Assembly (NCBI GenBank): GCA_902531175.1
Contig: CACADE010000002.1
Coordinates: 1 to 64,000 of the forward strand
Direction of reading: 5' to 3'
Source: an uncultured Pelagibacteraceae bacterium
GTDB lineage: Bacteria > Pseudomonadota > Alphaproteobacteria > Pelagibacterales > Pelagibacteraceae
DNA length: 64,000 nt
Shown here: in pieces, positions 1-64,000 of the stretch
How the letters are laid out: each line of letters starts with the position of its first letter
Position numbering within the stretch: the stretch's first letter is position 1
The notes under the pieces: model-generated
Seen by the model: only the letters and a program-made list of their open reading frames with translations
The model's database searches: none
Told to the model about the DNA's origin: nothing
Position numbers and translations under genes: made by a program

Positions 1-1203
1 AATATTGTAAATGAAAAAATATTTACAGATGAAGAAAGAAGAACAATTGGTGTTGCCGCATGTGATATCGATCAAGATGGCTATGAGGAAATATATTTTT
101 TAAATACCGATACATATAGTGGATCAAAAATTTATTCTGATCGATTAATAGATTTAAATAACAATAAATTCGAAGATTTATTTGAAAAAGAAATCAATCA
201 AAGTGAATTAAATTTAACTGCAGGTAGGTCAGTTGTTTGTGTAGATAGAAATGGTGATGGTGCATATGGTATTTATGTTGCAAATTATGGAGGTCCTACT
301 CGATTTTATGAATTAATTAGAGATCGAATAAAAGATCAAGCTAAATCATTATCAATTGATAAAATTACTGGAGGTAGAGCTATTGTTTCAGGACATATTC
401 TTTCAGATAGATCTGATATTTTTGCAGCAAATGAAAGGGGAGATAACTTTTTATATTATAATTCTAAAGGATCTTTCCAAGATGTTGCTCAAGAGTATGC
501 GGTTCAAGATAGGTTTGAAAATGGTAGAGGAACTGCACTAAGTGATCTTTTGTATAGAGGAAGATTAGATATTTTATCTTCAAACTGGGATGGAATGCAT
601 AGAGCATATGTTTTAGATGGTGATAAATTTAAAGATATATCAACATCTCCGTACAATGATCCTACAAAAATAAGAACAGTTATTTCAGCTGATTTTGATA
701 ATGATGGATATGATGAAATTTTCATGAATAATATTGGAGAACCAAATAAACTTTTCAAAGTTTTAGAAGGTGGAGTATTTAAAGAAATTAAAATGGAAAA
801 TGGTTTAGAGACTGTTGGTCTTGGAACTGGAGCAGCTGTTGCAGACGTTGATGGCGATGGAATTTTAGAGCTATTAGTTTCACATGGAGAGTCAGGATTT
901 CAACCTTTAACTTTATATAAAGCAGATGTACAAAATTTTAATTATCTACGTATTAAACCACTTAATCAGTATGGAGCTCCAGCAAGAGGGGCAACAGTAA
1001 CAATTAAATCTAATAAAAGAATTCACTCAAAAACAATAGATGCAGGCTCAGGATATCTTTGTCAGATGGAACCCGTTGCTCATTATGGAATAAGACAAGA
1101 TGAAAAAGAATTTAAAGTTGAAATTAGATGGACTGATGGATCAATAGAAACATTTGATATTGATGAATTAAATAAAACTTACGAATTTAGACAAAAATTA
1201 TAG
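1..1203 (+). CDS. FG-GAP/VCBS-repeat protein with C-terminal ASPIC/UnbV domain (CRTAC1-like), 5' truncated by window edge
   Basis: Frame 1 is open from base 1 to TAG at 1203. Repeated Ca-binding-type motifs DIDQDGYEEIYF, DRNGDGAYGIYV, DFDNDGYDEIFM, DVDGDGILELLV. C-terminus NYLRIKPLNQYGAPARGATVTI...VEIRWTDGSIETFDI is typical of ASPIC/UnbV. Confidence 0.85.
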   Translation, partial: NIVNEKIFTDEERRTIGVAACDIDQDGYEEIYFLNTDTYSGSKIYSDRLIDLNNNKFEDLFEKEINQSELNLTAGRSVVCVDRNGDGAYGIYVANYGGPTRFYELIRDRIKDQAKSLSIDKITGGRAIVSGHILSDRSDIFAANERGDNFLYYNSKGSFQDVAQEYAVQDRFENGRGTALSDLLYRGRLDILSSNWDGMHRAYVLDGDKFKDISTSPYNDPTKIRTVISADFDNDGYDEIFMNNIGEPNKLFKVLEGGVFKEIKMENGLETVGLGTGAAVADVDGDGILELLVSHGESGFQPLTLYKADVQNFNYLRIKPLNQYGAPARGATVTIKSNKRIHSKTIDAGSGYLCQMEPVAHYGIRQDEKEFKVEIRWTDGSIETFDIDELNKTYEFRQKL

Positions 1204-1261
1204 GACAATACTACTCATTATATAGTGTTGAAAAATTATTAAGCTTTTATATATCAAGCTA

Positions 1262-1405
1262 ATGACTATTTGTTCTTTATCATTATTGGCATTATTTGTT
1301 TCAGGAATTGTAATGTATCTTTTTAGGGAACCATCTGAGGAAGATTTAAAAAAATTCAATAACAAAACTCAAGACCGAAGTAACTGGTCAAATATGGGTT
1401 TTTAA
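1262..1405 (+). CDS. Small membrane-anchored protein, 47 aa (below ORF-track cutoff)
   Basis: ATG..TAA in the 1204-1416 gap: MTICSLSLLALFVSGIVMYLFREPSEEDLKKFNNKTQDRSNWSNMGF. One N-terminal TM helix and a charged tail; no clear Shine-Dalgarno. Confidence 0.4.
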   Translation: MTICSLSLLALFVSGIVMYLFREPSEEDLKKFNNKTQDRSNWSNMGF

Positions 1406-1416
1406 ATTATTAATTA

Positions 1417-2118
1417 ATGTGCAGTATTAAAAATATACTTAGTCTTATTATATTTGTTATTTTTTTTTCAATTCCGATAAATTCAGTAAATTCTCAAGAA
1501 AAAAACTATTATCAAGATATCGTTAATGATTGGAATAAAATTTTCCCAGACAGAAATAGAAATGCAGCAGGTCCTAAATTTTTTAAATATATAATTGACA
1601 AAGATATCTCTTATGAAGATTTTGTTGAATATAATAAATTATATTGTGCAGTATCAGGTTCTTTAATAAGTCCAAATGCTGTTCCAGAATTTGTTTATTT
1701 AACTGAAAACAATACTGGCAAAAAGATATGTGGTGAATATTATAGATGCTGCATACCGTGTTCCTGCGATTTAATGAAATATTCAAAAACAACTAAAATG
1801 AAACATAAATTTAAAGGCATAGAAAAAGAATTTTATGTTTTCACAATTGAAAATCCATGTGGGAAAACAGATTTTCCTGAAAGGGTAAACAAAAAATATT
1901 TTTGTAATGGCAATGATTTAGATACGAAACAAGTTTCAGTAGTAGATGGAAAACTGGTCATTGGTTTATTACACAAAGCCAAAACCTGTACTCAATATAA
2001 TGTTAATGCCATAGACAGGCATCAGGTGACAGGCAGATATTGCACGCTTAGAAACAATACTCCATTAGATCAGCTTCAGTCAGGCATGGGAGATATATTC
2101 ATTAAACTTGCAAGATAA
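1417..2118 (+). CDS. Secreted cysteine-rich protein of unknown function
   Basis: Signal peptide-like N-terminus (NILSLIIFVIFFSIPINSVNS); YYRCCIPCSCD motif plus several further Cys. Confidence 0.75.
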   Translation: MCSIKNILSLIIFVIFFSIPINSVNSQEKNYYQDIVNDWNKIFPDRNRNAAGPKFFKYIIDKDISYEDFVEYNKLYCAVSGSLISPNAVPEFVYLTENNTGKKICGEYYRCCIPCSCDLMKYSKTTKMKHKFKGIEKEFYVFTIENPCGKTDFPERVNKKYFCNGNDLDTKQVSVVDGKLVIGLLHKAKTCTQYNVNAIDRHQVTGRYCTLRNNTPLDQLQSGMGDIFIKLAR

Positions 2119-2142
2119 TACCAAGATTATATATTCATCAAC

Positions 2143-2412
2143 ATGGTATTGTATAACGAAAAAATTAAACACCTCAGTTGTTCTGATTTAAGGGTATTTT
2201 TGAAAAGATTGGTCAAAGATAAGATAGAAAAAGAGTGGACCGAGGACTTCATTGATAATATGAACCTCGTAATAATCCCAAGAATGACAATAAAAAGACG
2301 TTATGAGAATAAGGGGATAGACATGACAAGACTGATTGATAATCCTGCATATTATCAGCATGTCAAAAAGAGTGTCGACTCCCGAGGCAATCTTGAATTT
2401 AAAGATCGATAA
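2143..2412 (+). CDS. Small hypothetical protein, 89 aa
   Basis: Complete ORF close behind the previous gene; charged, soluble; no family recognised. Confidence 0.55.
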   Translation: MVLYNEKIKHLSCSDLRVFLKRLVKDKIEKEWTEDFIDNMNLVIIPRMTIKRRYENKGIDMTRLIDNPAYYQHVKKSVDSRGNLEFKDR

Positions 2413-2501
2413 TTTTTTTCTGATACGCCAATTTAATCTCTAGCACTACATCCATATTTTCTGTAAGCTAATTTAAAAAATAACTAACTTAAGAGGGAAA
2501 T

Positions 2502-3476
2502 ATGAACAAATATTTTAAAATAATTGTTGTTTTATTATCATCTTTATTTTTAAGTTTTGCAGCAATCTCAGCTGAAGTAAAATTTGGACACGTAGGAAAA
2601 CCTGGATCTTTATTTTCAGCATCAGTTGATCATTTTGCTAAACTTGCAAATGAGAGATTAGGCAGCAAAGGAAAAGTAACTGTTTTTGGTTCTTCGCAAC
2701 TTGGTAAAGACAAACAAGGGATGCAAAAACTAAAATTAGGTACAGTTAACATGTGGTTACCATCATCAGTAATGGCATCTATTCATGACGAGTTTGGTGT
2801 ATTTGATATGCCTTTCATTATTAAAGATAGAAAACACATGAATAAAGTTGAGAGCCAAGTTTTACCAGGAATGTTTAAGAATCTTGAAGATAAAACTGGA
2901 TATAAAGTTATTGCTGTTTGGGAAAATGGATTTAGACATATTACAAACAACACTAGACCAATTAACACTCCAGGTGACTTAAAAGGAATAAAATTAAGAA
3001 CACCTAAATCAAAATGGAGAGTTAAAATGTTCCAATCATATGGTGCAAACCCAACTCCAATGTCTTTCTCAGAAGTATTTACTGCTTTGAAAACAGGAAC
3101 AATGGATGGACAAGAAAACCCATATGCTCAGATTGCTAGTGCTAAATTCCAAGAAGTTCAAAAATATTTATCAATTACAGGTCACGTTTACACTCCTGCT
3201 TATGTAACAGTACATAAAGACCACTGGAGCAAACTACCCGCAGATGTACAAAGTATTTTAGAGCAAGCTGCTAAAGATACACAAAAATTTGTGTACGCTG
3301 AAGCTGCTAATCTTGAAAAATCTTTATTGGGAGTTATCAAATCAGCTGGAGTTCAAGTTAACGAAGCTGACAAAGGAGCTTTCATTAGTGCAAGTAAAGG
3401 AATATACGATCAATTCGCGTCAGAAGTACCAACTGGTGGTGCGTTAATTGATAAAGTATCGTCTTTAGCAAATTAA
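2502..3476 (+). CDS. dctP: TRAP transporter substrate-binding protein, DctP family
   Basis: Signal peptide; DctP-type sequence (GDLKGIKLRTPKS..., FSEVFTALKTGTMDGQENPYAQI); followed by Q and M subunits; SD-like aagaggg upstream. Confidence 0.93.
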   Translation: MNKYFKIIVVLLSSLFLSFAAISAEVKFGHVGKPGSLFSASVDHFAKLANERLGSKGKVTVFGSSQLGKDKQGMQKLKLGTVNMWLPSSVMASIHDEFGVFDMPFIIKDRKHMNKVESQVLPGMFKNLEDKTGYKVIAVWENGFRHITNNTRPINTPGDLKGIKLRTPKSKWRVKMFQSYGANPTPMSFSEVFTALKTGTMDGQENPYAQIASAKFQEVQKYLSITGHVYTPAYVTVHKDHWSKLPADVQSILEQAAKDTQKFVYAEAANLEKSLLGVIKSAGVQVNEADKGAFISASKGIYDQFASEVPTGGALIDKVSSLAN

Positions 3477-3488
3477 CATAATTTGTAA

Positions 3489-3511
3489 CAGGCCCTCTAC
3501 CAGAGGGCCTG
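3489..3511 (+). promoter_or_regulatory. Perfect 10-bp hairpin between dctP and dctQ
   Basis: CAGGCCCTCT-acc-AGAGGGCCTG followed by A9 and the dctQ ATG at 3520. No + strand T-tract, so it is not a standard intrinsic terminator. Confidence 0.7.
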
Positions 3512-3519
3512 AAAAAAAA

Positions 3520-4029
3520 ATGACATTGCAAAAATTTATAAATTCTTACGAAAAAATATTAAAACTAATACTGTTTATAATGATGGTAGCATTAGCAGTA
3601 ACAGTTTTACTTGGTGTTACCTTTCGTTTTGCTGGCAGTGCTTTAGTTTGGTATGACGAAGTTGCAGCTGTTCAGCTTGCTTGGATAACTTATTATGGTT
3701 CAGCATACGCAGCTTTAAAAGGTTCTCATATTAGTGTTCCAAGTATTTTCAAAGCCTTTCCATTAGCACTTAGAAAAATTTTCTTTGTAGTGTCAAAATT
3801 AGTTGTTTATGGTTTTTTAATATTATTGGCTTACTATGGTTATTTAGTTTTAACTCTTATAACAGGAGAGACTTTAGTAACATTAGAATGGGTTCCCCAA
3901 CCTTTTGTGCAATCAGTTATTCCAATTGCATCATGTTTATTTATTTTATCTGAAACCTTAAGAATTCCTGAAGACTATAAAAATTTAGTTCTTCAAACAA
4001 CAGGTGACGAGCAAACAGGAGATATTTAA
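3520..4029 (+). CDS. dctQ: TRAP transporter small permease, DctQ family
   Basis: Four-TM protein between P and M subunits; FRFAGSALVWYDEVAAVQLAWITYYGSAYAALKGSHI motif. Confidence 0.9.
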   Translation: MTLQKFINSYEKILKLILFIMMVALAVTVLLGVTFRFAGSALVWYDEVAAVQLAWITYYGSAYAALKGSHISVPSIFKAFPLALRKIFFVVSKLVVYGFLILLAYYGYLVLTLITGETLVTLEWVPQPFVQSVIPIASCLFILSETLRIPEDYKNLVLQTTGDEQTGDI

Positions 4030-5312
4030 TGATAATTCTTACAATGTTTGCAGTCCTTCTACTTCTTTTATCTATCAATGTACCTATCGCTATTGGCCTT
4101 GCAGTAACAACAATTATTGCAATGGTATTGAAGACGGGAACAAGTTTCTTAATTGATACAGCAATCGTTATGTTTGATGGATCAATGAAATTTCCATTGA
4201 TTGCTATTCCTTTATTTATCTTAGCTGGATCAATAATGAATAGTGCGGGTATTTCTAGAAGATTAATAGCTTTTGCTTCAGCGCTTGTTGGATTTATCAA
4301 GGGTGGTCTTAGTATGATTAACATTGCCACCTCTATGTTTTTCGCTGAAATTTCTGGATCTGCAGTTGCTGATGTTGCCGCATTAGGATCTATTTTAATT
4401 CCAGCAATGAAGAAAAAAGGATATCCAGGTCCTTTCGCTGCTGCAGTAACCTCATCATCAGCTTCTTTAGCAATTATTATTCCACCTTCAATACCAATGA
4501 TTGTTTATGCAGTAATGGCTCAAAGTTCAGTAGTACAATTGTTTGTAGCTGGAATTGTTCCAGGAGTAATAGGTGGCTTCTTCTTAATGTTAGCAGCATA
4601 CATTACCGCAAGACGTAAAAATTTTCCTGTTGAAGAAACATTTAATATTCCAAATGTTAAGAAAACTGCAAAAGATGCAGCATTAGCATTTTTATTACCA
4701 ATTATTATCTTAGGTGGAATTTTTGGAGGAGTTGTAACTGCAACGGAAGGAGCAGGTTTAGCGGTTGTAGCATCATTAGTTATTGGATTTATTTATAAAG
4801 AAATAGATTTTAAAAGATTATACGAGTCAGCTTGTGAAGGAGCAATTCAAACAGCTTCAGTAATGTTATTAGTAGCTGCATCTGTATTACTTGGTGAATT
4901 TTTAACAATTGAACAAATTCCACAAAAAGTTGCAGAGTCAATTATTGATTTTACAAATAATAAATATGCAGTCTTAGGAATACTAAATGTATTTCTTTTA
5001 GTAATAGGTTTCTTTTTACATTCAGTTGCTGCAATAATTTTAACAGTCCCTATTGTAATGCCATTAGTTAATGCTGTAGGAATTGATCCAGTTCACTTTG
5101 GTATAATTGTGACATTAAATTTAGCAATTGGTCAACAAACACCACCAGTTGCAAGTGTTCTTGTTACAGCTTGCTCAGTTGCAAAAGCAGACATTTGGGA
5201 TGTAACAAGATCTAATATATCCTTTATATGTGTGTTATTAGTATTGTTAATGTTAGTAACATATGTACCAGCTATACCGATGACATTAGTTGAGTTTTTT
5301 TATAGGAGCTAA
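4029..5312 (+). CDS. dctM: TRAP transporter large permease, DctM family
   Basis: 427 aa polytopic protein; IPLFILAGSIM, SGSAVADVAALGSILIPAMKKKGYP, IIPPSIPMIVYA motifs; overlaps dctQ stop. Confidence 0.93.
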   Translation: MIILTMFAVLLLLLSINVPIAIGLAVTTIIAMVLKTGTSFLIDTAIVMFDGSMKFPLIAIPLFILAGSIMNSAGISRRLIAFASALVGFIKGGLSMINIATSMFFAEISGSAVADVAALGSILIPAMKKKGYPGPFAAAVTSSSASLAIIIPPSIPMIVYAVMAQSSVVQLFVAGIVPGVIGGFFLMLAAYITARRKNFPVEETFNIPNVKKTAKDAALAFLLPIIILGGIFGGVVTATEGAGLAVVASLVIGFIYKEIDFKRLYESACEGAIQTASVMLLVAASVLLGEFLTIEQIPQKVAESIIDFTNNKYAVLGILNVFLLVIGFFLHSVAAIILTVPIVMPLVNAVGIDPVHFGIIVTLNLAIGQQTPPVASVLVTACSVAKADIWDVTRSNISFICVLLVLLMLVTYVPAIPMTLVEFFYRS

Positions 5313-6095
5313 ATGAACAAATTAATTAAATTAAATAAAAAAAATAAACATTTAGTCGAAGTTATTATTAATAGACCAGAAAAATTAAATGCGATGACTA
5401 AGCCAATGTGGATTGAGCTTGGTAAAGTTTTTAAAAAGTTATCTAAAAATAAAAATTTAAGATGTATTATTATAAGAGGAGAGGGTGGTAAATCTTTTTC
5501 ACCAGGAAATGATATCGGAGAATTTAAAAAACAAAGATCTTCATCAAAATTAGCAAAATCTTACGGTAAATTTTTACACGGAACACTTGGAGCAATTTTC
5601 GATTGCCCAATACCAACAATTGCTTTGATTGAAGGAATATGTGTTGGTGGTGGATTGGAAATAGCAGGATGTTGTGATATTAGAATTTGCGGCAAAAGTT
5701 CTAGGTTTGGAGTTCCAATTAAAAGATTAGGCTTAACTATGGCTGCAAAAGAACTTGAAGTACTTTTAAAAGTAACCAATTACACAACTGCAATGGAAAT
5801 ATTATTTGAAGGAAGGGTATTTGGAGCTGATGAAGCATTTCAGAAGAGGCTAGTTAATAGAGTCGTTAATGATCAAGATGTTGAAAAGGAAGCTTATAAA
5901 TCAGCAGAATTAATATGTGAAGGTGCTCCAAAAGTTGCAAGGTGGCATAAACAATTTGCAAGAAACATTTTAAAAAATGGAAAAGTCACAGAAAAAATAA
6001 ACAATCTTGGTTACAAATGCTACGATACACAAGACTTTAAAATTGGATATCAATCTTTCTTAAACAAAACAAAACCGAAATTCAAAAATAAGTAA
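5313..6095 (+). CDS. Enoyl-CoA hydratase/isomerase family protein
   Basis: Crotonase fold motifs: NRPEKLNAMTKPMW, SPGNDIGEFK, IEGICVGGGLEIAGCCDIRICGKSSRFGVP. Confidence 0.9.
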   Translation: MNKLIKLNKKNKHLVEVIINRPEKLNAMTKPMWIELGKVFKKLSKNKNLRCIIIRGEGGKSFSPGNDIGEFKKQRSSSKLAKSYGKFLHGTLGAIFDCPIPTIALIEGICVGGGLEIAGCCDIRICGKSSRFGVPIKRLGLTMAAKELEVLLKVTNYTTAMEILFEGRVFGADEAFQKRLVNRVVNDQDVEKEAYKSAELICEGAPKVARWHKQFARNILKNGKVTEKINNLGYKCYDTQDFKIGYQSFLNKTKPKFKNK

Positions 6096-6098
6096 TAA

Positions 6099-7292
6099 AT
6101 GACTGCATCATTAAAAGGCATTCGTGTACTTGAGATGGCACAAATAATGGCCGGTCCAACTTGTGGACTATTATTAGCTGATCTTGGTGCAGAGGTAATT
6201 AAAATAGAAAAGACACCTGGCGGAGATGATACCAGAAACTTCTTGCCACCAGAAATTAATGGTGAGTCTGCAGCTTTTATGATGATGAATAGAAATAAGA
6301 AAGGTATCGCATTAAACTTAAAAGACAAAGATGGAATAGAGATATTTAAAACGATGGTAAAAAATTCTGATGTAGTTTTGGAAAATTTTCGAAAAGGAAC
6401 ATTAGAAAAATTAGGAGTTGGATATGATGTTATGTCAGAAATTAACCCTAAAATTATTTTATGTGAAATTTCTGGATACGGTAGAACGGGTCCTTATGCA
6501 GATAAAGGAGGATTTGATTTAGTTGCACAAGGCATGAGTGGGTTGATGAGTATTACCGGCGAAAGCAAAGATAAACCACCAATGAAAGTCGGTGCACCAA
6601 TAACAGATATTACAGCAGGTTTACTTGCAGCAAGTGGTATTTTAGCTGCATTAGTTCATAGAGAAAAAACGGGTGAAGGGCAAAAAGTTGATACTTCTTT
6701 GTATGAAGCAGGTATTGTTCATACATATTGGCAATCTGCAATAGCAGGTGCAACTGGAGAGTCACCCGGTCCTTTAGGATCAGCACATCCTTTAACAGCT
6801 CCTTATCAAGCATTTAAAACAAAAGATAAATGGATTACGGTAGGTGCTTCAAATCAAAACACTTGGCTTATGTTACTTAAAGCAATTGGTCGTGAAGATT
6901 TGCAAGAAAATGAAAAGTTTTCATCTAACTTAAATAGAAAACAAAATTTAAAAGAATTAGTTGATATTCTTAATGAAGAACTAATTAAAAAAACTTCTAG
7001 TGAATGGTTAAAAATCTTTGATGATAATGGATTACCATGCGGACCTATTAACTCGATAACAGACATGTTTAAAGATCCTCAAACAATTGAAAGAGAAATG
7101 GTTATAGAGGTAGATAATAAAAAAGCTGGTAAAAGTAGGGCTATTGGTATGCCAATTAAATTTTCAAAAAGTAAAACAGAAAAATCAAAAGGTGCTCCAA
7201 ATTTAGGAGAACATACTAAAGAGGTTATGCAAATTTTTGGTTACAAAGATGACCAGATTGAAGATTTTTATAACAGAAAAATAATTCTTTAA
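6099..7292 (+). CDS. Family III CoA-transferase (CaiB/BaiF type)
   Basis: GIRVLEMAQIMAGPTCGLLLADLGAEVIKIEKTPGGDDTR; GYGRTGPYADKGGFDLVAQGMSGLMSITGE. Confidence 0.92.
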   Translation: MTASLKGIRVLEMAQIMAGPTCGLLLADLGAEVIKIEKTPGGDDTRNFLPPEINGESAAFMMMNRNKKGIALNLKDKDGIEIFKTMVKNSDVVLENFRKGTLEKLGVGYDVMSEINPKIILCEISGYGRTGPYADKGGFDLVAQGMSGLMSITGESKDKPPMKVGAPITDITAGLLAASGILAALVHREKTGEGQKVDTSLYEAGIVHTYWQSAIAGATGESPGPLGSAHPLTAPYQAFKTKDKWITVGASNQNTWLMLLKAIGREDLQENEKFSSNLNRKQNLKELVDILNEELIKKTSSEWLKIFDDNGLPCGPINSITDMFKDPQTIEREMVIEVDNKKAGKSRAIGMPIKFSKSKTEKSKGAPNLGEHTKEVMQIFGYKDDQIEDFYNRKIIL

Positions 7293-10192
7293 TTAACAGT
7301 TTCAAAAATTTTAAATAATAATTCTGAGACATGCTTACCTTTTTTCTCAGATAAATCAGATATTTGATGTCTGCAGCTTGTACCATTTGCAACTATAAAA
7401 TCTTTTTCACTACTATCATTGATTGCAGGTATTAAAGAAAGATTAGCCATTTTTTTTGATACTTCATAAGTCTTACTGTCATATCCAAATGAACCAGCCA
7501 TTCCACAACAACTAGACTCTATCATTTTATTATTAATATTTAATTCTGATAAAAGATTAGTTAGCCCCTTCATTCTATCTTGTGATTTTTGATGACAGTG
7601 CCCATGAATTAATACATTTTGATCAAACTTATTAGCTTTAATATTATTGTTATTTCTTATTTGTTCTAAAATAAATTCCTCAAGTAGATAAAATTTATTT
7701 TGAATTTTTTCTCTATTATTTACATTCTTTAAAGTCTGATACTCATCGTTAAATGTTAATAAACAGGATGGTTCAATACCTACAACTGGTAAATCTACAT
7801 AATTATTTTGTATAACGTAATCATTAAATCTATTTAGCTCTTCAGAGGCTTTGTCTAATTGACCGTAAGATATATAAGTTCTTCCACAACAAAGGGGTCT
7901 CTTTAATTTATCTTTACCAAAACTTGGTATAACTGCCTGATAACCAAATTTATTTAGTACTTTAATTGCATAAACTAAATTTTCATTTTCAAAATTAATA
8001 TTAAATGTATCTGCAAACAGAATTACTTTATTTTCTGATACTGTCTGACTGTTGTAAATTTCTCTTAATGCATTCTGGTTTTGAACTTCAGGCATAGATC
8101 TTGCTGTTGCAAAGCCAAACTTTTCAACAATTGTTGAGATTAATGGTATATTTTTGATCTTATTGAATATAGGAGCAACAATCTTTAATAACCAAATAAG
8201 TCTTGGCATATCTGAGATAACTCTATCTTTAATACGCATACTAAATTTTTTATAGTAATGAGAAAGAAACTCAGATTTCATCTTAGCCATATCAACCGAC
8301 ATAGGGCATTCTCTTTGACAAGCTTTACAGCTGACACATAACTCCATAGTTTCATACATTTCTTTTGATGCAAATGAACCTTCTGGAAGTTGATTAGATA
8401 AAGCTAATCTTAAAGTATTTGCTCTACCTCTGACTAAATCTTTTTCTTCTTTAGTTACTCTATATGATGGACACATCACACCAGAATCTAATTTTCTACA
8501 AGCTCCATTGTTATTACACATCTCAACAGCATCGGAGAATTGACCCCAATTAGACCAATCGTAATGTGTATCTATATTTTCTGCTTGATAACCTGATTTG
8601 TATCTCATTAAAGATCTATCATTTGATTTAAACGGTCGAACAATTTTACCTGGATTTAAAAGGTTCTTACTATCAAATGTATCTTTTATTTCTTCAAAAG
8701 CATTTGTGATTTTTTTACCAAACATCATTTCATGAAATTCTGATCTAACAATTCCATCACCATGTTCTCCTGAGTGAGAACCTTTATAATTTTTAACCAT
8801 TTCAAAAGCTTCTTCCGATATAGATCTCATGTTTTGTATATCTTTGTCAGATTTCATATTTAAAACTGGTCTTACGTGAAGAGTGCCAACAGATGCGTGC
8901 GCATAAAACATTCCACTTGTTCCATATTTTTTAAATATTTCTTTTAATCTAGCTGTGTAGTCAGCTAAGTGTTCTAGAGAAACTGCACAATCTTCAATGA
9001 AGGCAACTGGTTTTCTATCACCTTTCATTGACATCAAAATATTTAATCCAGCTTTTCTTATTTCAAAAACTTCTTTTTGTTCTGATAAATCTGAATAATA
9101 TGAAAACTGATTTTTTTTGTTTTGGTTTAAAACTAAATATTCTAGATCCTTTATTTTTTTTTCATATACACTTTTCTCGGTATCAATAAATTCTACCATC
9201 AAAACAGCTTCAGGATTTCCTTTGATGTATTTTTTTATACCCCCAGCATACATTGGGATTTCTTTTGCTAAATTTAATAAATTTTGGTCCATCAACTCAA
9301 CACAAGTTGGTTTTAATTTTACAATCTCTTTTGATAATTCCATTGCTTGATGGAAATTATCAAAGTAGCATACACCTAAAATTTTATTCTTTGGTATTTC
9401 AGATAATTTTAATTTTATTTTATTAAATAAAGACAATGTTCCTTCAGAACCAACAAGAAGATTGGATGAGTTAAATCCTTCTGGATCAATTAGATCAATG
9501 TTATATCCTCCAACTCTTCTTTGCGTTGTTGGCCAATTAGTATCAATTTCGCTTCCAACCTGTTGTCTTACATCTATAAATTTATCTATGATTTTATAAA
9601 GCCTGTCTTGGTTGTTCTTTGTAGCTAAATAATTCTTATTTATTTGGTCAAAATTAAACATAGAACCATCATCTAATATTGCTTCGATAGCTAATACATT
9701 ATGAACCATGTTGCCATAATATAAAGATCTTGATCCACAGGAATTGTTAGCTGACATTCCTCCAATTGTTGCTCTACTACTTGTTGAAACGTCTACTGGA
9801 AACCAAAGTCCATGAGGCTTCAAATAAGCATTTAAATGATCTAATACGACACCTGGTTGAACCCATACATATTTTTCTTCAACGTTAAGTTCTAAAATTT
9901 TATTTTGATGTTTGCTGTAATCTAATACAACACTTTCTCCAACAGTCTGTCCACATTGAGAACTTCCACCACCTCTAGCTAATAGAGGTACAGAATTCTT
10001 TTGGGAATACTCCATTAAACTTAAAACATCATTGGTATCTTTTGGAAGAACTACACCAAGGGGTTTAATTTGATACACAGATGCATCGGTACTGTATCTT
10101 CCACGTGAGAATTCATCAAATAAAGTTTTTCCATTAACTTTACTACTTATTTCTTTACCAATTTTTTGTATCTGATCTGAATTAAACCGCAT
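7289..10192 (-). CDS. FAD-binding and (Fe-S)-binding oxidoreductase (YdiJ / D-2-hydroxyglutarate dehydrogenase-like)
   Basis: N-terminal FAD_binding_4 (RGGGSSQCGQTVGESVVLDYSKH), FAD-oxidase C domain (HSGEHGDGIVRSEF), then CVSCKACQRECP and Cys-rich C-terminal domain (HGHCHQKS, SSCCGMAGSFGY). Confidence 0.88.
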   Translation of the reverse strand: MRFNSDQIQKIGKEISSKVNGKTLFDEFSRGRYSTDASVYQIKPLGVVLPKDTNDVLSLMEYSQKNSVPLLARGGGSSQCGQTVGESVVLDYSKHQNKILELNVEEKYVWVQPGVVLDHLNAYLKPHGLWFPVDVSTSSRATIGGMSANNSCGSRSLYYGNMVHNVLAIEAILDDGSMFNFDQINKNYLATKNNQDRLYKIIDKFIDVRQQVGSEIDTNWPTTQRRVGGYNIDLIDPEGFNSSNLLVGSEGTLSLFNKIKLKLSEIPKNKILGVCYFDNFHQAMELSKEIVKLKPTCVELMDQNLLNLAKEIPMYAGGIKKYIKGNPEAVLMVEFIDTEKSVYEKKIKDLEYLVLNQNKKNQFSYYSDLSEQKEVFEIRKAGLNILMSMKGDRKPVAFIEDCAVSLEHLADYTARLKEIFKKYGTSGMFYAHASVGTLHVRPVLNMKSDKDIQNMRSISEEAFEMVKNYKGSHSGEHGDGIVRSEFHEMMFGKKITNAFEEIKDTFDSKNLLNPGKIVRPFKSNDRSLMRYKSGYQAENIDTHYDWSNWGQFSDAVEMCNNNGACRKLDSGVMCPSYRVTKEEKDLVRGRANTLRLALSNQLPEGSFASKEMYETMELCVSCKACQRECPMSVDMAKMKSEFLSHYYKKFSMRIKDRVISDMPRLIWLLKIVAPIFNKIKNIPLISTIVEKFGFATARSMPEVQNQNALREIYNSQTVSENKVILFADTFNINFENENLVYAIKVLNKFGYQAVIPSFGKDKLKRPLCCGRTYISYGQLDKASEELNRFNDYVIQNNYVDLPVVGIEPSCLLTFNDEYQTLKNVNNREKIQNKFYLLEEFILEQIRNNNNIKANKFDQNVLIHGHCHQKSQDRMKGLTNLLSELNINNKMIESSCCGMAGSFGYDSKTYEVSKKMANLSLIPAINDSSEKDFIVANGTSCRHQISDLSEKKGKHVSELLFKIFETVN

Positions 10193-10209
10193 AAAACTTA
10201 ATTAAAGGT

Positions 10210-11364
10210 TTATTTATTTTTGTAAACCAGTTTACCGAACTTTTTTAACGCGGCCTCTGAAATCTCTAAACCTAAACCAGGTTTTTCATTTAAATGTATC
10301 CATCCATCACTCATTTTATGTGGATTTTCAAATAATTGTGCCTGTAAAGGATCTCTCTCATCATCAAATGACTCAACTATTCTTCCTGCTGGAGTTGATG
10401 CTACTAATGGAGCATGAATATAACAATCATGATGTGGTGCTACATCAATATGATTTAACTCGCACAATGCAGAAAGTTTTTTTCCATTAGTAAAACCACC
10501 AAACATTGTGCAATCAAATTGTAAAATTTGTATTGCCTCTTCTTCAATCATGGATCTGCATCCATAAATTGTTATTTCACTTTCACCACCTGATAATGGA
10601 ATTTTAGTTTGTTTTGATAAAAGTTTTAAAGTCCTTCTATCATCTTCCCATCTAACAGGTTCTTCAATCCATGTAGGATTAAATCTCTCAAATTCTTTTA
10701 CACCCTCAATTGCTGTTTTTAGATCCCACGCTCTATTAACATCGATCATTAGACCTTTTTGATCTCCAATTTCATCTCTAATAATTTCTAATCTCTGAGC
10801 ATCTTCTTTGATACTAAGTCCCCCAACTTTAACCTTAAAACTTTGATGACCAATATTTACTAATTTTTTAATTTCATCTCTTAATTCTTTTTCATCTTTA
10901 CCATCTCTGTAGTAAGCACATGTTACATAAACAGGAATTTTATTTCTGTATCCACCAAATAATTTATACAATGGGATGTTTGAAGCTTTTCCTATCAAAT
11001 CCCAACAAGCAATATCTAAAGCTGCTGAAATTCTGATTAATGCTTCTCTGCTCCAACCTTTTTCGCTACTGGTTCGAGTATCAGTTAATTTGAAAATTTT
11101 TTCATAAATTTTTTCAGGACAAAATGGATCTTCTCCAATTATTAAATCTTGTAAGCCATTTGAAAATGGTTTGATGATAGGAGCAATATCAGTGTAGCTT
11201 GTTGCTAAACCAAATCCTGAATGACCATCTTTAGTTTTAATTTTAATTAAAAGTTCATTAGCCGTTGGTACAATGAAGTGACTAACCCAATGTGGCTTTA
11301 CTTCATCTGGATTATTAAGAACATAAACCTCTAAGCTATCAATTAAATTACTACTATTTGTCAT
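10210..11364 (-). CDS. Mandelate racemase/muconate lactonizing enzyme family protein (enolase superfamily)
   Basis: KVKVGG, DVNRAW, WIEEPV, GGESE and APHHDCYIHAPL metal/catalytic motifs in the expected order. Confidence 0.88.
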   Translation of the reverse strand: MTNSSNLIDSLEVYVLNNPDEVKPHWVSHFIVPTANELLIKIKTKDGHSGFGLATSYTDIAPIIKPFSNGLQDLIIGEDPFCPEKIYEKIFKLTDTRTSSEKGWSREALIRISAALDIACWDLIGKASNIPLYKLFGGYRNKIPVYVTCAYYRDGKDEKELRDEIKKLVNIGHQSFKVKVGGLSIKEDAQRLEIIRDEIGDQKGLMIDVNRAWDLKTAIEGVKEFERFNPTWIEEPVRWEDDRRTLKLLSKQTKIPLSGGESEITIYGCRSMIEEEAIQILQFDCTMFGGFTNGKKLSALCELNHIDVAPHHDCYIHAPLVASTPAGRIVESFDDERDPLQAQLFENPHKMSDGWIHLNEKPGLGLEISEAALKKFGKLVYKNK

Positions 11365-11409
11365 ACATTATAAATTTGCTTATATAATTTCTTTAGCATA
11401 TACAGCGGT

Positions 11410-12582
11410 ATGGCAATTTCAAATAATATAAGACCCGGTCGACATTTTTTACAAATTCCAGGACCAACAAACGTTCCAGATAGAGTTCTAAGAGCTATGG
11501 ATTATCCTACTATAGATCATAGAGGACCTGACTTTGCTGAATTAGGATTAAGAGTTTTAGAACGAATAAAATTGATTTTTAAAACTTCTGAACCTGTAAT
11601 AATTTTTCCAGCTTCAGGAACGGGTGCTTGGGAAGCTGCACTTGTAAACACTTTAAGTGCTGGTGATAAAATTTTGATGTTTGAAACTGGACATTTCTCT
11701 ACTCTTTGGTGGGATATTGCTCAAAAATTTAAAATTGAAGTAGACTTTGTTGAAGGTGATTGGAGAACAGGTGTTGATCCAAACATTGTTGAACAAAAAC
11801 TAAAAGAAGACAAAGATAAAAAAATTAAAGCAGTTTGCGCTGTACACAATGAAACTTCTACAGGTGTTACAAGTAGAATTGGAGAAATTAGAAAAGCTAT
11901 GGATAATGCGGGACATCCGGCTTTATTATTTGTTGATACGATATCTTCATTAGGTTCTATTGATTATAGACATGAAGAGTGGAAAGTCGATGTAACTGTT
12001 GGTGGTTCTCAAAAAGGATTACTATTGCCACCAGGACTTTCTTTCAATGCAATAAGTTCTAAAGCTTTAGAGGCATATAAAACATCTGAATTACCAAAAT
12101 CGTATTGGGATTGGGGACCGATGTTAGAAAACAACAAAAAAGGTTACTTTCCTTACACGCCAGCTACAAATTTATTCTATGGTTTGGATGAAGCAATTAA
12201 TATGCTTACAGAAGAAGGTTTAGATAATGTTTTCAAAAGACACAAAAGATTTGCAGAAGCGACAAGAGTTGCAGTCAACTCTTGGGGATTAGAAATACTT
12301 TGTAAAAATCCAGAAGAATACTCAGACTCATTAACAGCTGTAATGGTTCCAGATGGTCATGATGCAGATTTTTTAAGAAAAACTATTTTAGATCATTACA
12401 ACATGTCATTAGGAACTGGACTTGCAAAAGTTGCTGGTAAAATTTTTAGAATTGGCCACTTAGGTGATTTTAACGAACTCATGTTAGCTGGAACATTGGC
12501 AGGTGTTGAAATGGGTTTAATGAAATCTAAAATACCTTATAAAAAAGGTGGAATACTAAAGGCACTTGAGTATCTTTGTTAA
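11410..12582 (+). CDS. Class V aminotransferase, serine/alanine/aspartate-glyoxylate aminotransferase type
   Basis: HFLQIPGPTNVPDRVLRAMDYPTIDHRGPDF; PLP lysine context VTVGGSQKGLLLPPGLSF. Confidence 0.88.
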   Translation: MAISNNIRPGRHFLQIPGPTNVPDRVLRAMDYPTIDHRGPDFAELGLRVLERIKLIFKTSEPVIIFPASGTGAWEAALVNTLSAGDKILMFETGHFSTLWWDIAQKFKIEVDFVEGDWRTGVDPNIVEQKLKEDKDKKIKAVCAVHNETSTGVTSRIGEIRKAMDNAGHPALLFVDTISSLGSIDYRHEEWKVDVTVGGSQKGLLLPPGLSFNAISSKALEAYKTSELPKSYWDWGPMLENNKKGYFPYTPATNLFYGLDEAINMLTEEGLDNVFKRHKRFAEATRVAVNSWGLEILCKNPEEYSDSLTAVMVPDGHDADFLRKTILDHYNMSLGTGLAKVAGKIFRIGHLGDFNELMLAGTLAGVEMGLMKSKIPYKKGGILKALEYLC

Positions 12583-12600
12583 TCAATCAAGTTACAAATC

Positions 12601-13578
12601 ATGCTTGATTTTTGCATAATAGGATCAGGAATTTCAGGTTCAACGATCGCTAGCTTATTAAATAAAAAATATTCTGTTGTAGTATATGATAAAGCAAGGG
12701 GCTTTGGTGGAAGAAGTTCTTTTAAAAAATATAAAGATAAAGTCGGATTTGATCATGGACTTCAATATATCTCTCCAAAATCTACAAAATTTAAATCATT
12801 CACTAATCAACTAATTAAAAAAAAAGTTTTAAAAAAGTGGGGTGGTAACCATTTATTTCTTCATAAAACAGTTAAAGAAATTAAAAATCATTTAAAATTA
12901 ATCGGAACAAAAGGAAATAACTCTATTAGCAAACATTTATTGAAGAAAATTAAATGTAATTTTGAACACGAGCTAATAAATATAAAGAGATTAAATGATC
13001 ATTGGGAATTAACATTTAAAAATGATGTGAAACAAAAATGCAAAAACCTTATTTTGACCTGCCCATTTCCTCAAAGCAAGAAATTAGGACAAAAATTTTT
13101 AAATAAATCCTATTTAAATCAAAAAGTTAAAATGGACGCTAATTTAACAGTTATGATTGTTACAAATAAGCTTAAACAATCTAATAGTAGTTATTTTTTT
13201 AATGATGAAATGCTTGGTTGGGCAGCATATGAGAATAGTAAGAAAAGATTTAACTTTAAGTATGATTTATGGACACTTCAAAGCACATACAAATATGGTA
13301 ATAAATTCACGAAAGATTATAGAAACAAAAGAAAATACTATACAAATCAACTAGTTAAAAAATTTGAAAAATTAACAAAGTTAAAAATCAAAAAAATTCA
13401 TCACTCAAGAATTCATGGTTGGATGTATTCATCTAATTCAAAGCCACTTAAAAAATTATCTTTATGGAATAAGTCTTTAAAATTAGGTTTATGTGGTGAT
13501 TATTTTGGAGGACCAAGATTGGAAAATGGGTGGCAAAGTGCACACGATTTACATAGTAAAATACGATATGGTAAATAA
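12601..13578 (+). CDS. FAD-dependent amine oxidase-like / renalase-like oxidoreductase
   Basis: DFCIIGSGISGSTIASLLNKKYSVVVYDKARGFGGRSS dinucleotide-binding motif; C-terminal GLCGDYFGGPRLENGWQSAHDL. Confidence 0.8.
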   Translation: MLDFCIIGSGISGSTIASLLNKKYSVVVYDKARGFGGRSSFKKYKDKVGFDHGLQYISPKSTKFKSFTNQLIKKKVLKKWGGNHLFLHKTVKEIKNHLKLIGTKGNNSISKHLLKKIKCNFEHELINIKRLNDHWELTFKNDVKQKCKNLILTCPFPQSKKLGQKFLNKSYLNQKVKMDANLTVMIVTNKLKQSNSSYFFNDEMLGWAAYENSKKRFNFKYDLWTLQSTYKYGNKFTKDYRNKRKYYTNQLVKKFEKLTKLKIKKIHHSRIHGWMYSSNSKPLKKLSLWNKSLKLGLCGDYFGGPRLENGWQSAHDLHSKIRYGK

Positions 13579-14049
13579 ATGAAGATTATATTTTCAATAT
13601 TAATTTTACTTTTTTCATCATCAATTACTTATTCGAAAAATACTGATATCATCCATGATTTTAAAATCACATTTGATTGTAAATTAGAAAAAATAATGAT
13701 CAAAAATAAAGATTTTAATTATCAAACTTTTACTGCAGATAATATTGAAGTTGACAAAAAAAAAGTATTAAAAGTTGTTGCAGAACAACCAAGTGTATTA
13801 AAAATTAATGGTTTATCAGAATTTATAGATACTTATTCAGATATAAGTAAAGACGACGTCAGAATTGCAAAAAATGATACAATTTTATTTAAAAATATAG
13901 ATATTAAAAAAAAATATTCAGAATCAGTATTTTTAAATAGATCAACTGGTGAGTTAATCCACGAAGTTACAAAAAATATGAATACTAAGGATAATGAAAA
14001 ATATATTTCTTTTTTTAGTTGTAATAAAAAATGGAAATCCAATAATTAA
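13579..14049 (+). CDS. Putative secreted protein, unknown function
   Basis: Signal peptide-like MKIIFSILILLFSSSITYS; abuts the previous stop codon. Confidence 0.6.
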   Translation: MKIIFSILILLFSSSITYSKNTDIIHDFKITFDCKLEKIMIKNKDFNYQTFTADNIEVDKKKVLKVVAEQPSVLKINGLSEFIDTYSDISKDDVRIAKNDTILFKNIDIKKKYSESVFLNRSTGELIHEVTKNMNTKDNEKYISFFSCNKKWKSNN

Positions 14050-14109
14050 TAACCCCATTTTGTTGTAAAATAACTTTAAACAAAAATTTTTTGTTGGTAC
14101 TATAACTGT

Positions 14110-14784
14110 ATGAATTCTTTAAGAATATTTTTGATATCTACCTTATTATTCTTTCCATTAAATTCACATGCAAAAAATGGAAAGGGTGAGCTAAAATTAT
14201 CAAAAGAGATCATGGAATATTTGATGATGTATATGTATGGAGCTGGCAGTAAGAAATTTTCAGCAGATAAAAAGACAAAAAATGATCCATCTTTAATGGC
14301 TGTTTCAAAGGATGGTAACTCAGCATATTATTTTTATTGCCCCGCAGAATATAGAGCGTATGGCTGTATAGATAGCAATACCACATATAAGGCCAAAAAA
14401 CTCTGTGAAAAATATTCAAACGGCATTCCTTGTTATACATTTGCAAAAAAAAGACTCATTGTTTGGAAAAATGGAGGGAAAAAAGTTAAGATATCTAGAT
14501 CAGATTTAAAAGATCCTTATTTAGTTGCAAAAAAAATTCAAAATGCAGGTTTTTATGATGGCGATCTGTCTAGTTTACCTGGAATTAATTTAGAAACAGG
14601 TCAAATTGATGATAAAAATAAAAAAATCAATAATACAAACACTGATATAACTGTTGATAATTCTAATTCAAATTCAAATAACTTTATAAAAGAAATAAAA
14701 CAATTGAATGAATTATATAAACAAGGTGTTTTAACTGAAGAAGAATTCACTAAAGCTAAAAATAAAATATTAAAGAATAACTAA
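14110..14784 (+). CDS. Secreted protein with C-terminal SHOCT-like domain
   Basis: Signal peptide MNSLRIFLISTLLFFPLNSHA; C-terminus IKEIKQLNELYKQGVLTEEEFTKAKNKIL matches SHOCT consensus. Confidence 0.7.
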   Translation: MNSLRIFLISTLLFFPLNSHAKNGKGELKLSKEIMEYLMMYMYGAGSKKFSADKKTKNDPSLMAVSKDGNSAYYFYCPAEYRAYGCIDSNTTYKAKKLCEKYSNGIPCYTFAKKRLIVWKNGGKKVKISRSDLKDPYLVAKKIQNAGFYDGDLSSLPGINLETGQIDDKNKKINNTNTDITVDNSNSNSNNFIKEIKQLNELYKQGVLTEEEFTKAKNKILKNN

Positions 14785-15921
14785 ATCTAATTTTTGATTA
14801 CCCAATCTTTTATTACCATTTTCAGTAACTAGATAAGTTTCACCTAAATTCATGGCTAATTGATTTTCTGAGTCCATCAAGATCATGTGCATGAAGAAAA
14901 TGTTGCCTGGTTCTATGACGTAAGGGTTTCCCGTGTAAAGCATTGGCCAATCCATCCAATTGGGAGAAAAAGTTGCTCCTAATGAATAGCCACATGCATT
15001 CATTCTTGAATTCTTAAAACCATGATCATCAAAGGTTTTTGCATGAACATCAAAAACATCTCCAATTTTATTTCCAGCCTTTAATTTATTTTCACAATTT
15101 TTAAGAGCTTCAACACAAGCCTCATGCATTTTATGGTGTTTCGAATCTGCTTTTCCAATTGGTATTGTTCTAAACAACGCTGAATGATAGTGCCTATATG
15201 TACCAGCCCATTCAATGGTCAACTGATCTTGATTATTAAGTATTTGTTTTTCTGCTTGATATCGACAGAGTAGGGCATTCTTTCCAGATCCTATAATAAA
15301 TTCATTAGCAGGATAATCTCCGCCTCCTTCAAATATAACTTTGTTCATTTCAGCTAAAATTTTAGACTCGCTTACTCCTGCTTTTGCATGCTTCCAAACT
15401 TCTTCTAAAGCTTTGTCAGCTAAATTTGCTGCTTTTTTTACGTAATTAATTTCTTCTTTAGATTTTATTACCCTTAGTTTTGTAATTAACTCCGACTTAT
15501 CCTCAATTGAGCAATAGTTTTGTAAAACTGTATTTAGTCTTAATGCATTTCTTCCTGTTAGACCGTATGCTTCATATTCAACACCAATTTTTTTTCCTTT
15601 TAAATTCAACTCATCTAAAATTATTTTGAGATCATCAGCAGGATTAGCACCATCTTTATCAACCCAAATTCTTATATCACTAATATTGGACGTGTTTTGA
15701 GCTTGCCTTAGATCAGGGGCTCTAGTTAATAATATTACATTACCTTTTTGATCTAAAACTAATGCTTGGAAAAATACATATCCGAAAGTGTCGTAACCAG
15801 TGAGCCAATACATAGACTCTTGTCGAAACATAATAAGAGCATCTACACCCTCATTTTTCATAGAGTTTAGTGTCTTTTCTTTTCTATTGGAGAATTCTTC
15901 TTTACTGAAATGAAGACCCAT
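14770..15921 (-). CDS. M24-family peptidase/hydrolase (Xaa-Pro aminopeptidase / creatinase / ectoine hydrolase-like)
   Basis: Creatinase-N region (RKEKTLNSMKNEGVDALIMFRQESMYWLTGYDTFGY) and pita-bread catalytic domain (KSKEEINYVKKAANLADKALEEVW). Confidence 0.85.
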   Translation of the reverse strand: MGLHFSKEEFSNRKEKTLNSMKNEGVDALIMFRQESMYWLTGYDTFGYVFFQALVLDQKGNVILLTRAPDLRQAQNTSNISDIRIWVDKDGANPADDLKIILDELNLKGKKIGVEYEAYGLTGRNALRLNTVLQNYCSIEDKSELITKLRVIKSKEEINYVKKAANLADKALEEVWKHAKAGVSESKILAEMNKVIFEGGGDYPANEFIIGSGKNALLCRYQAEKQILNNQDQLTIEWAGTYRHYHSALFRTIPIGKADSKHHKMHEACVEALKNCENKLKAGNKIGDVFDVHAKTFDDHGFKNSRMNACGYSLGATFSPNWMDWPMLYTGNPYVIEPGNIFFMHMILMDSENQLAMNLGETYLVTENGNKRLGNQKLDLVIL

Positions 15922-16694
15922 TAACGAATGTTAACACTAACAGAACCAATTTTATCAACTGTTCCTTTGTATAATCCTTTTCCTCTAAATGGAACTACTC
16001 CCACAGTTGAGCCTGTGAAAACATAAAAATCTTTGTTTAAGTTTATCTTTTCTTTCTTAACTTTATTTAAAACAAATCTTAAAGAATTTAATGGGTTTAT
16101 ATAAACAATATTTGTATTACCATTTACTTTTACCCCATTTTTCTTGCTAACTAATGAAGTTTTCAAATTATTTAAGTTTAATTTTTTAAATTTTGTTTTT
16201 CTTCCAACAACAAATTTGATGTTAAATCCAAAATCCCCGCAAATATCTCCCAAATATGTAAATTTTTTATTTCTTTGTCTAAATCCAACTATTTCAAAAC
16301 AAGGCCCCATAAACTTTATAAATTTTGTAACATTTGATTTTGTAACCTTTCCTTTAAAATCAAAGAAAGATTTTTTAATAAAATAATAAACTTCAACCTC
16401 TATACCTTTAGTGTGTTGGTTTATTTTTACTTTTTGACCAGATTTAACTAATCTTTTTTTAAATACTTTTGCTGTAAAAGGTTCTTTCTCTTTTAATTTT
16501 TTTAAAGCTTGAATTCCAGTTCCGCCAGCTTTTATTCCAATTGTTTCATCTTTTATTTGATCTTCACACAATTTTCTAAGCTTGTTAGCTAAATTAATAT
16601 TTTTACAATATTTAACTGGGATAGGATTAATGACAGTATTTGTGTTGTAAGCTTTGACTAATCTGCCAGCAATACGATTAATTTCATTTTTCAT
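15921..16694 (-). CDS. 2-keto-4-pentenoate hydratase (MhpD/fumarylacetoacetase-like) family protein
   Basis: Overall MhpD-like layout (IGIKAGGTG..., IEVEVYYFI, PCFEIVGFR, FTGSTVGVVPFRGKGLYKGTVDKIGSVSVN); divergent and Lys-rich. Confidence 0.6.
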   Translation of the reverse strand: MKNEINRIAGRLVKAYNTNTVINPIPVKYCKNINLANKLRKLCEDQIKDETIGIKAGGTGIQALKKLKEKEPFTAKVFKKRLVKSGQKVKINQHTKGIEVEVYYFIKKSFFDFKGKVTKSNVTKFIKFMGPCFEIVGFRQRNKKFTYLGDICGDFGFNIKFVVGRKTKFKKLNLNNLKTSLVSKKNGVKVNGNTNIVYINPLNSLRFVLNKVKKEKINLNKDFYVFTGSTVGVVPFRGKGLYKGTVDKIGSVSVNIR

Positions 16695-16703
16695 AGCCAG
16701 AAC

Positions 16704-17507
16704 TTATTGAAGAATGCTCATGGGATCAAGTCTAGTTTGAAACCAATTTATCCTAAAATCTAAATGAGGCCCTGTTGATCTTCCAGTGGATCCAACAGTG
16801 CCTATAATTTCTCCTTGTTTAACTTCATCACCAACTTTAACCATTACATTTTCTAGATGTGAATATATTGTTGAAATTCCGTGTCCGTGGTCCATTATTA
16901 CTGTACCACCTGTATAATAAAGATCATCTTCTGCCATAGTCACTATTCCAGTTCCAGATGATTTGATTTCAGCTCCCTGTTTCGCTGCAATATCAATTCC
17001 ATAGTGAGGCCATTTTGGTTTGCCATTAAGAATTCTTTGGCTACCATAAACTCCACTAATTATTCCTTTAACTGGCATAATAAATTGTTCAGTAAAGAAA
17101 GTTAAATCTGAATTTATGGCTCTCGCTTTTCCAATTCTTCCATTTTCTTCTTTAATTCTTTTATAAACAGATTCTGGTGGTGTAACTTTACTTTCAGGCA
17201 GACCATCTATTCTTTGAATATTATATTTTCTCTTAAAAACTTTTTTTATAACTTTATTTTTTTTTCCATTATTTATTTCAGTAATAGCCACATCAAATTT
17301 TCGATCTCTATCTATACCGAATACAAAATATCCATCTTCGGATACTTTTACTTGTGTTTTATCTACAAATACCTTTGATCCAACATCTGCTTTACCTAAA
17401 ATAAAATGTCCTTGTAAAAATTTACCTTGAAACTCTAAAGCATGAGAGTGTGTAGAAAATAAAATTGCAAAAAAAAGCAACAATTTTTTCATTATTTTGC
17501 TGTCCAA
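16704..17507 (-). CDS. M23-family metallopeptidase (LytM-like), secreted; likely true start at 17492
   Basis: PHYGIDIAAKQGAEIKSSGTGIV, DHGHGISTIYSHLENV, GSTGRSTGPHLDFRI. Signal peptide MKKLLLFFAILFSTHSHA begins at 17492, overlapping the SDR stop codon (TAATG). Confidence 0.9.
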   Translation of the reverse strand: MDSKIMKKLLLFFAILFSTHSHALEFQGKFLQGHFILGKADVGSKVFVDKTQVKVSEDGYFVFGIDRDRKFDVAITEINNGKKNKVIKKVFKRKYNIQRIDGLPESKVTPPESVYKRIKEENGRIGKARAINSDLTFFTEQFIMPVKGIISGVYGSQRILNGKPKWPHYGIDIAAKQGAEIKSSGTGIVTMAEDDLYYTGGTVIMDHGHGISTIYSHLENVMVKVGDEVKQGEIIGTVGSTGRSTGPHLDFRINWFQTRLDPMSILQ

Positions 17508-18250
17508 CCCCCATCAATTACAATTGATGTCCCAGTTATCATACTTGCTGCATCTGAAGCTAAAAAACATACTGCTGTAGCTACATCAGACTCTGTTGCA
17601 ACTTTTCCCATGGGTATATTACTTAAAGCTAGTTGTTTAAATTTTTTATTTTTAAAAAATTTTTTAACCATTGGAGTTTCAACAAATGTAGGTGCAACAG
17701 TGTTTACTCTAATATTTTTTGTTGCAAGTTCAACACCCATTCCTTTAGTTAATCCCTCAATTCCAAATTTTGTCATGTTATAAACATTTCTACCTGACAT
17801 GCCGACATGCCCTAATTGAGAAGACATATTAATTATAGACCCACCTTTTTTTTTATTTTTTAACATTTTTAAGACTACTAATTGTGCAACATTGAACGCT
17901 GCTTTCATATTTAAATCTACAAGATAGTTCATACTTGTTTGTTTTATTTTTTCAAAAGGCTCAGGAATATTTGTACCAGCATTATTTACAAGTATATCGA
18001 TCTTCTTAATTTTTTTTAATTTAGAAGAAAGATCCTCATAATTCATAATATCGCAAGTTATTTTTGTTAATTTTCCTTTGACTTTTTTTATATCTTTTTG
18101 AAGCTTATCAAGATCAGAACTGGTTCTACTTACTCCTATTATTGTTGCACCAGCTTCTGCAAGTGCAATAGAACATGCTCTTCCAATACCTTTTCCTGCA
18201 CCAGTAACTAAAGCAACTTTATTCTTTAAATTAATTTTTTTTAAGTACAT
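17492..18250 (-). CDS. Short-chain dehydrogenase/reductase (SDR)
   Basis: ALVTGAGKGIGRACSIALAEAGA; NNAGTN; YNMTKFGIEGLTKGM; TGTSIVIDGGWTAK. Confidence 0.93.
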   Translation of the reverse strand: MYLKKINLKNKVALVTGAGKGIGRACSIALAEAGATIIGVSRTSSDLDKLQKDIKKVKGKLTKITCDIMNYEDLSSKLKKIKKIDILVNNAGTNIPEPFEKIKQTSMNYLVDLNMKAAFNVAQLVVLKMLKNKKKGGSIINMSSQLGHVGMSGRNVYNMTKFGIEGLTKGMGVELATKNIRVNTVAPTFVETPMVKKFFKNKKFKQLALSNIPMGKVATESDVATAVCFLASDAASMITGTSIVIDGGWTAK

Positions 18251-18829
18251 TTATAAAAATAGTTTAACGTCCATATATATTAGTTCTATTGCAACAAATA
18301 ATATTGCTAATAAACCAACCCATCCTATCCATTTATACTTCTTAATCCAGCCAGATATCAATGTTGCTGCAGTAGCCATTAAAACTATTGATAAAACTAG
18401 ACCAAATATTAATAACATGTAGTGATCTCTAGCTGCACCTGCTACTCCTAATACATTATCTAAACTCATAGTTACATCTGCTAGAATTACAGTTGTTATA
18501 GCTTTCATGAATGACGAACTATCAACTTTTTTTACATTTTCTTCAGCGTTACTATTCATTTTAATTACATCCACATAAAGTCTGTAACATATATAAAGTA
18601 GTAATATTCCACCTATAAGTCTAAGTCCTGTGATTTGTAATAGATAAGCAGTTATTAGTGTAAATATAATTCTTAAAACTACTGCTGCTCCAATTCCCCA
18701 AAAAATAATTTTTTTTCTTTGCTCTGTTGGAAATTGAGAAGCAACCATTCCAATAATAATTGCATTATCTCCTGCTAAAACTAAATCGATAAAAACTATT
18801 TGAAAAAAAATTACTATTTGTTCGGTCAT
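18251..18829 (-). CDS. TerC-family integral membrane protein (YjbE-like)
   Basis: DLVLAGDNAIIIGMVASQFP and ILADVTMSLDNVLGVAGAARDH, the paired DN motifs of TerC. Confidence 0.9.
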   Translation of the reverse strand: MTEQIVIFFQIVFIDLVLAGDNAIIIGMVASQFPTEQRKKIIFWGIGAAVVLRIIFTLITAYLLQITGLRLIGGILLLYICYRLYVDVIKMNSNAEENVKKVDSSSFMKAITTVILADVTMSLDNVLGVAGAARDHYMLLIFGLVLSIVLMATAATLISGWIKKYKWIGWVGLLAILFVAIELIYMDVKLFL

Positions 18830-20430
18830 CTTCTACTATCCTCAATTATCATATCAGCTGCTTTTTCCGCAATCATTATTGTCGGAGCATTTGTATTTCC
18901 TGATGTGATATGAGGCATAACAGAGGCATCTACAACCCTTAAATTTTCTAGTCCGTGAGCGACTAATCTATCATTAACAACAGCATTTTCATCTTTGCCC
19001 ATTCTACATGTGCTCACTGGATGGAATATGGTATTCGCAAATTTTCCAGCTTCTGTTGCTAATTCTTCATTATCTGTAATATTGATTCCCGGTCTAAGCT
19101 CTTCAGGTTGATAATTTTTATAAGCTTTAGACTCCATAACAATTTTTCTTACAATCTTTAATGCTTTTCCAGCAATTTCACGATCTTCATCTGTTGATAA
19201 ATAATTCATTTTTATTTTTGGTGAAACTCTGGTGTCTGGAGATTTTAATTCTATAGATCCTCTGCTTGTTGGTCTTACATTTGTAATTGTTGGTGTGAAT
19301 GCTGGAAATTTATGTAAAGCTGATTTTCCTAAAAGATCAGTACTTGCTGGTGAAATATGAAATTGAAGATTTGGCGTTTCTAAATATTCATCACTCTTAA
19401 CAAAACCACAAACATAACTAGCACCAACTGTTAAAGGTCCTTTTCTAAATAGAAAGAATTTTAAACCAGATAACATTTTTTTTGTAAAACTGTAGTAAAT
19501 ATCATTTAAAGTTTCTAAATTTTTAATTTTATAAACAGGTCTTAGCATTAAATGATCAGTTAGATTTCTTCCAACTCCTTGATGATCTTTCAAAACATTA
19601 ATATTGTTTTCTTTTAGAAGTTCTCCTGGACCAATTCCTGATGCTTGTAATATATGAGGTGAACCGATTGTACCTGCGCTTAATATAATTTCTTTATTAG
19701 TCTCAACAGAAAATTCTTTTCCATCTATCCAATAATTTACTTTTTTTGCTTTATTATTCTCAAATTCTATATTTTTAATGTGAGCCTTAGTAATAATTTT
19801 TAAATTTTTTCTACTCTTTACTGGATTTAGATAACCCACAGCTGTACTACATCTAAAGCCATTTTTAATTGTGAATGGAAAATATCCCATTCCCTCATTA
19901 TCACCGTTGTTAAAATCATCAGTTCTTTTATAACCATGTTCTTCAGCAGCTTCTAAAAATAGATCGAGAACTTTAAATGTTGCTCTAATTTTCTCAACTG
20001 CAATCGGTCCTCCAGAACCATGAAATTCATTTTCTCCAAATTGAAAATCTTCAGACTTTTTAAAATAAGGAAGAACATCATCCCAAGACCAACCAACATT
20101 ACCCAATTGTCTCCAATAATTATAATCATTAGATTGACCTCTAATATAAAGCATTCCATTAATAGAGGAGCTTCCACCTAATGTTTTACCTCTTGGATAA
20201 ACCATTTGTCTGTTATCGCAGTTTGGTTCTTTTTCTGTATTAAAGCACCAGTCAGTATCTGGATTGTGCATGGTTTTAAAATAACCACCAGGAATATGTA
20301 TCCAAGGATTAGTGTCTTTACCACCAGCTTCAAGTAAAAGAACTTTAGTATCAGGATTTGCTGTTAATCTATTAGCTAACACACATCCAGCTGAACCTGC
20401 ACCAATAATTATGTAATCAAATTTATCCAT
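18826..20430 (-). CDS. GMC-family FAD oxidoreductase (choline dehydrogenase-like)
   Basis: YIIIGAGSAGCVLANRLT; GKTLGGSSSINGMLYIRG; GTIGSPHILQASGIGP; HPVSTCRMG; ASVMPHITSGNTNAPTIMIAEKAAD. Confidence 0.93.
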   Translation of the reverse strand: MDKFDYIIIGAGSAGCVLANRLTANPDTKVLLLEAGGKDTNPWIHIPGGYFKTMHNPDTDWCFNTEKEPNCDNRQMVYPRGKTLGGSSSINGMLYIRGQSNDYNYWRQLGNVGWSWDDVLPYFKKSEDFQFGENEFHGSGGPIAVEKIRATFKVLDLFLEAAEEHGYKRTDDFNNGDNEGMGYFPFTIKNGFRCSTAVGYLNPVKSRKNLKIITKAHIKNIEFENNKAKKVNYWIDGKEFSVETNKEIILSAGTIGSPHILQASGIGPGELLKENNINVLKDHQGVGRNLTDHLMLRPVYKIKNLETLNDIYYSFTKKMLSGLKFFLFRKGPLTVGASYVCGFVKSDEYLETPNLQFHISPASTDLLGKSALHKFPAFTPTITNVRPTSRGSIELKSPDTRVSPKIKMNYLSTDEDREIAGKALKIVRKIVMESKAYKNYQPEELRPGINITDNEELATEAGKFANTIFHPVSTCRMGKDENAVVNDRLVAHGLENLRVVDASVMPHITSGNTNAPTIMIAEKAADMIIEDSRR

Positions 20431-20565
20431 ATTTTTTATAAATAATCTTTAATGAATATTTAATGATTTTAAACATTTTTCTCATAAAAACGTCGAAATG
20501 ACACTTGTATGTGGCTTTGATTTTTGAGAGGATCTTCACATTATAAATAAAAAGAGAGGGATATA

Positions 20566-21663
20566 ATGAAAAAAATCGTTTCAGCGTTGTTTGCTGCGTT
20601 CTTAGTATTTGGATTTATTTCAAATGCGAATGCTGCAAAAACGTTAAAGTGTCAGACGGTTATTAGCGCTAAAGGTGATGAAGCGGTAATGTTAAAAGAC
20701 TTTACTGACAACGTAACAAAACTAACAGGTGGATCTCTAAAATTTGAAATTATGCCAGCAGGAACAGTAGTTGGAGTTAAAGAAACTCTTGATGCTGTTG
20801 ATAAAGGTTTGATTGATTGCGGATTTGCTTGGACTCACTATTGGTCTGGAGAACATCCAGCAGCTATGTTATTTGGTTCGCCAGTAGCAGGTGGTGGTGT
20901 AGGAATTGATAACATCGCATTCTTATCATGGTTTTTATATGGTGGTGGAGAACAACTATATGACAGACTTTGGGGAGAAATGAAAAGAGACATTAAAGGT
21001 TTCATGCTTCAACCAGTTGGTCCGGAGGCTTTAGGATGGTTCCCAAGAAAAATCAAAGATATGGATGACTTCAGAACATTTAAGTTCAGAACTCCTCCAG
21101 GAATTCCAGGTCAAACTTATAAAGATATTGGAATAGCTTCAGTTGCAATGGGTGGTGGAGATATTCTTCCAGCATTGGAAGCAGGAACTATTGATGCTGC
21201 TGAGTGGTGTTGTCCTCAACCAGATAAAGTGTTTGGTATACATAAAGTATTAAAACACTACTATCTACAAGGTTTGCACCAAGTAGTCGTAAATGCTGAC
21301 TTTTACTTAAACAAAAGCACTTACGATAAGTTCACTGACCATGAGAAATTTTCAATGAAGATGGCTGCTGATGCATCGTTGATGAGAGCTTTAGCTTACA
21401 GAATCAACACTAATGGATTAGCACTTAAAGATCTAACTGAAAATCATGGTGTGATACTTGAAGATACACCAGCTGATTATTTCCCAGCTTATATGGCTGC
21501 AGCGAAAGCAACTTTAGAGAAAAATGCAAAAGAAAACGCATTCTTTAAAGAAGTTTATGATTCAATGATAAGCTTTGCTAATACTGCTGTACCATTCTGG
21601 TCTGGTGCACAAACTTCGAATGCTAAGCTAGGAATGGCTTATGCTAATTCGTTGAAGAAATAA
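20566..21663 (+). CDS. TRAP transporter substrate-binding protein, TakP-like (2-oxo/organic acid type)
   Basis: Signal peptide; LKFEIMPAGTVVG..., GMGGGDILPALEAGTIDAAEWCCPQPDKVFGIHKV-type region; SD-like gagaggg upstream. Confidence 0.88.
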   Translation: MKKIVSALFAAFLVFGFISNANAAKTLKCQTVISAKGDEAVMLKDFTDNVTKLTGGSLKFEIMPAGTVVGVKETLDAVDKGLIDCGFAWTHYWSGEHPAAMLFGSPVAGGGVGIDNIAFLSWFLYGGGEQLYDRLWGEMKRDIKGFMLQPVGPEALGWFPRKIKDMDDFRTFKFRTPPGIPGQTYKDIGIASVAMGGGDILPALEAGTIDAAEWCCPQPDKVFGIHKVLKHYYLQGLHQVVVNADFYLNKSTYDKFTDHEKFSMKMAADASLMRALAYRINTNGLALKDLTENHGVILEDTPADYFPAYMAAAKATLEKNAKENAFFKEVYDSMISFANTAVPFWSGAQTSNAKLGMAYANSLKK

Positions 21664-21674
21664 ATAAAGTTATT

Positions 21675-21706
21675 AAGCGGGCTTTTATAAGCCCGCTTTC
21701 TTTTTC
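21675..21706 (+). terminator. Rho-independent terminator-like hairpin between SBP gene and permease genes
   Basis: AAGCGGGCTT-ttat-AAGCCCGCTT (10 bp) followed by tttcttttt; downstream dctQ-type gene starts at 21717. Confidence 0.8.
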
Positions 21707-21716
21707 TAAAATTTAT

Positions 21717-22322
21717 ATGTCGGATAATCCAAAGTTAGATATTTCAGATGAAATGATAGCCGAAAGGCGATCAGGATCTGGAAAGATGCCTGATGATATG
21801 CCAACTTGGATGGCTAAAACTATAGTTAATATAGACAGATTTAGTAAATTAATAGGAAACATAGTTTGTTGGATTACAATCCCACTAATGCTTGGGATGG
21901 TTTATGAGGTTTTAGCAAGAAAATTATTTTTAGCTCCTACAATCTGGGCTTATGATATGAGCAGATTTTTTTATGGAGCGTTATTTATGTTAGGAGCAGG
22001 ATATGCTCTTTCAAAAGGTGTTCATATTAGAGCAGACTTTTTATATAGAAATTTTAAAGTTAAGACTCAAGGCAGAATAGATTTTTGGCTTTACTTATTG
22101 TTTTATTTTCCAGGATTAATAGTCTTTTTGTATATGACAACAGGTTTTGTCCAAGAAAGTATAATGAGAAATGAAAGAGGGATGGATACAACATGGATGC
22201 CATATATGTGGCCAATAAAATCTTGTCTGTGGATTGGTATTGTCTTCCTTCTAATCCAAGGTATTTCAGAACTTTTTAAAAGTTATTACGCAGCCGTCAA
22301 AGGTAAATGGCCAGGTAGTTAA
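21717..22322 (+). CDS. TRAP transporter small permease (DctQ family)
   Basis: Four-TM region with LARKLFLAPTIWAYDMSRFFYGALFMLGAGYALSKGVHIRADFLY; between SBP and DctM. Confidence 0.88.
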   Translation: MSDNPKLDISDEMIAERRSGSGKMPDDMPTWMAKTIVNIDRFSKLIGNIVCWITIPLMLGMVYEVLARKLFLAPTIWAYDMSRFFYGALFMLGAGYALSKGVHIRADFLYRNFKVKTQGRIDFWLYLLFYFPGLIVFLYMTTGFVQESIMRNERGMDTTWMPYMWPIKSCLWIGIVFLLIQGISELFKSYYAAVKGKWPGS

Positions 22323-23659
22323 TGCTTTCAAATTTAATAGACCCAGCAATTTTAGGTTTCATACTTATTGGTGTGATGTTGTTTGCAATATTTATAGGAT
22401 TTCCAATTTCATTTACTCTTATTTTTTTAGGTTTCGTTTTTGGATACTTAGGTTTTGGAAAATTAGTTTTCTATTTAATGACACTTCAATTTTCGATGGT
22501 AATGACCGAACAAACTCTCGCCGCCGTCCCCTTATTTGTATTTATGGGAATAATGATGGAACAAGCAGGTTTAATGGAAAGATTATTCTCAGCTTTCCAA
22601 ATGATGCTAGCAAGAGTTAGGGGCTCTTTATATTATGCTGTTTTATTTGTTTCGGTAATATTCGCAGCTGCAACTGGAATAGTTGGTGCATCAGTTACAA
22701 TTCTTGGAATTATGGCAGCAAAATCAATGAATAGATCAAATTATGATGTAAAATTAGCTGCAGGCACGATTACTGCTGGAGGAACCTTGGGTATTTTAAT
22801 TCCTCCAAGTATTATGCTTGTAGTTATGGGTCCAATTATGGAAATTCCAGTAACTGATTTATTTGCTGCAGCAATTGTTCCAGGAATTCTATTGGCATGT
22901 TTATATGCTGCATACACTACATTTAGATGTATGATGAACCCAAAATTAGGTCCACCCATACCTGAAGAATTAAGAACAACAGATTTAAAAAAATTATGGC
23001 TAGAATTTTTCTTAGGATTAGTGCCACCAGCAGCATTAGTATTTGCTGCATTAGGTAGTATTCTATTTGGATTTGCTACACCAACAGAAGCTGCAGGATG
23101 TGGAGCAGGTGGTGCATTATTGCTTTCATTAGCTTACAAAAAATTAACATTAAAAAAATTACAAGATGCTTTAGTTAAAACTTTAGAAATTTCTGCATTA
23201 ATTATGGTTTTAGTTGCTGCTTCTAATTTCTTTGGAGCAGTGTTTGCAAGATTAGGAACTCCAATGGTTTTAACAGATTTTCTTTTATCTCTTGAGATGA
23301 ACAAATATTTAATTTTAGGAATAATCATGATTATGATTTTTCTTTTAGGATGGCCATTAGAGTGGGTACCTATTGTTATGATAGTTGTTCCTATAATTTT
23401 ACCATTGGTAGAAGCATTAGGATTTAATTTAACTTGGTTTGCAATTCTTGTTGCTGTTAATTTGCAAACCGCCTGGCTCTCACCCCCCGTAGCGTTATCT
23501 GCTTATTTCTTAAAAGGTGTAGTTCCAAGTTGGGATTTAAAAGATATTTATCTTGGAATGATGCAGTTCATGGTATTGCAGATAATTGGATTAATTATAA
23601 TCATAGCGTATCCAAAAATAGTACTGTGGTTGCCAACTCTCTTATATGGACAGCAGTAA
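22322..23659 (+). CDS. TRAP transporter large permease (DctM family)
   Basis: 445 aa polytopic; AAVPLFVFMGIMMEQAGL, GILIPPSIMLVVMGP, FGFATPTEAAGCGAGGALLL. Confidence 0.92.
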   Translation: MLSNLIDPAILGFILIGVMLFAIFIGFPISFTLIFLGFVFGYLGFGKLVFYLMTLQFSMVMTEQTLAAVPLFVFMGIMMEQAGLMERLFSAFQMMLARVRGSLYYAVLFVSVIFAAATGIVGASVTILGIMAAKSMNRSNYDVKLAAGTITAGGTLGILIPPSIMLVVMGPIMEIPVTDLFAAAIVPGILLACLYAAYTTFRCMMNPKLGPPIPEELRTTDLKKLWLEFFLGLVPPAALVFAALGSILFGFATPTEAAGCGAGGALLLSLAYKKLTLKKLQDALVKTLEISALIMVLVAASNFFGAVFARLGTPMVLTDFLLSLEMNKYLILGIIMIMIFLLGWPLEWVPIVMIVVPIILPLVEALGFNLTWFAILVAVNLQTAWLSPPVALSAYFLKGVVPSWDLKDIYLGMMQFMVLQIIGLIIIIAYPKIVLWLPTLLYGQQ

Positions 23660-23681
23660 ATAATTGATTAATATCATTTAA

Positions 23682-25136
23682 GTGAATCAAAGCGAAAAAT
23701 TTCAATTAAGGAATTGGGAATTAGTTTCAATAAATCCTAATAATAGAGACTGGAGTTGGAAGAATTATTTTAACTTTTGGGCAATAAATATTCAAACAAT
23801 AGTTGGGTTCTCTTTAATATCAGCTTTATATTTATTCTATGATCTTAATTTTTTTGTTGTCTTAACAGGATCATTACTAGCAGGATTATTAGTATTCTTT
23901 TTTGCTAACATCATTGGAAAAATTTCTCAAAGTAGCGGATTAAGTTTTCCAACAATTCTTAGACTTTCAATGGGTTTTACTGGTGCCAGATATGTAGGGA
24001 TGATCAGAGGATTAGTTGGCTTATTCATGTTTGGTGTACAAACATTTTTTATATCAAAATCACTAGGTTACATTGCTAGGATCATAATATTTAAAATTGA
24101 CAATCAACTGTTACAGAATGAAATATTTTTATTATTCTTTTTTGGCTTAAATTTAATCGATTGGGTTTGTTTATTCTTAACTTTAATTTTTCAATACATC
24201 CTTTTTACAAAAGGACAGAATTTTCTAAAATCATTTATTAATTTTTCAGGTCTTTCAATATATTTGGGGTTATCTGTATTATTAATTGTTATTTTATCTG
24301 AGTATTACAATGAACTCCTAAATGGAATAAAACTTAGTTTAGTTTTTAGCAATTTTGCAATTCAGTCAAATATCGCTCCAATAATATCAATTACAGGAAC
24401 TTTATTTGCTTATTTTGCTATAGTTCTCCTCACATTTGGTGATTTTTCTAGATACTCAATGAATTATAAAGAGATGACCAAAGGAAACTTAAGTATAATA
24501 TTAAATTTAATATTCTTTTCTTTTTTCTCTGTTTTGATCACTTTAGGTTCAGATATTATTCTCACCAGTAAAGGATTAAACGCTTCAAGTCTACTTACAA
24601 ATCCAAATGACATAGTCGGTAAATTTAATAATAATTTTTTAACTTTCTTTTGTTTGATATTTATTATTATCTCTTCGTTATCAACTAATTTGATAGCAAA
24701 TTATATTCCTTCGCAAAATACATTGATAAATTTTTTCCCGAACTCTTTAACGTTAAAAAAAACAGGAATTGTAATATCAATTATTGGATTAATTATTTCA
24801 ACATTTTGGCTTTCAATTTTCAGTAAAGCTAATGTTTTGATATTTGTTGAAGCCGTAGCGACGACTTTTGGGCCAATTTTTGGTGTATTAGTTGCAGATT
24901 ATTACTTGTTTAAAAAACAACAAATTAATCATAAAGAGCTTTTTTATCCTAAAGAACATACAGAATATATTTACAGTAACGGTTGGAACCTCAAAGCATT
25001 GTATGCTCTTTTAATTGGATCAATATTTTCTTTATCATCTCTGCTAAATGAAAATTTAATACAATATCAATCTTTTGGATGGATTATTGGAGCATTCGCA
25101 TCTTATTTAGTATATTATTTATTGAATAATAAATAG
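23682..25136 (+). CDS. NCS1-family nucleobase/related permease (GTG start)
   Basis: NPNNRDWSWKNYFNFWAINIQTIVGFSL; about 12 TM; GDFSRYSMNYKEM; FGPIFGVLVADYYLFKKQQ typical of NCS1. Confidence 0.85.
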   Translation: MNQSEKFQLRNWELVSINPNNRDWSWKNYFNFWAINIQTIVGFSLISALYLFYDLNFFVVLTGSLLAGLLVFFFANIIGKISQSSGLSFPTILRLSMGFTGARYVGMIRGLVGLFMFGVQTFFISKSLGYIARIIIFKIDNQLLQNEIFLLFFFGLNLIDWVCLFLTLIFQYILFTKGQNFLKSFINFSGLSIYLGLSVLLIVILSEYYNELLNGIKLSLVFSNFAIQSNIAPIISITGTLFAYFAIVLLTFGDFSRYSMNYKEMTKGNLSIILNLIFFSFFSVLITLGSDIILTSKGLNASSLLTNPNDIVGKFNNNFLTFFCLIFIIISSLSTNLIANYIPSQNTLINFFPNSLTLKKTGIVISIIGLIISTFWLSIFSKANVLIFVEAVATTFGPIFGVLVADYYLFKKQQINHKELFYPKEHTEYIYSNGWNLKALYALLIGSIFSLSSLLNENLIQYQSFGWIIGAFASYLVYYLLNNK

Positions 25137-25138
25137 TA

Positions 25139-26143
25139 ATGAAAGCGCTTGTCTACACTGGTGTTGAGGAGATGGAATTTAGGGAGGAAAAAGAACCTTC
25201 TGAAAAACCTGGAGAAAGTATTCTTAAAGTTCATGCATCAGGTATCTGTGGCTCAGATATGCATGCCTACCACGGAAAAGATGAGAGAAGAATACCACCG
25301 TTAATTTTAGGTCATGAAGTTAGTGGTCAAATAATTAACGGAAAGCTTAAAGATCAAATTTCAGTTCTTAATCCATTATTAACTTGTAGAAATTGTGAAT
25401 ACTGCAAGAGTGGAAGAGAACATTTATGTCCAGATAGAGTTCTTTTAGGAATGAATAGACCTTATGAAAGACAAGGTGCGTTTGCTGAACTCATTACAGT
25501 TCCAGATCATAATATTTTCAAAGTTCCTGAAAAGCTTGATGTAAAAGAAGCTGCGGTTGCAGAACCAACAGCAGTTTCATATCATGCAGTATTATTAGCA
25601 GTAGAAGCATCAAAAAAACCATTAAATGAATGTAGAACGCTTGTTCAGGGTGGTGGAGCAATTGGACTTTTGTGTGCATTAATTTTATCCAAGATCCAAG
25701 GAAATACTAATCTAACAATTTCTGATCCTAATCAAAAAAGATTAAATGAATGCTCTAAATATGTAGATGCAAAAACAGTGTCACCAGATCATAAGGATAT
25801 TAAAGAGAGCAGCTTTGATTTAGTTTTTGATACTGTTGGACTTGAAGTTTCACGACAACAGGCAATCAGTGTAGTAAAACCAGGTGGAATAATAGTTCAT
25901 ATTGGACTAACTCAGCCTGCAGGATCTTTTAATTTTAGAAAAGCAACTCTTCAAGAAGTCACTTTTATTGGGACTTATTGTTATACAAATAAAGAGTTTG
26001 GAGAAACTATTGATATTTTAACCAATAACAAACTAGGCAAGATAGAGTGGATTGAGTACAGAAATCTTAAAGATGGGTGGGGAGCTTTTAAAGAAATTCA
26101 TGATGGAACCTGTTCGGCTCCAAAGATTGTGCTTCTGCCTTAA
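25139..26143 (+). CDS. Zinc-binding alcohol/polyol dehydrogenase (MDR family)
   Basis: GICGSDMHAYHGKDERRIPPLILGHEVSG; structural Zn Cys set CRNCEYCKSGREHLC; VQGGGAIGLL. Confidence 0.9.
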   Translation: MKALVYTGVEEMEFREEKEPSEKPGESILKVHASGICGSDMHAYHGKDERRIPPLILGHEVSGQIINGKLKDQISVLNPLLTCRNCEYCKSGREHLCPDRVLLGMNRPYERQGAFAELITVPDHNIFKVPEKLDVKEAAVAEPTAVSYHAVLLAVEASKKPLNECRTLVQGGGAIGLLCALILSKIQGNTNLTISDPNQKRLNECSKYVDAKTVSPDHKDIKESSFDLVFDTVGLEVSRQQAISVVKPGGIIVHIGLTQPAGSFNFRKATLQEVTFIGTYCYTNKEFGETIDILTNNKLGKIEWIEYRNLKDGWGAFKEIHDGTCSAPKIVLLP

Positions 26144-26271
26144 ATTCTTGGTTTTTTAATAGGTATTAATACCTTTTTTTCTCCAAATTTTTCAGAATTT
26201 TTTGAAATTACAGGTGCAGTTATAATTATAGACCAATAAATCATCAAACCAAAAAGAACTGTTAATTTCAT
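26140..26271 (-). CDS. Small membrane protein, 43 aa (below ORF-track cutoff)
   Basis: Minus-strand ATG..TAA: MKLTVLFGLMIYWSIIITAPVISKNSEKFGEKKVLIPIKKPRI; one TM and a basic tail; convergent 4-nt overlap with the ADH gene. Confidence 0.4.
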   Translation of the reverse strand: MKLTVLFGLMIYWSIIITAPVISKNSEKFGEKKVLIPIKKPRI

Positions 26272-26366
26272 ATCTTCTAAGTAGAGAACAATAATGATTT
26301 ATGCATGTTTAAATAATGTCAAAATTTTGAATTTGAAAATTATTTTATCTTTTATATAGAGAGGAT

Positions 26367-27020
26367 ATGTTTAGATTTTTATTTAAATTAATTTTAGTTA
26401 CAGCGTTGTTTCAAACAACTTTGTATGCGGATGATATAAAAGTATTTGAGTTTACAGACAAAGAACTATCAGAATTAACTGTCAGAAAAGTAAGAGGGGC
26501 AGATAATAAAACTACATATTCAGTTGGATCTAATGAGAATGGTAATTACCTTAAAGCTATTGCTGATAATGCTGCTTCTGGCTTAGGTAAGGAGATTAAA
26601 ATTGATCTAAATAAAACACCTTTCATAAATATAACTTGGAAAATTGAGAAAGATATACCAGGGATAGACGAGACAGCTAAAAAGGGTCACGATTTTGCAG
26701 CAAGAGTATTTGTTATAAAGAAAACTGGAGCTACCGCTTTATCAAATAGAGCAATAAATTATGTTTTTTCAAGCAATCAAGAAGTTGGAAGCAACTTTCC
26801 AAGCCCATATACTAAAAAGTCCATAGATAATGTACTTGCTACTACCAAAACAAATTTAAATGAATGGGTAACTGTCAAAGCAAACGTTAAAGAAGATTTC
26901 AAGAAATTCCATAATTTAGATGTTAATGAGCTAGATGGTATAGCGATAATGTCAGATACAGATAATTCTAAGAAAAAATCAATTACTTATTATCAAAATA
27001 TCTATTTTTCTTCTCAATAA
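26367..27020 (+). CDS. Secreted DUF3047-like protein
   Basis: Signal peptide; INITWKIEKD...DFAARVFVIKKTG...INYVFSSNQEVGSNFPSPYT...DGIAIMSDTDNSKKKSITYYQNIYF pattern. Confidence 0.7.
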   Translation: MFRFLFKLILVTALFQTTLYADDIKVFEFTDKELSELTVRKVRGADNKTTYSVGSNENGNYLKAIADNAASGLGKEIKIDLNKTPFINITWKIEKDIPGIDETAKKGHDFAARVFVIKKTGATALSNRAINYVFSSNQEVGSNFPSPYTKKSIDNVLATTKTNLNEWVTVKANVKEDFKKFHNLDVNELDGIAIMSDTDNSKKKSITYYQNIYFSSQ

Positions 27021-27039
27021 ATTTTATTAATATCAACTG

Positions 27040-27432
27040 ATGAAAGTATTTAAGTATAATTTAAAAGTATACTATGAGGATACTGATTTTGGTGGAATAG
27101 TTTACCACGCAAATTATTTAAAGTACTTTGAAAGAGCAAGATCTGAGCTTATATATTCAATAGGATATTCAAATAAAAAGTTATTAGATAAATTTAATGT
27201 TTTAATTGCGGTAAAAACTTGCAATGTAGACTTTAAAAAACCAGCAAAATTTGAGGATAAAATTACTGTTTTTACAAAAATTAAATCTAATACTTTAACT
27301 ACTATTACAATGTCACAAGTAATTAAAAGAAAATCAGATATTTTATGTGATGCAGAAATTAAATTGGTATCTCTAAATAAGTTGGGAAAACCAGTAAAAC
27401 TTCCAAAAGTATTTATTAACAAACTAAACTAG
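27040..27432 (+). CDS. ybgC: Acyl-CoA thioesterase, YbgC/FadM family
   Basis: YYEDTDFGGIVYHANYLKYFERARSE hot-dog fold signature. Confidence 0.92.
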   Translation: MKVFKYNLKVYYEDTDFGGIVYHANYLKYFERARSELIYSIGYSNKKLLDKFNVLIAVKTCNVDFKKPAKFEDKITVFTKIKSNTLTTITMSQVIKRKSDILCDAEIKLVSLNKLGKPVKLPKVFINKLN

Positions 27433-28098
27433 TTCTTTTACTTTTTTAAATAATTTAGTCATTTGTTTTTCATTAATTCGTCCAGTATTTACATTTCTTG
27501 GACTTGGATGATAACACCCCATTAACAATACATTATTAGGTAATTTAAAATATGTTCCATGACCAAATTTTACTCTTTCAGCGTAATCAAAATTTTCTCT
27601 ATAAAATTTTACACAAGTATCAAAAGCGATTTTTCCTAAAGCTACAATTATTTTAAGATTTTTAAGTATTTCAAATTCAGATTTAAAATAACCAAAGCAA
27701 TTTTTTAACTCTTCATTTAATGGCTTATCTCCTGGAGGTACACACTTTAAAGCTGGTGTTATGAAAGTATTTTTTATTTTCAATCCATCATTTACATGAT
27801 CTGAATTACTTTGATTGGCAATTTTTGCATTGTGTAAACATTTATATAAAAAGTCTGAGGATTTATCTCCAGTAAAGACCCGACCTGTCCTGGTTCCACC
27901 ATGGGCTGCTGGTGCTAGACCAACAATCATTATTTTTCCATTTATATCTCCAAAACCTGTAACTGGTTTTCCCCAATAAGTTTGGTCCATATATTGTTTT
28001 CTTTTTTCCGTAGATATTTTTTTTCTAAACCTCACAAGTCTAGGGCATTTATTACATTTAATTATTGTTTTTTTTAATTTTTCAAATTTAACGGTCAT
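27424..28098 (-). CDS. Uracil-DNA glycosylase, family 5 (UdgB-like)
   Basis: CNKCPRLVRFRK, GLAPAAHGGTRTGRVFTGD, CYHPSPRNVNTGR motifs. The track start 28131 runs into glpD; ATG at 28098 (MTVKFEKLKK) is more plausible. Confidence 0.85.
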   Translation of the reverse strand: MTVKFEKLKKTIIKCNKCPRLVRFRKKISTEKRKQYMDQTYWGKPVTGFGDINGKIMIVGLAPAAHGGTRTGRVFTGDKSSDFLYKCLHNAKIANQSNSDHVNDGLKIKNTFITPALKCVPPGDKPLNEELKNCFGYFKSEFEILKNLKIIVALGKIAFDTCVKFYRENFDYAERVKFGHGTYFKLPNNVLLMGCYHPSPRNVNTGRINEKQMTKLFKKVKELV

Positions 28099-28103
28099 TA
28101 AGT

Positions 28104-29255
28104 TTAGAGAAGCTTCTTTTTGTGTGTCCATGGACCTTTTATTGTTTTAGGTAAAAACTTTCTAAGGTCAAAAAGGACTTTTTCAGACAATTTTCTGTAG
28201 GTGGTTAGTTTTCCTCCATATATATTCAATAAAGGTAATTTTTTTATAATTTTTAAATCAAAAACATAATCTCTTGTGACTTTTGAAGCTGTATTAAAAT
28301 CTTCAATTAGAGGTCTTATCCCCGAATAAGTATCTACAATGTCCTTTGTTCTGATTTGTTTTTTTAAGTAATTATTTACTGAACGAATTAAATATGTAAT
28401 TTCTTTTTTTGATATTCCTTTATTTTCTGGTGATTTAACCTCAACTTCTGTAGTTCCAATTAAAGAAAACTTCCCTTTATAAGGTATCACAAATATTATT
28501 CTTTTATCAGTATTTTGAAATGTGAATGCAACATTTTCTTTGTACAATTTTTTTGTAATAATATGACTTCCTTTAACTAATCTTATTTTTTTCTTAGATT
28601 TAATTTTTATATTTTTATTTAAGGTTTCGTTTATCCATGGTCCAGATGCATTAATTAAAATTTTTGATTTTACTTTTTCACCTTTTTCAAGACTAATAAT
28701 CCATTCATTGCCAATAATTTCAGCTTTTTTAACTTTGTTATATTCTAGTATTTTAGCTTTATTTCTTTTTGCATCTTTAGCATTTAGTTTCGTTAATTTT
28801 TTATCGTCAATTTGTATGTCAAAATATTGAAAACCAGTTTTGTATTTTTGCTTAAGAATATTTGAAAATTTTTTTGTAAGATCAAACGTTTTTGATTTTG
28901 GTATATTGCTTTTGCCACCTAAATTATCATACAAAAATAAACCAATTTTAATTAACCAGGCTGGTCGAATTTTATCTGCATAAGGAATTATAAAAGGAAT
29001 CGGTTTGGAAATATGTCTGGCAATTTTATAAACTATTTCTCTTTCTTTCAGAGATTCTCTAACTAGTTTGAATTCATAATTTTCTAAATAACGAAGACCA
29101 CCATGTACTAATTTCGTCGACCAAGATGAGGTTGCTCCTCCAATCTCACCTTTGTCAGCTAAACAAACTGATAAACCTCTACCTGCAGCATCTCTTGCAA
29201 TACCTGCACCGTTTATACCGCCACCTATTATGAATAAATCAAATTTTTTAGACAT
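28104..29255 (-). CDS. glpD: FAD-dependent glycerol-3-phosphate dehydrogenase, short form lacking C-terminal domain
   Basis: FDLFIIGGGINGAGIARDAAGRGLSVCLADKGEIGGATSSWSTKLVHGGLRYLE; IGTTEVEV; GIRPLIED; IYGGKLTTYRKLSE; ends at GPWTHKKKLL. Confidence 0.9.
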   Translation of the reverse strand: MSKKFDLFIIGGGINGAGIARDAAGRGLSVCLADKGEIGGATSSWSTKLVHGGLRYLENYEFKLVRESLKEREIVYKIARHISKPIPFIIPYADKIRPAWLIKIGLFLYDNLGGKSNIPKSKTFDLTKKFSNILKQKYKTGFQYFDIQIDDKKLTKLNAKDAKRNKAKILEYNKVKKAEIIGNEWIISLEKGEKVKSKILINASGPWINETLNKNIKIKSKKKIRLVKGSHIITKKLYKENVAFTFQNTDKRIIFVIPYKGKFSLIGTTEVEVKSPENKGISKKEITYLIRSVNNYLKKQIRTKDIVDTYSGIRPLIEDFNTASKVTRDYVFDLKIIKKLPLLNIYGGKLTTYRKLSEKVLFDLRKFLPKTIKGPWTHKKKLL

Positions 29256-29395
29256 TTAAATTATGATTTGTTTTAAAATATACAACCTCTTTTAGAAATT
29301 TAAAATTTTTAAATGCAATTATTTACAATTTCATAATATCTTAACATTAATAAATTATTAATAAAAAATTAAATAAACTTAACAGAAGGATAGAT

Positions 29396-30703
29396 ATGAA
29401 AAAAATACTTAGTGTTTTAACAATTCTATTTACTTTCTCTTTTACATCACACAGTTATTCAAAAACAGAAATTCATTGGTGGTACGGAAACAGTGGTTTT
29501 CTTGGTGATGTAATTATTGAAATTGCAAATAGATTTAACGCTTCACAAGATCAATATACGGTCATTCCTACAGGAAAAGGAAGTTATGAAGATAACATGG
29601 CGGCAACTATTGCTGCATTTAGAGCAGGCGACCAACCACACTATTCACAGGTTTATGATGCTGGTGCTGCAATCATGGTAGCTCAAGTAAAAAATGGTGT
29701 TGTTATCGGTTTTGAAGAAATGGCTAAGAAATATGGCATTGATGTAGATGCTGACAACTATATTCCAGGCATTAAAAATTTCTATGCCGACTCTGATGGA
29801 AAAATGATTGGTGTACCTTTCAATAGTTCAACTTGTTTGATGTATGCAAACATGGACATTTTGAAAGAGGTTGGAATTGAATCTGTGCCAAAAACTTATG
29901 AAGAATTTGAGGCCATGGCTCCAAAAATCAAAGCTGCTGGATACATTCCTTTAGTTCAAAGTCATAGTCCATGGATTTGGACTGAAAATTTCTTTTCTAG
30001 ACATAATTTATTAATGTTAGATGGAAATAATGGTTACGATGCTGTTCCTACAAAAACTTTATTCGCTGAAACTGATGCATTTGTCTATCATTGGAAGAAA
30101 GTTAAAGAATGGTATGATAAAGGTTTATATGGCTATAAAGGAAGAGCGTGGGGAGACAATCAAGCACCATTTATAGCAGGTGAAGCTGCATTTTGGTTTG
30201 GTTCTGCTGCATCATTTGGTGGAATGAAAGGTGTTGTTCCAAACTTTACAGTTAATCATATTCCTTACTGGGATTCAGTAACCAAAGGAAAAGAGTATCC
30301 AACTTTTATAGGTGGTGCTGCTAACTGGATCTTAAATGGTCATACTGAGGAAGAGTACAAAGGACTTGCTAAATTTATAGAATTTATGGGTTCTCCAGAA
30401 ATGGATCTGTATTATCACAATATGACTGGTTACTCTGCAGTGACTAAAGGTGGTATAGAGTTAGCTGAAACTATAAATTTCTATAGAGCTTCTCCATATC
30501 ATAAAGCAGTTGGTGAACAATTAAGCTTAGAAGGTTCAACTATTCCTGGTGGATATAGAGCTGGTAACTGGCCCCAAATTCGTGAAGTAATTTACGAAAA
30601 TATTGAGCCAATGTTAAACGGCAAAATATCAATCGAAAAAGGATTGCAGAATATGGACAAAGGTGCAGCTAAATTGTTAAAGCAATTTGCTAAAACTTTG
30701 TAA
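29396..30703 (+). CDS. ugpB: sn-glycerol-3-phosphate ABC transporter substrate-binding protein
   Basis: Signal peptide; EIHWWYGNSGFLGDVIIEIANRFNASQDQYTVIPTGKGSYEDNMAATIAAFRAGDQPHYSQVYDAG matches UgpB; operon with ugpA/E/C. Confidence 0.93.
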   Translation: MKKILSVLTILFTFSFTSHSYSKTEIHWWYGNSGFLGDVIIEIANRFNASQDQYTVIPTGKGSYEDNMAATIAAFRAGDQPHYSQVYDAGAAIMVAQVKNGVVIGFEEMAKKYGIDVDADNYIPGIKNFYADSDGKMIGVPFNSSTCLMYANMDILKEVGIESVPKTYEEFEAMAPKIKAAGYIPLVQSHSPWIWTENFFSRHNLLMLDGNNGYDAVPTKTLFAETDAFVYHWKKVKEWYDKGLYGYKGRAWGDNQAPFIAGEAAFWFGSAASFGGMKGVVPNFTVNHIPYWDSVTKGKEYPTFIGGAANWILNGHTEEEYKGLAKFIEFMGSPEMDLYYHNMTGYSAVTKGGIELAETINFYRASPYHKAVGEQLSLEGSTIPGGYRAGNWPQIREVIYENIEPMLNGKISIEKGLQNMDKGAAKLLKQFAKTL

Positions 30704-30716
30704 GAATAATTAAAAC

Positions 30717-30755
30717 AATAAGGAGGGTATTAATTTACCCTCCTTATTTATTTTT
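30717..30755 (+). terminator. Terminator-like hairpin between ugpB and ugpA
   Basis: AATAAGGAGGGTA-ttaatt-TACCCTCCTTATT (13 bp) followed by tatttttac; ugpA starts at 30764. Confidence 0.8.
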
Positions 30756-30763
30756 ACAAAAGT

Positions 30764-31642
30764 ATGAAAAAAGTCCAATTCAAATCTAGCTATTCACAAT
30801 ATCTTTTCTTAGCTCCGCAGCTAGGTATATTGTTAATTTTTTTATATTGGCCAATCATACAAACCTTTAGAGATGCATTTACAATGCAAGATGCTTTTGG
30901 ATTTGGATCGAAGTTTGTATGGTTTGACAATTTTTTATTTATTTTTGATGATCCAGCTTATTTCATAGCTTTCAAATTTACTATTATTTATAGTTTTGTT
31001 ATTACGTTAATTACAGGCTCAATTGGATTATTACTTGCCGTTCAGGCTAATAATGTAATGCATGGTAAAAGCACTTACAAAACACTTTTAATTTGGCCTT
31101 ATGCAATTGCGCCTGCGGTAGTCGGTGTAATGGCAAATTATTTTTTTAGTGAAAGATTTGGTCTTCTTTATCATTTATTTCACGAACTGTGGGGATTTAA
31201 TTGGTACGAAAGTGTGTTCGACTCTTATATTTACGTAATCATAGCTGGTTCTTGGAAGCAAATCAGTGCTAATTTTATTTTCTTCTTGGCTGGACTTCAA
31301 GCTATACAAAAATCTGTAATTGAAGCATCAATGATTGACTGTAAAAATAGTTTCAGAAGATTTTGGACAATTACATTCCCATTATTAATGCCAACTACAT
31401 TCTTTTTAATAATTATTAATATAACGTATGCTTTCTTTGATACATTTGGAATTATTGATACCACAACAATAGGTGCTCCTTCCGGTGAAACAAGAACTCT
31501 AGTTTATAAAGCTTACATGGATGGATTTAGAGGACTGGATTTAGGAAGTGCAGGAGCTCAATCAATAATGATGATGTTGATTGTATTAGTAATTACGATT
31601 TTTCAATTTAGATATATCGAAGGGAAAATACATTATAATTAA
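30764..31642 (+). CDS. ugpA: sn-glycerol-3-phosphate ABC transporter permease
   Basis: Binding-protein-dependent permease; LFLAPQLGILLIFLYWPIIQTFRDAF; EAA-type loop EASMIDCKNSFRRFWTITFPLLMP. Confidence 0.9.
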   Translation: MKKVQFKSSYSQYLFLAPQLGILLIFLYWPIIQTFRDAFTMQDAFGFGSKFVWFDNFLFIFDDPAYFIAFKFTIIYSFVITLITGSIGLLLAVQANNVMHGKSTYKTLLIWPYAIAPAVVGVMANYFFSERFGLLYHLFHELWGFNWYESVFDSYIYVIIAGSWKQISANFIFFLAGLQAIQKSVIEASMIDCKNSFRRFWTITFPLLMPTTFFLIIINITYAFFDTFGIIDTTTIGAPSGETRTLVYKAYMDGFRGLDLGSAGAQSIMMMLIVLVITIFQFRYIEGKIHYN

Positions 31643-32463
31643 TGACTAGATTTATCACATCAAGTTTTTCACATTTAATTTTACTCATTGGAATACTAAT
31701 CATGGTAGTTCCTGTATGGATGATTTTTGCTAGCTCTACGCACACGAGTTCAATGATTAATATGAATGGTCTCCAAATGTTTTTAGGAGATAGCTTTTAT
31801 GAAAATTACTTACGAGTTTTATTATATCAGGGTGGTTTTTTTAAAGAGATAACAGCATTAAAAATGTTTTTTAATAGTTTTATCATGGCTACAGGAGTTG
31901 CAATATTATCCGTTGTTACATCTTTAATGGCTGCTTACGCGTTGGTTTATTACAGAATAAAATATGCAACATTATTGTTTTGGATTATATTTATTACAAT
32001 TTTAGTACCATTAGAGTTAAGAATTTTCCCTACTTATTCAGTAATGGCTGAGCTTAATCTAGTGAATTCTTACTTTGGATTAATAGTTCCTATTTCAGCA
32101 TCAGCTATAGCAACATTATTCTTTCGCCAATTTTATAAAACCGTTCCAGATGAATTACTTGAATCCGCAAAACTTGATGGAGCAAATACCTGGAGATTTT
32201 TTGTTGATTTTTTAATTCCTTTGTCAAAAACAATGATTGTAGCGATGTTAATATTTATGTTTGTTTTTGGCTACAATCAATATCTATGGCCATTATTGGT
32301 AACAACTTCAGAACAATATTGGACAGTGGTTATGGGATTAAAAATGATGTCGGGTTCAATTGTTCATCGTTTTGCTTTCGTGATGATGTCTATGGTGCCA
32401 CCAATTTTAATTATAATTGTGTTGCAGAAATATTTTATTAAGGGGGTTTTTCAAGATAAATGA
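31642..32463 (+). CDS. ugpE: sn-glycerol-3-phosphate ABC transporter permease, copy 1
   Basis: FRQFYKTVPDELLESAKLDGANTWRFFVDFLIPLSKTM EAA loop; overlaps ugpA stop. Confidence 0.9.
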   Translation: MTRFITSSFSHLILLIGILIMVVPVWMIFASSTHTSSMINMNGLQMFLGDSFYENYLRVLLYQGGFFKEITALKMFFNSFIMATGVAILSVVTSLMAAYALVYYRIKYATLLFWIIFITILVPLELRIFPTYSVMAELNLVNSYFGLIVPISASAIATLFFRQFYKTVPDELLESAKLDGANTWRFFVDFLIPLSKTMIVAMLIFMFVFGYNQYLWPLLVTTSEQYWTVVMGLKMMSGSIVHRFAFVMMSMVPPILIIIVLQKYFIKGVFQDK

Positions 32464-33311
32464 AAATTAAACCACTTCAAATAATTGCTCATATTATATT
32501 AATACTAGGAGTCTTGTTAATGGTAGTTCCTATTTGGATATCTTTTGCAAGTTCTTCGCATGACTCTGTAACTATATTAACCGAAGGTATGAAGTTTCAT
32601 ATAGGTGATCAGCTAGCAAGAAACTATAACGAAGTTTTAAATGAAAAAGGTGGTTGGTCAGAAGAAGTGACTGCTGCAAAAATGTTTATTAATAGTTTTA
32701 TAATGGCATTAGGAATTGCAACACTTAAGGTAGTTATTTCAGCAATGTCAGCATATGCTTTGGTTTATTATAGATTTAAATTAGCTGTACCAATTTTTTG
32801 GTTAATCTTTATTACTCTACTTGTTCCTTTGGAGGTAAGGATTTTTCCAAGCTATAAAATTGTATCTGATTTAGGTTTAACAAATTCATATACAGGCCTT
32901 ATCCTTCCATTAGTTGCTTCAGCTACAGCAACATTTTTCTTCAGACAATTTTATAAAACAATTCCAGATGAACTCTTGGAGTCAGCAAAATTAGACGGAG
33001 CAAATGCTTGGAGTTTTTTCATAGATTTCTTGGTTCCATTATCTAAAACCATGATAGCAGCAATGTTTATCTTTATGTTTGTATATGGATACAGCCAATA
33101 TTTATGGCCACTAATAATGACAACTGCAGAAGAATACTGGACTGTTGTAATGGGAATGAAGATTATTTACACAGAAAGCTATGAAGGAGTTGCTCTGCCA
33201 AGAACTGCAGAAAGATTTGCGTATATCATTTTGTCAATGATCCCACCAGTTTTAGTGGTAGTATTTTTACAAAAATGGTTCATAAAAGGATTAATTCAAA
33301 CGGAGAAATAA
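32460..33311 (+). CDS. ugpE: sn-glycerol-3-phosphate ABC transporter permease, copy 2 (tandem paralog)
   Basis: FRQFYKTIPDELLESAKLDGANAWSFFIDFLVPLSKTM; near full-length similarity to the preceding ORF; ATGA overlap. Confidence 0.9.
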   Translation: MKIKPLQIIAHIILILGVLLMVVPIWISFASSSHDSVTILTEGMKFHIGDQLARNYNEVLNEKGGWSEEVTAAKMFINSFIMALGIATLKVVISAMSAYALVYYRFKLAVPIFWLIFITLLVPLEVRIFPSYKIVSDLGLTNSYTGLILPLVASATATFFFRQFYKTIPDELLESAKLDGANAWSFFIDFLVPLSKTMIAAMFIFMFVYGYSQYLWPLIMTTAEEYWTVVMGMKIIYTESYEGVALPRTAERFAYIILSMIPPVLVVVFLQKWFIKGLIQTEK

Positions 33312-34364
33312 ATGAGCTTTTTAGATTTAAAAAATGTGACTAAGATTTACCCAAATGGAACTAAGGCTGTTCATGAAACTTCATTAAGTGTTGATGAAGG
33401 TGAGTTTATGGTTTTTGTAGGACCTAGTGGATGTGGAAAATCAACTTTATTAAGAATGGTTGCAGGCTTAGAGGATATTACAGAGGGTGATATTAATCTT
33501 GATGGAAAATTAATTAATGAGGTAGATCCGTCTGAAAGAGATGTAGCAATGGTGTTTCAGAACTATGCATTATACCCACATATGAATGTTTATAATAACT
33601 TGGCTTATGGTCTAAAAAACAGAGGAATTGACAAAGAAACAATCGAGCAAAAAGTAAATGATGCAGCTAAGCTGTTACAAATTTCAGATTATTTACAGAG
33701 AAAACCTTCAATGTTATCCGGAGGTCAAAGGCAAAGGGTTGCAATGGGTAGAGCAATTGTTAGAAATCCAAAAATATTCTTATTTGATGAACCTCTTTCA
33801 AATTTAGATGCAAAATTAAGAATTCAGATGAGACTTGAAATCAAAAAACTTCAACAGAAAGTTGGAGTAACAAGCATATTTGTTACGCATGATCAAGTAG
33901 AGGCCATGACACTTGCTGATAGATTAGCAGTTATTAACAATGGAATTATTGAACAGCTTGGAACTCCTATTGAGATATATGATAATCCAAAATCATTATT
34001 TGTTGCTGGTTTTATTGGCTCACCTCAAATGAATTTTTTAGATGGTAATATAAAAAATAAAACATTATCTGCAGAAGGTTTTGAAATTAAAGATATTGAT
34101 AGTGACTTTGAGGGAGAAGTAAAATTAGGAATAAGACCTGAACATTTAAGTCAAAGTGAAAATAGTTTAATTAATTTAAAAGTAGACTTAGTGGAACAAC
34201 TTGGTTCGGATAATCTTGTTTATGGTCAATTAAAAGACAAAAAAGACTTTTGTTATAGGTGTCCGGGAAATCTAACTATTGAAAAAGGTGCTGATCTAAG
34301 TCTTAATATTGAGAACAATAAATATTATATTTTTGATAAAAGCACTGGCAAAAGAGTTAATTAA
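33312..34364 (+). CDS. ugpC: sn-glycerol-3-phosphate ABC transporter ATP-binding protein
   Basis: Walker A GPSGCGKST, LSGGQRQRVAMGRAIVR, Walker B IFLFDEPLSNLDAKLR, C-terminal TOBE-like region. Confidence 0.93.
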   Translation: MSFLDLKNVTKIYPNGTKAVHETSLSVDEGEFMVFVGPSGCGKSTLLRMVAGLEDITEGDINLDGKLINEVDPSERDVAMVFQNYALYPHMNVYNNLAYGLKNRGIDKETIEQKVNDAAKLLQISDYLQRKPSMLSGGQRQRVAMGRAIVRNPKIFLFDEPLSNLDAKLRIQMRLEIKKLQQKVGVTSIFVTHDQVEAMTLADRLAVINNGIIEQLGTPIEIYDNPKSLFVAGFIGSPQMNFLDGNIKNKTLSAEGFEIKDIDSDFEGEVKLGIRPEHLSQSENSLINLKVDLVEQLGSDNLVYGQLKDKKDFCYRCPGNLTIEKGADLSLNIENNKYYIFDKSTGKRVN

Positions 34365-34366
34365 TT

Positions 34367-35287
34367 TTGATTTTAAGCAAACCAAATCATATAAAAATTT
34401 ATGGTCACCGAGGAGCAAGAGGAGATCTTCCCGAAAACACTCTAGAAAGTTTTAAATACTTATTTGAAAACAATATTAATGCATACGAAACAGATATATT
34501 AATTTCTAAGGATCTTGTACCAGTTATTGCTCATGATTTTAGATTAGATCCAAGCAGAACAAAAGATAATGAGGGGAATTGGATAGAGGATGAAAATTTA
34601 AAAATATTTGATTTAACTTATGCAGAACTTTCAAAGTTTGATGTAGGTTCAGTAAATAAATTATCCAGATACGGAAGAAGATTTATTAATCAAAAAAAAT
34701 TAGAAAACCAAAGAATACCAAAACTTTCTGAATTATTAGAAATGTCTTCAAAAAATAAATCTGAAAAATTATTAATAAATTTAGAAATTAAATCTACACC
34801 AGAGGAAGAAAATTTGACACCAGAACCAGAAGATACAGTAAAATTAATTATGAACGATATAAATGAATCATCTTTAAAAGATAAAATAATCGTTTCATCA
34901 TTTGATTGGAGAACTTTATCAGTAATTAAAAATCAGTATCCTGAAATTCCAAGAGCTTACTTAACTCAACATTTGACAGGAATTAATATTAATCAAACTA
35001 TTTACAACAGATCTCCATGGTTGAGTTTTTTGCCTTATTATGAAGATCATGAATTGCCAAAAATTATAAAGTCACAAGGTGGAAAAGCTTGGCATCCATA
35101 CCGAAAAGACATTACAAAAAAACTTGTCGATATTTCTCATCAAGAAGAATTGCCAGTAAATGTATGGACAGTAAACAAAGAGTACGAAATGTTAAAGATG
35201 GTTGAGTACGGTGTAGATGGTATTATGACAGATTATCCATTAAGGTTGAAAGAACTTTGTGAGAAAGAAAATATAAAATGGTTTTAG
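34367..35287 (+). CDS. ugpQ: Glycerophosphodiester phosphodiesterase (TTG start)
   Basis: IYGHRGARGDLPENTLESFKYLFE...ETDILISKDLVPVIAHDF; VNVWTVNKEYEMLKMVEYGVDGIMTDYP. Confidence 0.92.
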   Translation: MILSKPNHIKIYGHRGARGDLPENTLESFKYLFENNINAYETDILISKDLVPVIAHDFRLDPSRTKDNEGNWIEDENLKIFDLTYAELSKFDVGSVNKLSRYGRRFINQKKLENQRIPKLSELLEMSSKNKSEKLLINLEIKSTPEEENLTPEPEDTVKLIMNDINESSLKDKIIVSSFDWRTLSVIKNQYPEIPRAYLTQHLTGININQTIYNRSPWLSFLPYYEDHELPKIIKSQGGKAWHPYRKDITKKLVDISHQEELPVNVWTVNKEYEMLKMVEYGVDGIMTDYPLRLKELCEKENIKWF

Positions 35288-35296
35288 TTTATCTTA

Positions 35297-36016
35297 ATGG
35301 ATTTAAATATAGTTAATAACCAAGAGAAATTTTTAGCAGGAAAACTTGAAGGATATACTTTAAAAGGTGCAGAAAATAAATTTGATGATAGAGGAAATCC
35401 TTTACCATTTCCAGGCTGCACAATAATTTGCAATATTCCTCTTAATACTAATTTATCTGATCAAATTATTAGTTTTCAAAAAAATATAGAGAATTTTAAC
35501 CCCAAAAAAACTTACTTCTATTTACCTCCATCCAGTTTTCATATGACATTATTTGATTGTTGTAATTTTAATACAAAAGACACTAATTATTGGCCATCAG
35601 ATATAGATCCTGATATGGATTATAAAGATATAGCTGTTGAATTAAATAGAAGAATTCAGAACTATATCTTTCCAAAAGAATTCAATCTTAAACTAAAAAT
35701 GTTTTTTGGAGGATACAGTATTATTTTAGAACCATATTCTGAAAAGGATGAAAAAATATTAAGAAATTGTAGAGATGAACTAAGTAGCTTATTAAAAATT
35801 AAATTTGAAAACCATCAAAGATATACTTTTCATATTACTTTTGCATATATCTTAAGAGAGCTTAGTGAGATTGAAATAAGTAATTTAATTGAATTTAATA
35901 AAAAACTATTTTTAGACTTTAGTAAAAAATTTCCAAAAATTACTTTTTCAAAACCTGAAATGTGTACTTTTGAGAACATGTTAGAATTTAAAAGTGTTAA
36001 TCCTTCCAGTCTGTAA
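35297..36016 (+). CDS. DUF1868-like 2H phosphoesterase superfamily protein
   Basis: Two HxT motifs in the right arrangement: SSFHMTLFDCC and YTFHITFAYI; N-terminal DDRGNPLPFPGCTIICN. Confidence 0.75.
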   Translation: MDLNIVNNQEKFLAGKLEGYTLKGAENKFDDRGNPLPFPGCTIICNIPLNTNLSDQIISFQKNIENFNPKKTYFYLPPSSFHMTLFDCCNFNTKDTNYWPSDIDPDMDYKDIAVELNRRIQNYIFPKEFNLKLKMFFGGYSIILEPYSEKDEKILRNCRDELSSLLKIKFENHQRYTFHITFAYILRELSEIEISNLIEFNKKLFLDFSKKFPKITFSKPEMCTFENMLEFKSVNPSSL

Positions 36017-36215
36017 CAGTTTTTAATTCTAAATATTCTTTAAGCCCCAAACTCAATCAGCTCATAATAGATATGATTATTTGTTATTATTAAAATTTTC
36101 ATCAAATTTAAAATTGTTTTTTATCGAGCATAAGTAATAATTAGTTTAAATTTTTTTAATAAATCTTTCACTTTTTAGTAAAAATACTTTCATATTTTAT
36201 AACGATTATCCCGTT

Positions 36216-37979
36216 ATGAAATTATTTTTAATTATTTTTTCACTTATTTTAAGTTCATCAGCTTTAGCAGATAAAATTACCATTTTACATATAAATGATC
36301 ATCACTCTCATTTGGAACCAAATAAAAGACTTGATTTAAATTTAGATGGTGAAAAGACGAGAGTTGTATCAGGCGGTTTTCCATCTGTCGTAGCAAAATT
36401 TAAAGAATTAAAATTAAAAAATGAAAATGTTATCAAGCTTCATGCGGGTGATGCTATTACAGGGACATTATATTACACTCTTTTCAAGGGCAAAGCAGAT
36501 GCAGAAATGATGAATCAAATTTGTTTTGATGCTTTCGCTATAGGAAATCATGAATTTGATGATGGTGATAAGAGTTTAGTTGAGTTTTTAGATTATCTTC
36601 ATACTGATAAGTGTAAGACTCCAGTTTTGTCAGCAAACATTAAAGCAAAAATAAACTCACCTTTGTCAAAAAAAATTAAACCTTACACTATAATCAATAA
36701 AGGAAATCAAAAAATTGGAGTAATTGGAATTGTGATCTCAAAAAAAACGAGAGAGTCATCAAATCCAGACGACACAACTTTATTTTTAGATGAAATTAAT
36801 TCAGCACAAGAAAATATAAATAAGCTTAAACAACAAGGAATCAATAAGATAATTCTTTTAACTCATTATGGATATAAAAATGAGATTAACATGGCTAAAC
36901 TTCTCACAGATGTTGATGTTATAGTTGGAGGTGATTCTCATAGTCTAACTGGAGATTTCGATAATGTAGGACTAAATTCTAATGGGGCCTACCCAACTGT
37001 AGTCAAAAATAAAAATGAGGAAGATGTTTGTATAGTTACAGCATGGGAATATTCTCAAATTGTTGGAGAACTTAATATCGAGTTTAATAACGATGGCACC
37101 ATCAAGTCATGTGATGGAATACCACATATAATGTTAGATGATTCCTTTAAGAGAAAAGATTCAAATGGAAAAAGAGTTGAGATAGATGGTAATTATAGAG
37201 AAGCCGTATACAAGGCTATCGAAGTTAATCCAAATATTTCAATCGTAGAGGCTGACGCACAAGCATCAAAAATATTAGAAAAATACAAAAATGAAGTTAA
37301 AGAAAAAAGCAGTGAAGTAATTGGCAGAGTAACTGATGATTTATGTCTTGAAAGAATTCCTGGACAAGGAAAGTCAAAACTTTGTGATGTATCAAAAACT
37401 GAAAAAAATGGATCCGATATTTCGAATATTGTAGCACACGCCTTCAGAGAAATGTCCAAATTAAGTGATATTGCAATTCAAAATGGTGGTGGAACAAGAA
37501 TAGATATAAAAGAAGGCAATATTACAATTGGGGACGCGTATACTTTATTACCTTTCAGTAATACTATTGTAGAATTGAAAATGAGTGGAGAAGAAATTAA
37601 AAATGTTTTGGAAGACTCAATTGATTATGCTTTAACTCCAGATGGTTCTACAGGAGCCTATCCATATGCTGCTGGATTGAGATGGGATGTTCAAGCAAGC
37701 AATAGTAAAGGAAATAGAGTGATAAATTTAGAGTTTAAGGGTAGAACAGACAAGAGTTGGGTAAAGATAAATCCAAGTAAGACTTATACAGTAGCAACAA
37801 ATAACTATATTGCAGCTGGTAAAGATGGATATAAAACTTTTGGAATTATATCTAAGCAAGGAAGAGTAGTAAATACATATCTCGGCTATGCTCAATCTTT
37901 TGTAGATTATGTCAAAAAGATAAAAACTTTATCAAAACTTCCCTTGTCAGAATATTCAACTCAATCTTTCACTAAATAA
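36216..37979 (+). CDS. Secreted 5'-nucleotidase/UshA-like metallophosphatase
   Basis: Signal peptide; HINDHHSHLEP, KLHAGDAITGTLYYTLF, AIGNHEFDDG, C-terminal IQNGGGTRIDIKEGNITIGDAYTLLPFSNTIVEL. Confidence 0.92.
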   Translation: MKLFLIIFSLILSSSALADKITILHINDHHSHLEPNKRLDLNLDGEKTRVVSGGFPSVVAKFKELKLKNENVIKLHAGDAITGTLYYTLFKGKADAEMMNQICFDAFAIGNHEFDDGDKSLVEFLDYLHTDKCKTPVLSANIKAKINSPLSKKIKPYTIINKGNQKIGVIGIVISKKTRESSNPDDTTLFLDEINSAQENINKLKQQGINKIILLTHYGYKNEINMAKLLTDVDVIVGGDSHSLTGDFDNVGLNSNGAYPTVVKNKNEEDVCIVTAWEYSQIVGELNIEFNNDGTIKSCDGIPHIMLDDSFKRKDSNGKRVEIDGNYREAVYKAIEVNPNISIVEADAQASKILEKYKNEVKEKSSEVIGRVTDDLCLERIPGQGKSKLCDVSKTEKNGSDISNIVAHAFREMSKLSDIAIQNGGGTRIDIKEGNITIGDAYTLLPFSNTIVELKMSGEEIKNVLEDSIDYALTPDGSTGAYPYAAGLRWDVQASNSKGNRVINLEFKGRTDKSWVKINPSKTYTVATNNYIAAGKDGYKTFGIISKQGRVVNTYLGYAQSFVDYVKKIKTLSKLPLSEYSTQSFTK

Positions 37980-38053
37980 TTTAAATTTCATATCCTTCCA
38001 GCTTGTATTAGTTTTTACTTTTAGAAAAAAAAATTTAGGTATAGACTTAAATT

Positions 38054-39532
38054 GTGAAAAAATTTCTTGTTGCTATTGACCAAGGCACAACATCAACTAG
38101 AGCAATTCTCTTTGATTTAGATGGTAATATAAAATTTACATCCCAGTTTGAATTTAATCAATATTTTCCAAAAAATGGATGGGTGGAGCATAATCCAAAC
38201 GAAATTTGGCTTACAACTCTAAAAGCGTTGAAAAAAGTAATAAAAAAAGCATCACTATTAAGAGGAAAAATATTAAGTATAGGAATAACTAACCAGAGAG
38301 AGACAACTATTCTTTGGAATAAGAAAACAGGAAAACCAGTCTACAACGCAATTGTTTGGCAAGATAGAAGAACCCAAGACTATTGTGAAGAGTTAAAGAA
38401 AAAAAATTATGAAAAAATTTTTAGAAAAAAAACTGGATTATTTATTGACCCATATTTTTCCGCAACTAAAATTAAATGGATACTAGAAAACGTAAAAAAT
38501 GTTAAGAAACTTTTAAAATCAAATAATTTATTATTTGGTACTGTTGATACTTTCCTTATTTGGAAACTTACTAATCGGCAACATCATTTAACAGAAGCAA
38601 CTAATGCTTGTAGGACCATGTTATTTAACATTAATAATAATAAATGGGATAAAGAAATCTTAAAAAAACTTAAAATTTCTGAAAATATTTTGCCAAAAGT
38701 TAAAAATTCAGCTGATAATTTTGGTTTAACAAGTAAGAGAATTGTCGGCAGTGAAATACCAATATCAGCAGTTCTAGGAGACCAACAAGCAGCTGCAGTA
38801 GGACAGTCATGCTTTGAAAGAGGTTCAGTAAAAAGCACATATGGAACTGGTGCCTTTGTCATAATGAATACTGGTTCAAAAAAAATTTATTCTAAAAATA
38901 AATTATTAACAACAATATGTTACAGATTGAATGGAAAAAATACTTATGCTCTTGAAGGATCTATTTTTATTGCAGGTGCAGGTGTACAATGGTTAAGAGA
39001 TAAATTAAAATTTATTAACAATGCTTTTGATACGGAAACAATTGCTCAATCAAAAAAAAATAATGAGGGTGTATACGTTGTGCCTGCCTTCAGTGGAATG
39101 GGAGCACCTTATTGGAGGCCTGATGCAAGAGGGGTAATAACAGGTTTAACAAGAAATAGTGATTGGAAAACCTTAGTTAGAGCAGTATTAGAGTCAGTTG
39201 CCTATCAAAGTAATGATTTATTTAATGCAATGAAAAAAGATGGTTTAAAACCAACTAAACTTAAGATTGATGGAGGCATGGTAAAAAACAACTGGTTTTC
39301 GCAATTTTTATCTGACATCATAAATATAAATACAGAAAGACCAAAGGTATTAGAAACAACTGGTTTAGGAGTAGCTTTACTAGCTGGATATCAAATTGGA
39401 TTATTTAAATCATTATATCAAATCAAGAGGAAATGGAAAAAAGATAAAATTTTTAAGCCTAAAATAAACCGAAAAGTTAGGAACGATTTAATAAATGGTT
39501 GGAAATTATCAGTTCAGAAAGCTCTATTATAA
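38054..39532 (+). CDS. glpK: Glycerol kinase (GTG start)
   Basis: AIDQGTTSTRAILFD; GWVEHNPNEIW; NQRETTILWNKKTGKPVYNAIVWQDRRT; LGDQQAAAVGQ; FSGMGAPYWRPDARGVI. Confidence 0.97.
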   Translation: MKKFLVAIDQGTTSTRAILFDLDGNIKFTSQFEFNQYFPKNGWVEHNPNEIWLTTLKALKKVIKKASLLRGKILSIGITNQRETTILWNKKTGKPVYNAIVWQDRRTQDYCEELKKKNYEKIFRKKTGLFIDPYFSATKIKWILENVKNVKKLLKSNNLLFGTVDTFLIWKLTNRQHHLTEATNACRTMLFNINNNKWDKEILKKLKISENILPKVKNSADNFGLTSKRIVGSEIPISAVLGDQQAAAVGQSCFERGSVKSTYGTGAFVIMNTGSKKIYSKNKLLTTICYRLNGKNTYALEGSIFIAGAGVQWLRDKLKFINNAFDTETIAQSKKNNEGVYVVPAFSGMGAPYWRPDARGVITGLTRNSDWKTLVRAVLESVAYQSNDLFNAMKKDGLKPTKLKIDGGMVKNNWFSQFLSDIININTERPKVLETTGLGVALLAGYQIGLFKSLYQIKRKWKKDKIFKPKINRKVRNDLINGWKLSVQKALL

Positions 39533-39553
39533 AAAATACAGATAAAAATTTAA

Positions 39554-40117
39554 TTGTCGTTTATGAAATATATAAATTTTATTCTTTTATTTTTGCTAAG
39601 TATTTTTAATTCAAATTATTCACATGCTAATGATTTAGTAATAAGCGAACTGCAGAAGGGCGGGAAAATTGTATTTATAAGACATTCACTTGCACCTGGA
39701 AATGGAGATCCTGACAATATTGATTTAACAAAATGTGATACTCAAAGAAATTTAAATCAAGAGGGCATAGAGCAATCAAAAAAAATTGGAATATTATTTA
39801 GCGATAATAATATTCAAATTGATAAAGTATTATCTAGTGAATGGTGTAGATGCAAAGATACTGCTAGATTTGCCTTTAATAATTATGAAACCTTCAAAGG
39901 TTTAAACTCTTTTTATCAAGAAAAGTTTTATAAATATAAAGATGAACAAATTAAGAGTTTAAAAAAATATATATCTAACTGGAATAGTGAGAAAAATCTT
40001 ATTTTAGTAACACATTTTGTAGTTATTTCTGAAATGTTAAATTTTGGTACTTCATCTGGTGAAATTGTTGTTATAGATAAAGATTATAAATTTATAGGAA
40101 GTATTGAAACCATGTAG
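39554..40117 (+). CDS. Histidine phosphatase family protein, probably exported
   Basis: Signal peptide; IVFIRHSLAPGNGDPDN; SSEWCRCKDTA; LILVTHFVVISE. Confidence 0.85.
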   Translation: MSFMKYINFILLFLLSIFNSNYSHANDLVISELQKGGKIVFIRHSLAPGNGDPDNIDLTKCDTQRNLNQEGIEQSKKIGILFSDNNIQIDKVLSSEWCRCKDTARFAFNNYETFKGLNSFYQEKFYKYKDEQIKSLKKYISNWNSEKNLILVTHFVVISEMLNFGTSSGEIVVIDKDYKFIGSIETM

Positions 40118-40145
40118 TAATTATACATGATTATTATATTGAATT

Positions 40146-41000
40146 ATGAAAGTTGGATTTATAGGCGTTGGATGGATGGGATTTGGTATCGCAAATAACA
40201 TACTTAAAAATAATCATGAGTTATTTGTAATTGCTAACAAGAACAGAAAGCCAATTGATAGAATAGTTAAAGAGGGTGCAAAAGAAGTTAAATCTTATGA
40301 AGAACTTTGTAAAAGTGGTTTAGATGCTTTATTTTTGTGTGTAACGAATTCTCCAATCGCACATGAAATTGGAAAAAAAATAGTTTCATTACTGACTGTT
40401 AAAACGATTGTTATTGATATTACCACTCATAATCAAAATGGATCTGTTGAAATGGAACAAATTTTAAATGCAAATAACATTCCTTATCTAGAGTGTCCAG
40501 TAATGGGAGGTCCTGTTCAAGCGGAAGAGGGAATATTAGGTGGAATTGTTGGGGGATCTGAGGAAAATTTAAAAAGATCAGAAGAACTTTTAAAATGTTT
40601 TTGTAAAAATTATTATCATTTTGGTGGTATTGGAGCTGGTGCAAAAACAAAATTATTAAATAATTTTCTATCTTTAGGAACAGCTACTTATGTAATTGAA
40701 TTAATAAAAGCTGCAAAAAAATTAGATATTGATTTAGATAAACTTTATAAAGTAGCACAATTAGGATCAGGTAATTCTAATGCTTTAAAGAGAATTTTTG
40801 ACAAGGTTCTAGAGGATGATTACACAGGTTTTAAGTTTACAGCGACTAATACACTAAAAGATTTAACATATATAACAGATTTACTAAAAGGCATGGATAA
40901 TGCTGAAAAATTATCTGATTTATCAAAATCTTTTTATAAAAAAGCAGTTGATGATGGCGATGGTGAACTTTTTATAAGTGAATTAATAAAAAAAAATTAA
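40146..41000 (+). CDS. NAD(P)-dependent beta-hydroxyacid dehydrogenase (3-hydroxyisobutyrate dehydrogenase family)
   Basis: VGFIGVGWMGFGIANNIL; CPVMGGPVQAEEGILGGIVGG; GAGAKTKLLNNFLSLGT. Confidence 0.88.
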   Translation: MKVGFIGVGWMGFGIANNILKNNHELFVIANKNRKPIDRIVKEGAKEVKSYEELCKSGLDALFLCVTNSPIAHEIGKKIVSLLTVKTIVIDITTHNQNGSVEMEQILNANNIPYLECPVMGGPVQAEEGILGGIVGGSEENLKRSEELLKCFCKNYYHFGGIGAGAKTKLLNNFLSLGTATYVIELIKAAKKLDIDLDKLYKVAQLGSGNSNALKRIFDKVLEDDYTGFKFTATNTLKDLTYITDLLKGMDNAEKLSDLSKSFYKKAVDDGDGELFISELIKKN

Positions 41001-41176
41001 TCTTTTTTTTCTTCTTTTTCTTTTTCAGCGAAGAATAAAGCGATCGCAAATAAAGTTGTCCATCCAATTCCTAATAAAGCTTTTGGACTAGTTTCAGCAC
41101 TCCATATATCTAAAAAGATTGCACCTAATGCAAGACCAACTAGATAAATAACAATTGCAATATTTGTTTTGCTCAT
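40997..41176 (-). CDS. Small two-TM membrane protein, 59 aa (below ORF-track cutoff)
   Basis: Minus strand: MSKTNIAIVIYLVGLALGAIFLDIWSAETSPKALLGIGWTTLFAIALFFAEKEKEEKKD; two hydrophobic helices and a charged tail; nearly fills the gap. Confidence 0.6.
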   Translation of the reverse strand: MSKTNIAIVIYLVGLALGAIFLDIWSAETSPKALLGIGWTTLFAIALFFAEKEKEEKKD

Positions 41177-41211
41177 ATCAATTAAGCTAATGTTTTACAC
41201 TATTATTCTAA

Positions 41212-41240
41212 TTGGACAATTATAAACAATCATATATAAA
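41212..41240 (+). promoter_or_regulatory. Sigma70-like promoter for tRNA-Leu
   Basis: TTGGAC - 17 nt - TATAAA, ending 14 nt before the tRNA 5' end. Confidence 0.55.
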
Positions 41241-41253
41241 GCACCAATAATTT

Positions 41254-41338
41254 GGGCGAGTGGCGGAATTGGTAGACGCGTTGGTCTTAGGAACCAATAG
41301 TGCAAACTGTGAAGGTTCGAGTCCTTTCTCGCCTACCA
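41254..41338 (+). tRNA. tRNA-Leu (anticodon TAG), CCA encoded
   Basis: Acceptor GGGCGAG/CTCGCCT; anticodon loop CTTAGGA; long variable arm; GGTTCGAGTCC T-arm; 3' ACCA. Confidence 0.95.
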
Positions 41339-41344
41339 TAATTT

Positions 41345-42814
41345 ATGAAAGTAACAGTAGAAAATAAAAAAGGTTTAGAAAAAGATATAAAAGTTTTTAT
41401 CGATAAAAAAACCATATCCGGATATCTCGAAGAAAAATACGAAGAGATTAAAAAAGATGTCGTTTTAAAAGGATTTAGACCAGGTAAAGTTCCAACTGAA
41501 ATTTTAAAAAGACAATTTGGAAAAGCTGTTTATGGTGAAGTAATCGATAAAGTATTAAAAGATACCACAACAAAAGCTCTGGAAGATAATAAAATTAAAC
41601 CAGCTGGTCAGCCTAAAATTGATCTAAAATCATTTGGTGAAGGAAAAGATCTTGAATACACCATTTCAGTAACAGAATTGCCTAATGTTGAAGTTGGATC
41701 ATTAAAAGATTTAAAAGTAGACGAGTATGTTGTTAAAATCGATCCTAAAGAAACAGATAAAAGAATTGATCAAATAGCAAAAACACAAAAAAATTTTAAA
41801 GATGCTGAAGAAAGTTATGCAGCTAAAGTGGGTGATTTAGTTGTTTTTGATTATAAGGCAACAGTTGATGGAAAAGATTTTAAAGGAAATGAAGGAAAAA
41901 ATACTCAATTAGAACTTGGAAAAGATTTGTTTATTAAAGGATTTGATAAGCAGTTAGAAAGCGTCAAAAATAAACAAGATAAAAAAGTTGAAGTTAAACT
42001 ACCAGAAAACTTCCCAGAAAAAGAAGTGGCTAATAAATCTGCAGTATTTGAATGTAAAATTATAGCGGTAAAAAAACCTGAACAAACTAAAATAGATGAC
42101 AACTTTGCTAAAAACTTAGGTGCTAAAGATTTAAATAATTTAAAAGAATTAATCTCCAAACAAATCAATGATGAATTTAAAAATTCATTAGAAATGATTT
42201 CAAAAAAACAAATTCTTGAACAAATAGAAAAACAAAAACTAGAACAGCTACCCGCTAACTTAATAGAACAAGAGGTAAATATTTTAACGCAAGGCATGAA
42301 AGAAGAGGAAAAGAAAAAAAATATAAAATATTTTGAGGAACAAGCAAAAAAAAGAATTAAAACTGGTCTTATTTTAAATGCATTTGGAGAAAAAAATAAT
42401 ATTAAAGTATCTCAAGATGAATTTAATGCAGAAATACAGAAACAGTTCAGAATGATGCCAGGTCAAGAAAAAATGGTAAAAGAGTATTATGAAAAAAATC
42501 CTGCAGCGATAGAGAGCTTAAGAGGCTCCATTTATGAGGAAAAAATAATTAGTGAACTTAAAAAAATTGCAAAAGTTAATAAAAAGGAAATTAGTAAAGA
42601 AGAGGCCGAAAAGATCTTGAAAGAAGAAAATGAAAAAAATCTAAAAGAGCAAGAGAAATTAGCAAAACTATCTGAAGGTGCTGACGATAAAGTAAAAGAG
42701 AAAAAAGAAGTTAGGTCTGAAAATAAAAAAGAAAAGAAAACAGTTAAATTAACTAAAGCTGCAAAAAAAGTAGCAAAAAAAACTAAATCAACAAAAAAAG
42801 TTAGCAAAAAGTAA
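41345..42814 (+). CDS. tig: Trigger factor with extended Lys/Glu-rich C-terminal tail
   Basis: VTVENKKGLEKDIKVFI...KGFRPGKVPTEILKRQFGKAVYGEV; FKBP domain AKVGDLVVFDYKATVDGKDF; upstream of clpP-clpX. Confidence 0.95.
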   Translation: MKVTVENKKGLEKDIKVFIDKKTISGYLEEKYEEIKKDVVLKGFRPGKVPTEILKRQFGKAVYGEVIDKVLKDTTTKALEDNKIKPAGQPKIDLKSFGEGKDLEYTISVTELPNVEVGSLKDLKVDEYVVKIDPKETDKRIDQIAKTQKNFKDAEESYAAKVGDLVVFDYKATVDGKDFKGNEGKNTQLELGKDLFIKGFDKQLESVKNKQDKKVEVKLPENFPEKEVANKSAVFECKIIAVKKPEQTKIDDNFAKNLGAKDLNNLKELISKQINDEFKNSLEMISKKQILEQIEKQKLEQLPANLIEQEVNILTQGMKEEEKKKNIKYFEEQAKKRIKTGLILNAFGEKNNIKVSQDEFNAEIQKQFRMMPGQEKMVKEYYEKNPAAIESLRGSIYEEKIISELKKIAKVNKKEISKEEAEKILKEENEKNLKEQEKLAKLSEGADDKVKEKKEVRSENKKEKKTVKLTKAAKKVAKKTKSTKKVSKK

Positions 42815-42845
42815 TCACAAGTTGTATAAGTAAATCGAATCACTT

Positions 42846-43457
42846 ATGACAACAAAAATTCCGGAACATTTAAGCACTTTGATCCCAATGGTCGTTGAGC
42901 AATCAAGCCGTGGTGAAAGAGCTTATGATATTTATTCGAGGTTATTAAAAGAAAGAATTGTTTTTGTAGTTGGACCAATTAATGATGCAGTTGCATCTTT
43001 GGTTACTGCTCAACTATTATTTTTAGAGTCTGAAGATCCCAAAAAAGAAATTTCATTATACATAAATAGTCCAGGCGGATTAGTAACAGCAGGTTTAGGA
43101 ATTTATGATACGATGCAATACATTAAACCAGAGGTTAGCACTCTATGTATTGGCCAAGCAGCAAGCATGGGATCATTTTTATTAGCTGCAGGATCTAAAG
43201 GAAAAAGATTATCATTACCAAATTCAAGAATAATGGTTCATCAACCTTCAGCAGGTTTTCAAGGTCAAGCTACGGATATAGAAATCCATGCTAATGAGGT
43301 TATGTCTTTAAAAAAGAGATTAAACGAAATTTATTCTAAACATACAGGTAAGTCAGTTGATCAAATTAAAGAAGCTTTGGAGAGAGATAATTTTATGACT
43401 CCAGATAACGCCAAAGATTTTGGTTTGATCGATAAAGTAGTAGAAAAAAGAGACTAA
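42846..43457 (+). CDS. clpP: ATP-dependent Clp protease proteolytic subunit
   Basis: [55 protein letters not shown]. Confidence 0.98.
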
Positions 43458-43546
43458 ACAACAATATATAGTTTATTCACAACCTATACTTGATTAAGAA
43501 CTAAACTTTGTAATAAAGTATTAAAATTGATTCGTTATAATAATTT

Positions 43547-44809
43547 ATGAGCAACAATAATAAAAATATTCTTTACTGTTCTTTCTGTGGAAAGAGCCAA
43601 CATGAGGTTAGAAAATTAATTGCTGGACCAACAGTTTTTATTTGTGATGAGTGTGTTGAGTTATGCATGGACATCATCAAAGAAGAGAGTAAAGATACTT
43701 TTGTAAAACATCAAGATGGATTACCATCACCAAAAGAAATTTGTGCAGTTCTTGATGATTATGTAATTGGACAAGATCATGCAAAAAAAGTTTTGTCAGT
43801 TGCAGTTCACAATCATTACAAAAGATTAAATTACGAAAATAAAACTAGCAAAAATGTTGAACTTTCAAAATCAAATATTTTGTTAGTTGGACCAACAGGT
43901 TGTGGAAAAACACTACTTGCACAAACATTAGCACGAATTTTAGATGTTCCATTTACAATGGCAGATGCAACTACTTTAACAGAAGCGGGTTACGTTGGTG
44001 AAGATGTTGAAAATATAATTTTAAAATTGTTACAAGCAGCAGATTATAATGTTGAAAAAGCACAAAGAGGAATTGTTTACATAGATGAAGTAGATAAAAT
44101 TAGCAGAAAATCAGAAAACCCATCAATTACTAGAGATGTTTCGGGTGAAGGTGTACAACAAGCTTTATTAAAAATAATGGAAGGAACAGTTGCTAGTGTA
44201 CCCCCACAAGGTGGAAGAAAGCATCCACAACAAGAATTTTTACAAGTAGATACTACTAACATTCTATTTATATGCGGTGGTGCGTTTGCTGGACTAGATA
44301 AAATAATTTCACAAAGAGACAAAGGTTCATCTATTGGTTTTGGTGCTGAGGTTAAAAGTTTAGAAGATAAAAAAGTAGGTGAGTGGATGAAGAATCTTGA
44401 GCCAGAAGACTTATTAAAATATGGACTGATACCAGAATTTATAGGAAGATTACCTATAACTGCTACTTTAGATGATCTTGATGAAAAATCTTTAGTTAAA
44501 ATTTTATTAGAGCCAAAAAATTCTTTGATCAAACAATATCAAGAGTTATTTAAATTAGAGGGTGTCAAACTTACTTTTAAAGATCAATCAGTTAAAGACA
44601 TTGCCAACAAGGCCATATCTAAAAAAACTGGAGCAAGAGGACTTAGATCGATTCTTGAAAATATATTATTAAAAACAATGTTCGATTTACCAAGTCAAGA
44701 TAACATTGAAGAAGTTATAATTGATTCTGGTGCGGCGAAAGGTGTATCAGCTCCTGTTATTGTTCATTCTAAGAACAAAACTAAAACTGATAAGACTTCA
44801 GCAGCATAA
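43547..44809 (+). CDS. clpX: ATP-dependent Clp protease ATP-binding subunit ClpX
   Basis: [18 protein letters not shown]...CDECVELC zinc domain; [28 protein letters not shown]. Confidence 0.98.
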
Positions 44810-44868
44810 TTGTACGTTAATAAACCATAATTTCCTATTGCATTATAAAATATAATATCCATATTTCC

Positions 44869-47259
44869 ATGATGGATATAAAAGTAACATTACCATTATT
44901 ACCGTTGAGAGATATCGTAGTCTTCCCTAGCATGGTTATCCCTTTGTTTGTAGGAAGAGATAAATCAATCACTGCATTAAACGAAGTAATGAAGGGTGAT
45001 AAAAAAATTGTTCTTATAACACAAAAAAATTCTGAAGTTGATGATCCTAAAAAAAATGATGTATTCACCTATGGATGTGAGAGTAACATTTTACAGTTGC
45101 TAAAACTTCCTGATGGAACTGTTAAAGTATTAGTTGAGGGAACCAAAAGAGTAAAAATAGTTGATTTTAAAGATGATGAAAAATTCATTAAATGCTCATT
45201 TGAGTATCAAAAAGATATTATTTCGAAAGATGACGACCTGTTGCCATTAAGTTTAACTGCTATTAAAAGATTAGAAAAACTTACAACAGTTAACAAAAAA
45301 ATATCTTCAGAAACAATAAACAATATAAAACAATTAAAAGATCCTTCAAAAATTGCTGATAATATAATTTCACATATAAACGCTAGTATCTCGGAGAAAC
45401 AACAAATTTTTGAAACTTTAGATGTTAAGAAAAGATTAAATAGTGTCATTAAAATAATGGAAAATGAAGCAAGTATAATTGGCGTAGAGAAGAGAATTAG
45501 AGGAAGAGTTAAAACTCAAATGGAGAAAACTCAAAGAGAATATTATTTGAATGAACAGCTAAAAGCTATTCAAAAAGAATTAGGTGAAATTGAAGATGGC
45601 AAGGACGAAACAACAAGTTTAAAAAAATCAATATTAAAAGCAAAGATGCCAAAAGAAGTCGAAAAGAAATGTATGTCTGAACTTAAAAAATTAAAAAACA
45701 TGAGTCCAATGTCTGCTGAAGCAACTGTTGTAAGAAACTACTTAGATTGGATGATAGATTTGCCATGGTTTAAAAAAGATAAAGTGGACATAGATTTGAA
45801 CAAAGCTTTAAAAATTTTAGAGGAAGATCACTTTGGGTTAGAAAAAGTTAAAGAAAGAATTATAGAATTTTTAGCTGTCCAAAAAAGAATGGATAAAATA
45901 AAAGGCCCAATTCTATGTTTAGTAGGTCCACCAGGTGTAGGTAAAACTTCTTTAGGTAAATCAATAGCCAAGGCAACTAACAGGCAATTTGTAAGAATGT
46001 CATTAGGTGGAGTGAGAGATGAAGCAGAAGTAAGAGGGCACAGAAGAACTTACATTGGATCACTTCCTGGAAAAATTATTCAAATGATGAAAAAAGCAGG
46101 AACAAAGAATCCTTTATTTTTGCTTGATGAAATTGATAAAGTTGGAAATGATTATAGAGGTGATCCTTCATCCGCATTGTTAGAGGCTCTTGATCCAGAG
46201 CAGAATACAACATTTAATGATCATTATCTTGAAGTAGATTACGATTTATCAGATGTAATGTTTGTTACAACTGCAAATACATTAAACATTCTCCCTCCAC
46301 TTTTAGATAGAATGGAAGTGATAAGAATTCCTGGGTATACCGAAGATGAAAAGATTAATATCGCAAATAAATATTTACTTCCTAAACAAATTAAAGACAA
46401 CGGCGTGAAAGAAGGAGAAATGAAGTTAGCTGACGACACTATTAAAGAAATTATAAGAAGTTATACAAGAGAAAGTGGTGTTAGAAATTTAGAGAGAGAA
46501 ATATCTAAAGTAACAAGAAAAGTTGTAAAAAAAGTAGTAAATAATGAGGAAAAAAGTGTTGAAGTTAATGAAAAAAATATACCCGACTTTCTTGGTATTA
46601 AGAAATTTAAATTTGGTGAACTAGAAGCTAAAGATAAAGTTGGAATAGTTATAGGTTTAGCTTGGACAGAGTTTGGTGGAGAGATATTAAAAGTTGAAAC
46701 AGTTAATATGCCAGGCAAAGGAAGAATGCAAATAACCGGCAAGTTAGGTGATGTAATGCAAGAGTCTGTAAAAGCTGCAAAATCTTATGTTAGATCAAAA
46801 TGTTTAGAATTTGGCGTAACACCACCACTATTTGAGAAAAAAGATTTTCATATTCATGTTCCTGAAGGTGCAACACCAAAAGATGGACCTTCTGCAGGTA
46901 TAGCTATGGTTACATCAATAGTATCCTCAATTACAAAAGTTCCAGTTAAAAGAGAAATAGCAATGACAGGTGAAGTAACAATCACAGGTCAGGTTTTGCC
47001 AATTGGTGGTTTAAAAGAAAAATTATTAGCTGCTCACAGAGCTGGTGTTAAAAAAGTTTTGATACCCAAAGAGAATGAAAAAGATCTAGTTGATGTACCA
47101 AAAAAAGTAAAAGATGATATTGAAATAGTACCAGTAGAGACTGCGGATGAAGTAATTAAAATAGCTTTAACTAAAGAATTGAAGCCCACTGAATGGACTG
47201 AAGTAGATAAGTTAACTGAAACTAAAAAAGACGATAAATCTCAAGCTAGTATTCAGTAA
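44869..47259 (+). CDS. lon: Endopeptidase La (Lon protease)
   Basis: LPLLPLRDIVVFPSMVIPLFVGR; GPPGVGKTSLGKSIA; catalytic PKDGPSAGIAM. Confidence 0.98.
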   Translation: MMDIKVTLPLLPLRDIVVFPSMVIPLFVGRDKSITALNEVMKGDKKIVLITQKNSEVDDPKKNDVFTYGCESNILQLLKLPDGTVKVLVEGTKRVKIVDFKDDEKFIKCSFEYQKDIISKDDDLLPLSLTAIKRLEKLTTVNKKISSETINNIKQLKDPSKIADNIISHINASISEKQQIFETLDVKKRLNSVIKIMENEASIIGVEKRIRGRVKTQMEKTQREYYLNEQLKAIQKELGEIEDGKDETTSLKKSILKAKMPKEVEKKCMSELKKLKNMSPMSAEATVVRNYLDWMIDLPWFKKDKVDIDLNKALKILEEDHFGLEKVKERIIEFLAVQKRMDKIKGPILCLVGPPGVGKTSLGKSIAKATNRQFVRMSLGGVRDEAEVRGHRRTYIGSLPGKIIQMMKKAGTKNPLFLLDEIDKVGNDYRGDPSSALLEALDPEQNTTFNDHYLEVDYDLSDVMFVTTANTLNILPPLLDRMEVIRIPGYTEDEKINIANKYLLPKQIKDNGVKEGEMKLADDTIKEIIRSYTRESGVRNLEREISKVTRKVVKKVVNNEEKSVEVNEKNIPDFLGIKKFKFGELEAKDKVGIVIGLAWTEFGGEILKVETVNMPGKGRMQITGKLGDVMQESVKAAKSYVRSKCLEFGVTPPLFEKKDFHIHVPEGATPKDGPSAGIAMVTSIVSSITKVPVKREIAMTGEVTITGQVLPIGGLKEKLLAAHRAGVKKVLIPKENEKDLVDVPKKVKDDIEIVPVETADEVIKIALTKELKPTEWTEVDKLTETKKDDKSQASIQ

Positions 47260-47266
47260 TAAACAA

Positions 47267-47295
47267 TTTACATTATAATAACCTTGATGTAATAG
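47267..47295 (+). promoter_or_regulatory. Sigma70-like promoter for tRNA-Val/tRNA-Asp
   Basis: TTTACA - 17 nt - TAATAG, ending 12 nt before the tRNA-Val 5' end. Confidence 0.45.
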
Positions 47296-47306
47296 TACCA
47301 TGTTTT

Positions 47307-47382
47307 GGGCGGTTAGCTCAGCTGGTAGAGCATCTCGTTTACACCGAGGGGGTCAAAGGTTCGAGTCCTTTACTGCCCACCA
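47307..47382 (+). tRNA. tRNA-Val (anticodon TAC), CCA encoded
   Basis: GGGCGGT/ACTGCCC acceptor; anticodon loop TTTACAC; GGTTCGAGTCC; CCA. Confidence 0.95.
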
Positions 47383-47388
47383 AAACAC

Positions 47389-47465
47389 GGGGGTGTAGCT
47401 CAGTTGGTTAGAGCGATCGCCTGTCACGCGATAGGTCGAGGGTTCGAGTCCCTTCACTCCCGCCA
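47389..47465 (+). tRNA. tRNA-Asp (anticodon GTC), CCA encoded
   Basis: GGGGGTG/CACTCCC acceptor; anticodon loop CTGTCAC; GGTTCGAGTCC; GCCA. Confidence 0.95.
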
Positions 47466-47548
47466 TCAAATAAATGAATAAAATAAAGCTTTAAAATGTG
47501 ACCTATCTGCTCTTTTAGTTGATCTAAAAGGTGCTATATAGACTCATC

Positions 47549-47917
47549 ATGCTTGCGGAATTTTTAAAAGATTATTTGCCAATAATTGTATTTTTACTAG
47601 TCGCACTTGTATTAAGTGTAGCATTTGTGGCGGTAAATTATTTAGCATCTCCAAAAAATCCTGATCCAGAAAAATTATCAGCATACGAGTGTGGATTTGA
47701 ACCATTTAATGACTCTAGAATGGAATTTGATGTTAGATTTTATCTTGTTGCAATACTATTTATTATTTTTGATTTAGAAATCGCTTTTCTATTTCCCTGG
47801 GCAATATCTTTAGGCAAAATTGGAATATTTGGATTTACATCAATGATGATTTTCTTATTTATTCTTACAATTGGGTTTATATATGAATGGAAAAAAGGAG
47901 CATTAGATTGGGAATAA
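47549..47917 (+). CDS. nuoA: NADH-quinone oxidoreductase subunit A (start refined from 47531)
   Basis: [20 protein letters not shown]...[17 protein letters not shown]...[20 protein letters not shown]. Confidence 0.96.
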
Positions 47918-47918
47918 A

Positions 47919-48440
47919 ATGAATTTAGAAGAAAGAAAAAAAAATATTCCAGAAGAATTTAAACAATTAGCACAAGATTTTAGTGATAATGGTTTTATAA
48001 CAACATCACTAGATAATCTAGTTAATTGGGCTAGAACTGGATCACTGCATTGGATGACTTTTGGTCTTGCATGTTGTGCAGTTGAAATGATGCAAACTTC
48101 AATGCCAAGATATGATTTAGAAAGATTTGGTGCTGCCCCAAGGGCATCACCTAGACAATCAGATGTTATGATTGTCGCTGGAACTCTTACAAATAAAATG
48201 GCTCCAGCACTAAGAAAAGTTTATGACCAAATGCCAGAACCAAGATATGTAATTTCCATGGGAAGTTGCGCAAATGGTGGAGGATATTATCATTACTCTT
48301 ATTCTGTAGTAAGAGGATGTGATCGTATTGTACCGGTTGATGTATATGTCCCCGGGTGTCCTCCTTCTGCTGAAGCACTTCTATATGGAATAATGCAACT
48401 TCAAAAGAAAATCAGGAATAAAGGTTCTCTGGAAAGATAA
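47919..48440 (+). CDS. nuoB: NADH-quinone oxidoreductase subunit B
   Basis: [42 protein letters not shown]. Confidence 0.98.
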
Positions 48441-48443
48441 AAA

Positions 48444-49034
48444 ATGCAAAACATCCAGGATTTAGAAAAAATTTTGAATTCAGAACTAAATGCTAAAATA
48501 AAAAGTTCTTTAATCAAACATAATCAAATTTACTTAAAAATTGATGAAACGGACTTAACAGAAGTTATTCTATTCTTAAAAACAAATTCAAAAACTAAAT
48601 TTAGACAACTGATAGATATTACAGCTGTAGATTTTCCTGAAAATGAAATTAGATTTAAATTAGTTTATTTATTACTAAGTCACGAATTTAATCAAAGAAT
48701 TATCATAGAGATAGATGTAAAAGAAAAAGAAATTGTTGGTTCAATAACATCTATATTTCCTGCTGCAAATTGGATGGAAAGGGAAGTATTTGACATGTAT
48801 GGAATTGATTTTAAAGATCATCCGGACTTGAGAAGAATACTTACAGATTATGGTTTTGAAGGACATCCATTAAGGAAAGATTTTCCTCTAACAGGTCATA
48901 ATGAAGTTAGATACAGTCATGAAACAAAAAAAGTCATTTATGAACCAGTAAAATTAGAGCAAAATTATAGAAACTTTGATTATGAAAGTCCTTGGGAAGG
49001 AACCAAGTATATAAAAGAACAAACTAAAGAATAA
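48444..49034 (+). CDS. nuoC: NADH-quinone oxidoreductase subunit C
   Basis: [42 protein letters not shown]. Confidence 0.97.
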
Positions 49035-50209
49035 TGGCAAAAGAAACTAAAACTTTGAATCTAAATTTTGGACCTCAACACCCAGCTGCTCATGGAGTTT
49101 TACGATTAATATTGCAGTTAGATGGTGAAATTGTTGAAAAAGCAGATCCACACATTGGTTTATTGCATAGGGGTACAGAAAAATTAATTGAAAATAAAAC
49201 TTATACCCAAGCTGTTCCGTATTTTGATCGATTAGATTATGTAGCACCAATGAACCAAGAGCACGCTTTTGCTTTAGCAATTGAAAAAATTCTAAAAATA
49301 GAAGTTCCGATAAGAGCTCAATACATAAGAGTAATGTTTTGTGAGATTGGAAGAATACTTAGTCATATTTTAAATGTTACAACACAAGCAATGGATGTTG
49401 GTGCATTAACTCCTACTTTATGGGGATTTGAAGAAAGAGAAATATTAATGGGTTTTTATGAAAAAGTTTCTGGTTCTAGATTGCATGCTAATTATTTTAG
49501 AGCCGGAGGAGTACATCAAGATCTACCAAAAGGATTAGATAAAGAGATCGGAAAATTTTGTGAAAGATTTCCAAAAATAATAAATGATTTAGAATTACTT
49601 TTAACTGATAACCGAATATTTAAGCAAAGGAACGTTGATATAGGAGTAGTATCAAAACAAGATGCTCTCGATTATTCTTTTTCTGGTGTTATGTTGAGAG
49701 GATCTGGTGTCCCTTGGGATTTAAGAAAATCACAGCCTTATGATTGTTATGAAAAATTCGAATTCAAAATTCCCGTAGGAAAAAACGGAGATTGTTACGA
49801 TAGATACCTATGTAGAATTGAAGAAATGAAAGAAAGTGTAAATATAATAAATCAATGCTTGGCAAATTTACCCGTTGGACCAATTAAAACTGATGATGGA
49901 AAAATCAGTCCACCACCAAAAAAAGAAATAAAACAATCTATGGAAGCATTGATCCATCATTTCAAGTTATATACTGAGGGTTATAGGGTTGATAAAGACG
50001 AAATATATACTGCTGTAGAGGCTCCTAAAGGAGAATTTGGTGTTTACTTAATTTCTGATGGTTCAAGCAAACCTTACAAATGCAAAATTAGAGCTCCAGG
50101 ATTTTCTCATTTACAAGCAATGGATTACTTAATTAAAGGTCATATGTTAGCTGATGTTCCTGCAGTTTTAGGTTCAATGGATATTGTTTTTGGAGAGGTA
50201 GATAGATAA
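49034..50209 (+). CDS. nuoD: NADH-quinone oxidoreductase subunit D
   Basis: [36 protein letters not shown]; ends FGEVDR. Confidence 0.98.
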
Positions 50210-50817
50210 TGGCTGTTAAAAAAATATCAAAAGTACAACCTGAAAAATTTGAGTTTAGTAAAAAAAACAAAGAAACTGCTGATAGTATTATTAAAAATTA
50301 TCCTTCTGGAAAACAACAAAGTGCGGTTATGGCTTTATTGTACTTAGCACAAAAACAAAATGATAATTGGATACCTTTAAGCGCAATGAAATACATAGCT
50401 AAGTATTTAGATATGCCATACATAAAAGTATATGAGGTAGCTACATTTTATAGCATGTATAATTTAACTCCTGTTGGTAAATATTTCTTTCAAGTATGTA
50501 CTACAACCCCATGTATGTTAAGGGGTGCGTATAATTTAGTAGATGTTTGTAAACGAAAAATTTCTGAGGAAGAAAATTGTTTATCAGAGGATGGAAAAAC
50601 TTCTTGGTTAGAAGTAGAGTGTTTGGGTGCTTGTGTGAATGCTCCTATGCTTCAATTAAATGAGAATTATTATGAGGATTTAGATCCAACAAAACTTGAG
50701 CAAATAATTGATAAAATAAGTAACGATGAAGTTCCTCAACCAGGATCATATAGAGGCAGATTAAGTTCTGAACCAGAAAATACTAGAAAAACATTGATAG
50801 GTAATAAAAATGCTTGA
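50209..50817 (+). CDS. nuoE: NADH-quinone oxidoreductase subunit E
   Basis: [20 protein letters not shown]...[16 protein letters not shown] [2Fe-2S] motifs. Confidence 0.97.
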
Positions 50818-52141
50818 GGATAAGGATAGAATTTTTCAAAATTTATACAATGATTTTGGTGCTGATTTAGCATCTGCAAAACAAAGGGGAGACTGGAAGG
50901 ATACAAAAGAAATTTGCGGCAAAGGAAGAGAATGGATAATTAATGAAATTAAAACATCAGAACTTAGAGGAAGAGGCGGTGCTGGATTTCCTACAGGATT
51001 AAAATGGTCTTTTGCCCCAAAAGAAGTTGGATCAAGACCACATTATTTAGTAATTAATGCCGATGAGTCTGAGCCTGGTACGTGCAAAGATAGAGATATT
51101 CTAAGATTTGAACCTCATAAATTAATAGAAGGCTGCTTAATTGCATCTTACGCTGTTAATGCTCATAAGTGTTATATTTATATAAGAGGAGAATATTTTA
51201 ATGAAGGACAAAAGCTTCAAACAGCTATCGATGAAGCGTACAAGGATGGTCTCTTAGGAAAAAATTCTGCAGGGTCTGATTGGGAATTAGATATATATAT
51301 TCATTATGGTGCTGGTGCATATATCTGTGGTGAGGAAACTGCTTTGCTCGAGAGTATTGAAGGAAAAAAAGGTCAACCAAGATTGAAACCTCCGTTTCCG
51401 GCTTTAATAGGCCTTTATGGTTGCCCGACAATAATAAACAATGTTGAAACAATTTCAGTGGTACCAACTATACTTAGAAGAGGTGGAAAATGGTTTTCAT
51501 CACTCGGTAGACCAAAAAATACTGGTTCTAAAATATATTGTATTTCAGGAAATGTAAATAATCCCTGCAACGTAGAAGAAGAAATGGGAATTCCATTAAA
51601 AGAATTAATTGAAAAACATGCAGGTGGAGTAATAGGTGGATGGGATAATCTAAAAGCAGTTATACCTGGTGGTTCATCAATGCCATTACTACCAAAAGAA
51701 ACATGTGAAACAATTAAAATGGACTTTGATGCATGTGTTGAGAATAAAACTGGTTTAGGAACAGCTGGTATTGTTGTTATAAATAAAGATCAAGACATTA
51801 TTAAGTGTATGGCTAGAATAGCAAGATTTTATAAACACGAGAGTTGTGGTCAATGTACACCATGCAGAGAAGGTTCTGGTTGGATGTGGAGAATGTTAGA
51901 GAGAATGGCAAAAGGTGAAGCCACAAAAGATGAAGTAGATATGTTATTAGATGTGACAAAACAAATTGAAGGTCATACAATTTGTGCTTTTGGAGAAGGA
52001 TCTTCATGGCCTGTTCAAGGATTGATCAGAAATTTTAAAGATGAAATAATTGAAAGAAACAAGTTTGATCCAATTGTAAAAAAGCAAAAAGATATACCTT
52101 ATTTAGTTGATCAACATTTATTAGAAAAAGAAAATGCTTAA
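50810..52141 (+). CDS. nuoF: NADH-quinone oxidoreductase subunit F
   Basis: [32 protein letters not shown]. Confidence 0.98.
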
Positions 52142-54164
52142 GCTTAAAGTAAATGATATTGATGTTGAGGTAGAAGAAGGAACTACAGTATTGCAAGCTT
52201 GCGAACAAGCGGGAGCAGAGATACCAAGGTTCTGTTATCACGAAAAATTGTCTATAGCTGGAAATTGCAGAATGTGTTTAGTTGAAATGGAAAAATCTCC
52301 TAAGCCAATAGCATCTTGTGCTATGCCTGCTGCAGAGGGGATGGTGCTTAAAACTAATACCGAAAAAGTGAAAAAAGCAAGAAAAGGTGTAATGGAATTT
52401 TTACTAGCAAACCATCCACTAGATTGTCCAGTATGTGATCAAGGTGGTGAATGTGATTTACAAGATCAATCTATGTATTATGGAATTGATAAATCAAGAT
52501 TTAAAGAAAATAAAAGATATGTACCTGAAAAATATATGGGTCCTCTTATAAAAACGCAAATGACAAGATGCATTCATTGCACAAGATGTATAAGATTTGC
52601 AACTGAAGTTGCTGGAGTAACAGAACTTGGAGCAATTGGGAGAGGTGAGAACATGCAAATCACCACTTATTTAGAAAAAGCGATGGAGTCTGAACTCTCA
52701 GCTAATGTTATTGATTTATGTCCTGTCGGAGCACTTACATCAAAACCTTATGTCTTCGAAGCTAGACCATGGGAACTAAAAAAAACTGAGACAATTGATG
52801 TGATGGATGCTGTTGGATCAAATATAAGAGTAGATACATACGGATGGGAAGTTAAAAGAGTTCTTCCAAGAATTAACGAGGAAATAAATGAAGAATGGAT
52901 ATCTGATAAGACTAGATATGCATGTGACGGCTTAAAAAATCAAAGATTAGATACTCCCTATGTAAAGATTAATAACAAATTAAAGCCATCAAGTTGGGAC
53001 GAAGCTTTTAAAGCTGTATCTGAAAGAATTGCAAAAACAAAATCTGAAAAAATTGCTGGATTTATAGGTGATATGACAAATATGGAAACTATATATGCAG
53101 CAAAAGATTTTTTTGAAAAAACGATCAAGTCTGAAAATTTGGAATCCAGATATGAAAAATTATATATTAATACAAAGGTAAGAAGTAATTATTTATTTAA
53201 CAGTTCAATTGAAGGAATAGAAAAAAGCGATTTAATAATTCTAATAGGTGCAAATCCAAGATTTGAAGCAACTATACTAAACTCACGAATAAGAAAAAAT
53301 TATTTAAAAAATAAGACCGAAATTATATCTTTTGGTGATGTTGGTGATTTAACTTACCCTTACCAAGTAATATCGAATAATACTGACACTATAAAAGATA
53401 TTATTGATAATAAGCATGAAATTTCAGAAAAAGTTAAAAAATCGAAATATCCAAGTATAATTTTTGGACAATCAGTTCTTAAACTTAAGTCGGCACCTTA
53501 TATTTTTGAAGAATTCAAAAATTATCTATTAGAAAATGATAAAATTTCCGATGATTGGAATGCATTAAATATATTATCAAAAAATTCATCCACAGTAGGC
53601 TCATATGACTTAAATGTATTGTCAAAAAATTCTAGCTACGAAATATTGGATAAATTAGAAAACAACGAATTTGAAATTTTAATTTTATTTGGCCAAGATA
53701 ATTTAAATTTCGAGAAAAAAAATGAATTTATAATATATATAGGTAGTCACGGTGATAAAGGTGCAAGTATTGCTGATATAATTTTGCCTGGCGCTACTTA
53801 CACAGAACAAGATGGTTATTTTACAAACTTAGAAGGAAAATTACAAAAAGCCTACAAGGCGTCATATCCACCAGGTGAAGCGAAAGAGGATTGGCTAATA
53901 ATAAATGAATTGTCTTCATTCATTAAGAGAAAAAATTTATATAAAGATAAAGATCAACTTATCGACTCATTAATAAATTATTTAAATCTTAATAATAAAA
54001 AAGAAGCTGATTTTGAGGTACCTAAATATAGTTTTAAATCAGAAAAAATTATTACCGAAAAGATTGATTATTATCACACCAATGTAATAGCAAGAGCATC
54101 AAAAACAATGTCAGAGTGTAAAAATATTAGAATGAGTTTACCAAAAACTGGAACCGATAATTAA
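52134..54164 (+). CDS. nuoG: NADH-quinone oxidoreductase subunit G
   Basis: [53 protein letters not shown]. Confidence 0.97.
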
Positions 54165-55162
54165 TGGCTGAATTATTTATATTTTTTGAACAAATTTATA
54201 GAATTCTGTTTCTATTGATCCCAGTTTTAGTATCTGTTGCAATGATTGTTTGGTTAGATAGAAGAGTGTGGGCATTTGTTCAAAAAAGAAGAGGTCCTAA
54301 CGTTGTTGGTCCATTTGGATTATTTCAAACATTAGCTGACGCATTAAAATACATTTTTAAAGAAATAATAATTCCAGCAAGCTCAAATAAAATTATATTT
54401 ATATTAGCCCCAATAGTTACAATGACTTTGGCTTTAATTGCTTGGGCGGTAATTCCTTTTAGTGAAACATTTGTACTAGCAGATATTAATGTTGGTATTT
54501 TATATCTTTTTGCAGTTTCATCTTTAGGTGTTTATGGAATAATTATGGGTGGATGGGCATCTAATTCAAAGTATCCTTTTCTAGGAGCTATTAGATCAGC
54601 TGCTCAAATGGTTTCTTATGAAGTTTCCATAGGCGTAATAATTATAAATGTATTACTTTGTGTAGGTTCATTAAATCTAAGTGACATCGTTTTAGCTCAA
54701 AAAGATTTATGGTTTGTAATACCTCTATTCCCAATGTTTATAATATTTTTTATTTCGGCCTTAGCAGAAACTAACAGACCACCTTTTGATTTGCCCGAAG
54801 CTGAAGCAGAGTTAGTTGCGGGTTACCAGACAGAATATTCTGGAATGATGTATGCAATGTTTTGGCTAGGGGAGTATGCTAATATTTTACTCATGTGTGC
54901 AATGGGATCTATTTTATTTCTTGGTGGTTGGTTATCTCCTATAGATTTATTTCCATTTAATGTTATTCCTGCTCCAATATGGTTAATCTTAAAAATACTC
55001 TTTTTATTTATCTTATTTGCTCTGATAAAAGCAATAGTACCAAGATACAGGTATGATCAATTAATGAAACTTGGATGGAAAATTTTTCTACCATTTTCAC
55101 TGATTTATGTAGTATTAACTGCAAGCTTTTTAATGTATTTTGATTTATTACCGGGGAATTAG
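54164..55162 (+). CDS. nuoH: NADH-quinone oxidoreductase subunit H
   Basis: [57 protein letters not shown]. Confidence 0.98.
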
Positions 55163-55163
55163 A

Positions 55164-55649
55164 ATGAGCTTAATAAGATTTTTCAAAACAATTTTTATGA
55201 TTGATTTTTTGACAGGATTAATCATGGCAATAAAAGAAATATTTAAACCAAAAAAAACAATTAATTATCCATTTGAAAAAGGCTCAATTAGTCCGAGAGC
55301 AAGGGGAGAACATGCGCTAAGAAGGTATCCAAATGGTGAGGAAAGATGTATTGCTTGTAAACTATGTGAAGCTGTTTGTCCCGCTCAGGCTATAACAATA
55401 GAGTCTAGCGAGAGAGAAGATGGAAGTAGAAAAACTACTCGTTATGATATTGATATGTTAAAATGTATTTATTGTGGTTTGTGCGAACAATCATGTCCAG
55501 TTGACGCGATAGTGCAAGGCCCAAATTTTGAATTTGCTACAGAAACAAGAGAAGAACTTTACTATAACAAAGAAAAGTTGTTAGAAAATGGAGATAGATG
55601 GGAGAATATTTTAGCAGCAAATATTAATGCTGATAGCTCACATAGATAA
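55164..55649 (+). CDS. nuoI: NADH-quinone oxidoreductase subunit I (start refined from 55140)
   Basis: Two 4Fe-4S motifs [16 protein letters not shown] and [24 protein letters not shown] start directly after the nuoH stop. Confidence 0.97.
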
Positions 55650-55652
55650 TCA

Positions 55653-56285
55653 ATGATTGCTCACGCAATAGTCTTTTATATATTTTCACTGATTGCAATT
55701 ATCTCTGCAATTATGGTAACTGTTTCGAAAAACACAGTTAATTCAGTTTTTTTTTTAATATTGGACTTTATTAGTATTTCTTGCCTATTCATCATGATTG
55801 GTGCAGAATTTTTAGGAATGATAATGCTTATTGTGTACGTTGGAGCAGTGGCAGTATTATTTTTATTTGTTGTTATGATGTTAAATGTTGCTCAACAAAA
55901 AAATGAATGGTTTAATTCTAGTGGAAGCAGTTCCCATATTCCGGTTGGTCTTTTAGTAAGTATAATTATATTTTTTGAATTAATTATTGTTATAGGTGGA
56001 TGGAAATATAAACCAGAATTGTTAGACTCAATTGCGATTGAAATAAATACTGACTTAACAAATACTCAATCTTTAGGAAGCGTTATATATACTGATTATA
56101 TTCATTTGTTTCAATTATCTGGAATGGTTTTATTGGTAGCCATGATTGGAGCAATTGTATTGACTTTCAGACAAAGATCTGGAGTAAAAAGACAAAGTTA
56201 TTTCAAACAAATATCAAGAGATAGAAAAGATGGTATCGAATTAGTTGATGTTGAAAATAATAAAGGAGTGAAAATAGATGCTTAG
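55653..56285 (+). CDS. nuoJ: NADH-quinone oxidoreductase subunit J
   Basis: [30 protein letters not shown]. Confidence 0.97.
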
Positions 56286-56589
56286 CATTGGACTTGGTCA
56301 TTATTTAACTCTTGCTGCTATTATATTCACAATTGGAATTGTGGGTATTTTTCTAAATAGAAAAAATATTATCGTTATATTGATGAGTATTGAATTAATA
56401 CTTTTAGCTGTAAATATAAATTTAGTATCTTTTTCTATTTTTATTAACGATCTTAGTGGCCAGGTTTTCACATTATTCATATTAACAGTGGCTGCAGCTG
56501 AAGCGGCAATAGGACTAGCAATTATTGTGGTTTATTACAGAAACTCTGGAACAATTAGAGTTGAAGAAATCGATAGATTGAAAGGGTAA
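56278..56589 (+). CDS. nuoK: NADH-quinone oxidoreductase subunit K
   Basis: [48 protein letters not shown] (track shows GIFLNRKN). Confidence 0.97.
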
Positions 56590-58503
56590 ATGGAATATTT
56601 AATATTATTTTTACCTTTAATAGGTTCAATCATAGCGGGTTTCTTTGGCAAAACTATTGGTGATAAATTATCTCAATTCATAACATGTATTTTAGTTTCT
56701 ATTTCAGCATTATTATCTTTGTTCATATTTTTTAAGGTTGTTTCATCAGGATATGAACATAATGCAATTATTGCAACATGGATAAATTCAGGATCTTTAA
56801 ATGTAAATTGGTCAATTAAAGTTGATGCTCTTTCTGCGGTAATGTTAGTCGTGGTTACTCTAGTTTCATCCTTAGTTCATATTTATTCTGTTGGTTACAT
56901 GTCTCACGACTCACATAAACCAAGATTTATGTCCTATCTATCATTATTTACATTCGCTATGTTAACCTTAGTAACATCAGATAATTTTTTGCAATTATTC
57001 TTCGGATGGGAAGGAGTTGGTCTTTGCTCGTATTTTTTAATTGGTTTTTGGTATAAAAAAGAAACTGCTAATGCTGCAGCTATTAAGGCTTTTATAGTAA
57101 ATAGAGTTGGAGACTTTGGTTTTGCATTGGGAATTTTTTTAATATTTTATATTTTTGGCACAGTAAATTATGATGAAGTTTTTATTAAGATACCTGAAAT
57201 AATGGATCAAAAAATAAATTTTCTATCTTTTGAATTTAATACAATAGATTTAATTTGTTTATTACTTTTTATTGGAGCAATGGGAAAATCGGCACAATTT
57301 TTGCTTCATACATGGTTACCAGATGCTATGGAAGGTCCAACACCAGTATCTGCATTAATTCATGCAGCCACAATGGTAACAGCAGGAGTTTTTTTAGTAG
57401 TTAGATGTTCTCCAATTTATGAGTATTCAGAATTAGCTTTGTCTGTAATCACATTAGTTGGAATGACCACAGCTTTTTTCGCAGCTACAGTCGCCTTAGT
57501 GCAAACAGATATAAAAAAAATTATCGCTTATTCAACATGTAGTCAATTGGGATACATGTTTTTTGCAGCAGGTGTAGGTGCGTACAATGTTGCAATGTTT
57601 CATTTATTTACACATGCTTTTTTTAAAGCTTTACTTTTCTTAGGCTCTGGATCAGTAATTCATTCATTTAAAGATGAGCAAGATGTTACTAAGATGGGGG
57701 GAGTATTTAGAAAATTACCTTACACTTATGCATTAATGGTTGTGGGCACCTTAGCTTTAACAGGATTTCCTTTTTTATCAGGTTTTTATTCTAAAGATGC
57801 AATAATTGAATTTGCTTATATAAGTGACACAAAATTTGGAATTTATGCTGCTGGTATAGGCGTACTAACTGCTGTAATGACTTCTATATACTCATGGAGA
57901 TTAATATTTAAAACTTTTCATGGAGATTATAAAAATAAAGATCTTAGTATTGATACAATGCACGAGTCTCCATTAAGCATGATGTTACCTTTAGTATTAT
58001 TAGCCATTGGTGCAATTTTTTCAGGATTTTTATTTAAAGAATTGTTTATAGGTCATGATATAATGTATAATTTTTGGGGAGAATCTATAAAATTTCTAGA
58101 ACCGTTAAGAAAAGAACATCCTCCAACTTGGTTTTTGTTTTTAACTCCTACGTTAGTAGTATTAACAATTCCATTGTCATATTATCTATTTGTTAAAAAT
58201 ACTAAAATCGTAGATGAAATAGTTTCCATAAACATGCCAGTATACATATTTCTCCAAAAAAAATGGTATTTTGACGAATTATACGATCAAATTTTTATTA
58301 AACCTTCAAAAAGTTTTGGAATATTTCTTTGGAAAAAAATTGATGGATTAATAATCGATAAATTTGGACCTGATGGAATTTCAAATTTGGTAAAACTTTT
58401 TTCGTTTAAAGCAGTAAAATTTCAATCAGGTTATATTTATCAGTATGCCTTTATAATGCTTCTAGGTTTTTCAATTCTATTAACTTTATTAATAGTAAAA
58501 TAA
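56590..58503 (+). CDS. nuoL: NADH-quinone oxidoreductase subunit L
   Basis: FFGWEGVGLCSYFLIGFWY; LLHTWLPDAMEGPTPVSALIHAATMVTAGVFLVVR. Confidence 0.98.
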   Translation: MEYLILFLPLIGSIIAGFFGKTIGDKLSQFITCILVSISALLSLFIFFKVVSSGYEHNAIIATWINSGSLNVNWSIKVDALSAVMLVVVTLVSSLVHIYSVGYMSHDSHKPRFMSYLSLFTFAMLTLVTSDNFLQLFFGWEGVGLCSYFLIGFWYKKETANAAAIKAFIVNRVGDFGFALGIFLIFYIFGTVNYDEVFIKIPEIMDQKINFLSFEFNTIDLICLLLFIGAMGKSAQFLLHTWLPDAMEGPTPVSALIHAATMVTAGVFLVVRCSPIYEYSELALSVITLVGMTTAFFAATVALVQTDIKKIIAYSTCSQLGYMFFAAGVGAYNVAMFHLFTHAFFKALLFLGSGSVIHSFKDEQDVTKMGGVFRKLPYTYALMVVGTLALTGFPFLSGFYSKDAIIEFAYISDTKFGIYAAGIGVLTAVMTSIYSWRLIFKTFHGDYKNKDLSIDTMHESPLSMMLPLVLLAIGAIFSGFLFKELFIGHDIMYNFWGESIKFLEPLRKEHPPTWFLFLTPTLVVLTIPLSYYLFVKNTKIVDEIVSINMPVYIFLQKKWYFDELYDQIFIKPSKSFGIFLWKKIDGLIIDKFGPDGISNLVKLFSFKAVKFQSGYIYQYAFIMLLGFSILLTLLIVK

Positions 58504-58504
58504 T

Positions 58505-60001
58505 ATGAATTTTCCAATTCTATCATCATTAATTTTACTTCCAACAATAGGAGCTTTATTTATTTTTTTTGTTAGAACGTCTAATTCTCAATATCAAAGT
58601 AGTAAGCATGTTGCTCTTTTTATTACTTTGGCTAATTTTTTCTTGTCTTTATATCTATGGATTGTTTTTGATAAATCTATAGTTGACTTTCAGTTTGTTG
58701 AAGAAAGAGAATGGATTTCAGGATTTGTTAATTATAAAGTAGGAGTAGATGGGATATCAATTTTATTTATTTTACTTACCACATTTATTACTCCAATTTG
58801 TGTCATAACTGTAAATGCAACTATTAAAAATAGATTAAAAGATTTTTTAATAGCGATCTTGATACTTGAAACATTTATGATTGGTGTTTTTTGCTCGTTG
58901 GACTTAGTTGTATTTTATTTATTTTTTGAAGCCGGTCTTATACCAATGTTTTTAATTATTGGAATATGGGGTGGAGAAAGAAGAGTTTATTCAGCATTTA
59001 AATTCTTTTTATATACTTTGCTAGGTTCGGTTTTAATGTTGGTTGCTATCATATCAATATATTGGATAACTGGTACAACAGATGTCATTAAGTTATATGA
59101 ATTGGGTATCGACGCTAAGTATCAAAATTTATTATGGCTAGCTTTTTTTAGTTCCTTTGCTGTTAAAACACCAATGTGGCCAGTGCATACATGGTTACCA
59201 GATGCTCATGTAGAGGCACCAACTGCTGGTTCAGTTTTACTAGCTGCTATACTTTTAAAAATGGCTGGATATGGATTTATAAGGTTTTCTTTAGGTTTGT
59301 TTCCAGATGCTTCATTATATTTTGTTCCTTTAGTTTACACACTTAGTTTGATAGCGATTATTTATACATCACTAGTAGCCTTAATGCAGGAAGATATGAA
59401 AAAACTAATAGCTTATTCGTCCGTAGCACATATGGGATTTGTAACACTAGGTATTTTCACAATGACACAGCAAGGAATAGAAGGAAGTATCTTCCAAATG
59501 ATAAGTCATGGTTTGGTCTCCGCAGCATTATTTTTATGTGTAGGAGTTGTCTATGATAGACTTCATACAAGACTTATAAATAGGTATGGAGGCTTAGTTT
59601 CTATAATGCCAAAGTATGCAATAGTTTTTATGGTTTTTACTTTGGGAGCCCTTGGATTACCTGGAACAAGCGGTTTTATTGGTGAATTTTTAGTTTTAAT
59701 GGGTACATTTAAAAAGAATGTACTGGTAGCAACGATTGCAAGTCTAGGAGTGATCTTGGGGGCGGCATATATGCTTTGGTTATACAAGAGAATTATCTTT
59801 GGAAAATTAATTAATGAAGATGTAAAAAAAATGGTTGATTTAAAAAGATTTGAAATTGTTACACTATGGCTTTTAGTATTACCAATTATTTTTTTTGGTT
59901 TTTATCCAGAGCCTTTGATTAACTCTATAGAAGTATCAGTAGCAAATATGATAGATATGAATGATTTAGACAAGATTAATAAATTAGCATTAGGCGAATA
60001 A
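58505..60001 (+). CDS. nuoM: NADH-quinone oxidoreductase subunit M
   Basis: YLFFEAGLIPMFLIIGIWGGERRVYSAFKFFLYT; PVHTWLPDAHVEAPTAGSVLLAAILLKMAGYGFIR. Confidence 0.98.
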   Translation: MNFPILSSLILLPTIGALFIFFVRTSNSQYQSSKHVALFITLANFFLSLYLWIVFDKSIVDFQFVEEREWISGFVNYKVGVDGISILFILLTTFITPICVITVNATIKNRLKDFLIAILILETFMIGVFCSLDLVVFYLFFEAGLIPMFLIIGIWGGERRVYSAFKFFLYTLLGSVLMLVAIISIYWITGTTDVIKLYELGIDAKYQNLLWLAFFSSFAVKTPMWPVHTWLPDAHVEAPTAGSVLLAAILLKMAGYGFIRFSLGLFPDASLYFVPLVYTLSLIAIIYTSLVALMQEDMKKLIAYSSVAHMGFVTLGIFTMTQQGIEGSIFQMISHGLVSAALFLCVGVVYDRLHTRLINRYGGLVSIMPKYAIVFMVFTLGALGLPGTSGFIGEFLVLMGTFKKNVLVATIASLGVILGAAYMLWLYKRIIFGKLINEDVKKMVDLKRFEIVTLWLLVLPIIFFGFYPEPLINSIEVSVANMIDMNDLDKINKLALGE

Positions 60002-61416
60002 TGGAAAATCTACAACTTATAATTCCAGAGTTATTTATATCAATAATGATTATGTTTTTATTAATTTTTGGGGTATTTAAAAAAAATAGTTCTCAACTAG
60101 TTTATAATTTAACAACAGTAAGTTTAGTTGCTGCTTTGGCATTAATAATTAATTTAGACACGCAAATTCAATCATCATTATTCAATAATAGTTACAATAT
60201 AGATAGTTTAGCTAGATTTATGAAAATTCTTTTAATTTTGTCTGGGATTTTTGTAATGCTATCATCATCAAAATACATTCAGATTAGTAAAATTAGCAAA
60301 ATTGAATATCCAATTCTTATTTTATGCTCAATCTTAGGTATGATGGTAATGATTAGTTCAAATGATCTTATTGTTTTTTACATGGGATTAGAATTACAAT
60401 CACTTGCATTATATGTGTTAGCATCATTTAATAGAGATAATTTACTATCAACAGAATCTGGATTGAAATATTTTGTTTTAAGTGCTCTTTCATCTGGACT
60501 TTTATTATATGGGTGTTCACTTATTTATGGTTTTTCAGAAACAACTAATTTTAATCAAATTATGATTAATACAAAAGAAATAGAATACGGATTAACTTTT
60601 GGAATAGTATTTATTTTAGTTGGATTAGCTTTTAAAATTTCCGCTGTTCCTTTCCATATGTGGGCTCCTGATGTTTATCAAGGCTCACCAACATCTGTAA
60701 CAGTTTTTTTCGCATTACTTCCAAAAATTGCTGCATTAACAGTATTCATTAGATTTCTATATATTCCTTTTTATGAATTAGGTGATCAGTGGCAAATGAT
60801 AATTATATTTTTGTCTATTGCATCAATGGTATTCGGAGCGATAGCAGCAATTGGTCAAAAAAATCTAAAAAGACTAATAGCCTACAGCTCAATTAGTCAT
60901 ATGGGGTATGCACTCGCAGGTTTATCTACAGGTACGATACAAGGCGTGCAGAGCTCTATTACATATATAACAATTTATCTTGTTATGAATTTAGCATTTT
61001 TTAGTTGTTTGTTTATGCTTAAGCGAAACAACGAATATTATGAGAATATAGATGATTTATCGGGTCTTTCAAAAAATCATCCCTTATTGTCATTATCATT
61101 GCTTGTTGTGCTATTCTCTTTGGCGGGAATACCACCACTAGCTGGTTTTTTTGCAAAATTTTATATTTTTGTGGCTGTAATAAATGAAAAAATGTATTTT
61201 TTAGCAATAGTTGGACTGCTAGCAACAGTAATCGCTGCTTTTTATTATTTAAGAATAATCAAAATAATATATTTCGACCCAGAAAAAGAGAGATTTGAAT
61301 CGAAACATAATTTAGGTTTAAAATTTACACTAGTAGCATCAACTTTTTTCATTCTTGCTTACTTTATTTATCCAAGTGGAATAGTAGATATAATTTCACA
61401 AATAAACATTAATTAA
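60001..61416 (+). CDS. nuoN: NADH-quinone oxidoreductase subunit N
   Basis: YMGLELQSLALYVLASF; VPFHMWAPDVYQGSPTSVTVFFALLPKIAAL. Confidence 0.97.
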   Translation: MENLQLIIPELFISIMIMFLLIFGVFKKNSSQLVYNLTTVSLVAALALIINLDTQIQSSLFNNSYNIDSLARFMKILLILSGIFVMLSSSKYIQISKISKIEYPILILCSILGMMVMISSNDLIVFYMGLELQSLALYVLASFNRDNLLSTESGLKYFVLSALSSGLLLYGCSLIYGFSETTNFNQIMINTKEIEYGLTFGIVFILVGLAFKISAVPFHMWAPDVYQGSPTSVTVFFALLPKIAALTVFIRFLYIPFYELGDQWQMIIIFLSIASMVFGAIAAIGQKNLKRLIAYSSISHMGYALAGLSTGTIQGVQSSITYITIYLVMNLAFFSCLFMLKRNNEYYENIDDLSGLSKNHPLLSLSLLVVLFSLAGIPPLAGFFAKFYIFVAVINEKMYFLAIVGLLATVIAAFYYLRIIKIIYFDPEKERFESKHNLGLKFTLVASTFFILAYFIYPSGIVDIISQININ

Positions 61417-61934
61417 TGAAACTCAAAATATATTCTTATAAGGGTGTCAAAAGCACTAATGATACAGCAATAAGATTAATCAAAAAAAATATAAAACAAG
61501 GTATAGTTACAAGCGATATCCAGACTAATGGAAAAGGACAAAGAGGAAAAAAATGGGTTTCAAGAAGAGGAAATCTTTTTATTTCAATTTTTTTTCCTAT
61601 AAGAAAAAGCTTAAATTTAACAAAAATTACATTTTCAAATCTTAAAATAATAAAAAATATTTTAAAAAATATTGTTCCATATAAAATCAATATTAAACTA
61701 CCGAATGATTTAAAAATAATGAACAAAAAGGTATGTGGAATACTACAAGAAATAATTTATTATAATGAAATTAAATTTCTAATTATTGGAGTAGGTATTA
61801 ATATAAAAAGTAGTCCAATAATAAAAGAATATGAAACAACTTATATAAATAAATATAATAATAAAATTAACAAAAATAAAATAATAAATTTTATAAAAAA
61901 TAACTTCGAAAAAAAATATTCTTATTATGCTTAA
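61416..61934 (+). CDS. birA: Biotin-[acetyl-CoA-carboxylase] ligase, minimal catalytic form
   Basis: TSDIQTNGKGQRGKKWVSRRGNLFIS; KLPNDLKIMNKKVCGILQE; IGVGINIKSSP; position nuoN-birA-coaX. Confidence 0.85.
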   Translation: MKLKIYSYKGVKSTNDTAIRLIKKNIKQGIVTSDIQTNGKGQRGKKWVSRRGNLFISIFFPIRKSLNLTKITFSNLKIIKNILKNIVPYKINIKLPNDLKIMNKKVCGILQEIIYYNEIKFLIIGVGINIKSSPIIKEYETTYINKYNNKINKNKIINFIKNNFEKKYSYYA

Positions 61935-62682
61935 TTTTTACATTATAGGAGATATTGGAAATACTGATATAAAAATCTGCGTATACAAAAATAAAAATAT
62001 TGTCAAAAAAATCAGACTTTCTACAAATAAAGTGAATTTAAAATATTTAAAAAAAAATTTAAATATTTTGAGAAAATATGATAAAAAATTAAAGCAAATT
62101 TTATTTTGTTCCGTTGTACCAAATTGTTACAAAAAAATTAAAAATTATTTTAAATTATATTTTAATACAAGTTGTAATGAGCTAAAAAATCTTAATTTAA
62201 GTAAATTATTAAGTATAAAAGTTAATAGAAAACAAATTGGTTCTGATAGACTGGCTAATGCAATATCAGTAATCGACAATAAAAATAATTATATTGTAGT
62301 AGATTTTGGAACAGCAACTAATTTTGATGTAATTTCAGCAAATAGTTATAACGGAGGAGTAATTGCTCCTGGAATAAATCTATCATTAGTAAATTTATCT
62401 AAAAAAGCATCTTTAATACCTAGTGTAAAACTTAAAAAATCGAACAACGTTTTAGGTAAAAATACTATAAGTGCAATTAATTCAGGATTTTTCTTCGGTT
62501 ATACTGGTCTGATTGACAATATAATTCATTCCATTATTAAACAAACCAAAAAAAAATATAAAATAATATTTACTGGTGGACTAGCAAAAATGTTTAAAAA
62601 TTCTTTAAAACTTAAAGTAAAAATAAGGACTAATTTAACTACTGATGGAGTTTTAAAGGCTGCTATGTGTTTAAATAGATGA
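61927..62682 (+). CDS. coaX: Type III pantothenate kinase
   Basis: IGDIGNTDIKICVYKN; QIGSDRLANAISVID; VVDFGTATNFDVIS; GGVIAPGINLS. Confidence 0.93.
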   Translation: MLNFYIIGDIGNTDIKICVYKNKNIVKKIRLSTNKVNLKYLKKNLNILRKYDKKLKQILFCSVVPNCYKKIKNYFKLYFNTSCNELKNLNLSKLLSIKVNRKQIGSDRLANAISVIDNKNNYIVVDFGTATNFDVISANSYNGGVIAPGINLSLVNLSKKASLIPSVKLKKSNNVLGKNTISAINSGFFFGYTGLIDNIIHSIIKQTKKKYKIIFTGGLAKMFKNSLKLKVKIRTNLTTDGVLKAAMCLNR

Positions 62683-64000
62683 AAGATGAATTAATTTTTT
62701 GCCCTTTAGGTGGATCTGGAGAAATTGGAATGAATATGAATTTATTCGCCTATGGAAATCCAGATAATAGAAAATGGATAATTGTAGATATAGGAGTTAC
62801 TTTTGCAGATGATGCAATTCCAGGTGTTGATTTAATATATCCCGACCCTGGATTTATTGTTGACAAAAAAGATGACTTATTAGGTATTGTTTTAACCCAT
62901 GCACATGAAGATCATATTGGTGCAATTGCTCATATATGGCCAAAACTAAGATGTAAAATATTTGCTACTCCATTTACATCGGTTTTAATTTTAGAAAAAT
63001 TTAAGGAAAAAAAAATTGATGTAACAGGATATCTAGAAGTTGTTCAATTAAATAGCATTGTAGATTTAAGTCCTTTTAAAATTGAATTTGTTACATTAAC
63101 ACATTCTATACTAGAACCTAATGGACTAAAAATTGAAACACCTGTAGGAAATATATTACACACTGGAGATTGGAAGTGTGATCCAGATCCATTAACTGGA
63201 GACAATATGAATTCAATAAGACTCAAAGAAATTGGCGAAGAAGGCGTTTTGACAATGATATGTGACTCAACAAATGTGTTTAGTGCAGGAAGAGCAGGAT
63301 CTGAGCTGGATGTAAGAAAAAATATGCTAAAGATAATGGAAAGATTAAAGAAAAGAATAATTATTACGTCTTTTGCTTCAAATGTAGCTAGAATGGAGTC
63401 AGCCTTTTATTGTGCCGAAAAAACAGGTAGGCAAATTTCTTTGGTGGGCCGTTCAATGCATAGAATTTATAAAGCTGCTAGGCAATGTGGTTACTTGCAA
63501 AATGTTATTGAACCACTTGATGCTAGAGATGCAAAAAATATCTCAAGAGAAAAAATTGTTTACTTATGTACTGGTAGCCAAGGAGAGCCAATGGGCGCAA
63601 TGAACCGTATTTCAAATTATACGCATCCAGATGTTTTTGTTGAGAGAGGAGACGCAGTTATATTTTCTTCAAAAATTATTCCAGGTAATGAAAAAAAATT
63701 ATACAAACTTCACAATCAATTAGTCAGAGAAGGTATAGAAGTAATTTCTGAAGATAGTGAATTTATTCATGTATCAGGACATCCGAATAGAGAAGATTTA
63801 AAGGATATGTATGACTGGATAAAACCAAGATCAGTCATACCTGTTCATGGTGAACATAGACATATGATTGAACACATAAATTTTGCTAAAGAAATGCAAG
63901 TACCATATCCTGTTAGAGTAGAAAATGGTGATATAGTTAGAATTTATCCAGGTGATAAACCTGAAGTATATGATAAAGCTCCAAGTGGAAGACTTTACGT
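62679..64000 (+). CDS. rnj: Ribonuclease J family MBL-fold ribonuclease, 3' truncated by window edge
   Basis: ATG at 62679 overlaps coaX stop; CPLGGSGEIGMNMNLFAYG, VLTHAHEDHIGAI, VHGEHRHM in an open frame to the window end. Confidence 0.93.
   Translation, partial: MKDELIFCPLGGSGEIGMNMNLFAYGNPDNRKWIIVDIGVTFADDAIPGVDLIYPDPGFIVDKKDDLLGIVLTHAHEDHIGAIAHIWPKLRCKIFATPFTSVLILEKFKEKKIDVTGYLEVVQLNSIVDLSPFKIEFVTLTHSILEPNGLKIETPVGNILHTGDWKCDPDPLTGDNMNSIRLKEIGEEGVLTMICDSTNVFSAGRAGSELDVRKNMLKIMERLKKRIIITSFASNVARMESAFYCAEKTGRQISLVGRSMHRIYKAARQCGYLQNVIEPLDARDAKNISREKIVYLCTGSQGEPMGAMNRISNYTHPDVFVERGDAVIFSSKIIPGNEKKLYKLHNQLVREGIEVISEDSEFIHVSGHPNREDLKDMYDWIKPRSVIPVHGEHRHMIEHINFAKEMQVPYPVRVENGDIVRIYPGDKPEVYDKAPSGRLY

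Follow-up and report, generated by a model that had tools for sequence, protein, structure and literature searches.

Textbooks describe type I importers as machines made of two halves, and the norm for CUT1 systems is two permease halves per complex. The operon described here contains three permease genes alongside one substrate-binding protein and one ATPase. It is located on contig C2 of a 1.30-Mb SAR11 genome, within the stretch of 64,000 nucleotides that was analysed as a whole (hereafter, the window).

A ugp-type operon with three permease genes

All genes of the operon are on the + strand, in the order ugpB-ugpA-E1-E2-ugpC-GDPD. The ugpB-like gene (29396..30703) encodes a 435-aa substrate-binding protein of the SBP_bac_8 family and is followed by a ugpA-like permease gene (292 aa; 30764..31642), two adjacent UgpE-type permease genes of 273 aa (E1; 31642..32463) and 283 aa (E2; 32460..33311), the ugpC ATPase gene (350 aa; 33312..34364), and a gene for a glycerophosphodiester phosphodiesterase (GDPD, E = 2.9e-41; 34367..35287), the start of which has no evident signal peptide. 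The ugpA stop and the E1 start share one base (TAATG), and the E1 and E2 reading frames overlap by ATGA. A sequence-only reading of the window had reported this overlapping pair and the content of the operon (three permeases, one binding protein, and one ATPase); we found the pair at the same coordinates, and domain matches gave the same gene content. Among the 28 permease-domain matches genome-wide, ugpA-E1-E2 was the sole three-permease cluster. A genome-wide search by position for a spare binding protein of the SBP_bac_8 family left none over for E1.

Several other genes were observed around the operon. A gene encoding a 2H-phosphodiesterase-like protein (35297..36016, + strand; PF08975, E = 2.3e-23) accompanies the SAR11 cassette, and a glycerol kinase gene (38054-39532) and a GlpD-like gene (28104-29255, - strand) are located nearby. 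Of the 508 positions of the glycerol-3-phosphate dehydrogenase model, the GlpD-like protein (383 aa) matched 4-392 only, with the C-terminal part absent; the length of the protein is conserved in one of the more distant carriers (L240).

UgpC scored above its NCBIfam equivalog cut-off (521.3 vs 432 bits), whereas UgpB (262.6 vs 411 bits) and UgpA (263.2 vs 335 bits) fell below theirs. UgpE was the best NCBIfam model for both copies, with 234.8 bits for E1 and 280.6 bits for E2, neither of which reaches the cut-off of 297. Because only UgpC passes, we refer to the system as 'Ugp-like'. Both copies have the features of type I importer permeases of the CUT1 class, namely a Pfam BPD_transp_1 match above cut-off, a MalG-type fold in the predicted models, and an EAA-type motif (ESAKLDGA). 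The operon resembles E. coli UgpB-AEC2, the CUT1 importer of sn-glycerol-3-phosphate, in its homologous subunits and its B-A-E-C order with a GDPD; apart from the low scores of UgpB, UgpA, and UgpE, it differs in having two UgpE instead of one, and Asp/His instead of Glu/Trp in the UgpB pocket. Over their whole length, E1 and E2 were identical at 162 of 273 positions (59%; 79% similar), with one 9-residue gap (BLASTP, E = 1e-125), in line with the full-length alignment that had been described earlier.

In the UgpA of this subfamily, Cys replaces the usual Gly in the EAA motif (DC instead of DG; 30764-31642). The DC is ancestral to this subfamily and common to most of the single-copy sister subfamily, which rules out the replacement of a defective UgpA by E1. 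These single-copy Ugp-like operons from Alpha- and Gammaproteobacteria (e.g., L145-L151, L173, and L232) encode the closest single-copy UgpE (about 53-60% identical to E2); unlike the operon described here, they contain a single ugpE, whose product has the TM5-TM6 loop at full length.

Common origin, joint retention and horizontal spread of the pair

A maximum-likelihood tree of 93 rows was built, including single-copy UgpE from Alpha- and Gammaproteobacteria, E. coli, and a Photobacterium plasmid. The E1 and E2 clades were sisters relative to all single-copy UgpE, with a support of 100/99; the copies are thus true duplicates, as had been proposed, and not distant, non-sister paralogues. Within each clade, separate subgroups were formed by sequences from SAR11 and from a second group (f32), which, from its place as a separate order, we infer to consist of HIMB59-type bacteria. 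A single duplication therefore took place, before those copies diverged. The proposal to date the duplication with a UgpE tree had been framed within Pelagibacterales; the sister relationship stood, but not an event internal to this order, as the operon and its duplication are common to HIMB59-type bacteria. The stem of E1 was twice as long as that of E2 (0.62 versus 0.31). Other SAR11 genera carry a single-ugpE operon (L018-L031 and L252), from the same bacterial family and with the B-A-E-C-GDPD order, whose UgpE belongs to a different clade.

Both copies were present in 45 of the 45 SAR11 genomes carrying the system and in 37 of the 41 HIMB59-type genomes with a match; the remaining four had one copy, partial or adjoining a contig start. 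The recurrence of the same pair in dozens of independent genomes rules out an assembly artefact or a private duplication, and agrees with the expectation that relatives would share it. No further tandem pair was among the matches listed for the sampled genomes (385 from the class, 399 from the phylum); where a genome had two matches, these lay at separate places. By comparison of locus context, the GDPD gene is missing from the HIMB59-type operon. A literature search, with subscription papers largely outside its coverage, returned no description of a ugpE duplication; ugp genes ('upgEBQ') have been noted in one coastal SAR11 genus (PMC12636525), and ugp goes unmentioned in a paper on the HIMB59 phosphate island (PMC10734472).

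Between SAR11 and HIMB59-type bacteria, identity was 89-90% for UgpB, 88-90% for UgpA, 86-89% for E2, and 74-75% for E1, versus 55% (full length) and 56-57%, respectively, for the housekeeping proteins Lon and NuoM. The values for UgpB, UgpA, and E2 are far above those for Lon and NuoM, and the already duplicated operon was therefore transferred horizontally between the two orders. The UgpC proteins of SAR11 and HIMB59-type bacteria were monophyletic sisters, which leaves a replacement of ugpC from another source unsupported. The UgpC of the window was about 81% identical to the HIMB59-type protein over the first 216 residues but only 62-64% over the whole length (L203, L206, L219, and L249-L251); divergence has therefore been much stronger in the regulatory C-terminal part than in the ATPase core.

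Within SAR11, genome G088 encodes an E2 protein identical to that of the window, although for Lon and NuoM the identity is 85% and 79%, respectively. In seven relatives, a block from about 28 to 38 kb, ending near 34 kb in some of them, was 99-100% identical to the window, with one or both flanks at 92-97%. This pattern resembles the outcome of a recent sweep by recombination, in which the ugp cassette (28000-38000) spread across closely related SAR11 species. In more distant carriers (L233, L235, L240-L243, and L247), the match was confined to positions 29270-36054 of the window and the neighbouring genes differed; the cassette therefore occupies other chromosomal places there. A NadN-like nucleotidase gene (36216-37979) was absent from many otherwise near-identical loci, which showed a gap at 36026-37991 and resumed their match at 37992.

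Both copies are under purifying selection. Pairwise dN/dS (NG86) was mostly 0.03-0.06 for E1, about 0-0.04 for E2, and 0.01-0.03 for UgpA; E1 values of 0.06-0.10 were obtained for SAR11 to HIMB59-type comparisons, in which dS was saturated. E1 is thus under constraint, if somewhat less tightly than E2, and the earlier view that neither copy is decaying was borne out. It is very improbable that E1 represents neutral dosage redundancy or a decaying copy: E1 is shorter and evolves faster, as such a reading would have it, but its dN/dS is well below 1, which already contradicts decay, the two copies are jointly retained across two orders of streamlined genomes, and no broken E1 was observed among the uncut loci.

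The EAA/coupling region, predicted by the sequence-only reading to be kept in both copies, was the most similar stretch between E1 and E2 (88% identical). No sign of gene conversion was detected, as E1-E2 DNA identity was no higher within than between lineages, which rules out recent gene conversion as the cause of the likeness of the EAA loops. Together, these two results suggest that both copies are held to the same ATPase.

Derived changes in E1 and E2

Between the MG/IG and PP motifs, the counted segment of the periplasmic TM5-TM6 loop measured 19 residues in 18 of 18 E1 and 28 in 18 of 18 E2. In the 57 single UgpE, it measured 27-28 residues in the 21 nearest to the pair and 25 in the 36 others. 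The short segment occurs only in E1, and a 9-residue deletion is therefore derived in E1. This reverses the polarity given previously, when the second copy was said to have an extra segment: the full-length loop is ancestral, and it is the first copy that carries the deletion.

Point changes were observed in both copies. K90, V126, and T156 (E2 numbering) were invariant in 57 of 57 single UgpE and replaced by S, L, and I, respectively, in 18 of 18 E1. N212, present in 56 of 57 single UgpE, was S in E2, and W211, invariant in single UgpE, was Y in both E1 and E2. Overall, E2 was nearer to single-copy UgpE than E1. K90 is situated within a predicted long helix (72-103), where the MalG/SugB alignments contain no lysine; we infer, as plausible, a role of this residue in phosphate recognition.

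AlphaFold2 models of E1 and E2 (pLDDT 81 for both) had SugB and MalG as best matches, that is, permeases of mycobacterial LpqY-SugABC and E. coli MalFGK2, which have sugar substrates and exactly two permeases per system, in contrast to the three permease genes found here. In MalFGK2, the scoop loop of MalG reaches into the maltose-binding protein. A role of this loop in transfer from MalE has been mentioned (PMC8134467). E2 has the full-length TM5-TM6 loop of a MalG-type scoop-loop half (28 residues) and E1 does not (19 residues); by alignment to MalG, the E1 deletion appears to fall at the scoop-loop position, in a loop modelled with low confidence in E2. Substrate hand-over is expected to depend on features that E1 no longer has, so the two copies are probably not interchangeable.

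We give an even chance to the reading in which UgpA-E2 is the ordinary importer and E1 would create a second, altered UgpA-E1 importer working with the same UgpB and UgpC, a pairing drawn from the features above and already proposed in the sequence-only reading. The losses in E1 could equally mean that it does not carry the substrate in question, or no transport at all, and E1 and E2 would be in competition for one UgpA and one UgpB. E1 might instead be a non-transporting accessory or regulatory subunit that tunes UgpA-E2, for instance by competing for UgpA or UgpC. We consider this unlikely: E1 is the fastest-evolving permease (74% identity between orders, against 86-90% for UgpA and E2) and is the copy from which the loop and two invariant residues are missing, but the EAA loop is intact, the MalG-type fold is complete, and purifying selection is strong, all of which favour a working, ATPase-coupled half.

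In another reading, UgpA-E2 remains the ordinary importer and E1, at the UgpA-side position, joins E2 in a second heterodimer. One scoop loop suffices per complex, and E1 is the copy without it; moreover, different conserved residues are altered in the two copies (K90 and T156 in E1, N212 in E2), as might be expected of complementary halves. The E1 model was, however, far nearer to the MalG/SugB side (E = 4.6e-08) than to the MalF/SugA side (E = 6.9e-04), and UgpA is still the most constrained permease; we regard this arrangement as quite improbable.

Putative substrate and routes of import

The UgpB pocket was aligned with PDB entries 9lff and 4aq4 and compared with the description of Phaeobacter UgpB (PMC12718374). 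In this glycerol-3-phosphate (G3P) pocket, Tyr64, Ser143, Ser266, and Tyr342 are assigned to the phosphate, Glu88, Gly303, and Arg393 to the glycerol, and Trp188/Trp191 form a clamp (PMC12718374). The UgpB of the window retains Tyr64, Ser143, Tyr342, Gly303, Arg393, and Trp191, with a similar Ser266 region. Glu88 is replaced by Asp and Trp188 by His, in SAR11 and HIMB59-type bacteria alike, so that the pocket departs from the G3P type; by sequence alone, it corresponds to the glycerophosphocholine (GPC) type, with Asp at the Glu88 site and a non-Trp residue (His) at the Trp169/188 site. The GPC importer UgpABCE of M. tuberculosis has substitutions at the same two positions, with Asp102 at the Glu88 site (PMC12718374) and Leu205 at the Trp188 site (PMC7034087), the latter reported to be decisive for GPC over G3P (PMC12718374, PMC7034087); it differs from the present system in its single UgpE, its distant lineage, and the presence of Leu rather than His at the Trp site. 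The UgpB of the Photobacterium relative has Asp and Leu at the Glu88 and Trp188 positions, and that of the single-ugpE SAR11 operon, unlike here, keeps Glu and both Trp.

Our best guess, from the UgpB pocket, the downstream GDPD without an evident signal peptide, and the nearby glycerol kinase and GlpD-like genes, is that a glycerophosphodiester, and not G3P, is probably the substrate. A single tandem duplication of ugpE in a Ugp-like CUT1 operon preceded the spread of the operon between SAR11 and HIMB59-type bacteria and, in the mechanism that we propose, would have given two specialised halves. UgpA-E2 with two UgpC would import a glycerol compound that contains phosphorus, with a glycerophosphodiester as the most likely candidate; UgpB would deliver it and GDPD would cleave it inside the cell. 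UgpA-E1, with the same UgpB and UgpC, would be a second importer that differs in substrate release or selectivity, since E1 has neither the scoop-loop segment nor the transmembrane lysine and conserved threonine. That one operon makes two importers, with UgpB feeding two routes that differ in selectivity or rate, either by swapping E2 for the scoop-less, lysine-less E1 or through an E1-E2 heterodimer, is a tentative proposal, to which we give slightly less than an even chance.

A strictly co-inherited and strongly selected third half, missing hand-over and pore features, constitutes a natural separation-of-function pair in a class of two-half machines. It is found in marine bacteria some of which rank among the most abundant, in a putative route for phosphorus from lipid head groups, and on a cassette that has been exchanged between two orders of bacteria and apparently also between SAR11 species, in the latter case as a 10-kb block that is nearly identical.
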